From Lentisphaera profundi (lineage in GTDB: Bacteria; Verrucomicrobiota; Lentisphaeria; Lentisphaerales; Lentisphaeraceae): a stretch of DNA of 64,000 nt. This document shows positions 1-64,000 of the stretch, piece by piece. Below the pieces are notes generated by a model, which was not told the origin of the DNA, did not search any database, and worked only from the letters and a program-made list of their open reading frames with translations. Each line of letters begins with the position of its first letter. Positions within the stretch are counted from its first letter, which is position 1. The stretch is from assembly GCF_028728065.1 (NCBI RefSeq), contig NZ_CP117811.1, forward strand, positions 930,001 through 994,000. The letters run 5' to 3'. The position numbers and the translations under genes were made by a program.

Positions 1-2
1 AA

Positions 3-737
3 CAATTATTTGCCAAATACGCATTTGGTGTGACGATTTGTTTATTCGCCTCCGTATCCTTAGCATTTGCTTTTTACTTTGCCTTTCAATTCTTTGGCAA
101 AGAATCATTAGAAGCCATGGTCCAGGGACAAATTAATTGGCCTAAATGGTTGTCCTGGCTCAGTACCCCAGAGCAATGGATACGTGATTTTGGTGAACTC
201 ATAATCCTCGCTATTACTTATTTGCTCATCGTTTATTTTTCTGTACGCCTAGCTTTTTTATTCATGATTTACTGGACGGATGAAATGGTGGCCTCGGTGA
301 TGAAAATTAGTCGAAATCGACCGCCAACGCCCTTTAGTTTTAAATGGTTGTTTCGCCTATTAAAAACAGGTATGCGCTTAACTTTGAGAACTCTTGGTGT
401 GGGCTTACTCTTCTTTTGTTTAAGTTGGATTCCCTTTATTGGTTACCCGATATTTTTATTGGGTGTGGCTTGGAGTTCGGGTAAGGATATTATGGCAACA
501 GTCGTGATGGTTTACGCAGAGGAAGAAATAGAAGTACCTAAACTCTGTGAAATGCGCTTCAAAGATTCAGCCCGACTAGGCTGGTTATTTTGCCTGGTCT
601 ATTCAATTCCACTCATAGGCATACTCTTTATGCCTTTGCTATATATGCTACAGGTTTGCGCCTTTACTTTTGCAGTGGAATGTGAGATGCGTTCTATTGC
701 AGGTGTTAATGATGAGGGGCAAAAACTCTTGAAGTAA
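3..737 (+). CDS. EI24/CysZ-like multi-pass membrane protein, 5' end outside window
   Basis: The reading frame is open back to the window edge (codons from position 3), so the gene probably begins upstream. A GTG at 30 could start a shorter product but lies inside a hydrophobic stretch that already runs in frame. The visible ~244 residues are strongly hydrophobic, with about six membrane segments: one at the N-terminus, one around residues 58-82 counted from the GTG, a pair near 115-150, and a C-terminal pair. The last two hairpins, with Pro/Gly-rich turns (IPFIGYP and IPLIGILFMPLL), resemble the EI24 family (CysZ and relatives). Family membership is inferred from this pattern and not certain. 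No substrate can be named. A DUF3592 membrane protein gene follows 42 bases downstream and may be co-transcribed. Confidence 0.55.
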   Translation, partial: QLFAKYAFGVTICLFASVSLAFAFYFAFQFFGKESLEAMVQGQINWPKWLSWLSTPEQWIRDFGELIILAITYLLIVYFSVRLAFLFMIYWTDEMVASVMKISRNRPPTPFSFKWLFRLLKTGMRLTLRTLGVGLLFFCLSWIPFIGYPIFLLGVAWSSGKDIMATVVMVYAEEEIEVPKLCEMRFKDSARLGWLFCLVYSIPLIGILFMPLLYMLQVCAFTFAVECEMRSIAGVNDEGQKLLK

Positions 738-779
738 ACAAGATACTTTAAGGATACAATAAAGGGAGTAGGGAGCTTT

Positions 780-2501
780 ATGAGTAAAAAAAACAGCACG
801 TTTGGAAATATATTTTTAGCGATTTTTGGTTTGCCATTTTTAGCGGCAGGCTTATTTGTGATGTTCTTAGGGATTAAGCCGGCTTATCAAAATCATCTCG
901 CTAAAGACTGGCTAGAAGTTCCTGCCGTACTTACGGAGCTCAAATTAGATGGCCATGGTGATTCGGTGAAAGTGGTAGCTGAATATACTTATGAATATCA
1001 AGGTAAAAGCTACTCATCTGACAAAGTGGCCTTTAATATGACTACGGGCAATGTCTCGAAGTATCATCAAGAATTATACGCAACATTAAATAATGCTAAT
1101 GCCGGGCAAGTAAGTTGCTACATAAATCCAGATAACCCTCAAGAAGTTATTCTCGATCGTAGTCTTCGCCTCAAAATGTTGCTCTTTATGATTCCCTTTG
1201 GTTTAGTTTTTGCTCTTGTGGGTGGTGGCATAATTTGTGCTGCGATTTTCTCTGGGAAAAAAAGTAAGAAAGAGCAATTATTAGCCGCACAATTCCCCGA
1301 CGAACCCTGGAAAAAGAATAAAAAATGGCATAGCTCCATTATTTTGGCTGATAGTTCATCTGGTGTATGGGTCTTATTTTGCATAGCAGTCTTCATGAAT
1401 CTTTTTATGATGCCTTTTTGGGCAGGTATACTCAATTCAGATAAAAAAGTTCCTTGGTTTGCCTACGGGATTATCGGACTTTTTCAGTTAATTGCCTTTG
1501 GCCTAGTAGGCACTTTTATTTACCATTTCATAAGAAATAAAAAGTATGGTAAAGTGAATTTTCACATGGAAACTTACCCAGGAGTCATTGGAGGTGCATG
1601 CAAAGGCCTCATCAAAATACCTATGGAAGTCCAAGCAATGGATGGCTTTAAAATCACTTTGAAAAATATTCATCAGTACACGACGGGATCAGGAAAAAAT
1701 AGAAGCACACATAAAGACGTCTTATGGGAAGATAGCAAAATCATAAAAGCTAATAATAACACAAATAGCTACTTTAGTACGGAACTTCCCGTTGAATTTG
1801 AAATCCCTAGTGGTGGACGAATATCTCAATCCGATGGCGATACAAAATATTGGGAACTGAAGGCGACGGCAGATACTCCTGGGGTAGATTTCTCAGAAGA
1901 ATTTAAAATTCCTGTTTATGTAACTGAAGAATCTGAAGATCGACCTGTAGAAGTGTTTGAAGAAAAGAGATTAGCTGAATCAGATTATGATTTGGAGACT
2001 AATTTAAAAAAGAATAAAATAAAGATGCAGTCGATGACTCAAGGCCTGCTTATCTCAATCCCCGCCATGCGCAGTTTGAGTGCAGTATTTTTCAGTTTCA
2101 TTTTTCTGTGTGGCACGGGCACGGGAATGGCTTACGCGATTAAATCTAATGAGTATTTCGTCATGTTTATCGTAGGTATATTTTTTATGGTGTCACTTTT
2201 TATCTTTTACTTTTCTACCTTCGTAAGAAGAGAGTTAGCCTTAAAAGGCGAGAAGTTAATGATCAAACAAACTCACCCCCTGGGAACTAAACTCATTGAG
2301 TGTACAAGAGATGAGGTGAAATTGGATGTGGCCTGTAGTATGGAAACTAATGGTAAGCCGAGTGCGTGGCGACTTTCTGTAAAAGCTAAAGGAAAAAAAC
2401 TAACTGTAGTAGGCAACTGTAAAGATCAAGATTTACTCAAGGCTCTAAAATACAAAATACTTAAACACAATAAAGCCCCAGAAAATACTGAGGCTCTATA
2501 A
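780..2501 (+). CDS. DUF3592-containing membrane protein
   Basis: A 573-residue protein with about six membrane segments: TM1 near 11-32, TM2 near 132-157, a pair in the 190-250 region, and a pair in the last third. Between TM1 and TM2 lies a soluble domain of about 100 residues (VTYEYQGK-like strand pattern, 'CYINPDNPQEVIL' near 113-125) typical of DUF3592, a family of unknown function. A second extracytoplasmic or cytoplasmic beta-rich region occupies roughly residues 265-395. A GGGAG ribosome-binding site lies about 6 bases before the ATG. The gene is 42 bases downstream of the EI24-like gene and converges with the Hsp70 operon. No enzymatic motif was seen; the role is unknown. Confidence 0.7.
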   Translation: MSKKNSTFGNIFLAIFGLPFLAAGLFVMFLGIKPAYQNHLAKDWLEVPAVLTELKLDGHGDSVKVVAEYTYEYQGKSYSSDKVAFNMTTGNVSKYHQELYATLNNANAGQVSCYINPDNPQEVILDRSLRLKMLLFMIPFGLVFALVGGGIICAAIFSGKKSKKEQLLAAQFPDEPWKKNKKWHSSIILADSSSGVWVLFCIAVFMNLFMMPFWAGILNSDKKVPWFAYGIIGLFQLIAFGLVGTFIYHFIRNKKYGKVNFHMETYPGVIGGACKGLIKIPMEVQAMDGFKITLKNIHQYTTGSGKNRSTHKDVLWEDSKIIKANNNTNSYFSTELPVEFEIPSGGRISQSDGDTKYWELKATADTPGVDFSEEFKIPVYVTEESEDRPVEVFEEKRLAESDYDLETNLKKNKIKMQSMTQGLLISIPAMRSLSAVFFSFIFLCGTGTGMAYAIKSNEYFVMFIVGIFFMVSLFIFYFSTFVRRELALKGEKLMIKQTHPLGTKLIECTRDEVKLDVACSMETNGKPSAWRLSVKAKGKKLTVVGNCKDQDLLKALKYKILKHNKAPENTEAL

Positions 2502-2575
2502 ATAAAGTCTTTTAACTTTTCTAAATATCGAATCTTGCTAAAGCTAGAAGATTGATACTTAGCCACTACTAAGAC

Positions 2576-5272
2576 TCAATCCTTGTGTAACTTCAATCCT
2601 ATGGGAATACTATCTCCTAGTACTAGGCTCTGGCTGGCGACATCTTCTTCGACGAGCTCATTGACTTGTTGAATGAAATGTTTTGCCGCATTGTTCTTAC
2701 TTAGAAACTTGGAGGCTTCAATTCTATTTTTCTCAGGCATATCTAAGGCATGATTAGCGGTTAAACTCATGATGCGACTAATACATAAAAAATGCATATT
2801 AGTTAGCTTTTTAGGATTGGTTTGCATGATGAGTGTAGCCAAAGAACTAATGCTTTTAGCCGGTAAGACTAAGTCTAAAGGGGCATAGACTGGACGACGA
2901 GCCGCCATGCGGGCAATCATCCAGAGCTCAACTTCATCCAAACGTGTGGCTCGCTCCATGAATTCACTTAAAACTTTTTTGCGAAACTTAATGGGACTCA
3001 ATTCTAAAGCACCTAAGCAACGCTTGAGTTCTCGAGATAATTGTGGGTTAAGACTTTTTTTAGAGCTGAGTTCACCATGAATTTTATGTGCCATTTGTTC
3101 CTGTCTACCACGGCTTAAGGCACCAGAGCAGCGACGCCATAGGGTCCACCATTCGACTTGGCTTGGGATATCAGTTTTATTTTGAACGCCTTTAAACCAG
3201 AAGGGCCAAAGTTTGTTAACGCGGAACTGATCATGGGAATTACCAAAGCCAGGTCGCATCATAAAGCCTAAGATATTATAATAACGGGCTTCGGTAGCAG
3301 CGTTCTTGCGAATGAGTTCAATATCTAATTCAAGCAATAAATCAGCGAGTCGGCGACAAAGAACCACAGACCATTCTTTTCTTTTGAGCTCCAAGTCATT
3401 TTCTAGATTTTTCATCAGTGAATTGAGGGCTTTTGCATCGTTTTTCACAAAGGCAGAATTGATTGATTCACTCGCTTTTTGAAGGAGTCTTTCATTCACT
3501 GTGATCGTCTCTTCTTGATCATCTGAATTCTCTTGCTCATGAAGCTGACGTAAATCAAAACGCAGCTGCCACTGATGATCAGTATCCAAAGCCTCTAGCC
3601 ACACTTCTAAAGAATTGCTTTCATTCACGGAGGATTTGAGTTTAACGCGAATATCTTGAACTTTTTTACCGTGAGAAATGGATGTGCTAAGTGGTGAAAG
3701 AACTGAAATGTCTTCTGCATCGCTATTGAGTATATCACCCGTTTTATCTAACAAGCGAGTCTCGGAGCTATACAGTGGAAAGCTAATGATGCTATTAGTT
3801 TTTAAAGTGAAGATCTTGTCACATACTTGAATACTATGCTCTTCGGTATCGCGAGGCATGATACAAATGAATTTGGATCCCTCTTGACTATCGATTTTGA
3901 GGAAATAAGAACGTGCAATACCACCTTTGACTTGAGTACCTAAGCCACTTCGACTTAAACCATAAGAACTCGCACCATGAGCCACGGCAATATCGAGACC
4001 CTTAGAGTTTAATGCATTAATGCTTTGACCCGACCAAGAATTGATTTGATTGATGACTTGATCTCTGAAACTCAGAGGAATCATGGTGCCACCATTGAAT
4101 AAAATATGCTCAGGGAATTTAATTTCACTCAGAGTAGATATTTGAGCGTCTCTACGTAAGAAAGAGAGTAGGTGACTGGTGATAGCGGGATCTCTTTCAT
4201 AAGGGAGGTCTAAGGTACGCAAACCGACTTTACGATCGGGTTCTGCGGCGTCAATTTGAATACTCGGAAAAAATCCTTGGTGAATAATATCGAGAATTTC
4301 TTGGCGATTAAATTTTATTAGGGACATGCCTTTGAGTAAAGAACTTCCGCCAGAATGAACCGATAAATTAATTTCATTGACTTGTTCATCGCTCAGGACT
4401 TTTTCTTTGGCGCGACGAGCTTCTTGAATAAGTGAACTCATTTCACGATTATTGAATTTGCGATTGGCGCGTTTTTGGGCTTCAAAAGCAATAGTTCTAT
4501 CAATATTATCACCACCTAAAAGCAGGTGGGGTCCTACACTAGTTCTTCTAAGTGCACCATCATCACTGACTTCGATCATGGAGAAATCGCTTGTGCCACC
4601 GCCAATATCAACGATGAGGACGCGTTCACCATTCTTTAAAGTGTCTTGCCATTCTTTATTAACTTGTAGCCAAGAATAAAAGGCGGCTAAGGGTTCTTCG
4701 AGCAGAGTTACTTTTTTAAAGCCGGCATTAAAGGCGGCTTTTAAACTTAATTCACGGGCAACCTCATCAAAAGAAGCAGGCACAGTGATTACTAACTCTT
4801 GGTCTTCTAGAATACAGGGCGAACCCTCTTTATCTTTTGTTTGACCAAAGCTTTTATTCCAGGCTTCACGTAAATGCTTGAGGTAGAAAGAAGAAGCGGC
4901 AACCGGACTAATTTTATGCTCTTCTTCAATTCCCCAGGGGAGGATCGCTTGTTCGCGATCAACGGCTTTGTGAACGAGCCATGATTTAGCTGAATGAATG
5001 AAGCGATCTGATTTTGCGCCGCCAAAGCGACGAGCGTATTCACCACAGACGTATTGGGGTTTCTTGTCCCAAGTTAAGGCTAATTGAGCCTGCTCATTTT
5101 CTTCACAGCGATAAAGAAAACTTGGTAAGTTATACTGCTGGTGTTTTTCACCATAAGCAGTGACTTGTTCAACTTCAAAGAGCTGGGGCTCGGTTGAGGT
5201 CTCTAAATCAACATAAGACAAGGCACAATTAGTAGTGCCTAGATCAATTCCTACAATGAAACGACTGCTCAT
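2576..5272 (-). CDS. Hsp70-family protein with long DUF3731-like C-terminal region
   Basis: An 898-residue DnaK relative. The actin-like ATPase domain shows the phosphate-1 loop DLGTTNCA (residues 10-17), the phosphate-2 loop DIGGGTSDF (about 220) and the adenosine motif LFNGGT (about 390). After residue ~520 it has no recognisable DnaK substrate-binding domain or EEVD-type tail. Instead there is a ~370-residue, charged, helical region ('GALSRGRQ', 'LWMIARMAARRPVYAPLD') resembling the DNA-K-related DUF3731 region found on long bacterial Hsp70s. It starts 2 bases after the stop of a second Hsp70 gene, so the two are co-transcribed and probably work together. No DnaJ or GrpE gene is nearby, so this is not the housekeeping dnaK. 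Clients are unknown. Confidence 0.85.
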   Translation of the reverse strand: MSSRFIVGIDLGTTNCALSYVDLETSTEPQLFEVEQVTAYGEKHQQYNLPSFLYRCEENEQAQLALTWDKKPQYVCGEYARRFGGAKSDRFIHSAKSWLVHKAVDREQAILPWGIEEEHKISPVAASSFYLKHLREAWNKSFGQTKDKEGSPCILEDQELVITVPASFDEVARELSLKAAFNAGFKKVTLLEEPLAAFYSWLQVNKEWQDTLKNGERVLIVDIGGGTSDFSMIEVSDDGALRRTSVGPHLLLGGDNIDRTIAFEAQKRANRKFNNREMSSLIQEARRAKEKVLSDEQVNEINLSVHSGGSSLLKGMSLIKFNRQEILDIIHQGFFPSIQIDAAEPDRKVGLRTLDLPYERDPAITSHLLSFLRRDAQISTLSEIKFPEHILFNGGTMIPLSFRDQVINQINSWSGQSINALNSKGLDIAVAHGASSYGLSRSGLGTQVKGGIARSYFLKIDSQEGSKFICIMPRDTEEHSIQVCDKIFTLKTNSIISFPLYSSETRLLDKTGDILNSDAEDISVLSPLSTSISHGKKVQDIRVKLKSSVNESNSLEVWLEALDTDHQWQLRFDLRQLHEQENSDDQEETITVNERLLQKASESINSAFVKNDAKALNSLMKNLENDLELKRKEWSVVLCRRLADLLLELDIELIRKNAATEARYYNILGFMMRPGFGNSHDQFRVNKLWPFWFKGVQNKTDIPSQVEWWTLWRRCSGALSRGRQEQMAHKIHGELSSKKSLNPQLSRELKRCLGALELSPIKFRKKVLSEFMERATRLDEVELWMIARMAARRPVYAPLDLVLPAKSISSLATLIMQTNPKKLTNMHFLCISRIMSLTANHALDMPEKNRIEASKFLSKNNAAKHFIQQVNELVEEDVASQSLVLGDSIPIGLKLHKD

Positions 5273-5274
5273 AC

Positions 5275-7041
5275 TTATACTTGTTTCCCTTCTTCACCAA
5301 GATCAAATTCTAGGCGCCATTTCTGTTCTCCAGATTTAGCTTCTCCCCAAACTTGGACAGTGCCAATCTCAGTAAAAATGGCTTTCATCGTAATCGGGAT
5401 AAGTCGTGGGGCTTCATCTTCTTCAAGGCTCAAGTTTTTATGCAAGGAAGGTAATTCATCGAGTTCGAGATCGGCATCTTCAATAATGCTTCCAAGCTCA
5501 TCTTCACTACGTGAATTAGTACAGAAGAAGCGGAATTGGCTATCTTCTCCCACAAGTAAGGCAAGGTCATCAATAGGAATATTAAAAGTCGTTCCATCTT
5601 CAGTTCCTTGAGGAATAACACAAATGGCATCCACGGGAGGAGCAAAACCGGGCATTGCTGGCATGGAAGATTCTAAACCAACATAATAAGAAAGTGCTGA
5701 ACCCGCTTTAATGCGGATAGAATTGCCTTGACGAACGAATGCATACCAAGCCGCACCTTTAGCGACGGCTAAGTCAGGGTTGGAGTCGGCTAATACATCA
5801 ATTTCTTCACCTGACCATGAATTAATAATCGAACTCACTCGTTCGCGTAATTGGCTCGCTTTAGTGACACCACCATTGAATAATACGGTCTTAGGCATTT
5901 TTTCATTATTTTTGATGAACTCAGCTAAGTGTCTAGAGATGGCGGCATCACTTTCGAAGTTGAGACCGAAGGAACGTAAGCCTGAACGCTCTTGGCGCTG
6001 AGCTGTATCATTTAAATCACACTCAGGTAAGAAGGCTTGGATAATGAATTGATCGACTTCTTCTTTTGTTAGTTCAGTTTTTAAACTACCACCAATGAGG
6101 CTCGAGCCAGTCCCCAAAATAGTGACATCGATTTTATCGAGAGATTCTGAACCTAAAATGCGTTCTTTTGCTTGGCGACATTGATGAACGAGTGAACTGA
6201 ATTGACGTGAATTTAAACGTTTACCCAATTTCTGTTGCATCGCATAGGCGAGGGTGAAATCCATGTTATCGCCACCGAGAAGCAAGTGATTGCCCACGGC
6301 TAAACGCTGTAATTCCATATTGCCATCTTTGTCATCTACACCAATGAGTGAAAAGTCTGTTGTACCACCACCAATATCAACAACTAAAACTGATGAGTCG
6401 GCACTTACTTTTTCACGCCAGTTTGATTCGTTTTCTTTTATCCAAGAATAAAAAGCCGCTTGGGGTTCTTCAAGAAGATTGGGGAAGATGCCACAGGCTT
6501 CTGCAGCCATCACCGTGAGTTCACGAGCTAAAGCATTGAAAGATGCAGGTACAGTGAGAACAACTTCTTGCTGATCAATATATTCATCCGGCGAAGTTGC
6601 CACTTGAGTATTCCAAGCATTCTTAAGGTGTCTAAGGTAACGAGTCATCGCCTCTAGGGGAGATAACTTTTTTTCGGCATCATCAATAGCAGGTAAAAAA
6701 TCACTCGTTGGATCTTGTCCTGCGGAACACAACCAAGATTTTGCCGATGAAATTACGCGAGAAGATTGCTCACTCGCTACTTTACGAGCATAAGAACCCA
6801 CGCAGTAAGAATTATCGTCTTGCCCATTGAAATCAAACTTGCCTGAGTTGACGCTATTATCATCAGGTAAATAAAGAAAAGAAGGGAGAGAATCTAGTGC
6901 TTCAATTTCTCCAGGAGCAATGAGTTGGGGGACTTTTAAAACTTGAATATTTTTATCGGGGTCGAGGGTGTCTACGTATGCAAGGGCTGAATTGGTTGTA
7001 CCCAAGTCAATGCCAATCATATAACGTTTCTTTTCAGACAT
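5275..7041 (-). CDS. Hsp70-family protein (short form), first gene of an Hsp70 pair
   Basis: A 588-residue Hsp70-like ATPase. It carries DLGTTNSA (residues 10-17), DIGGGTTDF (about 217-225) and LFNGGVT (about 385), so all nucleotide-binding elements are present. The C-terminal ~100 residues after the ATPase domain are acidic and beta-rich, ending in a strand-turn-strand segment. It is too short and too different for a full DnaK substrate-binding lid. A GGAG site lies about 8 bases upstream of the ATG. It is followed after 2 bases by the longer 898-residue paralogue. Tandem unequal Hsp70 genes occur in other bacteria; the division of labour between them is not known to me. Confidence 0.85.
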   Translation of the reverse strand: MSEKKRYMIGIDLGTTNSALAYVDTLDPDKNIQVLKVPQLIAPGEIEALDSLPSFLYLPDDNSVNSGKFDFNGQDDNSYCVGSYARKVASEQSSRVISSAKSWLCSAGQDPTSDFLPAIDDAEKKLSPLEAMTRYLRHLKNAWNTQVATSPDEYIDQQEVVLTVPASFNALARELTVMAAEACGIFPNLLEEPQAAFYSWIKENESNWREKVSADSSVLVVDIGGGTTDFSLIGVDDKDGNMELQRLAVGNHLLLGGDNMDFTLAYAMQQKLGKRLNSRQFSSLVHQCRQAKERILGSESLDKIDVTILGTGSSLIGGSLKTELTKEEVDQFIIQAFLPECDLNDTAQRQERSGLRSFGLNFESDAAISRHLAEFIKNNEKMPKTVLFNGGVTKASQLRERVSSIINSWSGEEIDVLADSNPDLAVAKGAAWYAFVRQGNSIRIKAGSALSYYVGLESSMPAMPGFAPPVDAICVIPQGTEDGTTFNIPIDDLALLVGEDSQFRFFCTNSRSEDELGSIIEDADLELDELPSLHKNLSLEEDEAPRLIPITMKAIFTEIGTVQVWGEAKSGEQKWRLEFDLGEEGKQV

Positions 7042-7263
7042 ATTGATATCTCCGTATTGCTTTGCGTTTTCCGCAAAATAAATTTAATATAGGAAGATTT
7101 TACTCTCTTTAAAACCTAAGGCAAGTGATGTACTCATTTGCACAAAAAAAAAGCGACCCGAAATTCATTTACAATTCCATAAGTGATCAAAACAAGCCTC
7201 TTTAATAATTTTGCATAAGCTTAGCGACTTCAATTGTAGTCAAATTCTTAGAGGACGATCCTT

Positions 7264-7283
7264 ATTGATAATGAATTATCAAT
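7264..7283. promoter_or_regulatory. AT-rich palindrome 1 upstream of pseudopilin operon
   Basis: Perfect 9-bp inverted arms ATTGATAAT and ATTATCAAT with a 2-base centre (GA). The half-site TGATAAT/ATTATCA matches the half-site of the Fur 7-1-7 consensus, but the centre is 2 bases rather than 1. It lies 118 bases before the start of the operon's first gene and 223 bases before the Hsp70 gene on the other strand. It is a possible operator for a metal-responsive Fur-family regulator; binding is inferred. Confidence 0.45.
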
Positions 7284-7332
7284 TATTTCGTGAAAAGGGT
7301 TTGATATATAATTTCATCTTGTTATTGTTTAA

Positions 7333-7360
7333 TATTGATAATGGGTTATCATTATCAATA
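7333..7360. promoter_or_regulatory. AT-rich palindrome 2 upstream of pseudopilin operon
   Basis: Perfect 10-bp arms TATTGATAAT (7333-7342) and ATTATCAATA (7351-7360) around an 8-base centre that itself contains another TTATC half-site. It shares the half-site of palindrome 1, 50 bases away, and ends 40 bases before the pseudopilin start codon. Two copies of the same half-site pair suggest a two-site operator; alternatively this one could form a leader stem-loop. The rest of the 7042-7400 gap shows an AGGAAA ribosome-binding site before 7401 and no credible gene. Confidence 0.45.
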
Positions 7361-7400
7361 ATAAACTCCATATATCTATATTTAAGTAATAGGAAACAGA

Positions 7401-8132
7401 ATGAAAAATAAAAACAAAATTAAAAGCAACTTCACACTCATTGAAATTGCAGTCGTCCTTGTCGTGCTCGTAGCACTTGCAGGTCTCGTCGTTCCAAAAG
7501 CACTTGGTTACGCACAGCGTTCACACGGTGCAACTGGTGCGGGTAACATGGCGCAGCTTGAGGCCCAAATTAATAGATTTGAAATTGAGAAGTTTAGTAT
7601 GCCTGATAACTGGGATAATTTAATTGATCCTACAAGTTCTGGCGCAGATGCATATTCCACTGCTTTTGGTGTAGCAACTCTTCCCACCGATCAAGCTGAT
7701 GCACTGAACAGTGCGGGAATAACTATTGTACACGAATTATTTGATAAGGATGGTGTAGAAGCTGGTGCTCAATTAAGTACTTTTCAGGCCTCAGATGTAG
7801 ATTCTGACTCAGCTGTCGATAGTTCACTTGTTGTTGCGACAGTACCAGCAGCAGATGTACGGGTCGCCCTTGGGAATGCGAATAGTGCGACTGATACCTA
7901 TGTAGCTTTTGGCATTGGCGAAGCATTAACTGCTGTAGGGGTAACTATGACTGCAGTACCGTACGATTTTCCAGAAGGTGCAGAAAGACCAGAAGACAGC
8001 TATAGAAGATTTATTGCTATTTTTAATGTAAGTGGTGAAAAAGCTAAGTTAGCAGGCGTTGTAGCTAACGAAGACGGCGTGCTTCTTAATATTCAAGATC
8101 ACATAGCTGAATACTACGAAGCTACGGAATAA
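7401..8132 (+). CDS. type II secretion/type IV pilus pseudopilin (probable major pilin)
   Basis: A 243-residue class III (prepilin-type) protein: short basic leader (residues 1-10, five Lys), then FTLIEIAVVLVVLVALAG, with the conserved Glu at +5 of the mature protein and a single hydrophobic helix. The residue before the cleavage point is Asn10, not the usual Gly. The mature domain begins with an amphipathic helix (AQLEAQINRFEIEKF) like GspG-type major pseudopilins, followed by a variable acidic region. It is first in the operon, has an AGGAAA ribosome-binding site, and is followed by a strong stem-loop, as expected for the most abundant subunit. It should be processed by a prepilin peptidase encoded elsewhere. 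The GspG-like assignment is by position and shape. Confidence 0.8.
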   Translation: MKNKNKIKSNFTLIEIAVVLVVLVALAGLVVPKALGYAQRSHGATGAGNMAQLEAQINRFEIEKFSMPDNWDNLIDPTSSGADAYSTAFGVATLPTDQADALNSAGITIVHELFDKDGVEAGAQLSTFQASDVDSDSAVDSSLVVATVPAADVRVALGNANSATDTYVAFGIGEALTAVGVTMTAVPYDFPEGAERPEDSYRRFIAIFNVSGEKAKLAGVVANEDGVLLNIQDHIAEYYEATE

Positions 8133-8159
8133 TTTTTCTTAGTTTGTTTTAGTGGTAAT

Positions 8160-8199
8160 GAAAATTCCCCTTTTGAATTAAAAGGGGGATTTTCTCTTG
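8160..8199 (+). terminator. stem-loop after first pilin gene (partial terminator/attenuator)
   Basis: A 15-bp stem (8160-8174 with 8180-8194, one G-U wobble) closes a 5-base loop (GAATT); the 3' arm ends in TTTTC and is followed by TCTTG. It lies between the first and second pilin genes of one operon, so it may terminate only part of the transcription or protect the 3' end of the first message, raising the amount of the first pilin relative to the machinery genes. Confidence 0.7.
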
Positions 8200-8262
8200 T
8201 TAGCACGTCCTCATTAGCGAAGTTTCAGAAGTAGGTAAACCTCTATAGTTAACGAACAATTC

Positions 8263-9252
8263 ATGAATAAAAAACCTTTCACCCTTTTAGAGATGTCAGT
8301 CGTTTTACTGATTATTGTTCTGGTCGCTTCTTTTGCAGCATCTGTAGCTTCACCCATTTTAGAGCAAAGCATTGAAACACAATACAAAAAGAATGTGATC
8401 GCAATGGCGACTGCGATTGTTGGTGATAATTCTATTAGAGATTACGATGGCAGCGCCATCCCCAATGGCTACCTAAATGACATGGGGTCTTTTCCCAGTA
8501 ATATTAATGATCTCTGGAATGCTCCTAGCGACTCCAGCAAACGTTATCGCAAAGAGGAATTCACTATAAATGGCGTAGATGGGCATTTGTACGGTGGCTG
8601 GAATGGTCCCTACTACGAAGCGGTCAATGAAAACCTGCTCAACAGCCTCATCCTAGAGAGGGGAGACTATGATTCCATCAGTATTACGGATTCAAATTCT
8701 GATAATGATGATATAAAACTCCACGCCAAGGGCTACTCCGAATCAGAAGTCTTTGAATACGGCGAGCTACATTTCTATCCAAGAACAATTTCACTTTCAG
8801 GTATCCCCAGTGAATTCACGGCCAAAGTTACCTACGTCTATTTTTTAGATGGCATCCTTCAAGCTGTAGAACAAGACATTAGTAATAGTGCCGATACATC
8901 CGTAGATCTGCCGAAAGGACTGTGTGCTTTTTATGCCCAATTAATAACTGACCACGAAATCCTAGAGACTTTAAGCAGTCCTCCTATTGGTCCAAGTGAT
9001 GGCGACACCTATTTAATTTCATCTAGTGGTGCAAGTGGCGATTTCAGTGGTGAAGAGAATAGTATCGCTACTTGGAATGGCAGTAGCTATGATTTTACAA
9101 GGCCAAGTGACCAAGACAGTCTTTATGATATTAATGAACAAAAACACTACCTATTCAAGGACAGTACCTGGGAAGAAAAACAAGTGGATGGTACCTCAAC
9201 TCCAAGAATCATAAAAACCATAAAAACTGATATCTTACTGGAGTTTGAGTGA
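8263..9252 (+). CDS. second prepilin-type pseudopilin
   Basis: A 329-residue protein with a very short leader MNKKP followed by FTLLEMSVVLLIIVLVAS: conserved Glu at mature position 5 and an N-terminal hydrophobic helix. Pro5 occupies the -1 position where prepilin peptidases normally need Gly. The mature domain is larger than a major pseudopilin, Ser/Asp-rich, and contains a W/Y-rich segment (DLYDINEQKHYLFKDSTWEE near 290-310). It is probably a minor pseudopilin (GspH/I/J/K-like role). The next gene begins 4 bases after the stop. The exact minor-pilin class cannot be assigned from sequence. Confidence 0.75.
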   Translation: MNKKPFTLLEMSVVLLIIVLVASFAASVASPILEQSIETQYKKNVIAMATAIVGDNSIRDYDGSAIPNGYLNDMGSFPSNINDLWNAPSDSSKRYRKEEFTINGVDGHLYGGWNGPYYEAVNENLLNSLILERGDYDSISITDSNSDNDDIKLHAKGYSESEVFEYGELHFYPRTISLSGIPSEFTAKVTYVYFLDGILQAVEQDISNSADTSVDLPKGLCAFYAQLITDHEILETLSSPPIGPSDGDTYLISSSGASGDFSGEENSIATWNGSSYDFTRPSDQDSLYDINEQKHYLFKDSTWEEKQVDGTSTPRIIKTIKTDILLEFE

Positions 9253-9256
9253 TTAT

Positions 9257-10507
9257 ATGACCAAGTACCTACTACTCCATATTTCAGACAAATTATATTT
9301 TCTTAACTTCAGTTCAAAAAACCAAGAAGTTCAGGACTTTGTCCTCAAGGACAATAATCATGAAGAAGTCAGTCAGTTATTAGAGGCTTTCTGTTCACAA
9401 CTCACCTCTAATTTTGAGATCTATTTATTCTCAGATAAACTGACTCTACACACTCTAGATTTAAGCAAGCAAACACCCACGACGAATAAATCTCTAATAC
9501 AACAATTCCTCTTATTTGAGCTCGAAAATGTGGTTGATATCCTTCCGGATAATCCCGTGCTTATATTTCATAAAGAGGCGGAGCACACTTATAACTGTTT
9601 GCTCACAGAGGAAAACTTTGTTCATGAACTAAAAAACGTCTGTTTACAAGCTGATGGCAAGCTTGCCTACTTAGGTCATCCAGCAGGTTTTTTCGCTAGT
9701 CTCTATACAAATAACAGCGTAGAGATTTTTGAAAATACGGTTCATTGTCAAAGCTCAAAATCGAAAAATTCTTATCATTTTAGCAGTTCATTAACAAGTG
9801 AGTATCAAGCTGTTCAACAATACTTGGTCAAGAATTCAATGAAGAGCCCTACGATCTACAACTTAGCTAAAAGAGATATCATTCCCTTGGAAGGGAATAT
9901 TTCTGAAGTGAAATTCGATGAAATCAAAACTAAAGACTTAATCAAAGCTTTAAAAAATAAACTGAGAACTTCTCCCGTTCTCAATTTTAAAAGTACGCCA
10001 AAAAATCTCAAGAAATCCTTTCCTTTATTAACGTCTTTTTTACTATCTGTGAGCCTGTTCGCATACTGCTTATTTTCCATCTATGATAGCAATCAAAATT
10101 TAGAAAATCTGATCACCAAAAATAAAATCAAAGTCAAGGATTTTAAGGCTGAAAAAGTAAGCTTTAAAATGCAAATAGAAAAAATCCCCGACCTCGAACA
10201 AGAACGGGCAAAATTGAAAAACAAGGAAATCGTCCTCAAGAATGTCAATTTCTGGCCTGATTTACTAGAGTGTATGGCTGAATCTATAGATGACTCTTCC
10301 CAATTAACTCATGTAAATAGCGCACAAAAAGATGTGGTCACTATACAGGGGATTACACTCAATGTCTTAAAAATCCAAGAGTTCATTAAAGGCCTAGAAG
10401 CTGACAGTAGCCTAGACGTCATTGTCTCGGAAAAAACAATTAGTCAAGAAATGATCAATAATCATAAGCTTTGGAGATTTAAGATCAGCCTTGGAAGAAA
10501 ATTGTGA
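9257..10507 (+). CDS. PilM/PilN- or GspL-like inner-membrane assembly protein
   Basis: The ATG at 9257 (MTKYLLLHIS) is preferred over an upstream in-frame TTG at 9245 that would overlap the previous gene. About 416 residues. The N-terminal ~250 residues are soluble and beta/alpha-rich, like the actin-like cytoplasmic part of PilM/GspL. One membrane helix follows near residues 255-278 (LTSFLLSVSLFAYCLF). A coiled-coil stretch and a small ferredoxin-like domain (VTIQGITLNVLKIQEFIKGLE) complete it, the usual PilN/GspL periplasmic layout. It therefore looks like a PilM-PilN fusion, which is what GspL is. It sits between the pseudopilins and a PilO/GspM-like gene. It likely links the cytoplasmic ATPase to the periplasmic platform. 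Confidence 0.65.
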   Translation: MTKYLLLHISDKLYFLNFSSKNQEVQDFVLKDNNHEEVSQLLEAFCSQLTSNFEIYLFSDKLTLHTLDLSKQTPTTNKSLIQQFLLFELENVVDILPDNPVLIFHKEAEHTYNCLLTEENFVHELKNVCLQADGKLAYLGHPAGFFASLYTNNSVEIFENTVHCQSSKSKNSYHFSSSLTSEYQAVQQYLVKNSMKSPTIYNLAKRDIIPLEGNISEVKFDEIKTKDLIKALKNKLRTSPVLNFKSTPKNLKKSFPLLTSFLLSVSLFAYCLFSIYDSNQNLENLITKNKIKVKDFKAEKVSFKMQIEKIPDLEQERAKLKNKEIVLKNVNFWPDLLECMAESIDDSSQLTHVNSAQKDVVTIQGITLNVLKIQEFIKGLEADSSLDVIVSEKTISQEMINNHKLWRFKISLGRKL

Positions 10508-11019
10508 AAAAACATCTTCTAAAAGCCCTTATTGCCCCGGTGTTTTTCTATATATTATACGTCAACCTTAAAGCCTTTGTATTTAATTATGAAGCTAGGC
10601 AGTCTTATCTCAACAAAAAAATTAATAAGTCCAATAAAGAGCTAGAGGATTTAAAAACTGCGCTTAGCACTCTGAAAAAAGATAAAAAATTAAAGCTCTA
10701 TCAAGAACTCAACAAAAACTTAAGTGAATTAAAAAAATATGATGAAGTTCAAAAAGATGAAAAACGTAAAGAGATCAATATTTACCAACTTTTCCAAGAG
10801 TATCAGCTCAGCTTATATTCCGAAAAATTAGTAAAAAATAAGTCATTAAATAAGGATTTAAAAAAGCTGACGCAGTTCACTCTATCAGGTGATTACCATA
10901 AGCTCATCAAAATGCTTCGGGCTTGCGCAGGCAGTCAATTTATTCCGGTGAATTTTTCTTTAAAAGCAGAAGAAAATGCCAGCACAAAATATACAATTTC
11001 AATTTGGAAACAAGAATGA
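10504..11019 (+). CDS. PilO/GspM-like coiled-coil membrane protein
   Basis: A 171-residue protein starting at GTG 10504, overlapping the previous stop by 4 bases. One N-terminal membrane helix (residues 5-27), then a Lys/Glu/Leu-rich coiled coil (about 30-90), then a small domain (LTQFTLSGDYHKLIKMLRACAG) of the ferredoxin-like type found at the C-terminus of PilO and GspM. Position after the PilM/N-like gene and before the ATPases supports this role as an alignment-subcomplex partner. Sequence similarity alone is weak, so the assignment rests on topology and gene order. Confidence 0.6.
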   Translation: MKKHLLKALIAPVFFYILYVNLKAFVFNYEARQSYLNKKINKSNKELEDLKTALSTLKKDKKLKLYQELNKNLSELKKYDEVQKDEKRKEINIYQLFQEYQLSLYSEKLVKNKSLNKDLKKLTQFTLSGDYHKLIKMLRACAGSQFIPVNFSLKAEENASTKYTISIWKQE

Positions 11020-12074
11020 TTAAATTAGAAGCTTTATTGGCTAGATGTATTGAGGTGGGAGCTTCTGATCTTCATGTAAAATCTGATCAAAGTCCGAGAT
11101 TTCGTCTGCTAGGAAAACTCGTGCCTCTCGCGGGCACATGCGGGATTTCCAAAGAGTCCATTTTAGATGGCATGAAAAATTTTATCGAGCCCCCCAAATT
11201 TGAAAAATTTGCTCAGCGAGGTGCCATAGATGGCTCCTTTCTTTATAATCAAAAACGTTTTAGGTTCAACCTTTTTAAACAATCAAATTCCCTAAGTCTT
11301 TCCTTGAGACTACTTTCTGATAAGATCAATGAATTACAGTCGCTTGGTGTGCCTGATCTCCTCTATAAAGTTTGTGAAATGAAAAATGGACTTGTGATTG
11401 TAAGTGGCTCTACGGGTTCGGGTAAATCGACGACTTTATCCGCTTTAATAGAAAGAATAAACTCTACGCAGAATAGGCATATAATCACTATTGAAGAGCC
11501 AGTTGAATATATATACGAGAGTAAGATGTCTCTGATTAATCAACGTGAAGTGGGCATAGATACCCCCAGTTTTCATGCGGCTCTAGTTGACTCTCTAAGA
11601 CAAGATCCAGACGTTATCCTGATTGGTGAGATCCGAGAGATCGACACGATTAAAACAGCCATAACTGCAGCCGAGACAGGACATTTGGTTTTTGCCACAG
11701 TGCACTCCGAAGATACTACCAGTGCCATAGAACGTTTGATTTCTGTATTTCCCGCCGATGAACAAGGCTCCGTGAGAAGGCAATTATCCTTAAGTCTTAG
11801 AGCTATTATCTCTCAAAGTTTAGTGATTGCAGATGGCAAAAAAGCCGAGAAAGGAACACGTGTACCTGTATGCGAAATACTATTTGCTAACAATGCAATT
11901 AAGAACCAAATTGCAACAGGCAAGACTCGGCAAATTTATTCCTCTATAGAAATGGCTCATCAAGAAGGTATGCAAACCTTTGAAAGACACCTTTCTGAGC
12001 TTTTGAAAAAGGGTATTTTGAGCCGTGAAACCGTGATGCTTTTGGCCAATAAACAAGATTCTCTAATCGTTTAA
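11016..12074 (+). CDS. pilT: PilT-like secretion/pilus ATPase
   Basis: The start is taken as ATG 11016, which overlaps the previous stop (ATGA); reading further upstream in frame only shadows the PilO-like gene. It gives 352 residues. The N-terminal domain (ASDLHVKSDQSPRFRLLG) is PAS-like and typical of PilT. The RecA-like domain has Walker A GSTGSGKST (about 131-139), Asp box TIEEPVEY, Walker B DVILIGEIRE (about 197), and His box HLVFATVHSED. PilT hexamers power pilus retraction in type IV pili. Here the gene lies next to a GspE/PilB-like assembly ATPase, so the system may have both extension and retraction motors, or PilT may serve a different function. Confidence 0.85.
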   Translation: MIKLEALLARCIEVGASDLHVKSDQSPRFRLLGKLVPLAGTCGISKESILDGMKNFIEPPKFEKFAQRGAIDGSFLYNQKRFRFNLFKQSNSLSLSLRLLSDKINELQSLGVPDLLYKVCEMKNGLVIVSGSTGSGKSTTLSALIERINSTQNRHIITIEEPVEYIYESKMSLINQREVGIDTPSFHAALVDSLRQDPDVILIGEIREIDTIKTAITAAETGHLVFATVHSEDTTSAIERLISVFPADEQGSVRRQLSLSLRAIISQSLVIADGKKAEKGTRVPVCEILFANNAIKNQIATGKTRQIYSSIEMAHQEGMQTFERHLSELLKKGILSRETVMLLANKQDSLIV

Positions 12075-12081
12075 TAGAGAT

Positions 12082-13524
12082 GTGTATATTGTGATCGACT
12101 TAGATAAAATAACTTTCAACCCCGCTTTAGTAGCTATGCTTCCGTCAAATATCGCTTTAAAGAAGCTGCTACTACCCTGTACGGAAATAAACGGTATAAT
12201 ATATGTCATAGCAGGAGAACCGGAAAGCCATCAGCCAAGTGATCTTAAAAGGTATTTTGGCAAAGACGTCAAACTTGAAAAAGCTGACCCGAAAAAACTC
12301 AAAGAAAAAATTAAATTACACTATCGGAGTTCAAACAAAGTCAGTTTAGAAAATGATCAAAATGAAGTTATTCGCTTAACGGATGAAATTATTTTTACTG
12401 CCGTAAGTAAATCAGCTTCGGATATTCACATCAACCCCAAGGAAGATAAAGTTTTAATTCGTTTTCGGGTGAGTGGGCAATTGGAAACCTATAAAACTAT
12501 ACCTATACATTCCTACAACGGCTTAATTTCACGCATAAAAATTTTAGCGGAAATGAATATTGCGGAGAAACGCTCACCTCAAGATGGCAAGCTGACTTAC
12601 AAAGTACCTGGGACTCATCAAAAAGTAGATATTCGAGCGGCGTCAATCCCTTCAATTAATGGCGAAAAAATGACCTTGAGACTTTTGGGGATAAACTCAG
12701 ATGCTCTGACGCTTGATAAAATTGGTATGTCAAAACAGCATTTAGCTATTTATCATGAAGAAATCCAACGTGACAATGGTTTAATTTTGATCAACGGCGC
12801 TACTGGCTCAGGTAAATCCACCAGTCTCTACGCGTCGCTTAGACATATATTGAAGAGTAAAGATGTGAATATTATAACTGTCGAAGATCCCGTTGAGTAT
12901 CAGGTAGATAATGTCATTCAAGTTAACGTTGATGAATCGGATAAAGTATCATTTCCCTCTGCATTAAAAAGCATACTTAGACATGATCCAGATGTAATCA
13001 TGATAGGGGAAATTAGAGACGCCGAAACAGCTGGAATTGCCATCAAATCGAGTTTGACGGGCCACTTGGTGCTCTCGAGTCTTCATGCCAATTCTGCCTC
13101 AGCTGCAGTAGTAAGGTTGGCTGATATAGGTGTCGAACCCTATATGATAGCTTCGACACTGCGAGTCAGTATTGCCCAGAAGCTCGTCAAAAAGTTATGT
13201 CAAAACTGTTGTACAAGCACTGAGTTGACAGAGCAGCAAGCTTTACTCATTAAGCGCGAAGATTTAGCCGGTACAAAAGTCGCAGTTAAAAAGGGTTGCC
13301 TTTATTGCGGAGGTTTAGGCTACTTGGATAGGATGCCTATACTCGAAGTGATACAAATTGACAATAATTTCAAAGCCCTCATTCACTCTGAACTCAATGA
13401 TGAAAATCTAAGAAAGGAAATGCAGCGCCAAGATATTCCTTCTTTAGTTGATGACGCCATTAGCAAGATGCAAGAAGGTTTAATTGACTTTCAAGAGTGT
13501 TATAAAATTGTGAGTACGATTTAA
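12082..13524 (+). CDS. gspE: GspE/PilB-family assembly ATPase
   Basis: About 480 residues from GTG 12082; another GTG at 12091 is better placed relative to the AGAG at 12076-12079 and would shorten it by 3 residues. The N-terminal region (1-95) is a degenerate T2SSE-N-like domain. The ATPase core has SASDIHINP, Walker A GATGSGKST (about 239-247), TVEDPVEYQ, Walker B DVIMIGEIRDAET (about 301) and HLVLSSLHANS. A zinc-binding tetracysteine region follows: CQNC near 373-376 and CLYC further on, characteristic of GspE/PilB and absent from PilT. It hydrolyses ATP at the cytoplasmic face to assemble the pseudopilus. Followed after 1 base by the GspF gene. Confidence 0.88.
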   Translation: MYIVIDLDKITFNPALVAMLPSNIALKKLLLPCTEINGIIYVIAGEPESHQPSDLKRYFGKDVKLEKADPKKLKEKIKLHYRSSNKVSLENDQNEVIRLTDEIIFTAVSKSASDIHINPKEDKVLIRFRVSGQLETYKTIPIHSYNGLISRIKILAEMNIAEKRSPQDGKLTYKVPGTHQKVDIRAASIPSINGEKMTLRLLGINSDALTLDKIGMSKQHLAIYHEEIQRDNGLILINGATGSGKSTSLYASLRHILKSKDVNIITVEDPVEYQVDNVIQVNVDESDKVSFPSALKSILRHDPDVIMIGEIRDAETAGIAIKSSLTGHLVLSSLHANSASAAVVRLADIGVEPYMIASTLRVSIAQKLVKKLCQNCCTSTELTEQQALLIKREDLAGTKVAVKKGCLYCGGLGYLDRMPILEVIQIDNNFKALIHSELNDENLRKEMQRQDIPSLVDDAISKMQEGLIDFQECYKIVSTI

Positions 13525-13525
13525 G

Positions 13526-14722
13526 ATGATTGAATTTGATTATATTGCTTTAGATTCTTTTGGTGAAAATCAGGAAGGTAGGTTGGAAGCTGAGAATTTT
13601 TTGGAAGCCTCAAAAATTTTAAAAGCACGTAAGTGGATTATAAGATCATTAGACGAAGCCCAATACGAAGTCTCAATCTTCACTTACTTGAACCCCATGA
13701 CTTACTTTTTACGCAGTCGTGACTTCGAGGTCGCCTTTGCCCAACTCTCCACGTTGATGAGTTCAGGAGTGAATTTATCCTCTGCCTTAAAAACGATGTC
13801 CGCAATCTCTTTAAAACAGGCAGGAAGAACTTTGTGGAAAGAGGTTTATTCACAAGTTCAAACAGGCAAGAGCTTATCAGAATCTTTGAAGAGTCATCCT
13901 CAAATTAAAAAATCTCTTTTCGCAAATCTAATAAAAATTGGTGAAGAAACGGGTGAACTTGACCACTTATTAATGACTATTGCTGTAGGCATGGAGAGAA
14001 ATCGAATTATTAAGAGTAAAATTCTTACCGCTCTCTTATATCCTATGTTTGTTTTCATCATTGCTTTAATTGCAGCCGGAGTGGCTGTCTTTTACCTGAT
14101 CCCCAAATTAAAAGTTATGATTGCAGCCATGGGTCGAGATTTGCATCCCGCTACTCAGGCTCTGATTGACTTTGCCGATTTTTTACAAAGATATTCAATA
14201 CATTTTTTATTGTTGATTTTAATTTTAGCTATCACCCTTATTAGCACTTATCTCAATAAAAATGGCAGAGTCTTTCTTGATCGTATGACCTTAAGAGTCC
14301 CAGTCATTGGCAACATGTTCCGCGTTTACTTTTCTGCTGAATTTGCCCGGAATTTTGCGCTGCTTATTGGGAGTGGGGTTAAACTCACAGAATCACTTCA
14401 GCATTGTACCGCAACTATTTGGAATACATACCTTAAGAATGTGCTAAAACGGGCGAGGAACAATATTATAAATGGCGCGCCTTTAACAGAGACGCTTTCC
14501 TGCCGATATGCCTTTAGCCCCTTACTTATCAGTATGGTGAGCGTGGGGGAAAAAACAGGATCTATTGATAATCTTTTGGAAGACCAGGCCAAATACCATT
14601 ACGAAATTTTAGACAAGTACATCAATCAATTCAGTGCATTAATTAGCTTTGTAATGATCCTACTGGTAGCTGGGACCATAGCCTTTGTTTTTGCCGCAAT
14701 ATTACTAACCTATTTCTCTTGA
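13526..14722 (+). CDS. gspF: GspF/PilC inner-membrane platform protein
   Basis: A 398-residue polytopic protein with the two repeated GspF domains: the first contains FAQLSTLMSSGVNLSSALKT (about 69-88) and GEETGELDHLL; the second repeats the pattern as FARNFALLIGSGVKLTESL and GEKTGSIDNLL. Membrane segments lie near 172-193, 228-248 and at the C-terminus (ISFVMILLVAGTIAFVFAAIL). This is the standard platform protein that contacts the ATPase and pseudopilins. It starts 1 base after gspE. Length and domain order are normal. Confidence 0.9.
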   Translation: MIEFDYIALDSFGENQEGRLEAENFLEASKILKARKWIIRSLDEAQYEVSIFTYLNPMTYFLRSRDFEVAFAQLSTLMSSGVNLSSALKTMSAISLKQAGRTLWKEVYSQVQTGKSLSESLKSHPQIKKSLFANLIKIGEETGELDHLLMTIAVGMERNRIIKSKILTALLYPMFVFIIALIAAGVAVFYLIPKLKVMIAAMGRDLHPATQALIDFADFLQRYSIHFLLLILILAITLISTYLNKNGRVFLDRMTLRVPVIGNMFRVYFSAEFARNFALLIGSGVKLTESLQHCTATIWNTYLKNVLKRARNNIINGAPLTETLSCRYAFSPLLISMVSVGEKTGSIDNLLEDQAKYHYEILDKYINQFSALISFVMILLVAGTIAFVFAAILLTYFS

Positions 14723-14726
14723 TATT

Positions 14727-15128
14727 ATGAAAAATTTATACTTTTACCTACTTCTTACTCCATCAGTGTTTGCTAATGATCCCACCATGGTGAAGGGCAA
14801 ATTAAAAGAGGTTCTTTTTAATTCTCACAAACAAATTACCAAAAACTTTAAACCCGAAAAAAAACCTTTAGAAAAAGTACTCAAAATCGAAAAACCATCT
14901 AAGGAGCTACAGGAAAATCTCAAGTTATTAAACTTCAAAGCTTTCTATTCAAAAAACTCAGTCAATCGGCTCATGGTGGAATTTGAACAGAAAATCATCT
15001 TTCTCGAAGCGCAAGGAAAAATTGTTTTGAATGGAGAAACTTATATTCTCGACTGTTGCGATAACTGCCAGGCACAATTCACTCATTTGAGCTCTCAAAA
15101 AAAAATAACCTTTAACTATCGTCCATAA
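14727..15128 (+). CDS. small exported protein, possibly PilP/GspC-like
   Basis: A 133-residue protein with a short signal peptide (MKNLYFYLLLTPSVFA, cleavage likely before NDPT). The middle is Lys-rich and probably flexible; the last ~50 residues form a strand-rich segment (KIVLNGETYILDCCDNCQAQF) with three Cys, two of them adjacent. It lies between the platform protein and the secretin, 4 bases after the former and 1 base before the latter, the place where PilP or a GspC homology-region protein that touches the secretin is often found. I do not recognise the family; the PilP/GspC analogy is only positional. Confidence 0.5.
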   Translation: MKNLYFYLLLTPSVFANDPTMVKGKLKEVLFNSHKQITKNFKPEKKPLEKVLKIEKPSKELQENLKLLNFKAFYSKNSVNRLMVEFEQKIIFLEAQGKIVLNGETYILDCCDNCQAQFTHLSSQKKITFNYRP

Positions 15129-15129
15129 C

Positions 15130-16833
15130 ATGAAAAAACAATTTACCTTAATCTTTTTCTTACTTAGTTTTCTTAATGCAAAAAATATGGACAACATTGA
15201 AGTCATAGATATTCAAGACAGTACATTACCTTCCTTAATTAGGCTGATCTCCGAAAACAATGACATCAATATCGTAACTTCCATTAAAGCTAGAAATACT
15301 AAAATCAGCACTTACTTAAAAAACATTCATCCGATCGTGGCTCTTGAGGAAATTTGCAGCTCACACAATTTGTGGTTACAAAAAGATCCAATAAAAAACA
15401 TTTACCGAATTTACTCGCTTGACGAGTACAAAAAGAGCGTGCTTAAATTTTCCGAAGAGATTAAGGTTTACGACCTGAAATACCCCAACAGTAAAACCAT
15501 TTCTAAATCAATATTTGAACTTTTTCCTGCTCGAGTCCTCTACTATGACTCCGATACCGATGAACTAGATGACGAAATTGATGAAATTGAAACGAGGCTT
15601 AAAAAAATGATGATTTTTGAAGAACGTCAGAATACCTCAGAGACCAATAACTTAGCAGGAGCCATAAGTAATTCCCGAAATAATAATGATAATAATAATA
15701 ATGATGATAATGAAAATTCATCAAATGGCGGTCCGGTAAAAGTTACTCTCCCTGAAAAAGAAGGGCATGAAACCTTTGACTTAACTTCAGAAATCATCCA
15801 TCAAATTAATACGGCTGACAGTATTGAAGAAATTCGTGATATCATCAGCAATCAAGGTGTTTTTATCAATTCACGTATTTATTTATCGTCCATTGAAACT
15901 AAAAACCAAATGATCCTACGAACAGGCGATAGAGAAGCGATGGAAAAGATTGATCAACTTATCAAAAAACTTGACACCCCAAGTCCGATGGTGCTTCTGG
16001 AAATGAAAATTCTTGCTGTAAGGCTGGATGATAACTTTGAATCAGCTTTTGACCTTGCCTATAATGACGGTACAACAGGAATCACATTAGGCTCTGGACT
16101 CATTCAGCAAGCTGGGGCATTTAATTACTCATATATTAATGACAAATTTGCTGCCGCTCTTACATTATTGGAGGAGGACTCCAAAGTTAGAACCCTAGCT
16201 ACTCCAGTTATTCTTACTCTCAATAGAGAAGTCAGCAAATTCTTTAACGGCAATGCTGCTGTCCCAATATTAACTAATTTTCAAGGAGAAGCTGGGACCA
16301 CCGTAACTGGGGATGGTACTGTTGTTTCAAATGTTCCAAGTCCTCAATACGATAACCGTGACATAGGATCTACTTTAAAAGTATCTCCCACCATTAATGC
16401 TGACAGAACTGTTCAACTTCAGATTTCGTCCATTGAATCTGAAGTTGATACGAATAGTGCCACTGTCCTTATAGCAAGTGGTGATACATATATTACTCAA
16501 GCAGTTGATACTGAAAAAAGGCGCTCATTTACCGGTACGGTCTTAGCTTATGACGGTAAAATGATTGCTGTAGGTGGAATCATCAAAGAAACAGAAATTG
16601 AAATCGAATCCGGTGTTCCTATTTTAAGAGATATTCCTTTACTTGATTATTTCTTTGAAGATAAAAAAATCGTCAAGCAAAGAGAAGAGATTCTTCTTCT
16701 CATTAAACCTTACATAATTTACAGTGAGGAGGATCATGAAAAACTTAGTGAAGAACTCATCAATCGAGTCAGTGAACATCCAAATGCTCAAGGACAAAAA
16801 GATAAACTTAATCCATTATTAGAAAAAGATTAA
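15130..16833 (+). CDS. gspD: secretin (GspD/PilQ family outer-membrane channel)
   Basis: A 567-residue protein with a signal peptide (residues 1-18, LIFFLLSFLNA). It has an N-terminal STN-like domain (EVIDIQDSTLPSLIRLISE), a secretin N-domain (SRIYLSSIETKNQMILRTG near 250-280), and the secretin barrel with LEMKILAVRLDD, VRTLATPVILTLNRE, IGSTLKVSPTIN and the signature GVPILRDIPLLDYFF near 495-509. A low-complexity Asn/Asp linker encoded by AAT/GAT triplets (about residues 183-197) joins two N-domains. No lipoprotein box. It would form the outer-membrane exit gate of the system encoded just upstream and is the last gene of the operon. Confidence 0.9.
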   Translation: MKKQFTLIFFLLSFLNAKNMDNIEVIDIQDSTLPSLIRLISENNDINIVTSIKARNTKISTYLKNIHPIVALEEICSSHNLWLQKDPIKNIYRIYSLDEYKKSVLKFSEEIKVYDLKYPNSKTISKSIFELFPARVLYYDSDTDELDDEIDEIETRLKKMMIFEERQNTSETNNLAGAISNSRNNNDNNNNDDNENSSNGGPVKVTLPEKEGHETFDLTSEIIHQINTADSIEEIRDIISNQGVFINSRIYLSSIETKNQMILRTGDREAMEKIDQLIKKLDTPSPMVLLEMKILAVRLDDNFESAFDLAYNDGTTGITLGSGLIQQAGAFNYSYINDKFAAALTLLEEDSKVRTLATPVILTLNREVSKFFNGNAAVPILTNFQGEAGTTVTGDGTVVSNVPSPQYDNRDIGSTLKVSPTINADRTVQLQISSIESEVDTNSATVLIASGDTYITQAVDTEKRRSFTGTVLAYDGKMIAVGGIIKETEIEIESGVPILRDIPLLDYFFEDKKIVKQREEILLLIKPYIIYSEEDHEKLSEELINRVSEHPNAQGQKDKLNPLLEKD

Positions 16834-17145
16834 TCTATGATATTCAGTATAAAAAACGGACCGGATATTGTTACAGATACTCGAATCGTTTAGAGACAAG
16901 GCAGGCAATAGCTGAATGCTCTCTTTTTTAAATTACACAGTGATTTCTGAGGCTTCATTATGATAGCAACTAACTACATATCTTACACTTGTGATTATGA
17001 TGACTACACCTAGAAGTTTGACTAGTTAGCTTTTGGATTTTTAATTCATTTTTCTTGTAAAGATTAGCAGCTTTAAATGACCGTAAGCCCTGTAGAAACT
17101 AGGGGATTAAAGAGGCTCTGTTTGCGACTCTATGAGGGCAGTAAT
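16834..17145. other. 312-base intergenic gap, nothing recognised
   Basis: The gap lies between the convergent secretin and lone pseudopilin genes. The only open frame on the plus strand is an 18-codon one at 16837 without a ribosome-binding site. No convincing terminator hairpin, tRNA or repeat was found. A weak 4-bp hairpin near 17090-17105 is not enough to call. Confidence 0.5.
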
Positions 17146-17826
17146 CTACCAATCTTCTACTGCATCTAAAGAATTCATGAAGACGTAACGGTTTAATTGA
17201 TTGACATGACCATCTAAAAATGAAAAGAGAAAGTTTACATCATCACCATGAACCGCAGTTCCTAAATGCTGCTCACTATAACCCAATGCGGCAGAGCTGT
17301 CTTTACCACGACGATTAGCTTCTTTTATCCTTTCACCCAAAGCTATTTTCTTACTGGGCTCATTGACTGCATTTAGACTAACAGAAGTTCCATTATTTTT
17401 AGCAATACCGCCTCGATTATTATTTAACCAACCATTGATTGAGTAAGAACGTGTGAGGTCAGTTCCATTGCCACGTACTATGTCATCCGCAGGACAAACC
17501 CATCGTGTATCTCCAGCTGCTCGTAGATCAGCCTCAGTTAAAACCACTTCATCACGATCCTCATCAGAGAGGTAGTCACTAAGCATGTCATCCCAAGTCT
17601 TATTTCCTGATGCACTAAAGACGTAATAATCATTATTGTCCGCAGTATACATTTCAAACTGTAAGTAAATCTGACGGATTTGACTTTTGCAAACGGCTTT
17701 ACGCGCCTTGTCCCGTCCTTTACCCAAAGCAGGTAGGATTAATGATGCTAAAATACCGATTATTGAGATGACGACTAATAACTCAATGAGTGTAAAGCCT
17801 TTTAGATTTTTTTTTCTCTTATACAT
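17146..17826 (-). CDS. prepilin-type protein with H-x-DG C-terminal motif
   Basis: A 226-residue protein of the pseudopilin type abundant in Planctomycetes, Verrucomicrobia and Lentisphaerae. The leader MYKRKKNLKG is followed by FTLIELLVVISIIGILASLILPAL: canonical Gly at -1 and Glu at +5, then RDKARKAVCKSQIRQIY. Near the C-terminus 'VHGDDVNFLFSFLDGHV' is the family's His...Asp-Gly motif, with 11 rather than the usual 9 residues between His and Asp-Gly. It is transcribed alone, away from the kinase. Such proteins are often encoded in many copies and their substrates are unknown. Unlike the two pilins of the operon at 7.4-9.2 kb, this one has a normal cleavage site. Confidence 0.85.
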   Translation of the reverse strand: MYKRKKNLKGFTLIELLVVISIIGILASLILPALGKGRDKARKAVCKSQIRQIYLQFEMYTADNNDYYVFSASGNKTWDDMLSDYLSDEDRDEVVLTEADLRAAGDTRWVCPADDIVRGNGTDLTRSYSINGWLNNNRGGIAKNNGTSVSLNAVNEPSKKIALGERIKEANRRGKDSSAALGYSEQHLGTAVHGDDVNFLFSFLDGHVNQLNRYVFMNSLDAVEDW

Positions 17827-17917
17827 GGTCTGACTCCATAAATACTACAGTTAGAATATGTATTAACTGAGTATTTCTCTGATTTTTAATAGTTGAAGAT
17901 TTAAAGTAAAGTGAGCA

Positions 17918-17931
17918 TTGATCTTGATCAA
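17918..17931. promoter_or_regulatory. FNR/CRP-family consensus site
   Basis: TTGAT-CTTG-ATCAA is an exact match to the FNR/ANR consensus TTGAT-N4-ATCAA, within a 7-bp inverted repeat (ATTGATC/GATCAAT). It is 92 bases upstream of the lone pseudopilin (minus) and 170 bases upstream of the kinase (plus), so it could serve either. Regulation by oxygen or a CRP/FNR-family protein is inferred from the motif alone. Confidence 0.45.
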
Positions 17932-18100
17932 TACTTACCGAGCGAGAGCGGGACTTGACTGGCATTTATAAATTTTATTAAAGTTTTTTAAGCCAAGGCT
18001 GAGTAGCTGCTAATCGTTTCCAGGGTATCAAAGATCTCAAGCTAATTCATGGCTCTTTTCATAGCGATCGAAATTTTTTATTTATACGGCATTGTAAGTC

Positions 18101-20116
18101 ATGACAAATTTAGCTCCTCAAACAGAACTTCCTGAAGATGATTTTTTATTACAAGCCTTTGATGAGGCTAAATGTATTAATGAATCACTTATAGATCTTC
18201 CTCTAGCAGAGAAAGTACGCGATGTAAAAAAACGCTATCAGATAAAATCTTTATTAGGCGAGGGGGCTCTCAAAAAAGTTTACTTGGCCTATGACGAGTT
18301 ATTAGATCGTGAGGTAGCACTAGCGAGGATGAAAGCAGAGGGGCATATTGACGACTTCTTCAATGAAGCACGTTTATCCTCCCGTTTGGAGCATCCCTAT
18401 ATTTCTGCTGTTCACGATATGGGCTATGACGAAGAAGGTGAAGCTTTTTTTGTAATGAAGTTGAATGAAGGCAGGGACCTTTATGAAGACTTGAAATTAC
18501 GCCGAGAAAATAAGACTGTAGAATTGAGCTGGATACTTAATGTATTTTCCAAAGTCTGTGAAGCACTTGCTTTTGCCCATGGTAAAGGAGTTTTACACCT
18601 CGATATAAAGCCATCGAATATACGGATCGATGATTTTGGGGAAGTTTTGTTATGTGATTGGGGGATATCCCGTATGATAGGTTCAAAAAATGAGCATGAA
18701 TCACCCTTAGCACATATCGTTCCCATTGTATCACGTGCAACCTTGCTGGGAGAAGTTCGTGGGACACCTGGTTTTATGGCTCCAGAGCAAATGAATAATA
18801 AGCAGATTTGTGATGAACGAACGGATATTTATGGTTTGGGAGCCCTTTTATTTGATATGTTAATGGGCCGACCTCCGATTGAGAATACATCATTTGATGA
18901 TGAGAAAATTTCAAAGGAAATCCAGGCCATTTGCTTAAAAGCAATTAGTGCAAAGCCCGAGTTGAGGTATACCTCCGTGGCTCATCTATTGGAAGATTTA
19001 CAGAACTACAATAACGGCTTGGTCACTCAAGCTGAGAATGCGGGTTCTTGGCAAGTCTTAGGTAAGTGGTTGATACGTCATCGTAATACAGTGAGTATTG
19101 TGGTGATTAATTTAGTACTGATACTATCCTTGATGTCACTTTATATTCATAATATCAAGCAGAGTAATGTTCAGCTTGAACTCACACTTGATGAATTAGA
19201 GCAAGAACGTCAAATCAAAGACAAAACAAGGCTTGATCAAGCGGATCGTTTCTACAAGCAGGGCTTTAATGCCTATGCGAATTCTGTGAGTCAATTTGAT
19301 TACGATGAAGATGATATTTCATTAGCAATTAATATGCTGACTCATTCAGTAGAACTTAATCCAAATCATTTGGCGTCGTGGGGGGTTTTAGGTAATTTAC
19401 GTGTATTACGTAAGCAATACTCAGAGGCCTTGGGATGCTATAAAAAGTCTGGCCAAGATTATGACTCTTATTATAATATTTTGAGCGCGTATATACAGGC
19501 CGATAAATCAGATGACAAAATAGAAAATGAATTGGAGCTCATTCGACAAATTGACCCCTTGAACGATAAGCGTTTTAGGAATCATCTTATTTTCAAAGGT
19601 ATCCACGGCAGGACAAATAGAGCAGAATTATTTCAGTTTAGCCTTGGTGCTTTAGCAATTGTAAATAATTTGGATGAAATCATCTATGAATATGATGAGC
19701 ACACAAAAACCCTTGACCTTAGTAAAAATAACCTAAGAACGGTATATCCATTAAAAACTCTGCGAATTGAAGGACTTAATTTGAAAGGGCATTTAGGAAA
19801 AGGATATGAGCTCTATAATTTGCGAAATATACCGCTGAGGTTTTTAGATTTATCGTATTCAGAAGTTGCTTATTTGGATAGACTCTTAAATGTTGAGATT
19901 GAGGAATTGAATTTGGAAGGTACCCCGATGAAAAACTTAAATAAAGTACAGGAGATGCCCAAGCTTAGTAAAATAAATGTATATGGCATACCCGCAAAGC
20001 TCACAGCTTTGAAAAATTGTAAAAATTTAGAAGAGGTGATCTGCTCAAAATCACAGGAAACGGAGCTTCGTCAATTACTGAAGCCCGAAGTGAAATTACT
20101 TGTTAAGCCTGAGTGA
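18101..20116 (+). CDS. atypical Ser/Thr protein kinase with membrane segment, TPR-like and LRR-like regions
   Basis: A 671-residue Hanks-type kinase. Catalytic domain about 45-310: Gly loop LGEGALKKV (third Gly missing), beta-3 strand VALA with Ala75 where the ATP-anchoring Lys normally sits, catalytic loop H166-L-D-I-K170 (HRD changed to HLD), metal loop D186-W-G (DFG changed to DWG) and APEQM. A membrane segment follows near 332-350, then a coiled coil, TPR-like repeats (about 385-480), and leucine-rich segments (LDLSKNNLRTVYPLKTL, LRFLDLSYSEVAYLD). It converges with an ECF sigma gene 9 bases away, a pairing common in the PVC group. DWG is frequent in kinases of these phyla; whether the Lys-to-Ala change leaves it active is unknown. 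Confidence 0.85.
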   Translation: MTNLAPQTELPEDDFLLQAFDEAKCINESLIDLPLAEKVRDVKKRYQIKSLLGEGALKKVYLAYDELLDREVALARMKAEGHIDDFFNEARLSSRLEHPYISAVHDMGYDEEGEAFFVMKLNEGRDLYEDLKLRRENKTVELSWILNVFSKVCEALAFAHGKGVLHLDIKPSNIRIDDFGEVLLCDWGISRMIGSKNEHESPLAHIVPIVSRATLLGEVRGTPGFMAPEQMNNKQICDERTDIYGLGALLFDMLMGRPPIENTSFDDEKISKEIQAICLKAISAKPELRYTSVAHLLEDLQNYNNGLVTQAENAGSWQVLGKWLIRHRNTVSIVVINLVLILSLMSLYIHNIKQSNVQLELTLDELEQERQIKDKTRLDQADRFYKQGFNAYANSVSQFDYDEDDISLAINMLTHSVELNPNHLASWGVLGNLRVLRKQYSEALGCYKKSGQDYDSYYNILSAYIQADKSDDKIENELELIRQIDPLNDKRFRNHLIFKGIHGRTNRAELFQFSLGALAIVNNLDEIIYEYDEHTKTLDLSKNNLRTVYPLKTLRIEGLNLKGHLGKGYELYNLRNIPLRFLDLSYSEVAYLDRLLNVEIEELNLEGTPMKNLNKVQEMPKLSKINVYGIPAKLTALKNCKNLEEVICSKSQETELRQLLKPEVKLLVKPE

Positions 20117-20125
20117 TGAGTCGAC

Positions 20126-20707
20126 TTACTCTAGATCACGAGAGAGTAGGATGATTTCACGACTCATAGCATCTTTAACTCTTTTATTATACACGTAAAC
20201 ACTGCTCTCTGATATCTCTAATTTTTGAGATATGTCAGGTACATCTTTACCACTTTGAAATTCACGATAGGCTTGGATTGCTTTTTCATTAAATTGTTGA
20301 GAAACTTTTTCAAAAGCTTTCCCCGCAATATATAAGCGCCATTCTCGTTCAATAATAATATCAATTTCAGATTTCTCTAAAGTAGTGGGGATAACTGTAC
20401 TAGATTCATAATTACTTTTTGTTTTTTGTCGTGCAAAAAAATCGTAAATTTTATTACGACTTATGGTCGATAACCAAGTGCGAAAAGTACATTCAGAAGG
20501 CTTGTACTCAAAATTTTCAATACTTTTCCAAATACTCAAAAGTATGTCTTGATTGAGATCCTCTACTTGATGCAGGGGAACACCTGAGCGATTTAATATT
20601 GCCATGATATACGGTGAATACCAACGAGTGAATTCCTCCCAGGAATTTTCATCTAAACGGTTTTTTATCCGTTGGATTAGGGTGACTCGTGTAGATTCGT
20701 AATTCAT
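20126..20707 (-). CDS. ECF-type RNA polymerase sigma factor
   Basis: A 193-residue sigma-70-family protein. Region 2 is visible as WEEFTRWYSPYIMAILNRSG...DLNQDILLSIWKSIENF followed by FRTWLSTISRNKIYDFFARQK (residues ~24-98). Region 4 is at the C-terminus as QAYREFQSGKDVPDISQKLEISESSVYVYNKRVKDAM, a helix-turn-helix. No anti-sigma gene follows; the neighbour on the other strand is the Ser/Thr kinase, which may act on it or on a shared pathway. The form resembles the ECF group expanded in Planctomycetes. Target promoters are unknown. Confidence 0.88.
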   Translation of the reverse strand: MNYESTRVTLIQRIKNRLDENSWEEFTRWYSPYIMAILNRSGVPLHQVEDLNQDILLSIWKSIENFEYKPSECTFRTWLSTISRNKIYDFFARQKTKSNYESSTVIPTTLEKSEIDIIIEREWRLYIAGKAFEKVSQQFNEKAIQAYREFQSGKDVPDISQKLEISESSVYVYNKRVKDAMSREIILLSRDLE

Positions 20708-20781
20708 ATTTACTAAATAAATCCTCGCTAGATTAAATCAAGTAAAGAAAAAATAATAAAATATTTCATCGTTTTTGTAAG

Positions 20782-20808
20782 ATTGCTAAAAGTCGTCCGT
20801 TTAGCAAT
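20782..20808. promoter_or_regulatory. 9-bp inverted repeat between sigma factor and DUF1592 gene
   Basis: Perfect arms ATTGCTAAA (20782-20790) and TTTAGCAAT (20800-20808) flank a 9-base centre. It ends 11-17 bases before the possible start codons of the plus-strand gene, overlapping the region expected to hold its ribosome-binding site. It may be an operator in the divergent promoter region or a leader stem-loop. On the minus strand it would be followed by T-rich sequence, but it lies upstream of the sigma gene, so terminator function is less likely. Confidence 0.4.
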
Positions 20809-20819
20809 AAAAAAATGAG

Positions 20820-22739
20820 ATGCTAATGAAACTATTAATGACTTCACTACTATTTATTACGGGGATGAATCTGATGTCTAATGAGAAAATTGATTACAAT
20901 AATCAGATTAAACCATTTCTCGAGAAACATTGTATTGAATGTCACGGTGGTGAAAAAATAAAGGCAAAATTGGATTTCACGAAGATCAATAGTCCAAAAG
21001 ACATAAAATTACATTTTGAAATGTGGGAAGAAGCACTAGAACTCATTCATGAAGGAGAGATGCCTCCAGAAGAGCGTGATCAACCTGAGTTAGAAGAAAA
21101 AAAAATCTTTACTCAATGGTACAAACACAATTTCGAAGAAGTAGAGGCTCATCCGGGATTCTCTCAACCACGACGCTTATCGACAATGGAATATAAGAAT
21201 TCTTTGGAGGATATATTTGGTTTTAATCTAGAAGTTCAGGTACAGGAAGCTCATGAATCTAAAATAGAAAAGTCGCTTGTTAAAAAACTATTTCCTGTTG
21301 ATCCTCCCGGCCGAAGCGGTTTTCAAAATGATACCTATGGAAGCCAGTTTGCATCGAGTGATCTGAGTCGTTACGCATTTATAGCAGATAAAACCATTGA
21401 AAAACTTTTTAATGAATCAGAGAAATTATCGGCAGTAAAACCGCCAAATAAAATAACCAAGAAGCAAACGGCTCAAATTCTATCTTATTATCTCTCTAAA
21501 ATATATCGACGTTCACTTAATAAGGAAGAAATTGCTTCATTAAAAGTTTTGATAGGAAAAAATACGGATCTTTGGTCGATGCTTAGGATGGAGTTAAAAG
21601 CAGCCCTGATTTCTCCAAAATTCCTTTATAGAGGTTTGGATATAAAAGGTACGGCGGGAGAAGTTTTTTCTGTAAGTAACGATGAATTAGCTCAGCGACT
21701 TTCTTATTTTCTTTGGGGTTCGGTACCCGATGAAAAGTTATTAAAACTCGCTAAAAATAAGAGCTTAAAAGATGAGGAGGTTTGGGAGATGCAAATAAAA
21801 CGCATGGTTGAAGACCAACGTAGTCAGCGTTTTATTGAAGATATAGCCGTTCAGTGGTTTGCACTCAATGAAATGGATCACTTGGGGGGACGCTTGCCCT
21901 ATGATGATGCCTTAAAAAATCAACCGATTAAGTTTTTTGAATATCTTATCAAAGAAGACCGTCCTTTAATTGAATTAATTGATTCAAAAGTGACTTACGC
22001 AAATGGCCTGATTGAAAAATTTTATAAAAAAGATTCAAAGCAAATCACTCGTGTCGGAAAAGAGAAAGGTATTGAGATGGTCATTCAGCCCTTACAAAAA
22101 ATTGAGCTTAAGAATACCGAGAATCGAGGAGGAATCTTGACGATGCCGGGGATACTTGCCATGAATGGAGTGAAAGGACGTACGAGCCCGGTTTTACGTG
22201 GTACGTGGGTATTAGAACGAATCCTCGGAGATCATCTACCTGAGCCTCCTATGGATGTGGGAGCAGTGCCTAATAATAAAAAAGGAGAGATCCTTACATT
22301 TCGTCAACGTTTTGAAGCTCATCGCAGTAATAAAACTTGTGCCGTATGTCACGATCGTATTGACCCTCTTGGTTTTGCTTTGGAATCGTATGATGATTCC
22401 GGAGGTTTTCGTACACATGAAATGATAGGAAAAAAGAAAAATGCAAAAAAAGGAGCTGCTATTGATGCTTCGGGTCAAATGCCTAGTGGTGAAAAGTTTA
22501 AGTCTTTTTTAGAACTAAAAAGTACCTTAGTTAATAATCATAGTGAAACAATCACCCGTAATATTGTGAAACGATTTATGTCCTATGCACTTTGTCGAAA
22601 ATTAGAATTATATGATCAGCCAGAAGTTGAGCGTATCACGAAACAACTCAACGAGAACCAAGGTACGTATTTAGAACTCATAAAATTAGTTACCACCAGT
22701 TTACCTTTCACAAAAACAGTTATTGCAGAGGAAATTTAA
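20820..22739 (+). CDS. Planctomycete-type cytochrome c, DUF1587/DUF1592/DUF1588/DUF1585
   Basis: A 639-residue exported protein. ATG 20820 and ATG 20826 are both possible; the second has GAG at a better distance. Signal peptide LLMTSLLFITGMNLMS. Two haem-attachment motifs: CIECH (residues 38-42, PSCyt1 domain) and CAVCH (507-511). Between them are RRLSTMEYKNSLEDIFG (DUF1587), the DUF1592 central part, and NRGGILTMPGILAMNG...SPVLRGTWVLERILG (DUF1588); the C-terminus has the DUF1585 pattern (NIVKRFMSYALCRKLE). It overlaps the DUF1552 gene by 1 base. The pair is a hallmark of PVC bacteria and is presumably a periplasmic redox system; the substrate is not known. Confidence 0.88.
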   Translation: MLMKLLMTSLLFITGMNLMSNEKIDYNNQIKPFLEKHCIECHGGEKIKAKLDFTKINSPKDIKLHFEMWEEALELIHEGEMPPEERDQPELEEKKIFTQWYKHNFEEVEAHPGFSQPRRLSTMEYKNSLEDIFGFNLEVQVQEAHESKIEKSLVKKLFPVDPPGRSGFQNDTYGSQFASSDLSRYAFIADKTIEKLFNESEKLSAVKPPNKITKKQTAQILSYYLSKIYRRSLNKEEIASLKVLIGKNTDLWSMLRMELKAALISPKFLYRGLDIKGTAGEVFSVSNDELAQRLSYFLWGSVPDEKLLKLAKNKSLKDEEVWEMQIKRMVEDQRSQRFIEDIAVQWFALNEMDHLGGRLPYDDALKNQPIKFFEYLIKEDRPLIELIDSKVTYANGLIEKFYKKDSKQITRVGKEKGIEMVIQPLQKIELKNTENRGGILTMPGILAMNGVKGRTSPVLRGTWVLERILGDHLPEPPMDVGAVPNNKKGEILTFRQRFEAHRSNKTCAVCHDRIDPLGFALESYDDSGGFRTHEMIGKKKNAKKGAAIDASGQMPSGEKFKSFLELKSTLVNNHSETITRNIVKRFMSYALCRKLELYDQPEVERITKQLNENQGTYLELIKLVTTSLPFTKTVIAEEI

Positions 22740-24319
22740 TGAATACACGACTTAATAGAAGGAGCTTTCTCAGAGGTGCAGGAGCACTGATGCCTTTGCC
22801 TTTTTTGAATATCATGGAAGCTAAAGCTCAAGGCAGTGCCAATGATCAACTACCTGTTCGTTTTGTTTCATTATTTAAACCAAATGGTATTCATCCACCG
22901 TCTTGGAATATTAATGATGGTAAAGAGCATGACTTTCAGTTGTCACCTTTAATGAAACCTTTTGCTAAACATAAGAAAGATTTGATTATACTAGATAATA
23001 TGGGCGACTGGGGCTTTTCTGGGCACCATGATTCTTCACGTCGTTTCTTATGTGGTGACCACCGTAATCGTTCGGCTTCAATCGATCAGTTGATTGCGGA
23101 AAAAATAGGACAAGGCACAGCCGTGAAATCACTCGAGTTGACAACCGAGGGGCTTTTCACCAATAAACCTGAGTGTAGTTATATTTCTTACGACAAAAAT
23201 GGTAAAGCGATTCCTCGTCAAAGTGATCCTCAAATAGTTTTTGATCAACTCTTTCGTAGTCCTGCGAGTAATCCTCGTAAGCGACGTGAAATGACAAGTC
23301 TCTTAGACCGAGTTAATGATGATGCAAAATCTCTGTTGCGCCGTGCAGGAAAAGAAGATAAACAGATTTTAGATGAATACTTAACGGCAGTACGTGAAAC
23401 TGAAATTCGTATGCAAAGTCTCAGTAAAAAACAATCGAATAAATATGACTTCAATTCCTTTCAGCGACCTAAGAGTGCGGTGAATGTAGATGAACTCGTG
23501 AATACGATGTTGGATCTCCAAGCCTTAGCTTTATGGACAGATAGCACACGAGTTTCTAGCTTTATGCTTGGGAATGATAATAGTCGTATGATTTTTGATT
23601 TTCTAGGGATTAATGAACAGCATCATTACCTATCACATTTTTATAGAAATTTCAGCTCTGAAAACATCTCAAATCTGATGAAAATAAATTATTGGCATAT
23701 GGAGAAGTTTAACTACTTACTTACTAAAATGAAGTCTTATCGTGACCATAATGGGAGCTTGTTAGATCATAGTATTGTGCACTTTGGCACTGGGATGGCT
23801 CATAGTGATAATCATACCTCAAAGCGTATTCCCACTATCTTAGCAGGGAAGGGTGGAGGACTATTGAAAACGGGTCGTTATTTACGTTATGCGGATAACC
23901 AATCCATGTCGAATTTACATTTAACACTACTAGAAAAATTTGGTATTAATGTAGATTCCTACGGTCGAAGCAATACGTCTTTACAAGGTTTAAGTGGAGA
24001 AAATTTTGATGCTTATGTCGAGCGTGAATTTGAACGTTGGGTGAAAGAAAATAGAGGAGTCGTAACGGTACAAGGACGATTGCGTTTCTCAGATGATATC
24101 AATGAAACACGTACCTTCTATATTGATCTTACAGATGGACGTAGTGTAAAAATCGAAACGACCTTCAAGGAATTCCACGATTTAAATTTAGCTTACCATA
24201 TGGGTACGGCAGTCGTGCTTTCGGGTAAAGGAACGATGCAGGATCAACAAGTTCTCATAAAGAAAGTTCAATCCATTAAATCACTCTTCGGAAAACAAGC
24301 AGGAGGCACACCTGGATGA
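22739..24319 (+). CDS. DUF1552 protein with Tat signal and extra C-terminal domain
   Basis: A 526-residue protein whose N-terminus NRRSFLRGAGALMPLPFLN is a twin-arginine signal (Arg-Arg at 7-8), meaning export in folded form. The body (LFKPNGIHPPSW, SIDQLIAEKIGQGT, HFGTGMAHSDNHTSKRIPTILAG) matches DUF1552, which is almost always encoded beside DUF1592 cytochromes, as here. DUF1552 proteins I know of end near 430-450 residues. This one continues for about 90 residues with a strand-rich segment (GVVTVQGRLRFSDD...RSVKIETTFKEF) that looks like a small beta-barrel or SLA1-homology-like domain. The extra domain's function is unknown. The start overlaps the previous stop (TAATG). Confidence 0.85.
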   Translation: MNTRLNRRSFLRGAGALMPLPFLNIMEAKAQGSANDQLPVRFVSLFKPNGIHPPSWNINDGKEHDFQLSPLMKPFAKHKKDLIILDNMGDWGFSGHHDSSRRFLCGDHRNRSASIDQLIAEKIGQGTAVKSLELTTEGLFTNKPECSYISYDKNGKAIPRQSDPQIVFDQLFRSPASNPRKRREMTSLLDRVNDDAKSLLRRAGKEDKQILDEYLTAVRETEIRMQSLSKKQSNKYDFNSFQRPKSAVNVDELVNTMLDLQALALWTDSTRVSSFMLGNDNSRMIFDFLGINEQHHYLSHFYRNFSSENISNLMKINYWHMEKFNYLLTKMKSYRDHNGSLLDHSIVHFGTGMAHSDNHTSKRIPTILAGKGGGLLKTGRYLRYADNQSMSNLHLTLLEKFGINVDSYGRSNTSLQGLSGENFDAYVEREFERWVKENRGVVTVQGRLRFSDDINETRTFYIDLTDGRSVKIETTFKEFHDLNLAYHMGTAVVLSGKGTMQDQQVLIKKVQSIKSLFGKQAGGTPG

Positions 24320-24451
24320 TGATTAAGTTGATTCATTTATTCGATGGTACAGCAAATCTTTATACAAGAGTCCGAGTCACCAGTACCCCCAATGGTAGGG
24401 CGCTTAAGAAATATTGACGGATGTGTGAGCTCGAAGAGCTTAGGGATGTAG

Positions 24452-24619
24452 CCATGGACGTAAGTCCGTGGTGTTTGAATAACAGCATAGTGCGTGCCGA
24501 AGCTACGCTGCAGAGCTTTAGCGTCATACCTTCGGCATTAATATTTTTTTTTAAACAATATCCACCGGATAAATCCACCGGATAAATCCGGTGGATACCA
24601 TACTACATACCTTCGGCAT
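24452..24619. repeat. cluster of REP-like hairpins and short repeats in a 461-base gap
   Basis: The gap 24320-24780 holds no credible gene but several palindromes. CCATGGAC-GTAA-GTCCGTGG (24452-24471) is an 8-bp hairpin with one wobble. TCCACCGGATAAA occurs twice in tandem (24561-24573, 24574-24586), followed by TCCGGTGGA (24587-24595), giving a perfect 9-bp hairpin with a TAAA loop. CATACCTTCGGCAT occurs at 24525-24538 and 24606-24619. Similar GC-rich stems with a 4-base A-rich loop are typical of REP-type repeats mobilised by TnpA-REP transposases; no such gene is in the window. Confidence 0.6.
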
Positions 24620-24780
24620 GTGCTTAAGTTCCCTGCCATTAGCCCCAAACCACTTACTTTAGTACAGTCTTAAATAAAAAGAGGCTCTGGAAAACAGAGT
24701 TGCCAGAATCAGGGTCGAGCTATATAATAGTCATTGCCGATAAACTATTTTTAGTTATAAACTTACAGAGATAAAATAAT

Positions 24781-26199
24781 ATGAAATATTTAATAATGAT
24801 GATTCATTTAATTGGCATGGTCACACTCCAGTCAAAAGACCAAGTTCAGCCTAATATTGTCTTCATACTCTTGGATGATTTTGGAGTTAAAGACTTAGGC
24901 TGTTATGGCAGTGCTTTTCATGAAAGTCCGCATATTGATCAACTAGCAAAAGAAGGTGTAAGATTCACGAATTCCTATGCTGCACACTCGGTTTGTGGCC
25001 CTTCGCGTACAGCCATCATTTCAGGACGATCAGCACCAAGATTAGGGCTTGCAGGCATCGGCGGAAATATTCAAAAGGTCGATTTGCCGTGGCCAAAAGT
25101 TTTGCAAAACAAAGGCTATAAAAATTGCTTTGCGGGGAAGTGGCACATGGGAGGAGACGACAGCGTTTTACCTGCGGGATTTGATGTGAATATTTCGGGT
25201 TGCAATGTGGGGCAAGTTTCTGATTATTATTACCCCTACAAAAGATTTGATGACAAGCCCTATGGTCAAGATGTCCAAGGAATGGAAGATGGCAAAGAGG
25301 GCGATTTCCTAACAGATAAAATTACGGATAAAGTTTTAGATTTCATTGATGAGAATCACAAAAATCCCTTCCTGGTTTATTTTTCTTTTTACCAAACACA
25401 TAAATCTTATGATAAAAAGGACGTGGATGGTAAAGAAAGGATATCACAAGGCAAGCTTGAAGATACTGAATACTTTGAAAGAAAGCTTGCGAATAATCTC
25501 AGTATTCCAAGAAATAAGACTCGCGAGCTTCATCATGGGAAATCAAAAGCAATAGAAGCACTTACGCAAAGTAATGCAGGTTTTGCAGCTCAAATCAAAG
25601 TGGTAGATGATAATTTAGGTAGACTTTTCAAGAAACTTAAAGATTTAAATTTGGAAGAGAATACAATTGTTATTTTTACTTCAGATCAAGGGAGTCTGTG
25701 CTCCAATAAGAGGGCTATATCGACTCAAGCACCTTATCGACTAGGTAAAGGTTGGCACTTTGAAGGTGGCCTGCGAGTTCCTCTCATTATGAAATGGCCA
25801 ACAAAGATCAAAGCAGGTACAATCAATAAGACCCCGACGATCAGTATGGATCTTTATCCGACAATTCTTGATATGCTTAATATACCTCAGCAAGAAGAGC
25901 AATCACTTGATGGTGTTAATATTTGGCCTGCACTACAAAGAGGTAAAACGATTTCTTTTGATCGTACTTGGCGTTGGGCTTTTGCATCAAACCATAGCTC
26001 TGGACACCGTAAGTCGGCAGCGATCCGCCAGGGAGACTATAAACTCATCTATTGGTATGAAGATAAGCACACAGAGCTTTATAATGTCGTCAATGATATT
26101 GGCGAAAACCATAATATCATCATCAAGCACCCTGAGCTTGCAGCAAGTTTAAAAAAGGAACTACTTGCTCCTGATTACATGAAGACTTATCGCAAGTAA
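24781..26199 (+). CDS. exported Cys-type sulfatase (arylsulfatase A family)
   Basis: A 472-residue protein with a signal peptide (residues 1-17, ending near QSKD). The active-site motif is C72-G-P-S-R76 within VCGPSRTAIISGR, where the Cys is converted to formylglycine. Other family features: FILLDDFGVKDLGCYG (metal-binding Asp pair), FAGKWHMGG, and IVIFTSDQGS. The C-terminus has LYNVVNDIGENHNI, the usual end of the S1 family fold. It hydrolyses sulfate esters, probably of algal polysaccharide or mucin-like material, in the periplasm. No maturase gene is nearby. It ends at a bidirectional terminator shared with a tRNA gene. Confidence 0.92.
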   Translation: MKYLIMMIHLIGMVTLQSKDQVQPNIVFILLDDFGVKDLGCYGSAFHESPHIDQLAKEGVRFTNSYAAHSVCGPSRTAIISGRSAPRLGLAGIGGNIQKVDLPWPKVLQNKGYKNCFAGKWHMGGDDSVLPAGFDVNISGCNVGQVSDYYYPYKRFDDKPYGQDVQGMEDGKEGDFLTDKITDKVLDFIDENHKNPFLVYFSFYQTHKSYDKKDVDGKERISQGKLEDTEYFERKLANNLSIPRNKTRELHHGKSKAIEALTQSNAGFAAQIKVVDDNLGRLFKKLKDLNLEENTIVIFTSDQGSLCSNKRAISTQAPYRLGKGWHFEGGLRVPLIMKWPTKIKAGTINKTPTISMDLYPTILDMLNIPQQEEQSLDGVNIWPALQRGKTISFDRTWRWAFASNHSSGHRKSAAIRQGDYKLIYWYEDKHTELYNVVNDIGENHNIIIKHPELAASLKKELLAPDYMKTYRK

Positions 26200-26230
26200 A
26201 AGCCATTAAGGGAATAATAACTTTCAGAAC

Positions 26231-26270
26231 AAAAAAAAAAGGCTCAGATCAGTGATGATCTGAGCCTTTT
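26231..26270. terminator. bidirectional terminator between sulfatase and tRNA-Leu copy 1
   Basis: An 11-bp perfect stem GGCTCAGATCA/TGATCTGAGCC (26241-26251 with 26256-26266) with loop GTGA. There is a run of ten A on the left (T-tract for the minus-strand tRNA) and TTTT on the right (for the plus-strand sulfatase). The same stem sequence recurs at 35700-35725 beside the second tRNA copy. Confidence 0.85.
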
Positions 26271-26273
26271 AAG

Positions 26274-26355
26274 TACTCGAAGCGGGAGTCGAACCCGCAC
26301 GGATTTCTCCACACGGCCCTCAACCGTGCGCGTCTGCCAATTCCGCCACTCGAGC
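26274..26355 (-). tRNA. tRNA-Leu (anticodon GAG), copy 1
   Basis: An 82-base class II tRNA. On the minus strand it starts GCTCGAG and ends at the discriminator A of CTTCGAGTA. The acceptor pairs with two G-U wobbles. The anticodon loop is TTGAGGG on a CACGG/CCGTG stem, giving anticodon GAG (reads CUC/CUU). There is a long variable arm with stem GGA/TCC, and the T-loop is GGGTTCGACTCCC. The 3' CCA is not encoded. A 7-bp hairpin with a TTCG loop sits in the 5' leader about 12 bases before the tRNA. It is identical to the copy at 35734-35815. Confidence 0.95.
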
Positions 26356-26425
26356 TTCCTAACAGACCAATCTCCGAAGAGATTGCTGGCGTTCAAAACG
26401 ATCTTTCCTTGTTGAGAACGGCGAC

Positions 26426-26453
26426 ATAATAGATTCTTTTAAGTTTAAATCAA
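26426..26453 (-). promoter_or_regulatory. promoter of tRNA-Leu copy 1
   Basis: On the minus strand TTGATT, 16 bases, TATTAT: a good housekeeping sigma-70 promoter about 70 bases upstream of the tRNA. The second tRNA copy has the same arrangement (TTGACT, 16 bases, TATTAT), which supports the call. Confidence 0.65.
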
Positions 26454-26613
26454 TCGGTACTCTCGGCTTTTTTCTATTTTTTTTAAATAATTTTTCTGCT
26501 CAAATAATTCCTGTACAAATTAATGAAAGTATAGGAGCGTTTTTCACAGGAATTAAGCTTAATGAATAGTAATGAGATAGGAATTTTTTCTAGAATAAAA
26601 CTAATAAACATCG

Positions 26614-28371
26614 CTACTTTGGGATGACTAAAATGAAGCAACTTCCTTGCCCTACGTTAGAATCGATATTAATGGATCCATTATGTAGTTGGATAATGTG
26701 CTTCACTATGGATAAGCCGAGCCCTGAGCCCCCTGTGTTGCGGTCACGGGATTCATCGACACGAAAGAAGCGTTGAAAGATACGTTCGTGAAATTGGCTG
26801 GGAATGCCAGGGCCGTTATCAGATATTTTAATAGTCAAATTCTGATCAGTGTGACTCATATTTAATTTGATCACCGCATTGTCTGGGTCTGAGTAACGAA
26901 TCGCATTCTCAAGTAAATTGCGAACTGCGAGTTCAATTAGACCATGGTTTAGTTTTAAATCATGACTATATATCTGGCATTCAAGTTTCACATGATTACT
27001 TTTCAGCTCTTCTGAAACTAAGTCAATTGTACTATTTAAGCTCTTTAAAATATCTTTTTTCTCATAGCCAATCACTTGCTCTTTCTCCTGTGTTTCCAAA
27101 CGAGATAAGGTGAGTAAGTCTTGAATGATGTTATCTAAGCGATGTGTATTACGTTTAATGATTTTGAGGAAGTACTGTGCTTGTTCGGGGTCATCTAGGC
27201 AATCTTCAAGTGTTTCGAGAAATCCTAGTGTTACAGTGATGGGAGTTTTAAGTTCGTGTGAAACATTAGAGACGAATTCTTTACGAGTATTTTCTAATTG
27301 ACGAATACGTGTAATATCATTGATGACGATAATAAGGCCATGTCCTTTACCATTGCGCAATGGAATACGAACCAACTTCATATTGAGCTTACGTTCATCT
27401 CCTTGACGAAAAACTTGTATTTCCGTTTCATTGAATTCTTGGCCTGAAGCAATAAAATCATTAGATAATCGACTTAAATCCGAATTCTTATAAGCCGCCA
27501 TAATAAAAGTACCTTTTGGCTGCGCAATACTAGGAGTCTTGAATAAATTAAAACTCTCTTGATTAGCATTGATGATACTATTGTCTTGATTGACAATAAT
27601 AAGTCCGGTTGGTATCGCATTAAAAAAACTTTCCCAATATTGGATCTCTGTACTTTGTTTAAGTTGACGCTGGGTGTTTTTTCTGTGTAGAGAATCTTGG
27701 GTTTGACGTATTTTCATCAATTCGGGGATACCCTTATAATTGGGGCGGTGTTCATCATTTTGTTGCCCAAAAGCGAGCTTGATAGAATTGATTTGTTGAC
27801 CAATGGGGCGAGCGATGAAGAGACTGAAAATCAAGCTGAGTAGGGAACTCGCTAAAAGTGCATAAAATAGCGCGGGTTTAAGGGCAGAGATGTAGGGGTT
27901 CGTGGTGTAAAAAGTTTTGTCGATAATGAGGAAGGTTGTTTCCGTCGGCAATTCAGGAGTCGCGTAGGGGAGGTAAAAACGCAGGAAATTTTTGCCACTA
28001 TTATAATCAACATTCTGATAAATAGTGAGTTCAGGTTTAAAGACGAGCTTATCAAGAATTTCGAGATCGTTAAACTGATGTGAAGAGGGTGTGCTGGCAT
28101 AGAGCATGAGCCCGTGGATATTAACTATGTAGACAAAGGCATCGTGCTTTGTAGCGAGTTCTTTAATCAGTTCATCACTCGCTAGGGGCTTTAAGATTAT
28201 TTGATTTTCGAAAATCAATGATGACGCATCTGACATAATGAGTTCATTATAATCAGGTACTTGTTTATTTTTTGAACTTTGAGTATAGAAAAAATAAACA
28301 AATGCAAGACAAAAGCAAAAAGCAAAGAGTCGCTTAGTACTCCAAGCTAATACGGTGTCATTAAATGCCAT
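26614..28371 (-). CDS. phoR: phosphate-regulon sensor histidine kinase PhoR
   Basis: A 585-residue sensor kinase. Two membrane helices (about 14-31 and 165-190) enclose a periplasmic or extracytoplasmic domain of ~130 residues, larger than in E. coli PhoR and closer to the Gram-positive layout. A HAMP-like linker and a PAS domain (FFNAIPTGLIIVNQDNSIINAN) follow. HisKA has the phospho-accepting His in NVSHELKTPITVTLGF (about 372), and HATPase_c has LLENAIRYS, ISDNGPGIP and GGSGLGLSIV. It overlaps phoB by 1 base and ends the pst-pho operon. It should control PhoB according to phosphate supply through PstSCAB-PhoU. Confidence 0.93.
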   Translation of the reverse strand: MAFNDTVLAWSTKRLFAFCFCLAFVYFFYTQSSKNKQVPDYNELIMSDASSLIFENQIILKPLASDELIKELATKHDAFVYIVNIHGLMLYASTPSSHQFNDLEILDKLVFKPELTIYQNVDYNSGKNFLRFYLPYATPELPTETTFLIIDKTFYTTNPYISALKPALFYALLASSLLSLIFSLFIARPIGQQINSIKLAFGQQNDEHRPNYKGIPELMKIRQTQDSLHRKNTQRQLKQSTEIQYWESFFNAIPTGLIIVNQDNSIINANQESFNLFKTPSIAQPKGTFIMAAYKNSDLSRLSNDFIASGQEFNETEIQVFRQGDERKLNMKLVRIPLRNGKGHGLIIVINDITRIRQLENTRKEFVSNVSHELKTPITVTLGFLETLEDCLDDPEQAQYFLKIIKRNTHRLDNIIQDLLTLSRLETQEKEQVIGYEKKDILKSLNSTIDLVSEELKSNHVKLECQIYSHDLKLNHGLIELAVRNLLENAIRYSDPDNAVIKLNMSHTDQNLTIKISDNGPGIPSQFHERIFQRFFRVDESRDRNTGGSGLGLSIVKHIIQLHNGSINIDSNVGQGSCFILVIPK

Positions 28372-29063
28372 TAGGATACTATTTTATAACCTACACCGCG
28401 AACGGTTTCTATTAGATCGGCAAAATCGCCTAGTTTACGCCTTAGAGAAAGAATATGTACATCCACCGTGCGACCTGTAATAATCACATCGTCACCACGA
28501 ATTTCTTCAAGTATGCGTTCACGTGTATAAACACGCCCTGGTTTTTTGCAAAGAAAATACAATAACTTATATTCCACTGCAGTTAACTGTAGAGTTTTTT
28601 CGTTCAGGGTAGCGGAAAAATCACCTTTATTGAGGACTAGACCTTCATGACGAATGATCTCTTCCTCGTTATCTTCATTTCTGGTGAACTCTGTGCGGCG
28701 TAAAATTGCATCAATTTTTGCAATCAGAATTTTAGGACTAAAGGGCTTAGGAATATAATCATCTGCACCCAAGCGTAAGCCGATGATTTGATCTGTCTCA
28801 TCAGTTCTTGCTGAAAGCATAATGACTGGGATATGACTAGTCGCCTTATTATTTTTTAGCTTATAGCAGATGTCGTTGCCATCCATGCCCGGAAGCATGC
28901 CATCGAGAATAACTAAAGATGGCGCGTGGGTCTCAACCATAGATATAGCCTCAGTCCCTTTGCCTGTACTCAGGACGTCGTAACCTTCTTTACTTAGAGT
29001 GAAATTAAGAAGTTCACGAATGTCGATTTCATCATCGACGACAAGAATGCGTTTGCTAGCCAT
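28371..29063 (-). CDS. phoB: phosphate-regulon response regulator PhoB
   Basis: A 230-residue OmpR/PhoB-family regulator. The receiver domain has the acidic pair DD (10-11), phospho-accepting Asp54 in VILDGMLPGMDG, and Lys in the PKPFSPK motif. The C-terminal winged helix (about 130-228) includes TAVEYKLLYFLCKKPGRVYTRERIL and RTVDVHILSLRRKLG, followed by ETVRGVGYKI. It is encoded 4 bases after phoU and overlaps phoR. It probably binds the three-repeat Pho box at 35595-35622. Confidence 0.93.
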   Translation of the reverse strand: MASKRILVVDDEIDIRELLNFTLSKEGYDVLSTGKGTEAISMVETHAPSLVILDGMLPGMDGNDICYKLKNNKATSHIPVIMLSARTDETDQIIGLRLGADDYIPKPFSPKILIAKIDAILRRTEFTRNEDNEEEIIRHEGLVLNKGDFSATLNEKTLQLTAVEYKLLYFLCKKPGRVYTRERILEEIRGDDVIITGRTVDVHILSLRRKLGDFADLIETVRGVGYKIVS

Positions 29064-29067
29064 TAGA

Positions 29068-29754
29068 TTAATCGTCCTCCTCTTCTTCAGCAGTCATAAG
29101 TTCCGCATGGTGACGGACTATAGAACCAGAAACTTTATAGTAGATATCCTCACAGATATTGGTGAAATAATCTGCGGTACGTTCAAGTGTACGTGTCATT
29201 GAGAAAAAGAACATGAGTTGAGTCAAATTACCATCATTTTTACTGATGCGATCGGTGATATGCATGATGAGTTCCTTGTTGAGTTTATCAACTTCTAAAT
29301 CAAGATTACACACTTCGATAACAGTTGCAAGCTTATCGTTGTAACAACAATCAATTGTGAGGTTCATCATGTGCAGCACTTTGGGGAACATCTCGTGAAA
29401 GAGTTCGGGAACTTCTACAGGACCAGCTTTAATGATTTTTTTGAGATAGCGGCAAATGTTAACAGAAAGGTCGCCAATGCGTTCTAAATCATTATTTATT
29501 TTCAAGATACTGATAACTTCGCGAAGGTCGGAAGCCACGGGTTGATAAAGTGCTAAAATTTTAAGTGAATCTTCTTCTATATTGATTTCTTCTTCATCAA
29601 TCGCTTCATCGTGTTTGATAACTTGATTAGCAAGTTCTTTGTCTACATCGATAAGAGCCTTGTAGCTCATATTTAGACTTGAGTTGACGTCTCCAGCAAG
29701 TTCAAGCAGGCGGTTTTTAAGAATAGTGAGTTCACGATCCATATGAGTTTTCAT
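29068..29754 (-). CDS. phoU: phosphate signalling protein PhoU
   Basis: A 228-residue all-helical protein with two PhoU repeats. The first contains LAGDVNSSLNMSYKALID and the metal-cluster motif region EEINIEEDSLKILALYQPVASDLREVISILKINNDLERIGD. The second contains FSMTRTLERTADYFTNICEDIYY. PhoU connects the Pst transporter to PhoR and keeps the regulon off when phosphate is plentiful. It lies between pstB (15 bases) and phoB (4 bases). The length is normal. Confidence 0.95.
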   Translation of the reverse strand: MKTHMDRELTILKNRLLELAGDVNSSLNMSYKALIDVDKELANQVIKHDEAIDEEEINIEEDSLKILALYQPVASDLREVISILKINNDLERIGDLSVNICRYLKKIIKAGPVEVPELFHEMFPKVLHMMNLTIDCCYNDKLATVIEVCNLDLEVDKLNKELIMHITDRISKNDGNLTQLMFFFSMTRTLERTADYFTNICEDIYYKVSGSIVRHHAELMTAEEEEDD

Positions 29755-29769
29755 AATTATATCTCCTGA

Positions 29770-30537
29770 TTATCCAAAGCGACCACTGATGTAGTCCTCG
29801 GTTTGTTTATTGCTGGGGTTAGAGAATATATTCTCGGTTTGATCAAATTCGATGAGTTTTCCCATATAAAAGAAAGCGGTTTTATCTGAGACACGAGCGG
29901 CTTGATGCATATTATGAGTAACGATGACAATAGTAAAATCTTTTTTGAGTTCATGAATGAGCTCTTCAATTTTAGTCGTTGCGAGTGGGTCTAATGCAGA
30001 GCAAGGTTCATCCATTAAGATGATTTCTGGTTGACAGGCAATGGTGCGTGCTATACAGAGGCGCTGTTTTTGCCCTCCGGAGAGTCCTAGGGCATTTTTA
30101 TCTAGACGATCTTTGACTTCATCCCAAAGAGCCGCAGCTTTTAAACTTTTTTCTACGACTTCATCGAGTTCAGCTTTATTGTTACGACCCGCAATACGCA
30201 AGCCATAAACAACGTTTTCATAAATAGATTTAGGGAAAGGATTTGAGTGCTGAAAAACCATGCCAACACGACGACGCAATGCAATGACATCGGTGTCCTT
30301 ACTATAAATACTATTATTATTGATTGTGATATCGCCGCGATGTGAAATGCCTTCAACGAGATCGTTCATGCGATTCATATTGCGGAGTAGAGTCGACTTA
30401 CCGCAACCAGAGGGGCCGATATAAGCGACCACTTCTTTTTCGGGAATATCCATATTGACGTCGAACAAAACTTGGTTCGTGCCATAAAGAAAATCGAAAT
30501 TTTTAATCTCAATAAGTTTTTTGTTAACTTGATTCAT
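29770..30537 (-). CDS. pstB: phosphate ABC transporter ATP-binding protein PstB
   Basis: A 255-residue ABC ATPase with Walker [10 protein letters not shown] (41-49), Q-loop [19 protein letters not shown], signature LSGGQKQRL, Walker [14 protein letters not shown] and the switch His in [13 protein letters not shown]. The FPKSI segment after the Q-loop and [14 protein letters not shown] are typical of PstB. It powers phosphate uptake by PstC/PstA from PstS. Length and order are standard. Confidence 0.96.
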
Positions 30538-30574
30538 AATTTACCTATACTTTAAAATAATTTTATTAAAAAGA

Positions 30575-32227
30575 TTAAAACGCAGTACTTGCGTATCTTT
30601 TCTTGAGTCGTTGACGAATAATAATGCCAGTAAGATTCAAAACAGTTACGGTTAAAATGAGAAATAGAGTTGTCGCATAAACCATCGGTTTAGCGGCTTC
30701 GGAATCTGGCGATTGAAAACCCAAGTCATAGATATGAAAACCTAAATGCATGAATTTTTGATCTAAGTGTACAAAAGGAGCCGTGAAATCAACGGGAAGT
30801 GCATGTACCACTTTAATAACACCGACAAGCATGAGAGGCGCGACTTCTCCTGCGCCTCGTGCCATCGCCAAAATCATACCTGTGATAATTCCGGGTGTCG
30901 CTGATGGTAGAATGATAGTCCAGATAGATTGCCACTTGGTTGCGCCACAGCCCATGGCACCTTCACGGAGTCCACTAGGAACCGAAGCTAAAGCTTCTTC
31001 AGTGGAAACAATGACCACGGGCAAGGTCATTAAAGCCAAAGTGAGAGAGGCCCATAGGAGGCCACCACCACCAAATACAGGTTCGCCTGTAGCCGCTTTC
31101 CAGTCGGAGAAAAAGAGTTCATCAACTCGTACACCAACGACATAGATCAAGAAGCCAAGACCAAATGCTCCAAAAACGATTGAGGGAACTCCTGCAAGGT
31201 TATTGATAGCAATTCGAATAGAGCGAGTTAAGAGTGATTCTTTGGCATATTCATGAAGGTATATAGCGGTAATAACCCCAAAAAATGTCACAGGAATACA
31301 CATGATAATGGTCATCACGAGTGTCCCTACAATTGCCGGGAATATACCTCCTTCAGTATTAGCTTCCCGAGGTGAGGCAGTGACATATTCGTAAATATTA
31401 TCAAAGAATAAGGCAAGCTTGCCCATAGTGGTGAGTTGATTGGGGAAATTGTAACGGATGATATTGCCGATACTGAGGTCGTAAGTCATCCCACCGCTAA
31501 CTTGAACTTTAAGATTATCTTTATTTTGTTCTTTGAGTATCAAATTGACTTCGGTAGATTTCTGATCAGCAAGTTTTTTAAGTGTTTCAATTTCAGTGAG
31601 TAGTTCAGTCGTGTCTACGCCATCTCGTTCATTGACGTAAACCTCCACTTTAAGTTTTTTGAGAGTATGTGAAAGCTGGCGAAGATCACCATGGATTATA
31701 TGCTCTGCTTGTTTACGTTTTTTATCCGCAGTTTCCAAGGCGGCATCAAACTGTGTTTGGAAATTAGCGTCATCAATATCAAAGACTTTACCATCGGCGG
31801 TGAGCTCAAGTGGAATCACCATGGCACGACTATCAGTTTCACGTTCAATGAGCATTACTTTAGGATTGCGCTCAGTTTCAATTGTGAGGTCTTTCTCAGG
31901 AATAAAAACAAAAGTGCTACCATATGCATCACGGTTAGCAGTGTAAAATTGAACAGAGACGGGGGCAGGGCCAGTTTGTTTGCCTGGAAGTTGTTGTTCG
32001 ACACGCTTCACTTCAATACCAAGGAATTTTTGACTTTTGATTCCCTGTTTATCTTCTATAGCTAAACTTACTGGAACATTAGCCGTAATGACATCCTTGG
32101 GCCAGAAAACACCAAGTCCATAGTAAATAATCAAGGCGAGGATTGATACGGTCATAGCAAGACCAAATGTGAGCCCTAAGCCTGCAAGCCAGACTTTAGC
32201 TTCGCCGATTGTTTTTTGTTTTTCCAT
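30575..32227 (-). CDS. pstA: phosphate ABC transporter permease PstA (long form)
   Basis: A 550-residue permease, almost twice the length of E. coli PstA. After the first membrane helix (about 14-37) there is a ~250-residue extracytoplasmic insertion. It contains a beta-rich part (KSQKFLGIEVKRVEQQLPG) and a helical, probably coiled-coil part (HTLKKLKVEVYV...EIETLKKLADQK). The permease core follows from about 294 (FPAIVGTLVMTIIMC) with the ABC-contact loop EGAMGCGATKWQSIWTIILPSATPG. Long PstA proteins of this kind are known with long PstC proteins in some gammaproteobacteria. Stop-to-start distance from pstC is 5 bases. Confidence 0.92.
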   Translation of the reverse strand: MEKQKTIGEAKVWLAGLGLTFGLAMTVSILALIIYYGLGVFWPKDVITANVPVSLAIEDKQGIKSQKFLGIEVKRVEQQLPGKQTGPAPVSVQFYTANRDAYGSTFVFIPEKDLTIETERNPKVMLIERETDSRAMVIPLELTADGKVFDIDDANFQTQFDAALETADKKRKQAEHIIHGDLRQLSHTLKKLKVEVYVNERDGVDTTELLTEIETLKKLADQKSTEVNLILKEQNKDNLKVQVSGGMTYDLSIGNIIRYNFPNQLTTMGKLALFFDNIYEYVTASPREANTEGGIFPAIVGTLVMTIIMCIPVTFFGVITAIYLHEYAKESLLTRSIRIAINNLAGVPSIVFGAFGLGFLIYVVGVRVDELFFSDWKAATGEPVFGGGGLLWASLTLALMTLPVVIVSTEEALASVPSGLREGAMGCGATKWQSIWTIILPSATPGIITGMILAMARGAGEVAPLMLVGVIKVVHALPVDFTAPFVHLDQKFMHLGFHIYDLGFQSPDSEAAKPMVYATTLFLILTVTVLNLTGIIIRQRLKKRYASTAF

Positions 32228-32232
32228 GTTGA

Positions 32233-34452
32233 TTAAACCTTATACTTGTTACGGAGATGCTGACGCATGATTTCCGCAATTGTGTTAATGACAAACGTCA
32301 TAAGGAAAAGAAGTAGAGCACCCAAAAAGAGTGTCCGAAAGAGTGTGCCATCTTTTGGGGCTTCAGGTAATTCAGTGGCAAGATTTACTGCGAGAGTACG
32401 CATGCCTGAAAAGGGGTTGCTCTCCATAATAGGGGTGCCACCACAACAGAAAAGCACAATCATGGTTTCGCCAACAGCACGACCTAAACCAATCATACAA
32501 GCAGAGAAGATACCAGCAGAGGCGGTGGGTAGAACAACTTTAATCGCTGTTTGCCAACGGCTTGCACCAAGGGCGAGAGAAGCAGAAGTTAAGTTTTTCG
32601 GGACATTGGAAAGCGCGTCCTCGGCAATAGTGAAAATAATGGGGATAACGGCAAAACCCATTGAAAAACCAACAACGACGGCGTTTTTGGATTCATAGTT
32701 CAGATGAGCTTCGTTATTCCACCATGCTTTAAAACTTCCGCCAAAAACAATGTTTTCGAAAATAGGTCCCATTTTCCAGCCGATAATCGCAGAGATAATG
32801 AGTACTGGGATAAGCCAAATGAACTCATGACCATCTTTACTTTTACTGAAAGAACCAATTTTGATTTTTGATTGAATATAAGCAAATATAATGGTGATTG
32901 CTGGTACAGTCACAAAAACCATAATTAAAGAAGGGAAAGTGTTTTCTAGGCGTGGAGCAAGCCAAATAGCACCAAAAAAACCAATAATGACTGAGGGTAG
33001 AGAAGCCATGATTTCCATTAGTGGTTTAACTATTTTTTTAATATCAGGGTGTAAGAATTGTGAAGTGTATAAAGCCGCCAAGAGTGCAATAGGCATCGCA
33101 AAAAGCATGGCATAGAAAGTAGCTTTCAGTGTGCCATAGATTAGCGGTAGCATGGAGAGCTTCATTTCGGCTTCATCAGTTCCTCCGGTAGATTCCCATT
33201 TGTAGGAAGCTTCTGGAGCACCTTCATAGTGAATTTTTCCAAAGAAAGTTTTCCAGCTTGATTCTGGATGTGGGTCATTGAGACTAAATTGATGGAGTTG
33301 AGCATTGCCGTCGAGCAGGAATATATTATCGTACTTCGCTGAAATAGTAATAGCCTTAATGACAGAGTCCGCGGTGTATTCCCATCGTTTTTGCTCAGTG
33401 GTAAAGTTATACATACGTATAAGTTTATCAGAACTGACCAAGAAACTTTTGTTACGCCCACTTCCGCTATACTTGTATTCACTAGCTCTAGGAAGAGCTT
33501 CAAATTCGTGCTTAGTTTCATGAAACAGCAGTGGAGTTTTCGGATTTTCTTTATAATAAGAAAGACCGATCATTTTTCCATTTTGATCTATAGTGACAAG
33601 CGATTGATCACCGAGAATAGGCGCAATAAGTGCATTTTCTATTTGTCCTAGACTCTTGTTCTGCAAGAGTTCGGGTTCACTTCCCGTGCATTTAAAAATA
33701 GTAAGCTCACCATTGGTATTGGTAGTCGTGATTTGATCGGCTTGATTTGAAACGAGTAAGTTTTTGAGTGTGCCAGTATATTTAAGTTGAAAATCACCTT
33801 CGATTTCTAAGTCACCTGCATTACCAAATAAATCCATACTTTGACTTAGGTAGGCAATATGAATCTCGTTGCTTTCCCCATCGTTGATGACTGCTGCGCA
33901 AAGCTTTTGTTCGTCTTGAGCACCATAGGAAATTTGTGAGATTTCACCCTTTTTACTAAACTCAAAAGGGCCAGCAATGGATGGATCTTGTATAGTCACC
34001 CATTGATTATCCTTTTCTTCTCGAGAATAATTGAGGTCAATAATAAAAAAACGACCCTGATTAGTTCCCGCAATAAACTGTTGCTTGGCTTGGTTGTAGG
34101 TGGAAGCGGAGATCGCCTCATCAAGATTTAAATTTAAGAATGTCTTCAGTTCTATTCTCTTGATGATCGAACCAGAATTTAGATCGTGGAAAAGTATTTC
34201 TTTAGAATCGATAGTTGTAGGAGTAGTCGACCATTCATCAAGTGCGAAAGCAAGCATGTCTTTACTGCCGAGTTGGATCGAGTTAACTTTTTCTACTTCG
34301 GCCTTTTTACTTAAGGGGCAGACCTCATAAACAATGTAGAGCAGGAGACACATTACCGCAGCAATAATACCAATACCACAGATCTTGATGGCTCCGGTCA
34401 TGAACTTATCTACAATGAGGGTCTTTTTTGATGTACGCATCAGGTCGGACAT
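32233..34452 (-). CDS. pstC: phosphate ABC transporter permease PstC (long form with periplasmic domain)
   Basis: A 739-residue protein versus ~320 for E. coli PstC. After a first membrane helix (about 20-42) comes a ~390-residue extracytoplasmic domain made of repeating strands (LLVSNQADQITTTNTNGELTIF, SFLVSSDKLIRMYNFTTEQKRW, NIFLLDGNAQLHQFSL) that looks like a beta-propeller. The permease core begins near 434 (LIYGTLKATFYAMLFAMPIALLAALY), with the loop ASLALGASRWQTAIKVVLPTASAG contacting PstB and AVGETMIVL. It is separated from pstS by 84 bases holding a stem-loop. The role of the propeller-like domain is unknown; it may dock or sense PstS. Confidence 0.92.
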   Translation of the reverse strand: MSDLMRTSKKTLIVDKFMTGAIKICGIGIIAAVMCLLLYIVYEVCPLSKKAEVEKVNSIQLGSKDMLAFALDEWSTTPTTIDSKEILFHDLNSGSIIKRIELKTFLNLNLDEAISASTYNQAKQQFIAGTNQGRFFIIDLNYSREEKDNQWVTIQDPSIAGPFEFSKKGEISQISYGAQDEQKLCAAVINDGESNEIHIAYLSQSMDLFGNAGDLEIEGDFQLKYTGTLKNLLVSNQADQITTTNTNGELTIFKCTGSEPELLQNKSLGQIENALIAPILGDQSLVTIDQNGKMIGLSYYKENPKTPLLFHETKHEFEALPRASEYKYSGSGRNKSFLVSSDKLIRMYNFTTEQKRWEYTADSVIKAITISAKYDNIFLLDGNAQLHQFSLNDPHPESSWKTFFGKIHYEGAPEASYKWESTGGTDEAEMKLSMLPLIYGTLKATFYAMLFAMPIALLAALYTSQFLHPDIKKIVKPLMEIMASLPSVIIGFFGAIWLAPRLENTFPSLIMVFVTVPAITIIFAYIQSKIKIGSFSKSKDGHEFIWLIPVLIISAIIGWKMGPIFENIVFGGSFKAWWNNEAHLNYESKNAVVVGFSMGFAVIPIIFTIAEDALSNVPKNLTSASLALGASRWQTAIKVVLPTASAGIFSACMIGLGRAVGETMIVLFCCGGTPIMESNPFSGMRTLAVNLATELPEAPKDGTLFRTLFLGALLLFLMTFVINTIAEIMRQHLRNKYKV

Positions 34453-34476
34453 TTAATTTCCTTTAAACAAATGAAT

Positions 34477-34499
34477 GAGATCCTTCTTGGAAGGACCTC
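34477..34499 (-). terminator. intercistronic stem-loop between pstS and pstC
   Basis: A 10-bp stem (34477-34486 with 34490-34499, one G-T wobble) and a 3-base loop, within the only sizeable gap of the pst operon. There is no strong T-tract after it on the minus strand, so it is more likely an mRNA stabiliser or partial attenuator that favours pstS over pstC than a full terminator. Confidence 0.5.
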
Positions 34500-34536
34500 A
34501 CACAGAGATTAATTTAAATTTTCTTAATGATATAAC

Positions 34537-35493
34537 TTATTTAATAGCTTTGAGGAATTGATCTGCAACTTTTGCTGGGATGGGGTAGTAACCATCTTTT
34601 TCCACGATCAACTGACCTTCTTTCGAAAGGATGAAACTTAAAAATTGGTAAGTTAAGTCATCTAGTTTTTTGCCGGGCTTTTTATTGACGTAAATGTAAA
34701 GTGTACGAGCAAGGGGGTATTTTCCTTTGAGGCAATTATTGAGTGTAGGTTCGTAGAAAGACTTACCATCTTTTGCTAGAGGAAGAACACGTACTTCAGA
34801 AGTTTTGTAGCCGATACCAGAGTAACCGATTCCAGAGAGTTCTTTTGCGATGGAACTAATAACAGAGCTCGAACCAGGCATTTCTTTCACAGTTGCTTTA
34901 TAGTCACCTTTTCCAAGTGCGTGTTTTTTGAAGTAAGCATAAGTTCCGGAAGCTGAATTACGACCATATCTAGAGATAGGTGTGTTAGACCAGTTTCCGT
35001 CCAGGCCGAGTTGGCCCCATGAAGTGATGTCAGAGCCACCTTTTTTATATGTAGAGGAGAAAATACTATCGAGTTTTTGAAAATTAAGACCTTGGATAGG
35101 ATTGTCTTTGTGAATAAAAACGGCTAGAGCATCAATAGAGACGCCAACAGCAACTGGCTTGTAACCGTACTTTTTTTCAAAGGCATCCATTTCAGAACTT
35201 TTCATTGGACGACTCATAGGAGCGAGCTGAGAAATCCCTTGAGTTAAGGCAGGAGGAGCAGTAGAAGAACCTTTGCCTTCAACTTCAATTTTCACGTTAG
35301 GATATTTACGTTGAAAACTTTCGCTCCAGAGAGCCATCAGATTGTTGAGCGTATCAGAACCCACTGAGCTTACTTTACCTGATAGTGATGGTATTGATTG
35401 ATAGTCTTTTAAATCGGCATCTACGGCACTTACTGAAGTAGCAAGGGTGAGAGAAGTAACTGTGAAAGCCAATGTTTTTTTGAGGAAGTTCAT
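34537..35493 (-). CDS. pstS: phosphate-binding protein PstS
   Basis: A 318-residue periplasmic protein with a signal peptide (MNFLKKTLAFTVTSLTLATSVSA, residues 1-23). The PBP fold is visible as GSDTLNNLMALWSESFQRKYP, the phosphate-binding segment GSSTAPPALTQG, and YGRNSASGTYAYFKK. There is no lipobox, so it is soluble. It is first in the operon behind a Pho box 102-129 bases upstream, as expected for a strongly phosphate-regulated gene. It captures inorganic phosphate and passes it to PstC/PstA. Confidence 0.95.
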   Translation of the reverse strand: MNFLKKTLAFTVTSLTLATSVSAVDADLKDYQSIPSLSGKVSSVGSDTLNNLMALWSESFQRKYPNVKIEVEGKGSSTAPPALTQGISQLAPMSRPMKSSEMDAFEKKYGYKPVAVGVSIDALAVFIHKDNPIQGLNFQKLDSIFSSTYKKGGSDITSWGQLGLDGNWSNTPISRYGRNSASGTYAYFKKHALGKGDYKATVKEMPGSSSVISSIAKELSGIGYSGIGYKTSEVRVLPLAKDGKSFYEPTLNNCLKGKYPLARTLYIYVNKKPGKKLDDLTYQFLSFILSKEGQLIVEKDGYYPIPAKVADQFLKAIK

Positions 35494-35594
35494 TTTTTTG
35501 TTCCTTAGTTTTTATTTGCTTAGTATCGTACTGTTGAGATGTCCACAGTCTATCAGCGGGAATAACTTTAACAAAAGTCGGTTGGTTCAAGAGC

Positions 35595-35622
35595 AATTAA
35601 ACTTATGTTAAGCTAAGGTTAA
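35595..35622 (-). promoter_or_regulatory. Pho box: three 11-bp-spaced repeats upstream of pstS
   Basis: Read on the minus strand: TTAACC, 5 bases, TTAACA, 5 bases, TTAATT (35617-35622, 35606-35611, 35595-35600), an exact 11-bp periodicity. This matches the repeat form of PhoP/PhoB boxes in Bacillus and cyanobacteria (TTAACA-type half-sites) rather than the E. coli CTGTCAT form. It lies about 100 bases before the pstS start codon. The cognate regulator phoB is in the same operon. Confidence 0.7.
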
Positions 35623-35692
35623 ATCAGAATGGTTTGTAAAGAGGAGCCCTGATTATTGAACGGCGGCCTTATCTCGGGAATATGATTCATCG

Positions 35693-35725
35693 AAAAAAAG
35701 GCTCAGATCAATAATGATCTGAGCC
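35693..35725 (-). terminator. terminator of tRNA-Leu copy 2
   Basis: An 11-bp stem GGCTCAGATCA/TGATCTGAGCC (35700-35710 with 35715-35725), loop ATAA. It is followed on the minus strand by a run of seven T (A-run 35693-35699 on plus). Same stem as the terminator of copy 1 with a different loop. Confidence 0.85.
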
Positions 35726-35733
35726 TCTTAAAG

Positions 35734-35815
35734 TACTCGAAGCGGGAGTCGAACCCGCACGGATTTCTCCACACGGCCCTCAACCGTGCGCGTCTGCCAA
35801 TTCCGCCACTCGAGC
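35734..35815 (-). tRNA. tRNA-Leu (anticodon GAG), copy 2
   Basis: Identical in all 82 bases to the gene at 26274-26355, including the GAG anticodon, long variable arm and absence of an encoded CCA. Its 5' leader carries the same CAATCTC-TTCG-GAGATTG hairpin. It is transcribed toward pstS, from which it is separated by its own terminator. Confidence 0.95.
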
Positions 35816-35883
35816 TTCCTAACAGACCAATCTCCGAAGAGATTGCTGGCGTTCAAAACGATGTTTTGTTCTTGAACGTGGTC

Positions 35884-35911
35884 ATAATAGATTATTTTGT
35901 TTTTTAGTCAA
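35884..35911 (-). promoter_or_regulatory. promoter of tRNA-Leu copy 2
   Basis: On the minus strand TTGACT, 16 bases, TATTAT, about 70 bases upstream of the tRNA. Same arrangement as at copy 1, while the intervening bases differ. That pattern is expected if the promoter is under selection. Confidence 0.65.
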
Positions 35912-36062
35912 TCGCATTTGCTATTTTTTTGTAATTTCGATAAAAAGCTGATTATTCTAATCTAAGTAGGGGATGGGTCAGTGATCTCAAGTGTTTTAAG
36001 TAAGAATGGGGTGATTAAGTAAATGTTTTTTTTACATATCTACTCGGTGTCGTTGATTCGAT

Positions 36063-38270
36063 ATGAAAACTAGATACATTAAAGAAAACCAATTTTATGA
36101 GAGAACTGATCCTATGCCTGCGAAATTATTAAGTGCCTTATTATTTTTCACCTCCTTTGTTTTATCTGCGGAGGAAGATTTTGTCGCCTCGGAAAAAGAG
36201 CGCCAAGTCACTCGTGTCGTCGCTCAACTGATGACTCATCTTCATTATGAAAAAAAGCCTCTTGATGACGAAATGAGTAAAGCAGTATTTGAAGAGTTCT
36301 TTATACGCCTCGACTATAGCAAAAGAATTTTTCTTAAATCCGACTATGAACAGTTCACTAAGTATCGTCCTTTTTTGGACGATATGTACCTTCAGGGCGA
36401 CTTGACTTTTGCCGAGTTATTTTTCAAACGTTTTAAGCAACGAGTTCAAGAAAGATTGGATTATGCTGAAAAACGTCTGGCGAAAGGTATGGAACTCAAG
36501 CATGGCGGAGTTTTAAGTTTAAATAGAAAAGATGCCGAATGGGAAGAGAGTTCAGAAGATTTAGATGATTTATGGGATCGTTATATCGAAAATGAAATCA
36601 TCAATATGCATATTGGCAATATTGCTAAGCAGTTAAAGAAGGATGATAAAGAAAAGAAAACCGCAGAAGAAGAGGCTGCACTTAAAGAAGATAATGGCTC
36701 AATGGAAGAGCAGGTACGTCGCAGAATTATTTTTCGCTTAACAAATTTATTAGAAATGGAAAGAGGTAAATTCTTCGAAATGGCGATCTCTATGATGACG
36801 GGCTGTTTCGATCCTCATTCAACTTATTTTGGACCAAAGAGTATGGAAGAGTTCGAGATTATGATGAAGCTCTCGCTCACAGGTATTGGTGCCACTTTAA
36901 CCAATAGTGATGGTTACACTAAAGTAGTAAGAGTGATGCCGGGCGGACCAGCTGATAAAGGCAAGCAACTCAAAAAAGGTGATCGTATAATTGAAGTTGA
37001 GCAAGCTGGTGAAGAACCTGTCAATGTTATTGATATGCCTCTTTCGAAAACGATTGGCATGATCCGTGGTCCGAAAGGTAAAGTCGTTACACTGCACATT
37101 TTACGTGGTGGTGTCAATGGTGTACGCCACCTCATCAGCATTAAACGCGATAAGATTGAAATTGCAGATTCAGCGGCAAGAAGCAAATTATTCGAACTTG
37201 AGAGAGATGGTAAAACTGAGAAAGTGGGAGTCATCTACTTACCATCTTTTTATTATCACCCTGGAACTAAGGGTAAAGATGATGGTAGAAGTTGTGCAAA
37301 TGATATTAAAAGTGAAATTCTCAAGTTAAAGAAAGAAGGCATGCAATCACTGGTTTTTGATCTACGTGACAATGGTGGGGGCAGCTTGAGTGAAGTTATT
37401 AAAATGACTGGCTTTTTTATTAAAGATGGACCTGTGGTTCAAGTGAAAGATTATCGCGGTGAAATTGAAGTCCAAAAAGATCGTTCAAATGATATTGTCT
37501 ACGGTGGACCACTCACAGTTTTAGTGAATCAACACTCAGCATCAGCCTCCGAAATTTTTGCAGCGGCAATCCAAGATTACGAACGTGGCGTTGTAATTGG
37601 TAGTGCGGATAGAACTCATGGTAAAGGTACGGTTCAACAAGTTTATGACTTAAAGAGAATTCAGCAAATGGCTGAGCTCGCTAAAAATAATTTCAAACCA
37701 GGTGAACTCAAATTCACAATCGCTAAGTTTTATCGCATTAATGGTGGTTCAACGCAAAAAATGGGTGTGATTCCAGATGTGATTCTTCCACACTTTTACG
37801 ATAAAGAAAACGGTGGTGAAGCTTCGCTTCGTCACTCGCTTAAATACGACACTATCCCAAAAGCTAAAGTAGAAAAAGAAGTCTCCGTTCGTTCAGCCTT
37901 GCCAGCATTGACAGAGAAATCTAATATTCGAGTTGGTAAAAGCGATGATTTTACTGAGCTACAAAAAGAATTAGATTATTATAGAGAGCGCTATGAAGAT
38001 AAAGAAATCTCTCTCAATGAAAATCAACGCATTGAAGAATTTAAAGAACACTACAAGCGTTCTAAAGACCGCAAAGATGTTCTCCGTCGCCTCTCTGGTC
38101 GTGAGCCTAAAGCGGAAGAGGATGAAGATGAGATTGAAGGCTTAGGTGCTTTCTCTCAAGATGGTCGTCAAGAAATTCTTATGGATCTCTATTTGAAAGA
38201 AGCGATCAATATTGCGATTGATTTAAAAATCATGGCTGAAGATAAATCTTCTAATTTAGTTTTTCGCTAA
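36063..38270 (+). CDS. prc: tail-specific carboxy-terminal protease Prc (S41A)
   Basis: A 735-residue periplasmic protease. An internal Met at 36114 begins a good signal peptide (MPAKLLSALLFFTSFVLSAEE), so translation may start there rather than at 36063. Helical N-terminal domain, PDZ domain near 275-365 (GIGATLTNSDGYTKVVRVMPGGPAD), and catalytic domain with S492-A-S-A-S-E (catalytic Ser among these) and Lys521 in HGKGTVQ, arranged as in E. coli Prc (Ser/Lys dyad). A C-terminal coiled-coil region follows (DUF3340-like). It degrades proteins with non-polar C-termini in the periplasm. It is followed after 9 bases by the cobalamin genes, with no obvious functional link. Confidence 0.92.
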   Translation: MKTRYIKENQFYERTDPMPAKLLSALLFFTSFVLSAEEDFVASEKERQVTRVVAQLMTHLHYEKKPLDDEMSKAVFEEFFIRLDYSKRIFLKSDYEQFTKYRPFLDDMYLQGDLTFAELFFKRFKQRVQERLDYAEKRLAKGMELKHGGVLSLNRKDAEWEESSEDLDDLWDRYIENEIINMHIGNIAKQLKKDDKEKKTAEEEAALKEDNGSMEEQVRRRIIFRLTNLLEMERGKFFEMAISMMTGCFDPHSTYFGPKSMEEFEIMMKLSLTGIGATLTNSDGYTKVVRVMPGGPADKGKQLKKGDRIIEVEQAGEEPVNVIDMPLSKTIGMIRGPKGKVVTLHILRGGVNGVRHLISIKRDKIEIADSAARSKLFELERDGKTEKVGVIYLPSFYYHPGTKGKDDGRSCANDIKSEILKLKKEGMQSLVFDLRDNGGGSLSEVIKMTGFFIKDGPVVQVKDYRGEIEVQKDRSNDIVYGGPLTVLVNQHSASASEIFAAAIQDYERGVVIGSADRTHGKGTVQQVYDLKRIQQMAELAKNNFKPGELKFTIAKFYRINGGSTQKMGVIPDVILPHFYDKENGGEASLRHSLKYDTIPKAKVEKEVSVRSALPALTEKSNIRVGKSDDFTELQKELDYYRERYEDKEISLNENQRIEEFKEHYKRSKDRKDVLRRLSGREPKAEEDEDEIEGLGAFSQDGRQEILMDLYLKEAINIAIDLKIMAEDKSSNLVFR

Positions 38271-38279
38271 GCTTAATTG

Positions 38280-38861
38280 ATGAGGCTTTTCCTCTTTCGC
38301 CACTTTGCTCATCAAGGCAAAGTGGGAGCTTTCTATGGTAGTACAAATCTCGAAATTATACCCCGAGCGGTATCAGATTTAAGCATCAATAAAGATATTG
38401 ATGTTTTATCAAGCCCACTTTTGCGTTGTCAGCAAAGCTTAGAGCGTCTCGGCTTAGTTGCCCGAGATTCTCTTGAGCAAGCCCAAGAAGTCGATTTTGG
38501 TGAATGGGAAGGTTTAAGTTATGAAGAGATTGAGAAAACATATCCCGCAAAAGTTCTCGAGTGGCAAAATGATGATGATTTCACTTTCCCAAAAGGTGAG
38601 TCCCTTAAAGACTTTCACGCGAGAATAATTGAATTAGCTGAGATCATCAATAAACAAAAAAAAGATATTTTTTTAATGACGCATGGCGGAGTGATTCGCT
38701 ATCTAATCTGTCATTACCTCGGCTTAGATTTTAATAAGAGCCTTGCTTTTAAAGTGGATACAGGATCATTAAGTACTATCGATATTTTTGATGAGGGACT
38801 CGGCATTTTAAGTAGTTTAAATTTAAAGGAAGAAGACTCATGGCGCGCATCACTTTTATAA
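38280..38861 (+). CDS. cobC: alpha-ribazole phosphatase-like histidine phosphatase CobC
   Basis: 193 residues from ATG 38280 (an upstream TTG at 38277 adds one residue). Phosphoglycerate-mutase fold: LFRHFAH with the catalytic His8, where the usual RHG is RHF. Also SSPLLRCQQSLERL, FGEWEGLSYEEI (the acidic residue region) and the second catalytic His in MTHGGVIRYLI. It removes phosphate from alpha-ribazole-5'-phosphate or adenosylcobalamin-5'-phosphate in the last steps of B12 assembly. The name rests on the adjacency to cobU, cobT and cobS; the fold alone only says histidine phosphatase. It overlaps cobU by 22 bases. Confidence 0.82.
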   Translation: MRLFLFRHFAHQGKVGAFYGSTNLEIIPRAVSDLSINKDIDVLSSPLLRCQQSLERLGLVARDSLEQAQEVDFGEWEGLSYEEIEKTYPAKVLEWQNDDDFTFPKGESLKDFHARIIELAEIINKQKKDIFLMTHGGVIRYLICHYLGLDFNKSLAFKVDTGSLSTIDIFDEGLGILSSLNLKEEDSWRASLL

Positions 38862-39379
38862 CGGGAGGTTGTCGTTCCGGAAAAAGTAGCAAGGCAGAAG
38901 AACTTTGCCTAGCATCTAGTACTCCTCATCATTACTTAGCGACTGCAACTGCGTTTGACGATGGAATGAAGAGGCGTATAGAGGCGCATCAGCTTCAAAG
39001 AGCTGAAGAAAATTGGAATAATATTGAAGAGCCTTTAGATATCCTTAAGGTAATCAAAAGCCTTAAGCAAGGCAGTGTCTTAGTCGACTGCCTGACTTTA
39101 TGGATCAATAATCTGATGTGGGAAGCTGAGCAAAATAAAATCGAATTAAATGAATCCATGATCAGTGAACGTGCCAGCGAAATAATTAAAGCTATGCAAG
39201 AAAGCCCTTGTGACTTCTTCGTGGTTTCTAATGAAACAGGCATGGGGATCATGCCCATCAATGCTCAGGCACGTCTATTCGGCGATTTAGCAGGGCGTTG
39301 TAATCAACTCTTTGCGAAGTCAGCCAGTCGAGCAATCCTTATGGTGAGTGGTTTAGCACTGGATTTAAAGGATGTTTAA
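38840..39379 (+). CDS. cobU: adenosylcobinamide kinase/guanylyltransferase CobU
   Basis: A 179-residue bifunctional enzyme with the P-loop GGCRSGKS (9-16), EELCL, the guanylylation region YLATATAFDDGMKRRIEAHQLQR (catalytic His in EAHQ) and VLVDCLTLWINNL. The C-terminal VSNETGMGIMPINAQARLFGDLAGRCNQ is diagnostic of CobU/CobP. It phosphorylates adenosylcobinamide and transfers GMP to give AdoCbi-GDP. It overlaps cobC by 22 bases and cobT by 8. Length is normal. Confidence 0.95.
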   Translation: MARITFITGGCRSGKSSKAEELCLASSTPHHYLATATAFDDGMKRRIEAHQLQRAEENWNNIEEPLDILKVIKSLKQGSVLVDCLTLWINNLMWEAEQNKIELNESMISERASEIIKAMQESPCDFFVVSNETGMGIMPINAQARLFGDLAGRCNQLFAKSASRAILMVSGLALDLKDV

Positions 39380-40412
39380 AAGTCTAGAGATAAGGCCTCT
39401 GAATCAAAGCTTTGCGAATGCCGCAAAACAACGTTTAGATGAATTAGCAATTCCATTAGGCGCATTAGGCGACCTAGGTGACTTAGCCGTTAAACTAATG
39501 ATTTCTCAAAAATCACTGACGCCAACGTTCAAGAACCGAGAACTCTATTTATGTGCAGCGGATCATGGTATAGCCTCTCAGGGCGTTAGCAAATACCCAC
39601 AAATTACTGATAAAATCCTCGCTTGTGCGAGTCATAGTGGTGCGGTGATTAATGCTCTTTGTGAAACTCATAATTGCACTTTATCCTTGTTCGATTGTGG
39701 TTTAATCAATGAGCCAAAGACTGGCAGTGTCAAAATTTTCACTCGAGTAATTGCTCAAGGTGGCACAAAAGACTTTTCAATCGAACCAGCCATGAGTTCA
39801 GAACAATGTTTAAAGGCACTTGAAAATGGTATAGAGTTAGGGAAAACAAGTTCAAGCGACTTAATTCTGTTGGGGGAGATGGGGATAGGAAATACCAGTT
39901 CTGCGAGTGCGATTTACGCAAAGTTAGAAGGTTTACAAGCCATTGACTGTGTCGGCGCGGGTACCGGCTTAGATGATGAGGGTATCCAACATAAAGCAAA
40001 GTTAATTCAGCAAGGACTCGGTCGTTTTTCGATAGATGAATTAGCCGAGCCAGCCGCTGCTTTTGAAGTTTTGCGACAAGTAGGGGGCTTTGAATTAGCG
40101 ACTCTTGTGGGAATCAGCCTTGGAGCAGCAAGTTGTGGTAAACTGATCCTACTCGACGGCTTTTTGTCTGCGGTAGTTGCGCTCCTCGCAAAGTCCTTCA
40201 ACGCTCATGTGCTAGATTATATGATAGCGAGCCATCGCAGCCACGAAAAAGCCCATGAAGAGCTCTTAAAACTTTTAAATAAAAAACCTTTGCTCGATCT
40301 AAATATGCGACTAGGAGAAGGGAGTGGGGCAGTTTTAGCTTTGCCACTGATTGATAGCGTCTGTTCTATATTAGAGAATACCATGACCTTAAATGAGGCA
40401 CTAGATGTTTAA
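39372..40412 (+). CDS. cobT: nicotinate-nucleotide:dimethylbenzimidazole phosphoribosyltransferase CobT
   Basis: A 346-residue protein with LDELAIPLGALGDLGDLA (N-terminal), AADHGIASQGVSKYPQ, the phosphate-binding signature GEMGIGNTSSASAI, and the catalytic Glu in RLGEGSGAVLALPL near the C-terminus. It makes alpha-ribazole phosphate from dimethylbenzimidazole and NaMN for the lower ligand of B12. It overlaps both neighbours by 8 bases, so translation is coupled. No bluB or other dimethylbenzimidazole synthesis gene is in the window. Confidence 0.95.
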   Translation: MFKSLEIRPLNQSFANAAKQRLDELAIPLGALGDLGDLAVKLMISQKSLTPTFKNRELYLCAADHGIASQGVSKYPQITDKILACASHSGAVINALCETHNCTLSLFDCGLINEPKTGSVKIFTRVIAQGGTKDFSIEPAMSSEQCLKALENGIELGKTSSSDLILLGEMGIGNTSSASAIYAKLEGLQAIDCVGAGTGLDDEGIQHKAKLIQQGLGRFSIDELAEPAAAFEVLRQVGGFELATLVGISLGAASCGKLILLDGFLSAVVALLAKSFNAHVLDYMIASHRSHEKAHEELLKLLNKKPLLDLNMRLGEGSGAVLALPLIDSVCSILENTMTLNEALDV

Positions 40413-41171
40413 GAGTTTTTTAATGGCTTTGTCTACGCTGACTTGCCTGCCGATTCCCTATCGTTTATATGAAAATGCCGATGCCAAAAGAAGCGCGGCT
40501 TTTTATCCTCTTATAGGCTTAGTTCTCGGACTTGTAGTAGCGGGCTTCGCGCTCTTACTAAATGAGCTGTTTTCGGCGAAGTTTAATGCTCTCATTATTC
40601 TATTTCTTACACAGGCTATCTCTAAAGCTTTTCACCTAGATGGATTAGCAGATTGCGCCGATGCTTTTTGGTCGAGCCGCTCGAAGGAAAGAAAACTAGA
40701 GATTATGAAAGATAGCCACATAGGAGTTATGGGCGCCCTCGCAATAGTCTTTATTCTATTGGCGAAGTATGTTTTTTATTAGCCTGCTTTAGCCAAAGAC
40801 CACAATTGCTTTTTCTCAGTGTATTGCTGATGATCTTCTCGGGACGTTGCAGTTTGAGTTTTCACATGTTCTTAATTAAAGCAAAGAGTGAGGGCTTAGG
40901 CAATGCGTTTTGGAACCCTAAGTCAGCTTTTGTCGCCATCGGTTTTTACTTACTCACGGCCTTTGTTTTAGCCAGCTTTTCCATCCCACTAAAATTAACA
41001 CTATCTACTTTAGTTATTGTTATTCTTAGCAACATTATTTGGGCTCGATACGTAAAAAAACACATTGACTACGGCTCTGGTGATACTTTAGGTGCCGCCT
41101 GTGAGTTAGGAGGATTAACGGCATTGATTAGTATCCATGAATTAGTACCACTTATATCCAGATTTATATAG
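40405..41171 (+). pseudogene. cobS: cobalamin synthase CobS, interrupted by a -1 frameshift
   Basis: Two reading frames together make one CobS. Frame 1 runs 40405-40782 (125 residues: LTCLPIPYR, AAFYPLIGLVLG, SKAFHLDGLADCADAFWSSRSKERKLEIMKDSHIGVMGA with the active-site Asp/His cluster). It stops at TAG 40780. The -1 frame continues without a stop as LLACFSQRPQLLFLSVLLM...GRCSLSFHMF to 41171, with the C-terminal membrane segments. The switch lies at a run of six T (40772-40777); one more T would restore a 255-residue enzyme, the normal length. It could be a real mutation, a homopolymer sequencing error, or slippage-dependent expression. CobS joins AdoCbi-GDP and alpha-ribazole in the membrane. 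Confidence 0.85.
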
Positions 41172-41185
41172 GCAGAGAAAGAAAT

Positions 41186-42238
41186 ATGAAATTCATTAAA
41201 AAAATATTAATACGCCTAGGGAAATCAATCATTTCGATTGTTTTTGTACTAGCGATTTGTTTGGCTTCGATTTGGGCTTTTTTGCACAAGCCCTGGCTCA
41301 AAGCAGAAGCTAAGCATGAAACACAAGTCCAAGTTGATCCTGAACGAATGAAGGAGATTGTCAAACTATTTTCCGAGCGCTTTCATCCTCGATCTTACCG
41401 AGATCATGTGGCACTCTTGGCAACGGGGAAAACGATCCAAAAGCGTTTTGAGTCAACTCAAGGAAAAGTGGAAGTTCAAAAGTTTTCCGTCAGTATTGAA
41501 GAGAAGTCAAAAACGGTATCTAAAGAATATTTTAACGTATCCTGCCTTTTCGGTGAAGGTAAAGGCTCACGGATTATTGTGGGGGCTCATTATGATTCTC
41601 ATGATATGACTCCCGGTGCCGATGATAATGCCTCGGGCGTAGCGGGACTTCTAGAATTAGCGTATTTACTTGATGCGGAAAAAGAGCTTAATTGTGAAAT
41701 TGAATTAGTCGCTTACTCATTAGAAGAACCGCCATTTTTTGCCACAGGAGATATGGGTAGTGCTCATCATGCTCAGAAAATTTCGGATGAAAAAATTGAT
41801 GTGAAGGCAGTCCTTATACTAGAGATGATTGGTTACTTTACCGAAGAAGCCAATTCTCAAGATTATCCAACACCCTTATTTAAATTGCTTTATCCCAGTG
41901 TGGGTAATTTTATTGCTATTGTGGGGAAATTGGATCAAGGCAAAATTACGGGTCAAGTAAAGCAATCTTTCATGACGGTAGAAAATTTAAAAGTGCAATC
42001 GATTAATGCTCCGGCACAAATCCCCGGGATAGATTTTTCTGATCATAGAAATTATTGGGCTAAAGGTTATCAGGCAGTCATGATTACTGATACGGCTTTT
42101 TATCGAAACAAAGAGTATCACACCGCGAATGATACTTGGGATCGCCTCAATTATGAGCAGATGGCCCTCGTCGTACAGGCAACTTTCAATACACTAATGA
42201 ACCTCTCCAAACCAAATTCTGAAGAGCCAAAGAAATAA
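41186..42238 (+). CDS. M28-family metallopeptidase, membrane-anchored
   Basis: A 350-residue protein with one N-terminal membrane helix or signal anchor (residues ~14-32, IVFVLAICLASIWAF). The M28 catalytic domain shows zinc ligands in VGAHYDSHDMTPGADDNASG, the catalytic Glu in SLEEPPFF, and further ligands in LILEMIGYF and EYHTANDTWDRLNY. It is likely an aminopeptidase acting outside the cytoplasm. It starts 14 bases after cobS and ends at a terminator, so it may be the last gene of the prc-cob unit; a functional link to B12 is not evident. Confidence 0.88.
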   Translation: MKFIKKILIRLGKSIISIVFVLAICLASIWAFLHKPWLKAEAKHETQVQVDPERMKEIVKLFSERFHPRSYRDHVALLATGKTIQKRFESTQGKVEVQKFSVSIEEKSKTVSKEYFNVSCLFGEGKGSRIIVGAHYDSHDMTPGADDNASGVAGLLELAYLLDAEKELNCEIELVAYSLEEPPFFATGDMGSAHHAQKISDEKIDVKAVLILEMIGYFTEEANSQDYPTPLFKLLYPSVGNFIAIVGKLDQGKITGQVKQSFMTVENLKVQSINAPAQIPGIDFSDHRNYWAKGYQAVMITDTAFYRNKEYHTANDTWDRLNYEQMALVVQATFNTLMNLSKPNSEEPKK

Positions 42239-42250
42239 GTTAAAAACAAA

Positions 42251-42281
42251 AAAGCCCCTGATCAAATCAGAGGCTTTTTTT
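42251..42281. terminator. bidirectional terminator between M28 peptidase and serC
   Basis: Stem AGCCCCTGAT/ATCAGAGGCT (42253-42262 with 42266-42275, one mismatch), 3-base loop. An A-rich run on the left and seven T on the right allow it to serve the plus-strand peptidase gene and the minus-strand serC. Confidence 0.8.
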
Positions 42282-42299
42282 GTATCAGTGAACTAGAAC

Positions 42300-43415
42300 T
42301 TATTTAACTTCGTTATAAGCCCATTCTAACCAAGGCATGAGAGCTTCAACATCAGAAGCCTCAACCGTAGCGCCACACCAGATACGCAGACCAGATGGCG
42401 CATCGCGGTAAGCGCCGATATCATAAGCAGCATCTTCATTAGCAAGAAGCTTAATCATAGCTTTGATTTTGTCAGCATCGAGGTCGAGTGTAAGACAAAC
42501 GGAAGTCGTAGAGTTAGTCTCCTCAGATTTTGCGAGGAAGTCAATCCAGTCATGCTTAGCAACGAAGTCAGCAATGACTGCGGCATTAGCTTCTGAACGT
42601 TTAATTAAACCTGCTACACCACCTTCGCTTTCTGCCCAATTAAGTGCATCGACGTAGTCAGCCACTGCAAGCATTGAAGGTGTATTGATCGTTGCACCAG
42701 TAAAGATACCTTCGATAAGTGCTCCGCCTTTAGTCATACGGAAAATTTTAGGAAGAGGACGGCCAGCATCATAGCTTTCAAGACGCTCAACAGCACGTGG
42801 ACTCAAAATGATCACACCATGACCACCTTCACTGCCGAGAACTTTCTGCCAAGAGTAAGTCACAACATCAAGTTTTTCCCAAGGCATGTCCATTGCGAAA
42901 CACGCAGAAGTTGCATCGCAAATAGTTAAACCTTTACGGTCGTCAGCAATCCAGTCAGCATTATTAACGCGAACGCCAGAAGTCGTACCATTCCAAGTGA
43001 AAACAATATCGTGATCAGGGTTAGTTTGCGTGAGGTCAGGAAGTTCACCGTATTCAGCTTTAAACTGACGAACATCGGCAAGTTTGAGTTGTTTAACAAT
43101 GTCAGTCATCCAGCCTTGGCCGAATGATTCCCAGAAACAAACATCTACAGGACGCTCACCGAGTGCTGACCAGAGAAACATCTCTACTGCGCCAGTATCA
43201 GAAGCAGGAACAATTCCCAAACGGTAACCTTCTGGAAGACCCAAAAGTTCTTTTGATTTATCAATAGCATATTTAAGAGTGCTTTTGCCGACTGCAGAAC
43301 GGTGTGAACGACCGAGTGTATCGAGAGTCAATTTATCGACAGAATAACCGGGATGCTTAGCGCAAGGACCGGAAGAAAAGTTAGGACAGGCTGGTTTTAC
43401 TGTTGGTTTATTCAT
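42300..43415 (-). CDS. serC: phosphoserine aminotransferase SerC (type 2)
   Basis: A 371-residue PLP enzyme. [19 protein letters not shown] at the N-terminus, [39 protein letters not shown], and the PLP-binding Lys in [20 protein letters not shown] identify the SerC form seen in alphaproteobacteria and some archaea rather than the E. coli form (which has GAQKN). It converts 3-phosphohydroxypyruvate and glutamate to phosphoserine in serine synthesis. It lies 15 bases downstream of the Nfu gene. Confidence 0.92.
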
Positions 43416-43430
43416 ATTAGCTTCCTTTAA

Positions 43431-43988
43431 TTAATAACTATGATTTGCAATTTGAACGGTGATACGTGGATCAAACTGTTCTTGAAGAATGTTTTCAATC
43501 GCCATAAGTGTCCCAGTTGTTGAACTCGGACAAGAGCCACAGGCGCCTTGATAGCGAACGCTTAGGACCATTTCATCTGAAAGGTCAATGATGTCGAGTC
43601 CGCCACCATCCATGGCTAAGCCTGGGCGAATGGTTTCGTCTAAAATATCATCGATTTCAAAAACGAGTGCCTGCTTATCGCCAAAGTTGATTTCGGGAAC
43701 GGCTTGAGCTTTAAATTCGATAGCTTCAACGCGATTATTGATTTCGTCCTTAATGGTCATTTCGATTTCAAACCAGTCAGATTCATCATTTTTTGTAATA
43801 GTGATGTAATTATCGCGGTAAAAAACACTGACAACTCCTTCAACGGCGAAGCATGCGCGTGATAAATCATCGCTTGCCTCAGCTACGGATGAAAATTGGC
43901 AGATGCCATCTTCGAGTATCGTTTCGTTTAAAACGTACTTCAAGGCATTGGGATTTGGAGTGGTTTCCATGTGGGTGACAAAAATCAT
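43431..43988 (-). CDS. Nfu/NifU-type iron-sulfur scaffold or carrier protein
   Basis: A 185-residue protein. The N-terminal domain (METTPNPNALKYVLNETIL) is the Nfu N-terminal domain. The C-terminal domain (RPGLAMDGGGLDIIDLSD...SVRYQGACGSCPSSTTGTLMAIENIL) is the NifU-C fold with the cluster-binding pair Cys150-xx-Cys153. This layout matches eukaryotic NFU1-like proteins that deliver [4Fe-4S] clusters. The first Met is followed 6 codons later by another (MIFVTHMETT), and the second is also possible. It precedes serC in the same operon; the link to serine synthesis may be through iron-sulfur enzymes, but this is speculation. Confidence 0.88.
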   Translation of the reverse strand: MIFVTHMETTPNPNALKYVLNETILEDGICQFSSVAEASDDLSRACFAVEGVVSVFYRDNYITITKNDESDWFEIEMTIKDEINNRVEAIEFKAQAVPEINFGDKQALVFEIDDILDETIRPGLAMDGGGLDIIDLSDEMVLSVRYQGACGSCPSSTTGTLMAIENILQEQFDPRITVQIANHSY

Positions 43989-44118
43989 GATGTATTCCTA
44001 AAATAAAATTTCCATAAAATACACGAAATATTATAAATAAAAGTTTTTTAAGACGAGAAGTCGCTAGAAATGCTGTCGGCCCCTAGGGATCAAGAATTAA
44101 ATGACTGGATTATATCGT

Positions 44119-44985
44119 CTAAGATTTACGATTACAGATGATTAAACCTAAGATTGTCATTATTAAGGCTAAAGCAATATTGATGGTAAATGACTCTCCT
44201 AAAAAGAATACACCCAAGAATGTGCCCACCAAAGGCACGAGGTAATTGCTAAAAGAAGTGAAAGTTGGCCCTGCAATGCGTACCGACTGAATATAGAAGA
44301 GGTAAACAATTCCAGAGGCAAAGACGCCAAGTATAAATAGATAAGCCCAGGCCTTGCTATCAGTGGGTAAATTAAAACCCTCCGCGTAGAGCCAGTAAAT
44401 AAGAAAAGGAATTGAGTAAAGCATTAAAATAAAACGTGAGGCATGCAAGGCCGAAATACTATTAGGGATCCTATCCATGAACATGAATGCCCAGGCAAAG
44501 CAAAAAGCCGCTCCTAAAATAGCTGCGTAACCTTTCAATGAACCCGAAAAGCTGCTCGCGCTAGGGTTAATCAGGATAAATAAACCCACAAAGGCAACGG
44601 CCATACCGATATATTGCCACCGTCCTGCTTTTTGTCCTTTGCCGACTAGGTTTTGTAATAAGGCAGTGAAAACGGGGATGATTCCCAAGATGATCGCCAC
44701 CACGGCGGAGTCTAATTGTTGCTGGCCATAGCCAATTAAATAAAAGGGGATTGCGGCATCCGTTGCACCCAGGGCAATAAAGAGAATCAGTAGTTTTTTG
44801 TCGAGTTTTATCTTTTTTTTGCGTTCCTTAGGGATAAGCAAAATCATAATGCTCAAGGTAATGAATCCGAAAAACATGCGCAGAGCCGCTAAACCTAAGG
44901 GAGAAAAATGTTTTAGAATATAATCATTTAGTAGGAATTGTGATCCCCAGATGAGGCCAATGCAGAGCATTAAAATGTATTTCAT
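44119..44985 (-). CDS. DMT-family (EamA) transporter
   Basis: A 288-residue protein with about ten membrane helices in two EamA repeats. The first has GLIWGSQFLLNDYILKHFSPLGLAALRMFFGF; the second, after NPSASSFSGSLKGYAAILGAAFCFAWAFMFM, has SFSNYLVPLVGTFLGVFFLGE. Drug/metabolite transporters export amino acids, metabolites or drugs; the substrate cannot be read from sequence. The gene stands alone, with its promoter within the gap above 44986. Confidence 0.88.
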   Translation of the reverse strand: MKYILMLCIGLIWGSQFLLNDYILKHFSPLGLAALRMFFGFITLSIMILLIPKERKKKIKLDKKLLILFIALGATDAAIPFYLIGYGQQQLDSAVVAIILGIIPVFTALLQNLVGKGQKAGRWQYIGMAVAFVGLFILINPSASSFSGSLKGYAAILGAAFCFAWAFMFMDRIPNSISALHASRFILMLYSIPFLIYWLYAEGFNLPTDSKAWAYLFILGVFASGIVYLFYIQSVRIAGPTFTSFSNYLVPLVGTFLGVFFLGESFTINIALALIMTILGLIICNRKS

Positions 44986-45250
44986 GTCATTCCTTTTTTC
45001 TAAGTGAATATGAGAATAATGGCTGGAGGTAAATATTCACCTAGGTGAGAAGATTTATCACTTGTTTTTATTATCCTAGTGGAAGTGGCATAGCGATTTT
45101 TATTGATACGATATTCCTTAAAGTGTTAATGTTAAAAACTTTGCAGTAAAATTGAGGTAAGGATTTAAAAAGCTTGCTTCCCTTAATCTTTAGTCGTATG
45201 TTCACTCAGCATAAAGAAATTTATGTTATCTTGCGTTTGTAGTAGTGTGA

Positions 45251-45280
45251 GTCCTCAGCTTCGGCTGAGGGCTATTTTTC
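45251..45280 (+). terminator. terminator in the glyQS upstream gap
   Basis: Stem CCTCAGC-TTCG-GCTGAGG (45253-45270), extendable by two pairs, followed by GCTATTTTTCTTT: a strong plus-strand terminator. No plus-strand gene precedes it; the DMT gene points away. So it should end either a short non-coding transcript starting after ~45000 or the leader of glyQS, 134 bases downstream. A weak promoter-like pair (TTGCTT, 17 bases, TATGTT) starts near 45173. The rest of the 44986-45413 gap shows no gene. Confidence 0.7.
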
Positions 45281-45413
45281 TTTAATGAAATAAGCTCCAA
45301 ATGACTGTCTTCAAGCAAAAGAAATTGCGTCTCAAGAGGCAAGTCATTATGTAAAATTAAATTTGGGTGCTCTATTGTCGGGTTTTTATTTTAATTATTC
45401 ATAGGATCAATTT

Positions 45414-46871
45414 ATGTCTTCTAAAGCTACTTTGGAAAAGATTACAAATTTATGTAAACGCCGTGGTTTAATTTTTCAGAGTTCAGAACTCTATGGTGGC
45501 TTTAATGGCTTCTGGGATTTCGGACCCTACGGTACAGCAATGCGTCGTGCGGTTGAATCCACTTGGTGGGATTACATGGTGGAACAACGTGACAATGTTG
45601 TCGGACAGGATTCCACTATTATTTGCCATCCACAAGTATGGAAAGCCTCTGGTCACGTAGACCAATTTGCCGACATCATGGTTGATAATAAAATCAGTAA
45701 GAAACGCTATAGAATTGATAATTTACTCGAGCAACAAAACGAACAAGTTTTAGCTAAAGTTGCTGAACTCATGGGCTCTGAAGCTGATATTGGTAAACTC
45801 GAAGCCGCTTTTGAAACCAAACTTCAAGATAGCGAAAATATCGATACCGTGCTCATTGATGCTCAAGTCATTGATCCTGCTACAGGTAAAGTAGGGGACT
45901 GGACGCCACCTCGTCAGTTCAACCTCATGATGCAAACTCATGTAGGACCCGTTATAAGCGAAGAAAATAAAGCTTATTTACGTGCAGAAACTTGTCAGCC
46001 AATTTTTATAAATTTTCAGACTATCTGTAACTCAACTCGTCAAAAACTTCCCTTTGGTATTGCTCAAACGGGTAAAGCTTTTCGTAACGAGATCAATCCT
46101 CGTAACTTCATTTTCCGTTCACGCGAATTCAATCAAATGGAATTAGAGTTTTTCTGTCACGCCGATGATTCAATGGAATGGTACAATTTCTGGCGTGATC
46201 AACGTCTTGCTTTTTATTCTGATGTACTCAAATTCAAAGACGGTAGCATGAGAACTCATGATCACGATAAACTTGCGCATTACGCAAAAGCCGCAATGGA
46301 TATCGAATTCGAATTCCCATTTGGTTGGGGAGAGCTCGAGGGTATTCACCACCGTGGTACTTGGGACTTAAGTCAGCATGCTGAATTCTCCGGTCAAAAA
46401 CAAGAATACTTTGATCAAGCACGCAATGAAAAATACGTTCCTACCGTAGTGGAAACTTCTGTAGGTCTTGATCGCTTGATGTTAGCACTACTGTGTGAAG
46501 CCTATGACGAAGATGAAGCTATAACAGCAAAAGATGGCAAAGAAGTAGAAGGACGTGTAGTTATGCGCTTTCCTGCAATTATTGCTCCTGTACAAGTGGC
46601 AATTTTACCTCTCTCCAAAAAACTTTCTGAGGGTGCTCGTGAAATTCATGCTAAACTCAAACCTTTCTTTCGTACTGAGTATGATGAAGCACAAGGTATT
46701 GGTAAACGCTACCGTCGCCAAGACGAGATTGGTACACCTTTCTGTTTGACCTATGATTTTGAATCAAGCGAAGATAATTGTGTCACTGTACGTGAACGAG
46801 ATAGCATGAGTCAAGAACGCGTTGCTGTTGATCAGCTCGCCAACTACCTCATGGATAAAATTAGAGGCTAA
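45414..46871 (+). CDS. glyQS: glycyl-tRNA synthetase, single-chain dimeric type
   Basis: A 485-residue class II synthetase: [52 protein letters not shown], motif 2 [24 protein letters not shown], motif 3 [13 protein letters not shown], and a C-terminal anticodon-binding domain ([16 protein letters not shown]...[17 protein letters not shown]). This is the alpha2 form also found in eukaryotes, archaea and Gram-positives, not the alpha2-beta2 GlyQ/GlyS form. It charges tRNA-Gly. It is first of four closely spaced genes; a terminator lies in its upstream region. Confidence 0.96.
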
Positions 46872-46876
46872 TTATT

Positions 46877-47455
46877 ATGTTAGTAATGATCGACAACTAT
46901 GATTCCTTCACTTGGAACTTAGTTCAATATTTCGGTGAATTAGGCCATCTTCCAAAAGTCATTCGCAATGATAAAATTACGATTGAGGAATTAGAAGAAC
47001 TGAAGCCCCAGGCTTTAATTATTTCACCTGGCCCTTGCTCTCCTAAAGAAGCAGGGATTTCTTGTGCGGCAATTAAACACTTTGCGGCCAAGGGTGTTCC
47101 TGTATTTGGTGTATGCCTCGGCATGCAGTCGATTGTTGATGTCTATGGTGGGACTGTGGGACGAGCGCCCATGTTGATGCATGGAAAAACTTCTCCCATT
47201 GAACACAGTGGCCAATCCGTTTTTGTCGACTTACCTAGCCCTTATGATGCTACGCGTTACCACTCACTCTGTGCTCTTGGCGATCTTCCGGATTGTTTAG
47301 AAGTCACTGCGAGAAGTGATGATGGCGTCGTGCAGGGCATAATGCACAAAGAATTACCTGTGCATGGTGTGCAATTTCACCCTGAGTCAATTTTGACTGA
47401 GCATGGTCATGATCTCTTAAATAACTTTTTGAAAATTGCGGGGATCGCTAAGTGA
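46877..47455 (+). CDS. pabA: anthranilate/aminodeoxychorismate synthase glutaminase subunit (PabA/TrpG)
   Basis: A 192-residue class I glutamine amidotransferase. [29 protein letters not shown], nucleophile Cys80 in [10 protein letters not shown], and catalytic His-x-Glu in [11 protein letters not shown]. It releases ammonia from glutamine for the chorismate-binding partner in folate or tryptophan synthesis. No TrpE or PabB gene is in the window, so which pathway it serves, or both, is open. It starts 5 bases after glyQS and overlaps hisC by 4 bases. Confidence 0.92.
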
Positions 47456-48507
47456 GCTACTTTCGCTCAGATATTGAAGCAATGAAAGGTTATACTCCTG
47501 GGGAACAACCCAAGGGTCGTGTCTTAGTGAAATTAAATACCAATGAAAACCCATTTCCGCCTTCTCCAAAAGTTATTGATGCAATCCGGAATTATCCCTT
47601 CGAAGAATTGCGTAAATATCCAGCACCTTACTCTGATTCAGTACGTGAAGCAGCATCCAAGGTCTACAATATTCCTGCAGATCAAATTATTGCAGGCAAT
47701 GGCTCAGATGATATCCTCACAATTCTTTTTCGCTCTTTTGTGGCAGAAGGCAACTCAGTTGGCTGGCTCAATCCTTCTTATTCTCTTTACCCTGTATTAG
47801 CGAATATTCAGGGCGGTGAACATTTGACTATTGATCTCAAGGAAGATTTTAGCTTGCCCGAAAACTTGGCAGAAAAAGCTAAAGGATCAAAACTTTTTTT
47901 CATTACCCGTCCTAATGCACCCACGGGTAATGCCTTCGAAAAAGAGCGCTTGAGACAATTTGTGGCGGATTATGATGGCGTTGTTGTTATTGACGAAGCC
48001 TATGCAGATTTCTGTACAGACAACTGTTTTGATATGATTGACGAGTTTCCGAATCTGATCATTACACGTACCCTTTCAAAGAGCTATTCCTTAGCAGGTA
48101 TTCGTGCGGGATTGGCCTTCTCCAACAAAAACTTGATTCAGGGCATGCACAAAGTGCGTGATTCCTATAATGTTAATGGCCTCAGTCAAGCAGCTGCGAC
48201 TGCGGCCTTACTTGATCAAGAATACTTTCTGGCAAATACTGCCATCATCATTAAAACGCGAGAAAGCGTTGAAAAGACTCTAAAAAATCTCGGTTTTGAT
48301 GTGAAGCCATCTGAAGCAAATTTTCTTTTCTGTATTCCCCCAATGGATGCAGAAAAATATACCCATGCAGTGAAAGAGGGCGGTTTTTTGATTCGCTATT
48401 TCAAAACTACAGGGATTGATAATTACGTTCGCATTTCTATTGGAAGCGAAAATGAAATGGATGAGTTCTTGTCACTAACAGCAACTATCCTTAAGGACAA
48501 TAAATGA
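47452..48507 (+). CDS. hisC: histidinol-phosphate aminotransferase HisC
   Basis: A 351-residue fold-type I aminotransferase starting at GTG 47452 (GTGA overlap with pabA). [16 protein letters not shown], the PLP-phosphate region [36 protein letters not shown], and the PLP Lys in [20 protein letters not shown]; the Arg near the C-terminus is in [12 protein letters not shown]. It converts imidazole acetol phosphate to histidinol phosphate and may also act on aromatic amino acids. The other his genes are not nearby. Confidence 0.92.
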
Positions 48508-49214
48508 GAATAGCAAAATATATCGCAGCCTGTGGCGTTTGTTCACGACGTAAGGCTGAAGAACTAGTGAACGAAGGTTTGATCACTATTAATAATCATA
48601 AGGTAAGTGATTTATCGACAAAAGTAGATGTAGATAAAGATGAAGTTCGCTACCGTAGAAAACCTTTGGTTTTAGAAAAAAAATTCTATTACCTTTTAAA
48701 TAAACCCATTGGCTATGTTTGTACGAATGATGACCCTTTTGCAGAAAAAAAGACAATTGACTTAATCCCTGATAAAGGTCGCCTTTATACAGTTGGCCGC
48801 TTAGATAAACCCTCAGAAGGACTCATTGTCCTAACTAATGATGGTGACCTAGCAAAAATTATGACGCATCCCTCTTACGAACTAGAGAAGAAGTATCGCG
48901 TTACCGTAAAAGGTCACGTCAGCCAAAGAAAACTCGATTATATCGTGAGTGATGGCATCTCTATTGAAGGGGTTAATTACCGCGTACTTGATGCTAGAAT
49001 CAAGAAACAAGTCCCTGGTGGCTTCATGATTAACTTCACCCTCAACGAAGGTAAGAATCGCGAAATTCGCAAAATCTGCCAATTTCTTGATTTGCAAGTT
49101 AAGCGCTTACGTCGTTATGAGATTGCAGGCATCACCATCGGTAAACTTCCTCCAGGTGCATGGCGTCCAATGACCCAAGCTGAAGTTCGCTTCCTCAAGA
49201 AATTAGATAAATAG
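48504..49214 (+). CDS. RsuA/RluB-family pseudouridine synthase
   Basis: A 236-residue protein: N-terminal S4 RNA-binding domain ([24 protein letters not shown]), then the catalytic domain with Asp in GRLDKPSEGLIVLTNDGDLA and the closing motif FTLNEGKNREIRKICQ. It modifies rRNA (small-subunit RsuA or large-subunit RluB/E/F class); the target cannot be decided here. It overlaps hisC by 4 bases and is followed by a clear terminator. Confidence 0.92.
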   Translation: MRIAKYIAACGVCSRRKAEELVNEGLITINNHKVSDLSTKVDVDKDEVRYRRKPLVLEKKFYYLLNKPIGYVCTNDDPFAEKKTIDLIPDKGRLYTVGRLDKPSEGLIVLTNDGDLAKIMTHPSYELEKKYRVTVKGHVSQRKLDYIVSDGISIEGVNYRVLDARIKKQVPGGFMINFTLNEGKNREIRKICQFLDLQVKRLRRYEIAGITIGKLPPGAWRPMTQAEVRFLKKLDK

Positions 49215-49241
49215 AGTCTAGTTAAGTCTTTTTTTTATTCT

Positions 49242-49280
49242 TCATGCCGAAACTCACCTTCGGCATGATTTTTTATTTTT
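49242..49280 (+). terminator. terminator of the glyQS-pabA-hisC-rsuA operon
   Basis: A 10-bp perfect stem TCATGCCGAA/TTCGGCATGA (49242-49251 with 49259-49268), 7-base loop, followed by TTTTTTATTTTT. The stem core CCGAA/TTCGG with CAT also occurs in the repeats at 24.5-24.6 kb. Confidence 0.9.
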
Positions 49281-49318
49281 AGACCTCATAAAATGGCTTT
49301 GATAAGCTTATTATAAAA

Positions 49319-50404
49319 CTAGTTTGTCGTAGTAATTTCTTCTGGGTGATCAACCCAATCCATGAAAATACGGTAGGCCACTGCGAGTAGGGTCGCACCT
49401 AAGAAAAGACCTATAAGACCGCTTGCCACCATGCCTCCCAAGGCTCCAATAAGGATGACAGGCATAGGTGCATCAACACCCCTGCCGAGTAAAATGGGTT
49501 TCAGGACATTATCTGAGAGTCCACCAATAATGAAGTAAAGCGTAAAGAAGCCATTAAATAATACTGAGTTTTCTGTTCCCATCCACATATAAGCTAAGAC
49601 GGGAATGATGACAAGGGCTGCAGGTACTTGTAAAATCCCGAGGAACATAACGAGCAAGGCAATGATACCCGCCATAGGGACATGTGCCATAAGTAGGCCA
49701 ATACCTATAATAAGTGCTTGAATAAAGGCAACACCAATTACTCCCGTTGTTACAGAGCGTACGGTCATGACCGATAGTGAATTTAACTTTTCGCCGCGCC
49801 CTGAACCCACAATGCGATTCGATATCCGCTTCATCGCCTGACTACCTGATTCTCCCCAAGTCATCATAAAGCCCGCAATAACAATGGCACCTAAGAACAT
49901 GGCAACCGAAGCAATAGCACTGCCACCTTTCGCCATAGCTTTTTTGGAGAAGGATTTTATCGGTTCTTTATACTCAATCAAAAAATCTGTGAAATCATTA
50001 GAGGCTTCGCTCCAGACTTTATGGATTTGGGGTCCTAGTACCGGCCATTCTTTTACGTTTTCACTCGGAGGTTTAATATCTAAATTTCCTGCCTCATAAG
50101 TACTATAGATATTTTGTACATGATCGACTAATGAAGCTCCCAAAGAAATTACAGGTAGACCTATAAGTAAGCAAGAAATCATAACAACTAATGTAGCCGA
50201 ACGTCCTTGCTTGCCACCCATACGAATAGCCAATTTTTGCTGTAGAGGATAAAGAACAATAGCAATGATAAGCGCCCAGAGCATAATTAAGGCAAAGGGA
50301 GCAAATACTTTTATACAAAGAGAGCATAGATAAAGAATTAAAGTCATACGGATCAAGAGATCCATCATTGATTTTTTATTTAAGGGCTCATGTTCATTCG
50401 TCAT
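49319..50404 (-). CDS. AI-2E-family transporter (YdiK/PerM/TqsA-like permease)
   Basis: A 361-residue protein with about eight membrane helices. N-terminal helix pair (LCIKVFAPFALIMLWALIIAIVLYPLQ), a soluble segment (about 90-150), then GVIGVAFIQALIIGIGLLMAHVPMAGIIALLVMFLGILQVPAALVIIP and a C-terminal pair with GGLSDNVLKPILLGRGVDAPMPVILIGALGGMVASGLIGLF, all typical of this family. Proteins of this family have been linked to export of autoinducer-2 or to sodium/proton exchange. The substrate here is unknown. Confidence 0.9.
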   Translation of the reverse strand: MTNEHEPLNKKSMMDLLIRMTLILYLCSLCIKVFAPFALIMLWALIIAIVLYPLQQKLAIRMGGKQGRSATLVVMISCLLIGLPVISLGASLVDHVQNIYSTYEAGNLDIKPPSENVKEWPVLGPQIHKVWSEASNDFTDFLIEYKEPIKSFSKKAMAKGGSAIASVAMFLGAIVIAGFMMTWGESGSQAMKRISNRIVGSGRGEKLNSLSVMTVRSVTTGVIGVAFIQALIIGIGLLMAHVPMAGIIALLVMFLGILQVPAALVIIPVLAYMWMGTENSVLFNGFFTLYFIIGGLSDNVLKPILLGRGVDAPMPVILIGALGGMVASGLIGLFLGATLLAVAYRIFMDWVDHPEEITTTN

Positions 50405-50634
50405 TATATGTCCTTGGATTAAGTTTTGAAAAAGTTCAGTATTAATTAGATCATATTTTAAATCATTTATGTCTTTAAAAAAAGCGAAAGAATCTTTTTT
50501 AGCTAGTTATTAATTAATCATTTTGTAAGCTCTGAGGGAAAATTCGAAGTATATAAGTTAAAATAAGAGTTTATTCAGAGTACAAATGACGCTACAATAA
50601 GGCATAGAAAATTATAAGTGATATGAGAGTAACA

Positions 50635-51849
50635 ATGAGGATTATACATACATCGGATTGGCATTTGGGTCAGAACTTCATGAATAAGAGCCGAGAGCCC
50701 GAACACCGCGCCTTTCTTGTGTGGTTACTGAAGCAATTGATTGAACATAAAGTCGATGCTCTCGTAGTCGCTGGTGATATCTTTGATACAGGCACGCCTC
50801 CAAGTTACGCCCGAAAAATATATTTTGATTTCTTAAAAAGTGCAGCGAAAGAGTGGGGTGGTCAGGTGGTGATTGTCGGTGGCAACCACGATTCAGTGAG
50901 CACACTTAATGAATCAGGTGGAGTCTTGGAAGTTGTCAATACTTTTGTCATTGGTGGTGCGGCAGATGACCCAATAGATGAGGTATGTGCTTTGAATAAA
51001 CTTTCAGGTGAGCCCGGAGCCATTATTGCCGCAGTTCCTTATTTACGGGACCGTGACGTCCGAATATCGGAAGCTGGGCAGAGTGCTGATGAGAAGTCAG
51101 CGGCACTCCGCAAGGGAATTAGCGATCATTATGCGGAAGTTTATGAAGCTAGCAAAATAAAAGCATCTGAAATAGGTGGTGATTTACCTTTGATTGCAAC
51201 GGGTCATTTAACCACCTCGGGCAGTGAACTCAGCGAGGGCGTACGCGAGCTTTATATTGGGACATTACAGGGCTATGATTCAGCCTCCTTCCCCGAAGAC
51301 TTTGATTATATTGCTCTGGGGCACTTACATAAAAAACAGGTAATGGGTCCACGTGAACAAATTCGTTATTGTGGTTCACCCATACCACTATCGTTCATGG
51401 AAGCCAAATATGAGCGCTCAGTTAATTTAGTCGATTTAAAAGCAGGTGAAAAACCTGTCGTTGAAGAATTAGTGGTGCCGATTCATCAAAAGCTTTTGAG
51501 CCTAAGTGGCAAATTAAATGAAATTATCGAGCAGATTCAAAAACTTCCAAGTGAAGACGAAGCTTACTGGCTCGAAATTCAAATTGAGCTCGATGGTACA
51601 GAAGGCAATGTCATAAGCCAAATTAATGATTTAACACTTGAGATGAAACACGAGGTTTTGCGAGTCAAGCGTCAGCATAAAAACAAAGAGCTTCGTTTAA
51701 AGCGACTCAATGCCGAGAGGTTACATGAAATGACTGTGGAAGAAGTCTTTGAGAAACGCCTAGGCATAGCGGAATTGGATGAAGATCAGAATGGAATCCT
51801 TAGGCATTTATTTAAACAAGCCAAAAACTTGGTGGAGCAGAAATCGTGA
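50635..51849 (+). CDS. sbcD: nuclease SbcD (Mre11 family)
   Basis: The ATG at 50635 (MRIIHTSDWHLGQ) is preferred to one 12 bases upstream because GAGAG lies about 6 bases before it and the phosphoesterase fold starts there. About 404 residues. Metal-binding motifs: Asp and His in SDWHLG, AGDIFDTG, GGNHDS, ATGHLTTSG and LGHLHKKQ. It is the double-strand exonuclease and hairpin endonuclease subunit. It overlaps sbcC by 4 bases (GTGA). Confidence 0.95.
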   Translation: MRIIHTSDWHLGQNFMNKSREPEHRAFLVWLLKQLIEHKVDALVVAGDIFDTGTPPSYARKIYFDFLKSAAKEWGGQVVIVGGNHDSVSTLNESGGVLEVVNTFVIGGAADDPIDEVCALNKLSGEPGAIIAAVPYLRDRDVRISEAGQSADEKSAALRKGISDHYAEVYEASKIKASEIGGDLPLIATGHLTTSGSELSEGVRELYIGTLQGYDSASFPEDFDYIALGHLHKKQVMGPREQIRYCGSPIPLSFMEAKYERSVNLVDLKAGEKPVVEELVVPIHQKLLSLSGKLNEIIEQIQKLPSEDEAYWLEIQIELDGTEGNVISQINDLTLEMKHEVLRVKRQHKNKELRLKRLNAERLHEMTVEEVFEKRLGIAELDEDQNGILRHLFKQAKNLVEQKS

Positions 51850-54800
51850 AAATTCATAAACTAAAGTTTAAGAATCTCAATTCACTCAAAGGTGAATGGC
51901 AGATCGATTTTGATGAACCGGAATTTCGCGATAATGGTCTCTTTGCCATCATGGGACCTACCGGTGCAGGAAAAACGACGATTCTCGATGCGATTTGTTT
52001 AGCCCTTTATTATCGAACCCCGCGTTTAGATAAAGTGAATTCGAGTCACAACGAAATCATGACGCGTCATACGGGGGAATGTTTTTCAGAAGTTGAATTT
52101 TCAGTCAATGCCAAACGTTACCGTTCTTGTTGGTATCAGCAACGGGCATCTAAAAAAGCGGATGGGAAACTGCAACCCCTAAGGCTTGAGTTAGTTGATA
52201 TGGAATCGGGCAAACCGATGGAAACGCAAATCAAAAAGATTCAGCCCCTCATTGAGAAAATCACTGGATTAAATTACGACCGTTTTATTCGCTCCGTGAT
52301 GTTAGCTCAAGGTGGTTTTACTGCTTTCCTCAAAGCCAAAGAAGAAGAAAAAGCGGGAATGCTAGAGGAGATGACTGGCACAGAAATTTATACCTTGATT
52401 GGTATGAAAATTTTTGAGTGTGAAAAAGTCGAAAAAGAGCAACTGGCATTGCTTCAAGCGCGTTTAGGTGAATCCAAGCTCTTGAGTGAGGAACAAGTCG
52501 AAGACTTGCAAAACCATAAAGGGACTAAGGGACTGGAACTTAAGCTTGAAATAACTAAGCAAAAAGAACTTAAAGATAAGTTGGGCTGGCATGAGAATCT
52601 TATTAAAATATCTTCAAATATAGAAGCTGATCGACTTAATGAGCTCAATTCTAAAAAAGAACTTGAGGCATTTTTACCGCAACAAAAACGCTTAGATCGT
52701 TATGTACCAGCACTGGCCCTCCAAGCTAAGTACGAAGAGTTCAAAAAAATCTCTACTGACTTAGATTCTGTAGTTAAGGCTGGGCAGCAACTTGCTAAAC
52801 AAGCCAAAGAAAAAGAAATTGAGTTTATAGGATCTGACTTAGCGCAAAAACAGAAAAATGATGAGATTGAAGTTTTTGAATTAGCTCGTGAAAAAGAAGA
52901 AAAAATGATTAGGGAAAAACTGATTCCCTTAGATCAAGAGCTAGCCAAAATTATGGTGGAGCATGAGTCACAAGAAAAACTTTTTACCTCCAAATCAAAA
53001 GAGCTTCAAATACTTCTCAAGGAAATTGAAGAAGTTAAAAACAAGCTTGCTTTAGATCAAAAAAACGTACTTGCTCAAAATTCATGGCTGGATAAGAATA
53101 AAAGTTTGGTGGCTTTAGAGGCACAGTTACCACTGATCAAAGACTCTTTGAATCGCCTTAAGTTGAAATCTGATGATTTACATAAAGAACAACTTTCCTT
53201 TGACGCCAATCAAGGTTTAGCCATAAAGGCCAAAGAGCAATCAAAATCATTAGCGCAAAACGCAGAAAAGTCTCAGGCGGAACTTACTGAGATCACTAAC
53301 TTACATTCTGAAAAAAAGACTTACTTAGAAGTGAAACTAGCCGGTCGTGAACTGGATAATTTGACTAATGAATCATATCAATTCGATCAGCAATTAAAGG
53401 ATTTGCTTCACTTAAAAAAGCTTGCAGGTGAACTCCTTGAGAAACAAGAAAGAAAAAGCGAGAAATTGGTGAAGCTTCAAGCTAGTCAGAAAAATCAGCA
53501 AGAAGAAGGCAAAGAACTAGAACTTATAGAAGTAAATCTTAAACAGAGTCAAGATTTAGTGGAAGCACGTCGCCTAATTTGGGAACGAGAAAAACAAATT
53601 TGTTCACTAGAGCTTTATCGTCAGCAGCTTCAGGAAGAGGAGAGTTGTCCGCTGTGTGGTTCGAAGGATCATCCCGGGATTAAAGCTTATGCGAAGATAG
53701 AGCTTTCCAGCTCCGAAGCATCCTATCAAGAGGCTCAAGCTCAAGAAAATGATTATGTACTTAGACATAATAAACTAAAGACCAAATTTGAATTGACTAA
53801 GCAAGAGATTACAAATTCACAGGAAGCGCTAGAAATTGACGGACTTGAATTCGAAAAAATTCATCAGGCCTATTTATCTCTGTCGGCACAATTAGAGCTG
53901 AAATCAGAATTCACAGATAAAGAAGAATTACAGAGTGTCGAGCTAGAGAAGCAGCAAGAACAACAAAGACTGAAACAGAACTTAAGTGAATTAAAGCAGC
54001 TCACGAAAGAATTGAACCTATTGGAGATTAAGCTTCAAGAAGCTACTCGAAAATCCCAGAAGATAAGTACAGATTCCTTAATTCAATTAAAGGAATACAA
54101 AGCTCAAGAGCAAGCCTTGGAATTGCAAGAAAGCAAAGTGCGGGAACTCAAGAGTGACGTTCAGAAGGAGCAAGAAGGGATAAAATCCACCCTGAAAAAA
54201 TTGGATATGTCCTTGCCTGCAGATAAGCAGATTCCAGCTTTTCTCACAAAACTGCAGGATGAGTTTGAGATATATAAGAAAAACCTAGTAGATGTACAAG
54301 CCTTGACTCAATCCTGTGCAATCCATGAAGCGAGTTTACAGGGCAAAGCCGGCACGGAAAAGAAATTAAACTCAGCTCATCAAACTGAGCAAGAGAAATT
54401 TGAGATATTAAGCAAGAGCCTCAAAGAGCTTCAATTAAAGCGTCGTGAACTCTATGGAGAAAAAAATATTGAGCATTGCCGCAAGCAATTCCAAGAAAAA
54501 TCTAATGTTTTACAAGTCAACTTAAAGAAGCTAGTAGAAGCTCGACAAATACAGCAAACAGCCTTTAAGGTACTCACGACTCAATTGCAAGATAATCAAA
54601 TTCAGGAAAAACTCTCAGCTCAAGAACTGACCCAGGTGAAAATAAGCTTTGAATCATCGCTTAAAGCGTCTGAATTTACAGATGAAATGGACTTAAAGGC
54701 CGCTTTCCTTCCCGAAAGTGAGTATCAAGTACTTAGCAAAAAATCAGAAAAACTTAAGCTCTCCTATAATGCCGCTACCACTAGCTTGAAGAATAGTGAA

Positions 54801-55517
54801 CAATCTTATCAGCTCGAGTTGGATAAAAAATTGACTCTAGAGAGCTATGAAGACCTTAAGCAAGTCGACTTGGCCTTGGTGCAAGTTTTAGCTGAAATAA
54901 CACGTCAAATCAATGGTTTTGAATTTAAACTGAAGGCGAATACGGAAGAACAAGAGAAGTCAGCTGAATTAAGTCAACTAATATTAGATCAAGAGAAAGT
55001 TCTGAAAAGTTGGAGTCATTTATCGAGTCTGATCGGAGATGCCAAGGGTGAGAAGTTCTCTCGTTTTGCACAAAGCATAAGTTTAGAATATCTCACAGAT
55101 TTGGCTAATGAGCATTTACTTCGACTCTTTCCTCGCTATGAATTAAAAGTGGGTGAGAAACTAGAACTTCAGATACTCGACTCCTATCAAGCCGATATCA
55201 TTCGCCCTGTGAGTACTTTGAGTGGAGGAGAAAGCTTCTTAGTGAGCTTGGCACTAGCACTGGGGCTCTCGGACCTAGCTTCTGATACAGTAAGCATAGA
55301 ATCACTATTTCTAGATGAAGGCTTTGGGACACTCGATGCAGAGACTCTAGATGTAGCACTCGATGCCCTAGATAGTCTTAAAAACTCAGGACGTATGGTC
55401 GGGGTAATCTCTCATGTAGAAGCTCTTAAAGAACGCATAACGACACGTATTCAAGTTTTTGCGGCTAATGGTGTGAGTCATCTCGAGGAGCGTTTTCGTA
55501 TAATGGCTAAAGCTTAA
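51846..55517 (+). CDS. sbcC: SMC-like ATPase SbcC (Rad50 family)
   Basis: A 1223-residue protein starting at GTG 51846. N-terminal ATPase half with Walker A GPTGAGKTT (about 38-46), long coiled coil (roughly 200-1020) interrupted by the zinc hook Cys601-P-L-C604, and C-terminal half with signature LSGGESFLVSLALALG and Walker B SLFLDEGFGTLDAETLD. With SbcD it opens DNA hairpins and degrades protein-blocked ends. Length is typical of long SbcC proteins. It converges on recD across an inverted-repeat element. Confidence 0.96.
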   Translation: MKIHKLKFKNLNSLKGEWQIDFDEPEFRDNGLFAIMGPTGAGKTTILDAICLALYYRTPRLDKVNSSHNEIMTRHTGECFSEVEFSVNAKRYRSCWYQQRASKKADGKLQPLRLELVDMESGKPMETQIKKIQPLIEKITGLNYDRFIRSVMLAQGGFTAFLKAKEEEKAGMLEEMTGTEIYTLIGMKIFECEKVEKEQLALLQARLGESKLLSEEQVEDLQNHKGTKGLELKLEITKQKELKDKLGWHENLIKISSNIEADRLNELNSKKELEAFLPQQKRLDRYVPALALQAKYEEFKKISTDLDSVVKAGQQLAKQAKEKEIEFIGSDLAQKQKNDEIEVFELAREKEEKMIREKLIPLDQELAKIMVEHESQEKLFTSKSKELQILLKEIEEVKNKLALDQKNVLAQNSWLDKNKSLVALEAQLPLIKDSLNRLKLKSDDLHKEQLSFDANQGLAIKAKEQSKSLAQNAEKSQAELTEITNLHSEKKTYLEVKLAGRELDNLTNESYQFDQQLKDLLHLKKLAGELLEKQERKSEKLVKLQASQKNQQEEGKELELIEVNLKQSQDLVEARRLIWEREKQICSLELYRQQLQEEESCPLCGSKDHPGIKAYAKIELSSSEASYQEAQAQENDYVLRHNKLKTKFELTKQEITNSQEALEIDGLEFEKIHQAYLSLSAQLELKSEFTDKEELQSVELEKQQEQQRLKQNLSELKQLTKELNLLEIKLQEATRKSQKISTDSLIQLKEYKAQEQALELQESKVRELKSDVQKEQEGIKSTLKKLDMSLPADKQIPAFLTKLQDEFEIYKKNLVDVQALTQSCAIHEASLQGKAGTEKKLNSAHQTEQEKFEILSKSLKELQLKRRELYGEKNIEHCRKQFQEKSNVLQVNLKKLVEARQIQQTAFKVLTTQLQDNQIQEKLSAQELTQVKISFESSLKASEFTDEMDLKAAFLPESEYQVLSKKSEKLKLSYNAATTSLKNSEQSYQLELDKKLTLESYEDLKQVDLALVQVLAEITRQINGFEFKLKANTEEQEKSAELSQLILDQEKVLKSWSHLSSLIGDAKGEKFSRFAQSISLEYLTDLANEHLLRLFPRYELKVGEKLELQILDSYQADIIRPVSTLSGGESFLVSLALALGLSDLASDTVSIESLFLDEGFGTLDAETLDVALDALDSLKNSGRMVGVISHVEALKERITTRIQVFAANGVSHLEERFRIMAKA

Positions 55518-55558
55518 GAAGCTGAACCCTGAACCCAAAAATCTGAGTAAAAAGAAAC

Positions 55559-55691
55559 ACGATTACCCATAAAGCGGGGCAAAGCCCCTAATCGCCTGGT
55601 CAAGGAAAGGCATTTCCTTGCTGGGGGAGCTCGAGGGGGACAGCGTCCCTCTCGTATGCGAAGCATCATGCCCTCTATTCTGGGTAATCGT
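55559..55691. repeat. 133-base nested palindromic element between sbcC and recD
   Basis: The ends are a perfect 11-bp inverted repeat, ACGATTACCCA (55559-55569) and TGGGTAATCGT (55681-55691). Inside are four hairpins: GGGGC-AAA-GCCCC (55576-55588), CAAGGAAA-GGCA-TTTCCTTG (55601-55620), a 9-bp stem with one wobble (55632-55654) and ATGC-GAA-GCAT (55656-55666). As RNA or single-stranded DNA it would fold as a multi-branched junction closed by the outer stem. It looks like a MITE-like or structured intergenic repeat; no T-tract follows. Confidence 0.7.
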
Positions 55692-55718
55692 AAAAAGAAA
55701 TGAACTCAGCGCATTTTA

Positions 55719-57566
55719 TTATTTCAATCGTTTTAATAAACCCGAGAAACGTTGTGTTATCTTTTTACAGGCATTTAAAAGTTCCTTGTGGTCGGCATAA
55801 ATCTCGACGTATTCTTTGGCGCGGGTGATGCCGGTATAAAAAAGCTCCTTGCTTAAAAGGCGTTCCGATTTATCGGACAAAACGAGGTAAACCTTATTGT
55901 ATTCGGAGCCTTGAGATTTGTGAATAGTCATGGCAAAAGAACTTTCATAATCGGGTAAAACAGAAGGTGGAAACTCGCGTATTGTATTATTGTCACCAAG
56001 GAAATAAACTTTGGGTAAATCATTAGTAATCAGCACGACACCAATATCACCGTTATAGAGCTTTAAACTATTATCATTACGCGTAATCATGAGTGCGCGA
56101 CCATGATAAAGGGCTTCATCATTCTGATTAAAAATCTTTTTACTAATAAAAGTATTGAGCGCTTCGGAGCCGTAGTTACCGCTGCGTCCAGCACAAAGAA
56201 TACGAGCTTCATTGAGTTTAGCTAAGATAGTAGAGACTTCCTTAGTCCTAAGGATAGCCAGGTATTCATCGAAGAACTTTTTCAAAGTCTTGTCAAGTAT
56301 GGATTCTATTTTTGTAGGGAGAGCTAAATGGCATATATCCTCATATTTTTCGAAATAAGATGAATCTTCTAGAGGGTGAGGATTCGGGGCTTCATTTACA
56401 TCTTTGGCCAAGTGTCCAATACCTGAATCATCCTTAAAGCGCCAGCTATGCTCTAGCTTGACCATCACATCTTGAAGAGGACTCTCTCGCTCAGATAGTT
56501 CCAGTTGTATACCCTTTGTCAGTGCTTGATAATCGCTACAGAATTGTTGCGAGAAGCTATTGATTTTATCGCCTGAGGTTAGGTCACCCAAGACATTGCC
56601 CGTTTCAACTGCAGCTAATTGATCCTTATCTCCCAAGAGAATGACGCGACAATCATCTCTAAGAGCGTTTAATACCGCGCGAAAGAGCACGAGAGGTACC
56701 ATAGAACTCTCATCGATGAGTAGGATATTACTTGAGCATTTATTCTTCTGATTATGTTTGAAACCACCACCTGGATTAAATCCTAAATAGCGATGAATCG
56801 TCTCAGCTGTTTGCGGAATTTTTTTAAGAATGCTTTCTGCAATATTTGTTTTTTCGCCTAATTCAATAAGGGTATTTTTAATGGATTGACCTAAGCGATC
56901 TGCCGCTTTTCCCGTAGGCGCTACCAAATTGATTTTCACATCGGGATCTTGACTAATGAGGAGGGCTAAAATATTGCCAACGGTTGTTGTTTTTCCCGTG
57001 CCAGGACCACCGGAAATAACACAGAAGCGACTTCGTAAGGCAGCGAAAGCAGCCACTTTTTGCCAGTTAATAATTTCAAGATTATTATCACTATCAATGA
57101 CTGTTTTGTCAGGGAGCAAGTCATTGAGTTGATTAATGAGCTCAGTGGATAGACTCAGTGCTGTGGAGCTCATATTATTGATGTAATCAGCTACTGATGC
57201 TTCTGCCCGGTAATACTTATTGAGATAGAGTAAGCCATTTTCGGGATCGAGAATGAGTGGCTTATCATCGTCGGCTAGACCAATGGTATGGGAATAGCGT
57301 TGTGGCCAATCCTTATAATCCGTGAAGGGTGGTACTTGGTGTGACAAAGCTTCGCCTTCATTTGTTTTACCCTCAAGCAAAATATTATCTAAGGGGAGCA
57401 CGCTGTGCTGTTGGTTAGCGTAGTAGCTTAAACAAAGTGTTGCCGTATACAGCTCCGACGTAGAATCGGCGGGCTCTTGTGAAATAATGTAATCTGCAAA
57501 TCGACGATCAATATCATTGAAAAAGGGAAGTGCGATTACATGATTCTGTTGAGTAGTGCTAGGCAT
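55719..57566 (-). CDS. recD: exodeoxyribonuclease V alpha subunit RecD
   Basis: A 615-residue SF1B helicase. After an N-terminal ~170 residues that bind RecC/RecB come Walker A GGPGTGKTTT (about 185-194), NLVAPTGKAADRL, LLIDESSMV, LLGDKDQLAAVETGNVLGDL, and the C-terminal motifs FAMTIHKSQGSEY and YTGITRAKEYVEIY. It is the 5'-3' motor of RecBCD. It overlaps recB by 8 bases. The RecD type (partnered with RecB and RecC) is chosen over the stand-alone RecD2 because of the operon. Confidence 0.93.
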   Translation of the reverse strand: MPSTTQQNHVIALPFFNDIDRRFADYIISQEPADSTSELYTATLCLSYYANQQHSVLPLDNILLEGKTNEGEALSHQVPPFTDYKDWPQRYSHTIGLADDDKPLILDPENGLLYLNKYYRAEASVADYINNMSSTALSLSTELINQLNDLLPDKTVIDSDNNLEIINWQKVAAFAALRSRFCVISGGPGTGKTTTVGNILALLISQDPDVKINLVAPTGKAADRLGQSIKNTLIELGEKTNIAESILKKIPQTAETIHRYLGFNPGGGFKHNQKNKCSSNILLIDESSMVPLVLFRAVLNALRDDCRVILLGDKDQLAAVETGNVLGDLTSGDKINSFSQQFCSDYQALTKGIQLELSERESPLQDVMVKLEHSWRFKDDSGIGHLAKDVNEAPNPHPLEDSSYFEKYEDICHLALPTKIESILDKTLKKFFDEYLAILRTKEVSTILAKLNEARILCAGRSGNYGSEALNTFISKKIFNQNDEALYHGRALMITRNDNSLKLYNGDIGVVLITNDLPKVYFLGDNNTIREFPPSVLPDYESSFAMTIHKSQGSEYNKVYLVLSDKSERLLSKELFYTGITRAKEYVEIYADHKELLNACKKITQRFSGLLKRLK

Positions 57567-60500
57567 GAGTCATGGCTCCTTCGAGAATAAGTTGTTTCAT
57601 ATCTTGGACGAGGCCAATGGGCAAGCGATCGTTATGAATACCATGGCTAGTACCTACTTCAAAACCACGCACAAAGGCGTAAGCCACACCTCCAAAGTGT
57701 TTGTCATAGTCATAGTTTTCTAGCGACTGCTCAAGGTAGAGGTGCAGTGCCAAAGTATATATATGATACTGTAGGAAGTAAAAATGCTCACGTACCGCAT
57801 GCAAAACTGGCTGAGAATGATAATCTTTTGATTGAGATCCTAAATAATTACTCTTCCAATCCACAACATAAAATTTATCGCCATGCTGAAGGCAGAGATC
57901 AATTGAGCCATTAAAAAAACCTTCTTCCATTTGATAATTTAGCTTCTCCAAATCTTCAATAAAAATGTGATTTTTGTGCTGTGCAGGATAATACTTAGAA
58001 AATAAATTCCGGAGTTTATAAAGGTTTATATCTTTGATGGGGTAATAAAACTCGAGTTCATCGAGGCGTTGATTTAGGGAGATATCCTGCAAAGCAAAAG
58101 CATCACAATCGAGTTGTGGATTGAGCTGAGTTGCGAGCACACGCTTGATCATTTCAATACAATCTGCAATGCGTGATTTTAAAAAGCTTTCGGGATTATG
58201 ACTGCGAGCACCATGCAGGCCATAGCTTTTGAGCTTATCTGCAATGATGTCTGGCCAATTACTTTCATCTTGGAAGTCAATATGTTCAAAAATCTCATGA
58301 ATACAGGTCCCTGGCGTAGCGCCTCGTGGGAAAGCGTAAAAGCCCTCTGGTTTGACGTCGCTTGTGGGATTTGAATCTTGGAGCCCTTCATCTTCTTTTA
58401 GAGATGAATCAGGCACAAAACGAACTTTACCGTGACGGCGAATGAGGGCTGAATAACTACCATCCATCCAAAAAGGGAAATTCAGTTCAATAGGCTCAGG
58501 TGCGATGAGTTCAGTTCTGCCTTCCGGTTTATAATAACAGGAACTTACAGATTGTATCGAGTCGACTTCAGTGAAATTAATATGGGCGTTTTTACCCGCA
58601 AGTTTTGTTTGCCAAAAGTCCTGGCGGTCAGATAAACTTTGAAATGATGCTTCGCTTAAGTCTTGCTCTTGTATATCAATTCCACGTAAAGTAGGATGGA
58701 TTAAATATTCAAAAGCATTTGGAGTTCTCTTTTTTGCCAAAGGACCGCGTTGGCCTTCTTTTTTTGATTTATTGAAACTATGACTTTCGATATTGCCCCA
58801 ATAGAGATAGCAGCGATTGGCAGACCGAGTTAGAGCTACATAAAGTAGTCGCAATTGCTCACCGAGTATTTCCCGTCGCCAAAAAAAGCGATTACTATCA
58901 CGGTTGTCATCGTTTGTATCAATACTAAGAGCTGTCTCATTATTTTGATCATGGAAGGAAAAATCACCAGCGGGAGCTTTTTCTCCAAATTTACCACCCT
59001 CCATATAGGTTTCTGTCCACATATAGGGGCAGAAGACAATGGGGAACTCTAAGCCTTTGGATTTATGGATGGTCATGATTTTTACGGCTTGAGCATCAGT
59101 CTCCATGCGTTGTAGGTATTGCTCATCATCTTTTTTGGTAGAATTTATTTTTTCCTTGAGGAAACGCAGTATTCCAGAAATCCCTAAACCTTTAGAGACT
59201 TCTATATCATGAAGAATTTCTCTCAGTTGGAAGATGTTACTGATGATTCGTTCACCATTGACTTTAGCTAAGCTATGGGTGTAGATATTGTGCTTATCAA
59301 TGAATTTTTGCAGGCTTCGCAAAAAGCCCCGCTGTTCCCATTCATTGTGATAATCTTTGAATTCAAGTAAATAATCAAAGCGTTCTTGATCGCTGAGTTC
59401 TTGGATTTCTAGAGCATTTAAGCCTAGCAGTGTACTGAGTAGTAGGGGAGTGATACTTAGATCTTTTGGTGATAAAACGGCTTCTAAAAAACACTCGATT
59501 CCAGTGGCTTCACTCGATTTGAAAACATTGCCTGATTTAGCGATGATGGCCGGGATACCGGCATCACTCAAACTCTGTTTCATCGCCTGAGCTTGCTTAT
59601 GTTTATTGACGAGGATGGCAATATCACCCGGTTTTACCCGTTCGGGATCCTTATCTTTTTTACTAAAGAAGGCCTTTTTATCTTGAGAATGATTCAATAA
59701 GTCGACAATCTCCTGAGTGACTATCTTGGGCAGTAGGGGTTCCACATTCGATTTTGACAACTCACATTCATCGCCATCGTTATTTGTGAATGACATCCAG
59801 CGCAGTTGGAGGGCCTGCTTATTGCCATCGACGCCAAGTTCGCGCTTATTAGCAGCAGCATTAACGGCTTCAAAAATGATTCCCGATTTTCCTTCTTCCG
59901 GGGCATAGGCAAAAGCTTCTTCACTCATGCTAGTGAGTTCATTATTTGCGCTGACCTTTTTACTGAGGAAAAAGTGATTGACGGCATCTACCATGCCCGA
60001 TTCTGAGCGATAATTATTTTCGAGGGTGAACTGATTATCTCCAGCATCTTCTTTAGCTTGAAGATAGGCAAAAATATCAGCACCGCGAAAGCGATAGATA
60101 CTTTGCTTGGGATCACCAATCATAAAGAAACTATGATCCTTCGAGTGCTCTTTATCACCAAATAAACGTTTGAAGATCTCGTATTGAGCCGGATCAGTAT
60201 CTTGGAATTCATCTACGAGGGCAACGTGAAATTTATTGCGTATCACCCTATGTAGGGGGCCATCGAGCTCTTCATTGATTAAAGACTTATGAAGTTTTTC
60301 AATGAGGTCATCAAAGGTGAGGATATTCAGTTGATCTTTCTTTTCTTGATAAGCAGTGGTGAAGAAAGAGGCGAAATGTAACTTCTGATGAATCTCCATA
60401 GAATGCTGAAGAGATGCAATATTTTCTTTTATAGTTTTGATTTTTCCATCAAAATCTTTGATTTCATTGTATGCATCAATGAGAGACTGACAGTCTTCAA

Positions 60501-61407
60501 GTAGAGGATGACTTAGTTTTTTATTCTTACTTTGTGAAAAAACGTCAACTTTACTTTTGTAACTTTTTGGGAAGTTAAGTAAAGCACTTTTTAAAGCATA
60601 AATACTAGCATCTATATTTTCAGGGAGATAAGCTTTTCTCTTGTCCTCGACGAAAAGTGTTTTTATATCATTTAGCATATCTTGATTATTTAATTGACCG
60701 ACTAGCGTATCTCGTATTTCTAAAAGAGGAGCAAAAAGTACATTTAATTTCTTCTGCTCGAGATCTTGTTCAGAATGCTTGACTTCGATTTCTTCTTCAA
60801 GTTCTTCTGAGCTAGCTAGATTAGTTTCTAATTTACCACCTTTGCCAATGACACTTAATAAATTCTTGAGATCATCTTTGCTCAAAGTTAAATTTGAGTT
60901 TTCCTTATAAGTCTGAAGTCTAATAAAGTCTTCGATAACTTCTTGAATGATTGGGTCATTATCTTTCAGCAGTTCCATATCAAAGAGACTGTGACTTTCG
61001 AAAGCATTTTCTTTGAGCATGCGTTGACAGAAGCTATGAATGGTAAAAATGGAAGCTTGATCAAAATTCAGAACGGCTTTTTCGATTTTCTCTTTGGGTA
61101 AATCATTTTGGTAGAGATTGATAATAGCGAGTAGAGTCTCATCTGAATCTTCTAAGTTGCCCTTGTTTTCGATCAAGTAACAGAGCTTGAGCGCATCACT
61201 CAAATTTTTGCGAATGCGATCGCGAAGCTCTTTGGTGGCATCATCAGTAAAGGTCACAACCAAGATTTCTGAGATAGCTCGACCCTTGAGGATATAATGT
61301 AAGAAAAGGTTAGCAATGGAATAAGTCTTGCCAGTACCTGCACTCGCTTCGATAAGAGAGATTCCGGAGTCGGCAATAGCTTCTTTTAAATTTAAAGTTT
61401 TACTCAT
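57559..61407 (-). CDS. recB: exodeoxyribonuclease V beta subunit RecB
   Basis: A 1282-residue UvrD-like helicase plus nuclease. Helicase motifs: ASAGTGKTYS (21-30), VTFTDDATKELRDRI, TIHSFCQRML, LVDEFQDTDPAQYEIF, MIGDPKQSIYRFRGAD, ENNYRSESGMVDAVN, MTIHKSKGLEFPIVFCP and LLYVALTRSANR. The C-terminal nuclease domain has GTCIHEIFEHIDF and GFFNGSIDLCLQHGDKFYVVDWKSN (about 1165-1187), with the metal-binding Asp and Asp-x-Lys. It is intact, so a functional RecBCD is likely. It overlaps recC by 1 base. Confidence 0.95.
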   Translation of the reverse strand: MSKTLNLKEAIADSGISLIEASAGTGKTYSIANLFLHYILKGRAISEILVVTFTDDATKELRDRIRKNLSDALKLCYLIENKGNLEDSDETLLAIINLYQNDLPKEKIEKAVLNFDQASIFTIHSFCQRMLKENAFESHSLFDMELLKDNDPIIQEVIEDFIRLQTYKENSNLTLSKDDLKNLLSVIGKGGKLETNLASSEELEEEIEVKHSEQDLEQKKLNVLFAPLLEIRDTLVGQLNNQDMLNDIKTLFVEDKRKAYLPENIDASIYALKSALLNFPKSYKSKVDVFSQSKNKKLSHPLLEDCQSLIDAYNEIKDFDGKIKTIKENIASLQHSMEIHQKLHFASFFTTAYQEKKDQLNILTFDDLIEKLHKSLINEELDGPLHRVIRNKFHVALVDEFQDTDPAQYEIFKRLFGDKEHSKDHSFFMIGDPKQSIYRFRGADIFAYLQAKEDAGDNQFTLENNYRSESGMVDAVNHFFLSKKVSANNELTSMSEEAFAYAPEEGKSGIIFEAVNAAANKRELGVDGNKQALQLRWMSFTNNDGDECELSKSNVEPLLPKIVTQEIVDLLNHSQDKKAFFSKKDKDPERVKPGDIAILVNKHKQAQAMKQSLSDAGIPAIIAKSGNVFKSSEATGIECFLEAVLSPKDLSITPLLLSTLLGLNALEIQELSDQERFDYLLEFKDYHNEWEQRGFLRSLQKFIDKHNIYTHSLAKVNGERIISNIFQLREILHDIEVSKGLGISGILRFLKEKINSTKKDDEQYLQRMETDAQAVKIMTIHKSKGLEFPIVFCPYMWTETYMEGGKFGEKAPAGDFSFHDQNNETALSIDTNDDNRDSNRFFWRREILGEQLRLLYVALTRSANRCYLYWGNIESHSFNKSKKEGQRGPLAKKRTPNAFEYLIHPTLRGIDIQEQDLSEASFQSLSDRQDFWQTKLAGKNAHINFTEVDSIQSVSSCYYKPEGRTELIAPEPIELNFPFWMDGSYSALIRRHGKVRFVPDSSLKEDEGLQDSNPTSDVKPEGFYAFPRGATPGTCIHEIFEHIDFQDESNWPDIIADKLKSYGLHGARSHNPESFLKSRIADCIEMIKRVLATQLNPQLDCDAFALQDISLNQRLDELEFYYPIKDINLYKLRNLFSKYYPAQHKNHIFIEDLEKLNYQMEEGFFNGSIDLCLQHGDKFYVVDWKSNYLGSQSKDYHSQPVLHAVREHFYFLQYHIYTLALHLYLEQSLENYDYDKHFGGVAYAFVRGFEVGTSHGIHNDRLPIGLVQDMKQLILEGAMTHA

Positions 61408-64000
61408 TATTTAATCTCCTGGCCAGAATCTAAGAGCTCTTGAAAAAGCACAAAAAATATTTCAAAGATTGGCGAAGCTTCATCTTCGGGGAATTGTTCA
61501 CCAAAACAAAGTTTATTTAAGGGGTCGTGGCCATCCGCCCAAGCATTATTATAGGGATCGTACTCCCATTTTATTGCCGCATCTTTAAGGGCGAGATCCA
61601 AGTCTGGTGCCTCACGTTTCTGTTTGTTTATATTAAGTAAGTAGGGCTCATAACAGCCAGGGAAAAAGGCTAAAGGTTTTTGTAAACCCGCTACATAAAG
61701 TTCTATCAAGATTTGCAAAATATTTTTTGGTTTCAGGCATCCATTAAGAGCAAAAATATTATCTTTGTTACAGTACTTCAAAGCATAAGAGGGTTCTTCT
61801 ACGACTAAGGCAAGATAATGAATCAGGCTATTTAATTTATGTTTAAAGGAAGCGGTCCCCACATGGTAGGGAACATAAGTCGAAGCAAATAATTTTTTGA
61901 TATTACAGTGAAGATGAATGTCGACTTCTGGAGTTTTAAACTCGAGGGTGAAATCCAGGCTTTCTTCTACTTGATCATCTTGGCATTCAATTAAGCGCTC
62001 GGCTATGCTTAAAGCATCTTCGTAGATACTTTCGAAGCACTGAACACCATTTTCTCCATAGGGAAGTAAACCATCTGCCTGGGTTCTTTCGAGCAAAATA
62101 TCATGTGCGCTATCAGCATCTTCGACAATGCTTTCTATGAACTGCTCCTTGAGTTTATACTGCTCAAGTTTATTCGCCTGCTCAAAGGCTTCGGTCTCGG
62201 CTAATTCAGCTAGTTCTTCTTTCCAGAGAGTCGTACCAACTTGTGTCTTTAAAAAGGCCTTTGCCGGTGCTTTGAAAAAACTTGCAAATTCATCTAGAGT
62301 GACATTTAAAATGCCATTGCTATCGAGAAGTTCAGTAGCTAAAGACAGCTTCTCAGGACAAAAGTCTTGAGTTCTGATTTTCTCTTCATTAGCTAAACTT
62401 TGCGCTGCAGAGAAATGCAGTGGAGAGAAGGAGTGTAGTTGCTTTTCTTGATCATTGGCACGAGTGAAATAGCGAGCAGAAAAAGCCTGTAGGGCCTGCT
62501 CTTTAACTTTGAAGCCATTCACACTTACATTTAAATATTCAATGAATTCCGCAAGCACGACTGAAGGAGGGATCTCACTATTATCCTTTTCATTCAGACC
62601 TACATAGGAAGCATAAAAGTACTGGCGAGCGGAAAGTAGACTTTCCAAGAATAGGTAGCGATCATCCAAACTCATACTACGATCACCTTGTTTCCAATTC
62701 ATTTTCATGAGGTCAAAGCCACTACGTTGATTTAAACGAGGGAATTGTCCTTCGTTTAGTCCCAGCATGCAAATGACTTTTACGGGAATACTACGCATCG
62801 GTAGCAAGGAACAAAAAGTGATTCCTTTTGAAATAAAACCATGGGTGCTGCTTTCTTCCTCTAGCGATGAACTCAGTGTTTTTAGAACGATATCAAATTC
62901 CAGCTTTTCTTCTAGCTCGAGTAATGTGCCCTGATTAATTAATTTTTGAAAGCTTTGATTAATGAGCCTATACTCATTGCCATTATCATCCGTTTTCTCA
63001 AAGCAGTCTTCGAGTACCGTGACTAAATACTCTCCCCATTCAAGTAAAGTTTTTTGCTGATGTTTTAATGTGTCGTGGATTTTGAAAAGCTTTTCAATGA
63101 GGCTTTTGAAGGAGCCTAAGATTATGCCATCACTTCCTATGGGGCAAGTGAGTGAGTCATTATAAATCAATTCATCATCAAAAGCATAACCTGCCATCAG
63201 TCGATCAAAACCAAACTTCCACGAATTTTGCTCAAATTCAGGTAAGCCCATTTCTTTTCGTTCTTGAGCATCCTGAGCCCAGCGAATGCGACTTTTTTCA
63301 ATCCATTCACGAATCAGAGGGATATTGTCCGGTTCTAATTGAAAGCTTTGAAGCAAGTCAGGGCTCTCAATGAGTTCAAGGATATCATTCGCACTTAAGC
63401 GTGTCTTGGGAAGATGAAGTAACTTCAGTAGGGAATTGACTAGAGCTTGAGCCGAAGCCATTTGATCGGCAATCGAGAACTCGATGGGATTATTATTCTG
63501 CTGAGAAAAAATATTCTGGATATGTGGTGCATAATCTTGGATATTGGGTGCCATGACCACGATATCATGGGGCCTGATCTGCTGCTCAGCGGGTCCTTGA
63601 TGACTCGCTTTTAAAATACTGAGTAAATAATCGTGAAGAACCTCGAGCTCACGACGTGGATTATGGCAAGAATTAATGGTGATGCTGGTATCATCTTTAA
63701 GCGTGGAATCAAAGTCAGAGCTCAGATTTAAGATGCCGTTTTGTATGTCATTTAGATTAGAAGCTAGATTTTGAACTGGGTAATGATCATCCGCATCAAA
63801 GGATGTTTTATCAATGAGTAGGTTCAGGAAATCTCGGCCCAATAAACCCCAAGATTTCAAGAGTGCATGAGCTAAGTCGGGAATCTCATCTTCTTGCGCA
63901 CGTTGCAGCGAGATCTCCGAATTTAAATACAGCGTATGACTTATTTTATCAAGGGCAGTAAAGCGTTCTTGCTCAAGGTCACCCCAATATTCCTGGCAGG
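61407..64000 (-). CDS. recC: exodeoxyribonuclease V gamma subunit RecC, 5' end outside window
   Basis: About 864 codons are visible; the frame is open to the window edge and reads CQEYWGDLEQERF just inside it, which matches RecC's CREYWGD motif well into the protein. A Met at 63860 is internal. RecC features seen include NSCHNPRRELEVLHDYLL, VVMAPNIQDYAPHIQ, RSIPVKVICMLGLNEGQFPRL and LFLESLLSARQYFYASYVG. RecC is the helicase-like, catalytically inactive subunit that scans for Chi. It is first of recC-recB-recD, the usual order, and both overlaps indicate one operon. Confidence 0.93.
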   Translation of the reverse strand, partial: CQEYWGDLEQERFTALDKISHTLYLNSEISLQRAQEDEIPDLAHALLKSWGLLGRDFLNLLIDKTSFDADDHYPVQNLASNLNDIQNGILNLSSDFDSTLKDDTSITINSCHNPRRELEVLHDYLLSILKASHQGPAEQQIRPHDIVVMAPNIQDYAPHIQNIFSQQNNNPIEFSIADQMASAQALVNSLLKLLHLPKTRLSANDILELIESPDLLQSFQLEPDNIPLIREWIEKSRIRWAQDAQERKEMGLPEFEQNSWKFGFDRLMAGYAFDDELIYNDSLTCPIGSDGIILGSFKSLIEKLFKIHDTLKHQQKTLLEWGEYLVTVLEDCFEKTDDNGNEYRLINQSFQKLINQGTLLELEEKLEFDIVLKTLSSSLEEESSTHGFISKGITFCSLLPMRSIPVKVICMLGLNEGQFPRLNQRSGFDLMKMNWKQGDRSMSLDDRYLFLESLLSARQYFYASYVGLNEKDNSEIPPSVVLAEFIEYLNVSVNGFKVKEQALQAFSARYFTRANDQEKQLHSFSPLHFSAAQSLANEEKIRTQDFCPEKLSLATELLDSNGILNVTLDEFASFFKAPAKAFLKTQVGTTLWKEELAELAETEAFEQANKLEQYKLKEQFIESIVEDADSAHDILLERTQADGLLPYGENGVQCFESIYEDALSIAERLIECQDDQVEESLDFTLEFKTPEVDIHLHCNIKKLFASTYVPYHVGTASFKHKLNSLIHYLALVVEEPSYALKYCNKDNIFALNGCLKPKNILQILIELYVAGLQKPLAFFPGCYEPYLLNINKQKREAPDLDLALKDAAIKWEYDPYNNAWADGHDPLNKLCFGEQFPEDEASPIFEIFFVLFQELLDSGQEIK

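What the first reader, a model, noticed from the sequence alone, without database searches (positions are those of the whole stretch)
7401..8300. Operon pseudopilins lack Gly at the -1 processing position (Asn and Pro instead)
The two pilins of the secretion operon read SN|FTLIE and KP|FTLLE, while the lone pseudopilin at 17.1-17.8 kb has the canonical KG|FTLIE. Prepilin peptidases of model organisms require Gly (occasionally Ala) at -1, and Pro is particularly unexpected. Either this lineage has a peptidase with relaxed specificity, which fits the frequent non-Gly FTLIELL leaders I recall in Lentisphaerae, or there are two processing routes. No prepilin peptidase gene is in the window.
Basis: partly seen in the sequence, partly recalled or inferred. 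Interest (0 to 1): 0.55.

Follow-up and report, generated by a model that had tools for sequence, protein, structure and literature searches.

The report
Pilin leaders without the glycine rule
In one class of bacteria, the Lentisphaeria, pilus-type proteins have largely lost the glycine-or-alanine that related bacteria place just before the pilin cutting site, although the cutting enzyme is still there, so either the enzyme has become tolerant or these pilins are used uncut.

Summary
In detail: the operon pilins read KSN|FTLIE and KKP|FTLLE, and the lone pseudopilin reads LKG|FTLIE. The exception is the Gly one. Of 142 prepilin N-termini in this genome, 3 have Gly and 1 Ala at -1; Lys leads (65), and Gly/Ala is no commoner at -1 than elsewhere in the leader. 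The trait is class-wide with a sharp edge. By DNA pattern, 880 of 6046 N-termini in 98 same-class genomes have Gly/Ala, against 667 of 675 in 190 other genomes of the phylum. In 50 named genomes it is 346 of 346 outside Lentisphaeria and 19 of 176 in the four of this clade.

A prepilin peptidase (A24; FlaK-like fold in a relative) is found in 98 of 98 class genomes, including 16 with no Gly/Ala leader by this pattern. Near-identical pilins differ at -1 (K/K/Q/G; P/A/S). Many class peptidases vary at positions flanking GxGD that Gly/Ala-obeying lineages mostly keep, but no single residue explains the trait.

Best reading: one PilD-type enzyme that no longer reads -1 and cuts before Phe+1. Main rival: the leader is kept. 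N-terminal mass spectrometry or a cleavage assay would decide.

The parts
7401..8132 (+). operon pilin 1 (GspG/ComGC-like N-terminus); Asn at -1 (codon 7428-7430), Phe+1 at 7431, Glu+5
   Evidence: weak NCBIfam GspG match 5.1e-9, below its cut-off; orthologues have N and Q at -1
8263..9252 (+). operon pilin 2 with a DUF2793 domain in its C-terminal part; Pro at -1 (codon 8275-8277), Phe+1 at 8278, Glu+5
   Evidence: orthologues in G006 and G010 have A and S at -1
9245..10507 (+). PilN-type assembly protein
   Evidence: PF05137 4.3e-6, over its cut-off
10504..11019 (+). small membrane-anchored protein of the operon (PilO-like by position only)
   Evidence: no Pfam match; position and size only
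11016..12074 (+). PilT/PilU-family ATPase (ATG at 11016 taken as start; the mechanical ORF opens at 10923)
   Evidence: TIGR01420 388 bits, cut-off 319
12082..13524 (+). PilB/GspE-type extension ATPase with a weak MshEN match
   Evidence: PF00437 4e-112
13526..14722 (+). PilC/GspF platform protein
   Evidence: PF00482 2e-46
15130..16833 (+). secretin (GspD/MshL-like)
   Evidence: PF00263 8e-32
17146..17826 (-). lone pseudopilin with the rare Gly at -1 (codon 17799-17797)
   Evidence: PF07963 over cut-off; one of 3 Gly among 142

Best explanation
In the class Lentisphaeria the class III (prepilin) signal peptide has lost its -1 Gly/Ala requirement. Shown here: the loss is class-wide with a sharp phylogenetic edge, while Phe+1 and Glu+5 and a four-Cys, two-Asp prepilin peptidase (PilD/GspO, family A24) persist. 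Inferred: this one peptidase still cuts just before Phe+1 but has an S1 site that accepts Lys, Arg, Asn, Ser, Gln, Thr, His, Pro or Tyr, taking its register from the mature FTxxE helix and the basic leader rather than from -1. The window's Asn and Pro leaders are then ordinary substrates of this enzyme, encoded elsewhere in the genome.
For: (1) Own genome: -1 is K65 R15 S14 N13 Q6 P6 T6 H5 G3 Y3 L2 C2 A1 F1 of 142; +1 F 140; +5 E 141. (2) Class edge: Gly/Ala 880 of 6046 (98 class genomes) against 667 of 675 (190 other genomes of the phylum); Gly alone 496 of 9042 in 148 class genomes (transcription checked). (3) 50 named genomes: 346 of 346 in 39 genomes outside the clade, 19 of 176 in the 4 inside. 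(4) Peptidase found in 98 of 98 class genomes; 16 of the 98 have no Gly/Ala leader by this pattern, and in 14 of these 16 I read the ORF with both Asp motifs. (5) One pseudopilin, 70-90% identical over its length in four class genomes, keeps NRKK before -1 and has K, Q, K, G at -1; operon pilin 2 has P/A/S and pilin 1 N/N/Q in three genomes. (6) Lineages that keep Gly/Ala have it in front of the same FTLIELLVVIAII core although the rest of their leaders varies (20 read). (7) Peptidase column Met302 is kept in 14 of 46 class against 39 of 41 (phylum) and 22 of 24 (other phyla) Gly/Ala-abiding sequences; Leu309 16 of 46 against 34 of 41 and 23 of 24; Trp as x of GxGD 22 of 46 against 0 of 66.
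Against: No cleavage was measured. Seven of 46 class peptidases keep Met302, Leu/Phe309 and Gly201 (G046, G034, G007, G032, G048, G028, G008), as does the named L227, yet their genomes break the rule, so those changes are not needed for it. The stronger loss of conservation in the catalytic domain than in the N-domain is not class-specific: Gly/Ala-abiding other phyla show nearly the same contrast. The 14-column signature is not clean: L268, whose genome G383 has 2 of 2 Gly/Ala, scores 12.8, above L226 at 12.6. The class shares one ancestry, so enzyme and leader changes are one correlated event. Some class genomes still have many Gly/Ala leaders (G034 25 of 48; G130 81 of 205).
Confidence: 0.6

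Rival explanations
1. Most Lentisphaeria prepilins are never cleaved: the basic leader (often only MKK) stays on as the cytoplasmic end of a membrane-anchored protein, and the peptidase serves the minority with Gly/Ala.
For: Leaders are short: 78 of 142 own leaders are 5 residues or fewer, 29 are 3, median 5 against 11.5 in 20 read from two Gly/Ala genomes. Composition at -1 looks like positive-inside flank: K/R 80 of 142, acidic 0 of 142. Three of 30 read in G051 open as MN|F or MY|F by nearest ATG.
Against: 16 of 98 class genomes have no Gly/Ala leader by the pattern and still have the peptidase. Glu+5 is kept in 141 of 142; by recalled pilus biology it pairs with the free amine of a processed Phe+1. 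The search model favours Glu+5, so that count is partly ascertained. FS-type N-termini are not counted by the pattern and might hold Gly/Ala.
Confidence: 0.22
2. A different, unrecognised protease processes the non-Gly leaders (for example one cutting after Lys/Arg).
For: K+R are 80 of 142 at -1 in the own genome.
Against: The -1 set also holds Asn, Ser, Gln, Pro, Thr, His and Tyr; in G051 the 30 read are K9 Y9 N8 S2 R1 Q1. Orthologues swap K, Q, G or P, A, S, which does not fit a basic-specific enzyme. No second A24 ORF turned up in the own genome. Other protease families were not searched.
Confidence: 0.1
3. The -1 change is drift with little functional meaning: most expanded pseudopilins are dispensable, so leaders decay, and only a few Gly/Ala ones matter.
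For: Class repertoires are large (9042 N-termini in 148 genomes against 675 in 190).
Against: Equally expanded families elsewhere keep the rule exactly: 91 of 91 (G342), 43 of 43 (G347), 28 of 28 (G338). Class genomes with 1 to 9 N-termini break it too. The core operon pilins of this window break it. The mature cores stay intact.
Confidence: 0.06
4. Artefact of start-site or frame error.
For: None found.
Against: -1 is fixed by the frame, not by the start codon; 148 of 148 class genomes carry the pattern and each has mostly non-Gly copies where 5 or more are present; in several own-genome ORFs a stop codon lies directly before MKK|F.
Confidence: 0.02

Closest known systems
Type IV prepilins / T2SS pseudopilins with class III signal peptides (PF07963, TIGR02532)
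   Same: Short basic leader, Phe+1, Thr/Ser+2, Glu+5, hydrophobic helix; encoded beside PilB/PilT/PilC/secretin genes
   Different: -1 is mostly Lys and other non-Gly/Ala residues; TIGR02532 is itself named for GFxxxE, pilin 2 falls just below its cut-off and pilin 1 does not match it
Bacterial prepilin peptidase PilD/GspO (A24; PF06750 + PF01478)
   Same: N-terminal four-Cys domain, D...P and GxGD motifs; fold of the relative L227 matches FlaK 3s0x (Z 12.2, rmsd 3.2 over 148)
   Different: In many class members the positions flanking GxGD depart from AMGxGDVKL (for example GWGD, Tyr/Phe309); the own enzyme also has a long insert between the two Asp that drops it to 26.4 bits, just under the Pfam cut-off of 26.5
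Archaeal class III peptidases FlaK/PibD/EppA
   Same: Same fold; some are known to tolerate other -1 residues (recalled, not from a call)
   Different: Lack the bacterial Cys domain (recalled); the archaeal tolerance is recalled as small residues, not Lys, Tyr or Pro

Membership tests
Type IV prepilin / class III signal peptide | Gly (or Ala) at -1 | tested here: not met
   Window pilins have N and P; own genome 4 of 142 G/A; class 880 of 6046
Type IV prepilin / class III signal peptide | Phe (hydrophobic) at +1 and Glu at +5 followed by a hydrophobic helix | tested here: met
   F 140 and E 141 of 142; partly ascertained by the search model
Type IV prepilin / class III signal peptide | cleavage at -1/+1 and N-methylation | not testable with these tools
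   needs N-terminal mass spectrometry
PilD/GspO prepilin peptidase (A24) | two catalytic Asp (D...P and GxGD) | tested here: met
   55 of 57 class ORFs read carry both; L141 is cut by the contig end and the L114 ORF ends before GxGD
PilD/GspO prepilin peptidase (A24) | N-terminal four-Cys domain | tested here: met
   PF06750 2.8e-33 in own enzyme; all four Cys columns 48 of 48 in the class alignment
PilD/GspO prepilin peptidase (A24) | GxGD aspartic protease fold | tested here: met
   AlphaFold model of relative L227 (pLDDT 89) against FlaK, Z 12.2, next best 5.3; own enzyme not modelled
PilD/GspO prepilin peptidase (A24) | specificity for Gly/Ala at -1 | not testable with these tools
   needs an assay
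Type IV pilus operon | PilB, PilT, PilC, PilN-type protein, secretin and pilins together | tested here: met
   PilM/PilO/PilP not identified

The most novel reading that the evidence does not exclude
Lentisphaeria assemble pilus-like structures from pilins whose leader is never removed: the class III signal peptide has been reduced to a short basic stub and cleavage, otherwise held to be obligatory, has become optional.
Probability: 0.2. Interest if true: 0.85.

Novelty: new variant of a known kind. Interest (0 to 1): 0.62.

Why it matters
Gly/Ala at -1 is treated as a defining feature of prepilin cleavage sites and is built into motif models. Here a class with dozens to over two hundred such N-termini per genome lacks it, while its sister lineages obey it at 98.8 to 100%. 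If the enzyme is relaxed, its pocket can be compared with strict relatives to locate the -1 determinant of prepilin peptidases, long unresolved for want of a natural counter-example. If cleavage is skipped, a basic tenet of type IV pilus assembly fails in one class. Either way, gene callers that demand GFxxxE under-annotate these pilins.

Tried and rejected
Two processing routes: rejected for lack of a distinct Gly class and of a second A24 ORF. A large peptidase insert as the cause: rejected; Gly/Ala-abiding f27 peptidases such as L116, L120 and L162 are as long and many class enzymes of 276-320 residues lack it. Catalytic-domain-specific loss of conservation: looked significant (33 of 33 against 21 of 33, p 1.4e-4) but other phyla that obey the rule show nearly the same contrast, 0.914/0.724 against 0.918/0.665, so it is not used as evidence. 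Phe132, Leu162, Ala301, Val322: not significantly more variable in the class than in other phyla, or only marginally (Val322 p 0.026). The 14-column signature as a cross-phylum predictor: fails on L268; an all-column score does set the four rule-breakers apart (76 or more, next 34) but that is largely ancestry. Solved homologues by sequence: no credible match. Literature: (8 searches of the held open library) gave listings in which no title or abstract beginning addressed -1 in Lentisphaeria; passages only were read in PMC6617341 (lists Victivallis as a best hit of a lipase) and PMC4390842 (archaeal peptidase specificity). This is no proof that nothing is in print.

Full report
OBSERVATION. 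The two pilins of the operon at 7.4-9.3 kb read MKNKNKIKSN|FTLIE and MNKKP|FTLLE, and the lone pseudopilin at 17146-17826(-) reads MYKRKKNLKG|FTLIE. The residue at -1 is set by the frame, so the choice of start cannot hide a Gly. The operon encodes, after the pilins, a PilN-type protein, a small protein, a PilT-family ATPase over its curated cut-off, a PilB/GspE ATPase, a PilC/GspF protein and a secretin: closer to a type IV pilus operon than to a plain secretion operon.

OWN GENOME. A PF07963 search of the genome (5.46 Mb, two contigs) gave 143 matches (E up to 10; 150 of 157 first-look candidates scored). I fetched all (plus the loci) and read the N-termini. One match (C1:1957227, LTLLETI) had no prepilin core and was dropped. 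Of the other 142 (118 distinct leader strings), -1 is K65, R15, S14, N13, Q6, P6, T6, H5, G3, Y3, L2, C2, A1, F1. The window's 'canonical' pseudopilin is thus one of three. Most matches aligned only from Phe onward, so a Gly at -1 was not needed for detection; if anything the profile favours Gly. Gly/Ala at -1 (4 of 142) is as rare as elsewhere in the leaders (18 of 757, p 0.77); K/R are enriched (80 of 142 against 323 of 757), acidic residues are absent (0 of 142 against 22 of 757) and hydrophobic ones depleted (8 of 142 against 140 of 757), as expected beside a membrane.

LINEAGE. A DNA pattern for FT[LF]IExLV-type starts, with and without a Gly or Ala codon in front, was counted in whole genomes; the reversed control pattern gave almost no hits. 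In 148 genomes of the same class 496 of 9042 N-termini have Gly. In 98 of them (85% complete or more) Gly is 330, Ala 550, neither 5166 of 6046; in 190 genomes of the phylum outside the class Gly is 484, Ala 183, neither 8 of 675. Among genomes with 5 or more copies the lowest Gly/Ala share outside is 6 of 7, the highest inside 25 of 48. For named genomes I took 50 of the 80 peptidase loci: in 39 genomes outside the clade Gly/Ala is 346 of 346 (Verrucomicrobiota, Planctomycetota, Cyanobacteriota, Acidobacteriota and others); the four exceptions are an Oligosphaeraceae (7 of 72), a Lentisphaeria (9 of 81), a Victivallaceae (2 of 15) and an 'uncultured bacterium' (1 of 8); the other 7 had no match. 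In the peptidase tree these four lie with the class, whose 50 rows are one side of a branch (98/95). A record titled 'Lentisphaerae bacterium' (L229; 4 of 4 Gly/Ala) has a peptidase identical to that of G297, outside the class. The pattern misses FS-type starts: it finds 94 of the own genome's 142.

WHAT VARIES. A small pseudopilin, 70-90% identical over its length in G002, G007, G014 and G020, keeps NRKK upstream and FTLIELL downstream and has K, Q, K, G at -1. Operon pilin 2 has P (own), A (G006), S (G010); pilin 1 N, N, Q. In G051 the pattern finds 68 N-termini, none with Gly or Ala; the 30 read are K9 Y9 N8 S2 R1 Q1. By contrast 20 N-termini read from two Gly/Ala genomes have the same FTLIE[LM]LVVIAI-type core and varied leaders but always Gly or Ala at -1; these were picked from Gly and Ala hits, so the always is by choice, and only the varied leaders are informative. 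Own leaders are short (median 5 against 11.5).

PEPTIDASE. The own genome has one A24 ORF, 384 residues with a long insert, PF06750 clear and PF01478 at 26.4 bits, just below its cut-off. Relatives are found in 98 of 98 class genomes and 180 of 190 others. Of 57 class ORFs read, 55 have both Asp motifs; L141 is cut by a contig end and the L114 ORF stops before GxGD. 16 of 98 class genomes have no Gly/Ala leader by the pattern; for 14 of them I read the peptidase, and both motifs are present (G027 and G035 were not fetched). A model of L227 (pLDDT 89) matches FlaK at Z 12.2, next 5.3.

IS THE ENZYME CHANGED? Against 25 Gly/Ala-abiding enzymes of other phyla, class enzymes (46) have specifically lost Met302 (14 of 46 kept against 22 of 24), Leu309 (16 of 46 against 23 of 24) and Gly201 (21 of 46 against 24 of 25), beside weaker changes; 22 of 46 have GWGD, seen in 0 of 66 Gly/Ala-abiding enzymes. 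Positions 302, 304 and 309 flank catalytic Asp306. Against a simple story: 7 of 46 keep 302, 309 and 201 and still break the rule; the loss of catalytic-domain conservation as a whole is not class-specific; and G134 (49 of 141 Gly) and its sister G117 (4 of 127) have nearly the same enzyme. The last point fits an enzyme indifferent to -1.

VERDICT. Shown: a class-wide, sharply bounded loss of Gly/Ala at -1 with the peptidase kept. Inferred: one PilD that cuts before Phe+1 without reading -1 (0.6). Not excluded: uncleaved leaders (about 0.2). The two window pilins are normal members of this lineage. In 8 paper searches of the held library I saw no report of it, judging by titles and abstract beginnings.

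Noticed in passing
window 8263-9252 (+), residues 236-303: Pilin 2 carries a DUF2793 domain (PF10983, 1e-10, over cut-off) in its C-terminal part, an unusual fusion for a pilin.
   Followed up: no
window 2576-7041 (-): Two adjacent Hsp70-like ORFs (898 and 588 aa, by eye) divergently placed beside the pilus operon.
   Followed up: no
L105 1501-2652 (-) = C1:1125090-1126241: The own prepilin peptidase has a long insert between its two catalytic Asp and falls just under the Pfam A24 cut-off; no NCBIfam model hit it, so annotation may miss it. Similar long forms occur in f27 genomes outside the class.
   Followed up: partly
G134 against G117 (same genus): Gly share at -1 is 49 of 141 in one and 4 of 127 in the other with near-identical peptidases: a recent rise in Gly without change of enzyme.
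   Followed up: partly
L229 (contig JAAZBB010000002.1): Titled 'Lentisphaerae bacterium', but its peptidase is identical to that of G297 outside the class and its leaders obey Gly/Ala (4 of 4); the label is probably out of date.
   Followed up: partly
190 non-class genomes: Eight N-termini outside the class (in G186, G225, G247, G255, G259, G265, G295, G313) have neither Gly nor Ala; not read individually.
   Followed up: no

Follow-up and report, generated by a model that had tools for sequence, protein, structure and literature searches.

The hairpin-rich stretch between the sbcC-like and recD-like genes of Lentisphaera profundi is confirmed as a real feature and not a chance palindrome. It is very probably a MITE with the same ends as a resident insertion sequence of the IS1595 family, and a structured, RNA-like module seems to ride inside it. 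The copy analyzed here lies in a window of 64,000 nucleotides, which was the whole stretch of DNA under study.

The original prediction had described a 133-base element with perfect 11-bp terminal inverted repeats and four internal hairpins, and both repeats and hairpins are present as described. The outer arms 55559-55569 (ACGATTACCCA) and 55681-55691 (TGGGTAATCGT) match perfectly. As an 8-bp repeat, AAAAGAAA, lies directly outside in two identical copies (55550-55557 and 55693-55700), the element proper covers 55558-55692 on the plus strand; 133 bases is thus right for the perfect arms, while the true ends lie one base further out on each side. This 135-bp element, which belongs to type A, begins with the terminal inverted repeat CACGATTACCCA (55558-55569, plus strand), identical to the first 12 bases of an IS1595-family insertion sequence at locus L077 of the congener G001, and closes with the right repeat (55681-55692, minus strand), whose last base is A where the consensus has G. 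In between, the plus strand carries hairpin P1 (55576-55588, GGGGC-AAA-GCCCC), hairpin P2 (55592-55629) with its inner stem (55601-55608 paired with 55613-55620) and a GGCA loop at 55609-55612, hairpin P3 (55632-55654, CGAGGGGGAC-AGC-GTCCCTCTCG), and hairpin P4 (55656-55666, ATGC-GAA-GCAT), which in other copies takes the forms GTGCGAAGCAC, ATGCGAAGCAT, and CTGCGAAGCAG and in some copies is replaced. No open reading frame of 80 amino acids overlaps the 135 bp, so that there is no transposase gene inside. The RNA fold of 55550-55700 had an energy of -65.6 kcal/mol compared with -43.1 +/- 4.2 kcal/mol for shuffled sequences (z = -5.3), and none of 200 shuffles was as good.

Perfect 11-bp arms on their own are not rare, as 21 pairs of 11-mer arms at most 160 nt apart were counted with overlaps in the whole window, compared with 0 to 10 in ten simulated windows, but arms and hairpins together are rare. 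Chance palindromes, which the commonness of such arms would favor, have a negligible probability in view of the fold energy and of the many related copies with duplicated flanks, and are refuted by 44 BLAST matches, target duplications, and 108 model matches. The 44 BLAST matches were found in the own genome (5.46 Mb, two contigs), with 97% identity for the best other copy. A covariance model built from 33 copies gave at least 108 matches in the own genome, the window copy being one of them, and 34 and 63 matches in the two congeners G001 and G002. The same model had 0 matches in three other genomes of the family, BLAST had 0 matches in 96 genomes outside the genus, and exact pattern matches among named genomes all belonged to Lentisphaera marina. 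Another family of the class gave weak core matches (E 4e-6 to 8e-4) in two genomes, G109 (L233, L238, L243, L247) and G113 (L234, L239); these repeats have a hairpin layout similar to that of the core but little sequence in common with it, and one group of them lies near contig starts.

The aligned copies are bounded by the terminal inverted repeats CACGATTACCCA / TGGGTAATCGTG, and the original suggestion of a MITE-like, non-autonomous mobile element is well supported by the dispersed copies, the 8-bp target duplications, and the resident insertion sequence with matching ends. The flanking 8-mers agree at 7 or 8 bases in 29 of the 38 two-ended copies, compared with 1.6% for mismatched left/right pairs. 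Exact flank repeats occur in 15 copies and are all of length 8, the only ones of other lengths being two of length 4. The duplicated targets are A+T-rich, and that of the window copy is AAAAGAAA. An empty site was also sought with the flanks of L017 and L002, for which gene neighbors are not conserved. In the congeners, the recD orthologs and the gene to the right of L002 have no element next to them, but the neighboring genes differ there. As sbcC is not adjacent to recD in G001 and G002, the sbcC-recD junction has no comparable empty site.

A search with the end sequence returned inverted pairs about 1039 bp apart, which are insertion sequences encoding a 316-aa transposase of the IS1595 family. 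Its domains PF12760 and PF12762 (zinc ribbon and DDE) scored above the curated cut-offs, also in the G001 copy. Such 1039-bp elements are present in all three Lentisphaera genomes, and their ends read CACGATTAACCAG, or CACGATTACCCAG in G001. Seven insertion sequence copies (1039 bp, one of 1038 bp) have identical 8-bp flanks, and in one of the seven the transposase gene is broken. Duplications of 8 bp are described for the IS1016 group of the IS1595 family (PMC10045372). The same ends and the exact 8-bp duplications in the resident insertion sequence mean that the element is best interpreted as a MITE mobilized in trans. At their ends, MITE and insertion sequence are similar over about 12 bp and no further, so that the MITE resembles an element with shared ends and not a deletion derivative. 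We infer that the transposase of this insertion sequence is the enzyme acting on the MITE and that it still acts. The resident transposase would recognize the terminal inverted repeats and move the MITE in trans into A+T-rich 8-bp targets, which are thereby duplicated, and the window copy would have inserted into AAAAGAAA in the gap where the sbcC-like and recD-like genes converge. A CTCGATTACCC pair at positions 1131459 and 1135772 of contig 2 was considered as a 4.3-kb element and rejected, since the left one lies inside a coding sequence, an SGNH-hydrolase-like open reading frame with a GDSITHNW motif.

The outer arms had been proposed to close the whole element into a multi-branch fold, which the aligned copies do not support as a conserved feature. 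The terminal repeats drift independently: only 78.8% of the cells of the outer stem are paired in 33 aligned copies, one pair fails in 20 of the 33, and the end-to-end stem shows no covariation. The internal hairpins P1, P2, and P3 have 94-97% of cells paired in the same copies (93.8% for P1 and 94% for P3). For a set of 49 more diverse cores, the covariation score was 0.291, compared with 0.147 after shuffling and at most 0.092 with the partners slid; two-sided changes occurred at 13 pairs compared with 6.6, and helices P2, P3, and P4 covary, P2 with compensatory changes at several pairs. The loop of P2 is GGCA in 107 of 111 distinct cores, while three or four Watson-Crick combinations are seen at the two closing pairs. 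In P1-P3 there are 83 G-U cells and only 10 A-C cells, whereas the end stem has 24 and 36; as the copies share ancestry, these counts are not independent events. Such an imbalance points to selection acting on a single strand, as it would for RNA.

The structured core between the MITE ends consists of P2 and P3, as a rule accompanied by P1 and P4. We consider that there is roughly an even chance that selection on one folded strand maintains this core, most likely as RNA within 3' untranslated parts of adjacent transcripts, with a possible role in the protection or processing of mRNA ends. The main competing explanation, to which we assign a lower but still substantial probability, is that the same MITE carries passive hairpins, i.e., palindromic filler whose arms are kept matched by template switching or by DNA repair templated on hairpins, the fold itself not being under selection. 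Paired changes would be expected from quasi-palindrome correction, a known process in DNA; hairpin-templated DNA repair is likewise able to yield compensatory changes, which weakens the RNA interpretation, and intact copies are randomly oriented relative to genes. However, repair would make no distinction between the strands, yet G-U is far more frequent than A-C in the internal hairpins and not in the end stem, the loop remains GGCA and not its complement TGCC, and the end stem, which is likewise an inverted repeat, is not kept matched. Selection on the folded strand is the reading that we prefer. The earlier proposal of a structured RNA is partly upheld, as the internal hairpins covary and are strand-biased; Rfam returned no match for the element even at a permissive threshold. 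Copies have no consistent orientation relative to genes, which also speaks against RNA.

Cores also occur without the IS ends: G001 has three of them in tandem with a spacing of 111 bp, and others lie in arrays, stand singly, or occupy sites common to more than one species. A more far-reaching reading, which we regard as tentative and rather doubtful, takes the core for a structured RNA (or single-strand DNA) module that is specific to the genus, has a near-invariant GGCA loop, and exists independently of the MITE; IS1595-type ends would spread it, and in places selection would have preserved it as a small-RNA or 3'-UTR element. If true, this would be a transposon-borne RNA regulator that was first dispersed and then domesticated. 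The family comprises elements of 135 bp, of about 170 bp with about 46 bp in the P2 apex, and of about 153 bp, and sites can be common to species while the element type differs (L129/L090, L029/L224, L150/L192). At the last of these, our reading of the sequences is that the P2 apex insert of L192 (about 1501-1668) seems inverted relative to other type-B copies. At the shared site L141/L212, whose loci are reciprocal best matches, the core looks better conserved in the alignment than the locus overall (76%); L162/L216 is conserved likewise, and L153/L197 is not. A long array of short hairpins with many GGGCGAAGCCC and with element cores was seen in L092 (1550-2150; about 1132050-1132650 of contig 2), and one of its hairpins resembles those beside Y1 genes.

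The end-less cores bear on a further possibility, that the core represents a REP/BIME-like family in its own right, which is mobilized by a Y1/RAYT transposase and was captured between ends of the IS1595 type. We consider this unlikely: the tandem copies with their 111-bp period and the arrays would fit it, as would Y1-type genes in the genome, some of them flanked by REP-like hairpins, but the hairpins beside these genes are other sequences, none of the 15 Y1 loci that were read contained a good core match (best E 0.19), and the cores without ends could just be old MITEs whose ends have decayed. As an observation in its own right, the Y1-type (RAYT-like) genes at L171, L172, L173, and L176 are flanked by REP-like hairpins such as CTGGGTACGCCAAGCACCTGCTTGGC that differ between genes, and there are probably several REP/RAYT systems in one genome.

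The window copy lies outside both neighboring genes, which are convergent: the sbcC-like gene (51846-55517, plus strand), an open reading frame named from the original prediction and its sequence, and the recD-like gene (55719-57566, minus strand, its end at 55719), an open reading frame with orthologs in both congeners. The link to SbcCD that had been raised from this position found no support. Element copies are spread over the whole of both own-genome contigs, and querying G001 and G002, both of which carry the element family, with the C-terminal 305 residues of SbcC gave no match, so that the proximity to sbcCD is most likely accidental. The same search gave one match in a genome of another genus of the family.

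The position between convergent genes would suit a bidirectional transcription terminator or insulator, and A+T-rich duplications can provide short T-runs. We consider such a role improbable, as the plus strand contains no T-tract and convergent gaps are hardly preferred. The original statement that a T-tract is absent is correct for this strand, whereas the minus strand has one weak terminator-like site at the left end of the element. According to context counts from a simple ORF caller, 66 of 70 own-genome copies are intergenic; 17 of the 66 lie in convergent gaps, which make up 22% of intergenic length, and divergent gaps are somewhat under-used (9 of 66 compared with 23%). About half or more of the copies between tandem genes are nearer to the 3' end of the upstream gene, a placement that counts in favor of the reading of the core as 3' untranslated RNA. 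The low number in divergent gaps and the nearness to upstream 3' ends fit selection against promoter disruption.

The two-ended copies are randomly oriented relative to genes. An orientation bias relative to upstream genes among decayed own-genome copies (19:4), which was noticed post hoc, was not repeated in G001 and G002 together (16:12). A bias with respect to replication was also rejected, as a hand tally based on the GC skew of the loci gave 31 leading and 39 lagging copies with no consistent bias; contig 2 alone leans toward lagging in this tally (10:23). The GC skew of scattered loci flips sign near 1.4-1.5 Mb on each contig of the own genome, which suggests that contigs 1 and 2 are two separately replicating chromosomes. 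Elsewhere in the window, a 148-nt direct repeat (97%) at 26268-26415 and 35728-35875 holds two tRNA-Leu(gag) genes at a distance of 9460 bp from each other. Between them lie genes resembling phoR, phoB, phoU, pstB, pstA, pstC, and pstS, and there is no integrase among the open reading frames of at least 100 aa around this phosphate operon with its duplicated tRNA.

In the literature searches, neither a MITE from Lentisphaera nor an IS1595 MITE of this type turned up, and the family provides a clear MITE/IS1595 pair in a little-studied phylum. With its drifting ends and its covarying, strand-biased core, it makes testable whether bacterial MITEs carry selected RNA structures or passive palindromes. 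The element is of a known kind, a MITE, and its hairpin cargo is unusual.

With the IS1595 family (IS1016 group; PMC10045372), the MITE has in common the ends CACGATTA(A/C)CCA, the 8-bp duplications, and the presence in the same genomes, but these insertion sequences have a transposase gene that the MITE lacks, and only the terminal 12 bp or so are shared. REP/BIME elements with RAYT (Y1) likewise form hairpin clusters in intergenic DNA, sometimes in arrays, whereas the cores analyzed here are not beside the examined Y1 genes, and the type-A copies have IS ends and 8-bp duplications. The RUP element of Streptococcus pneumoniae is a MITE attributed to IS630-Spn1 (PMC2229807) and resembles the present family in its size of about 100-200 bp, its intergenic location, its roughly one hundred copies, the ends of a resident insertion sequence, and the target duplication. 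It differs in the transposase family and in its target, TA instead of 8 bp, and PMC2229807 describes no conserved internal structure for it. ERIC and Correia/NEMIS are also small palindromic repeats with stable predicted RNA folds that are mostly intergenic, and they are reported to affect the stability or processing of neighboring mRNA (PMC2229807). In these repeats, one long stem joins both ends, whereas in the Lentisphaera family several short internal hairpins are conserved and the end stem is not.
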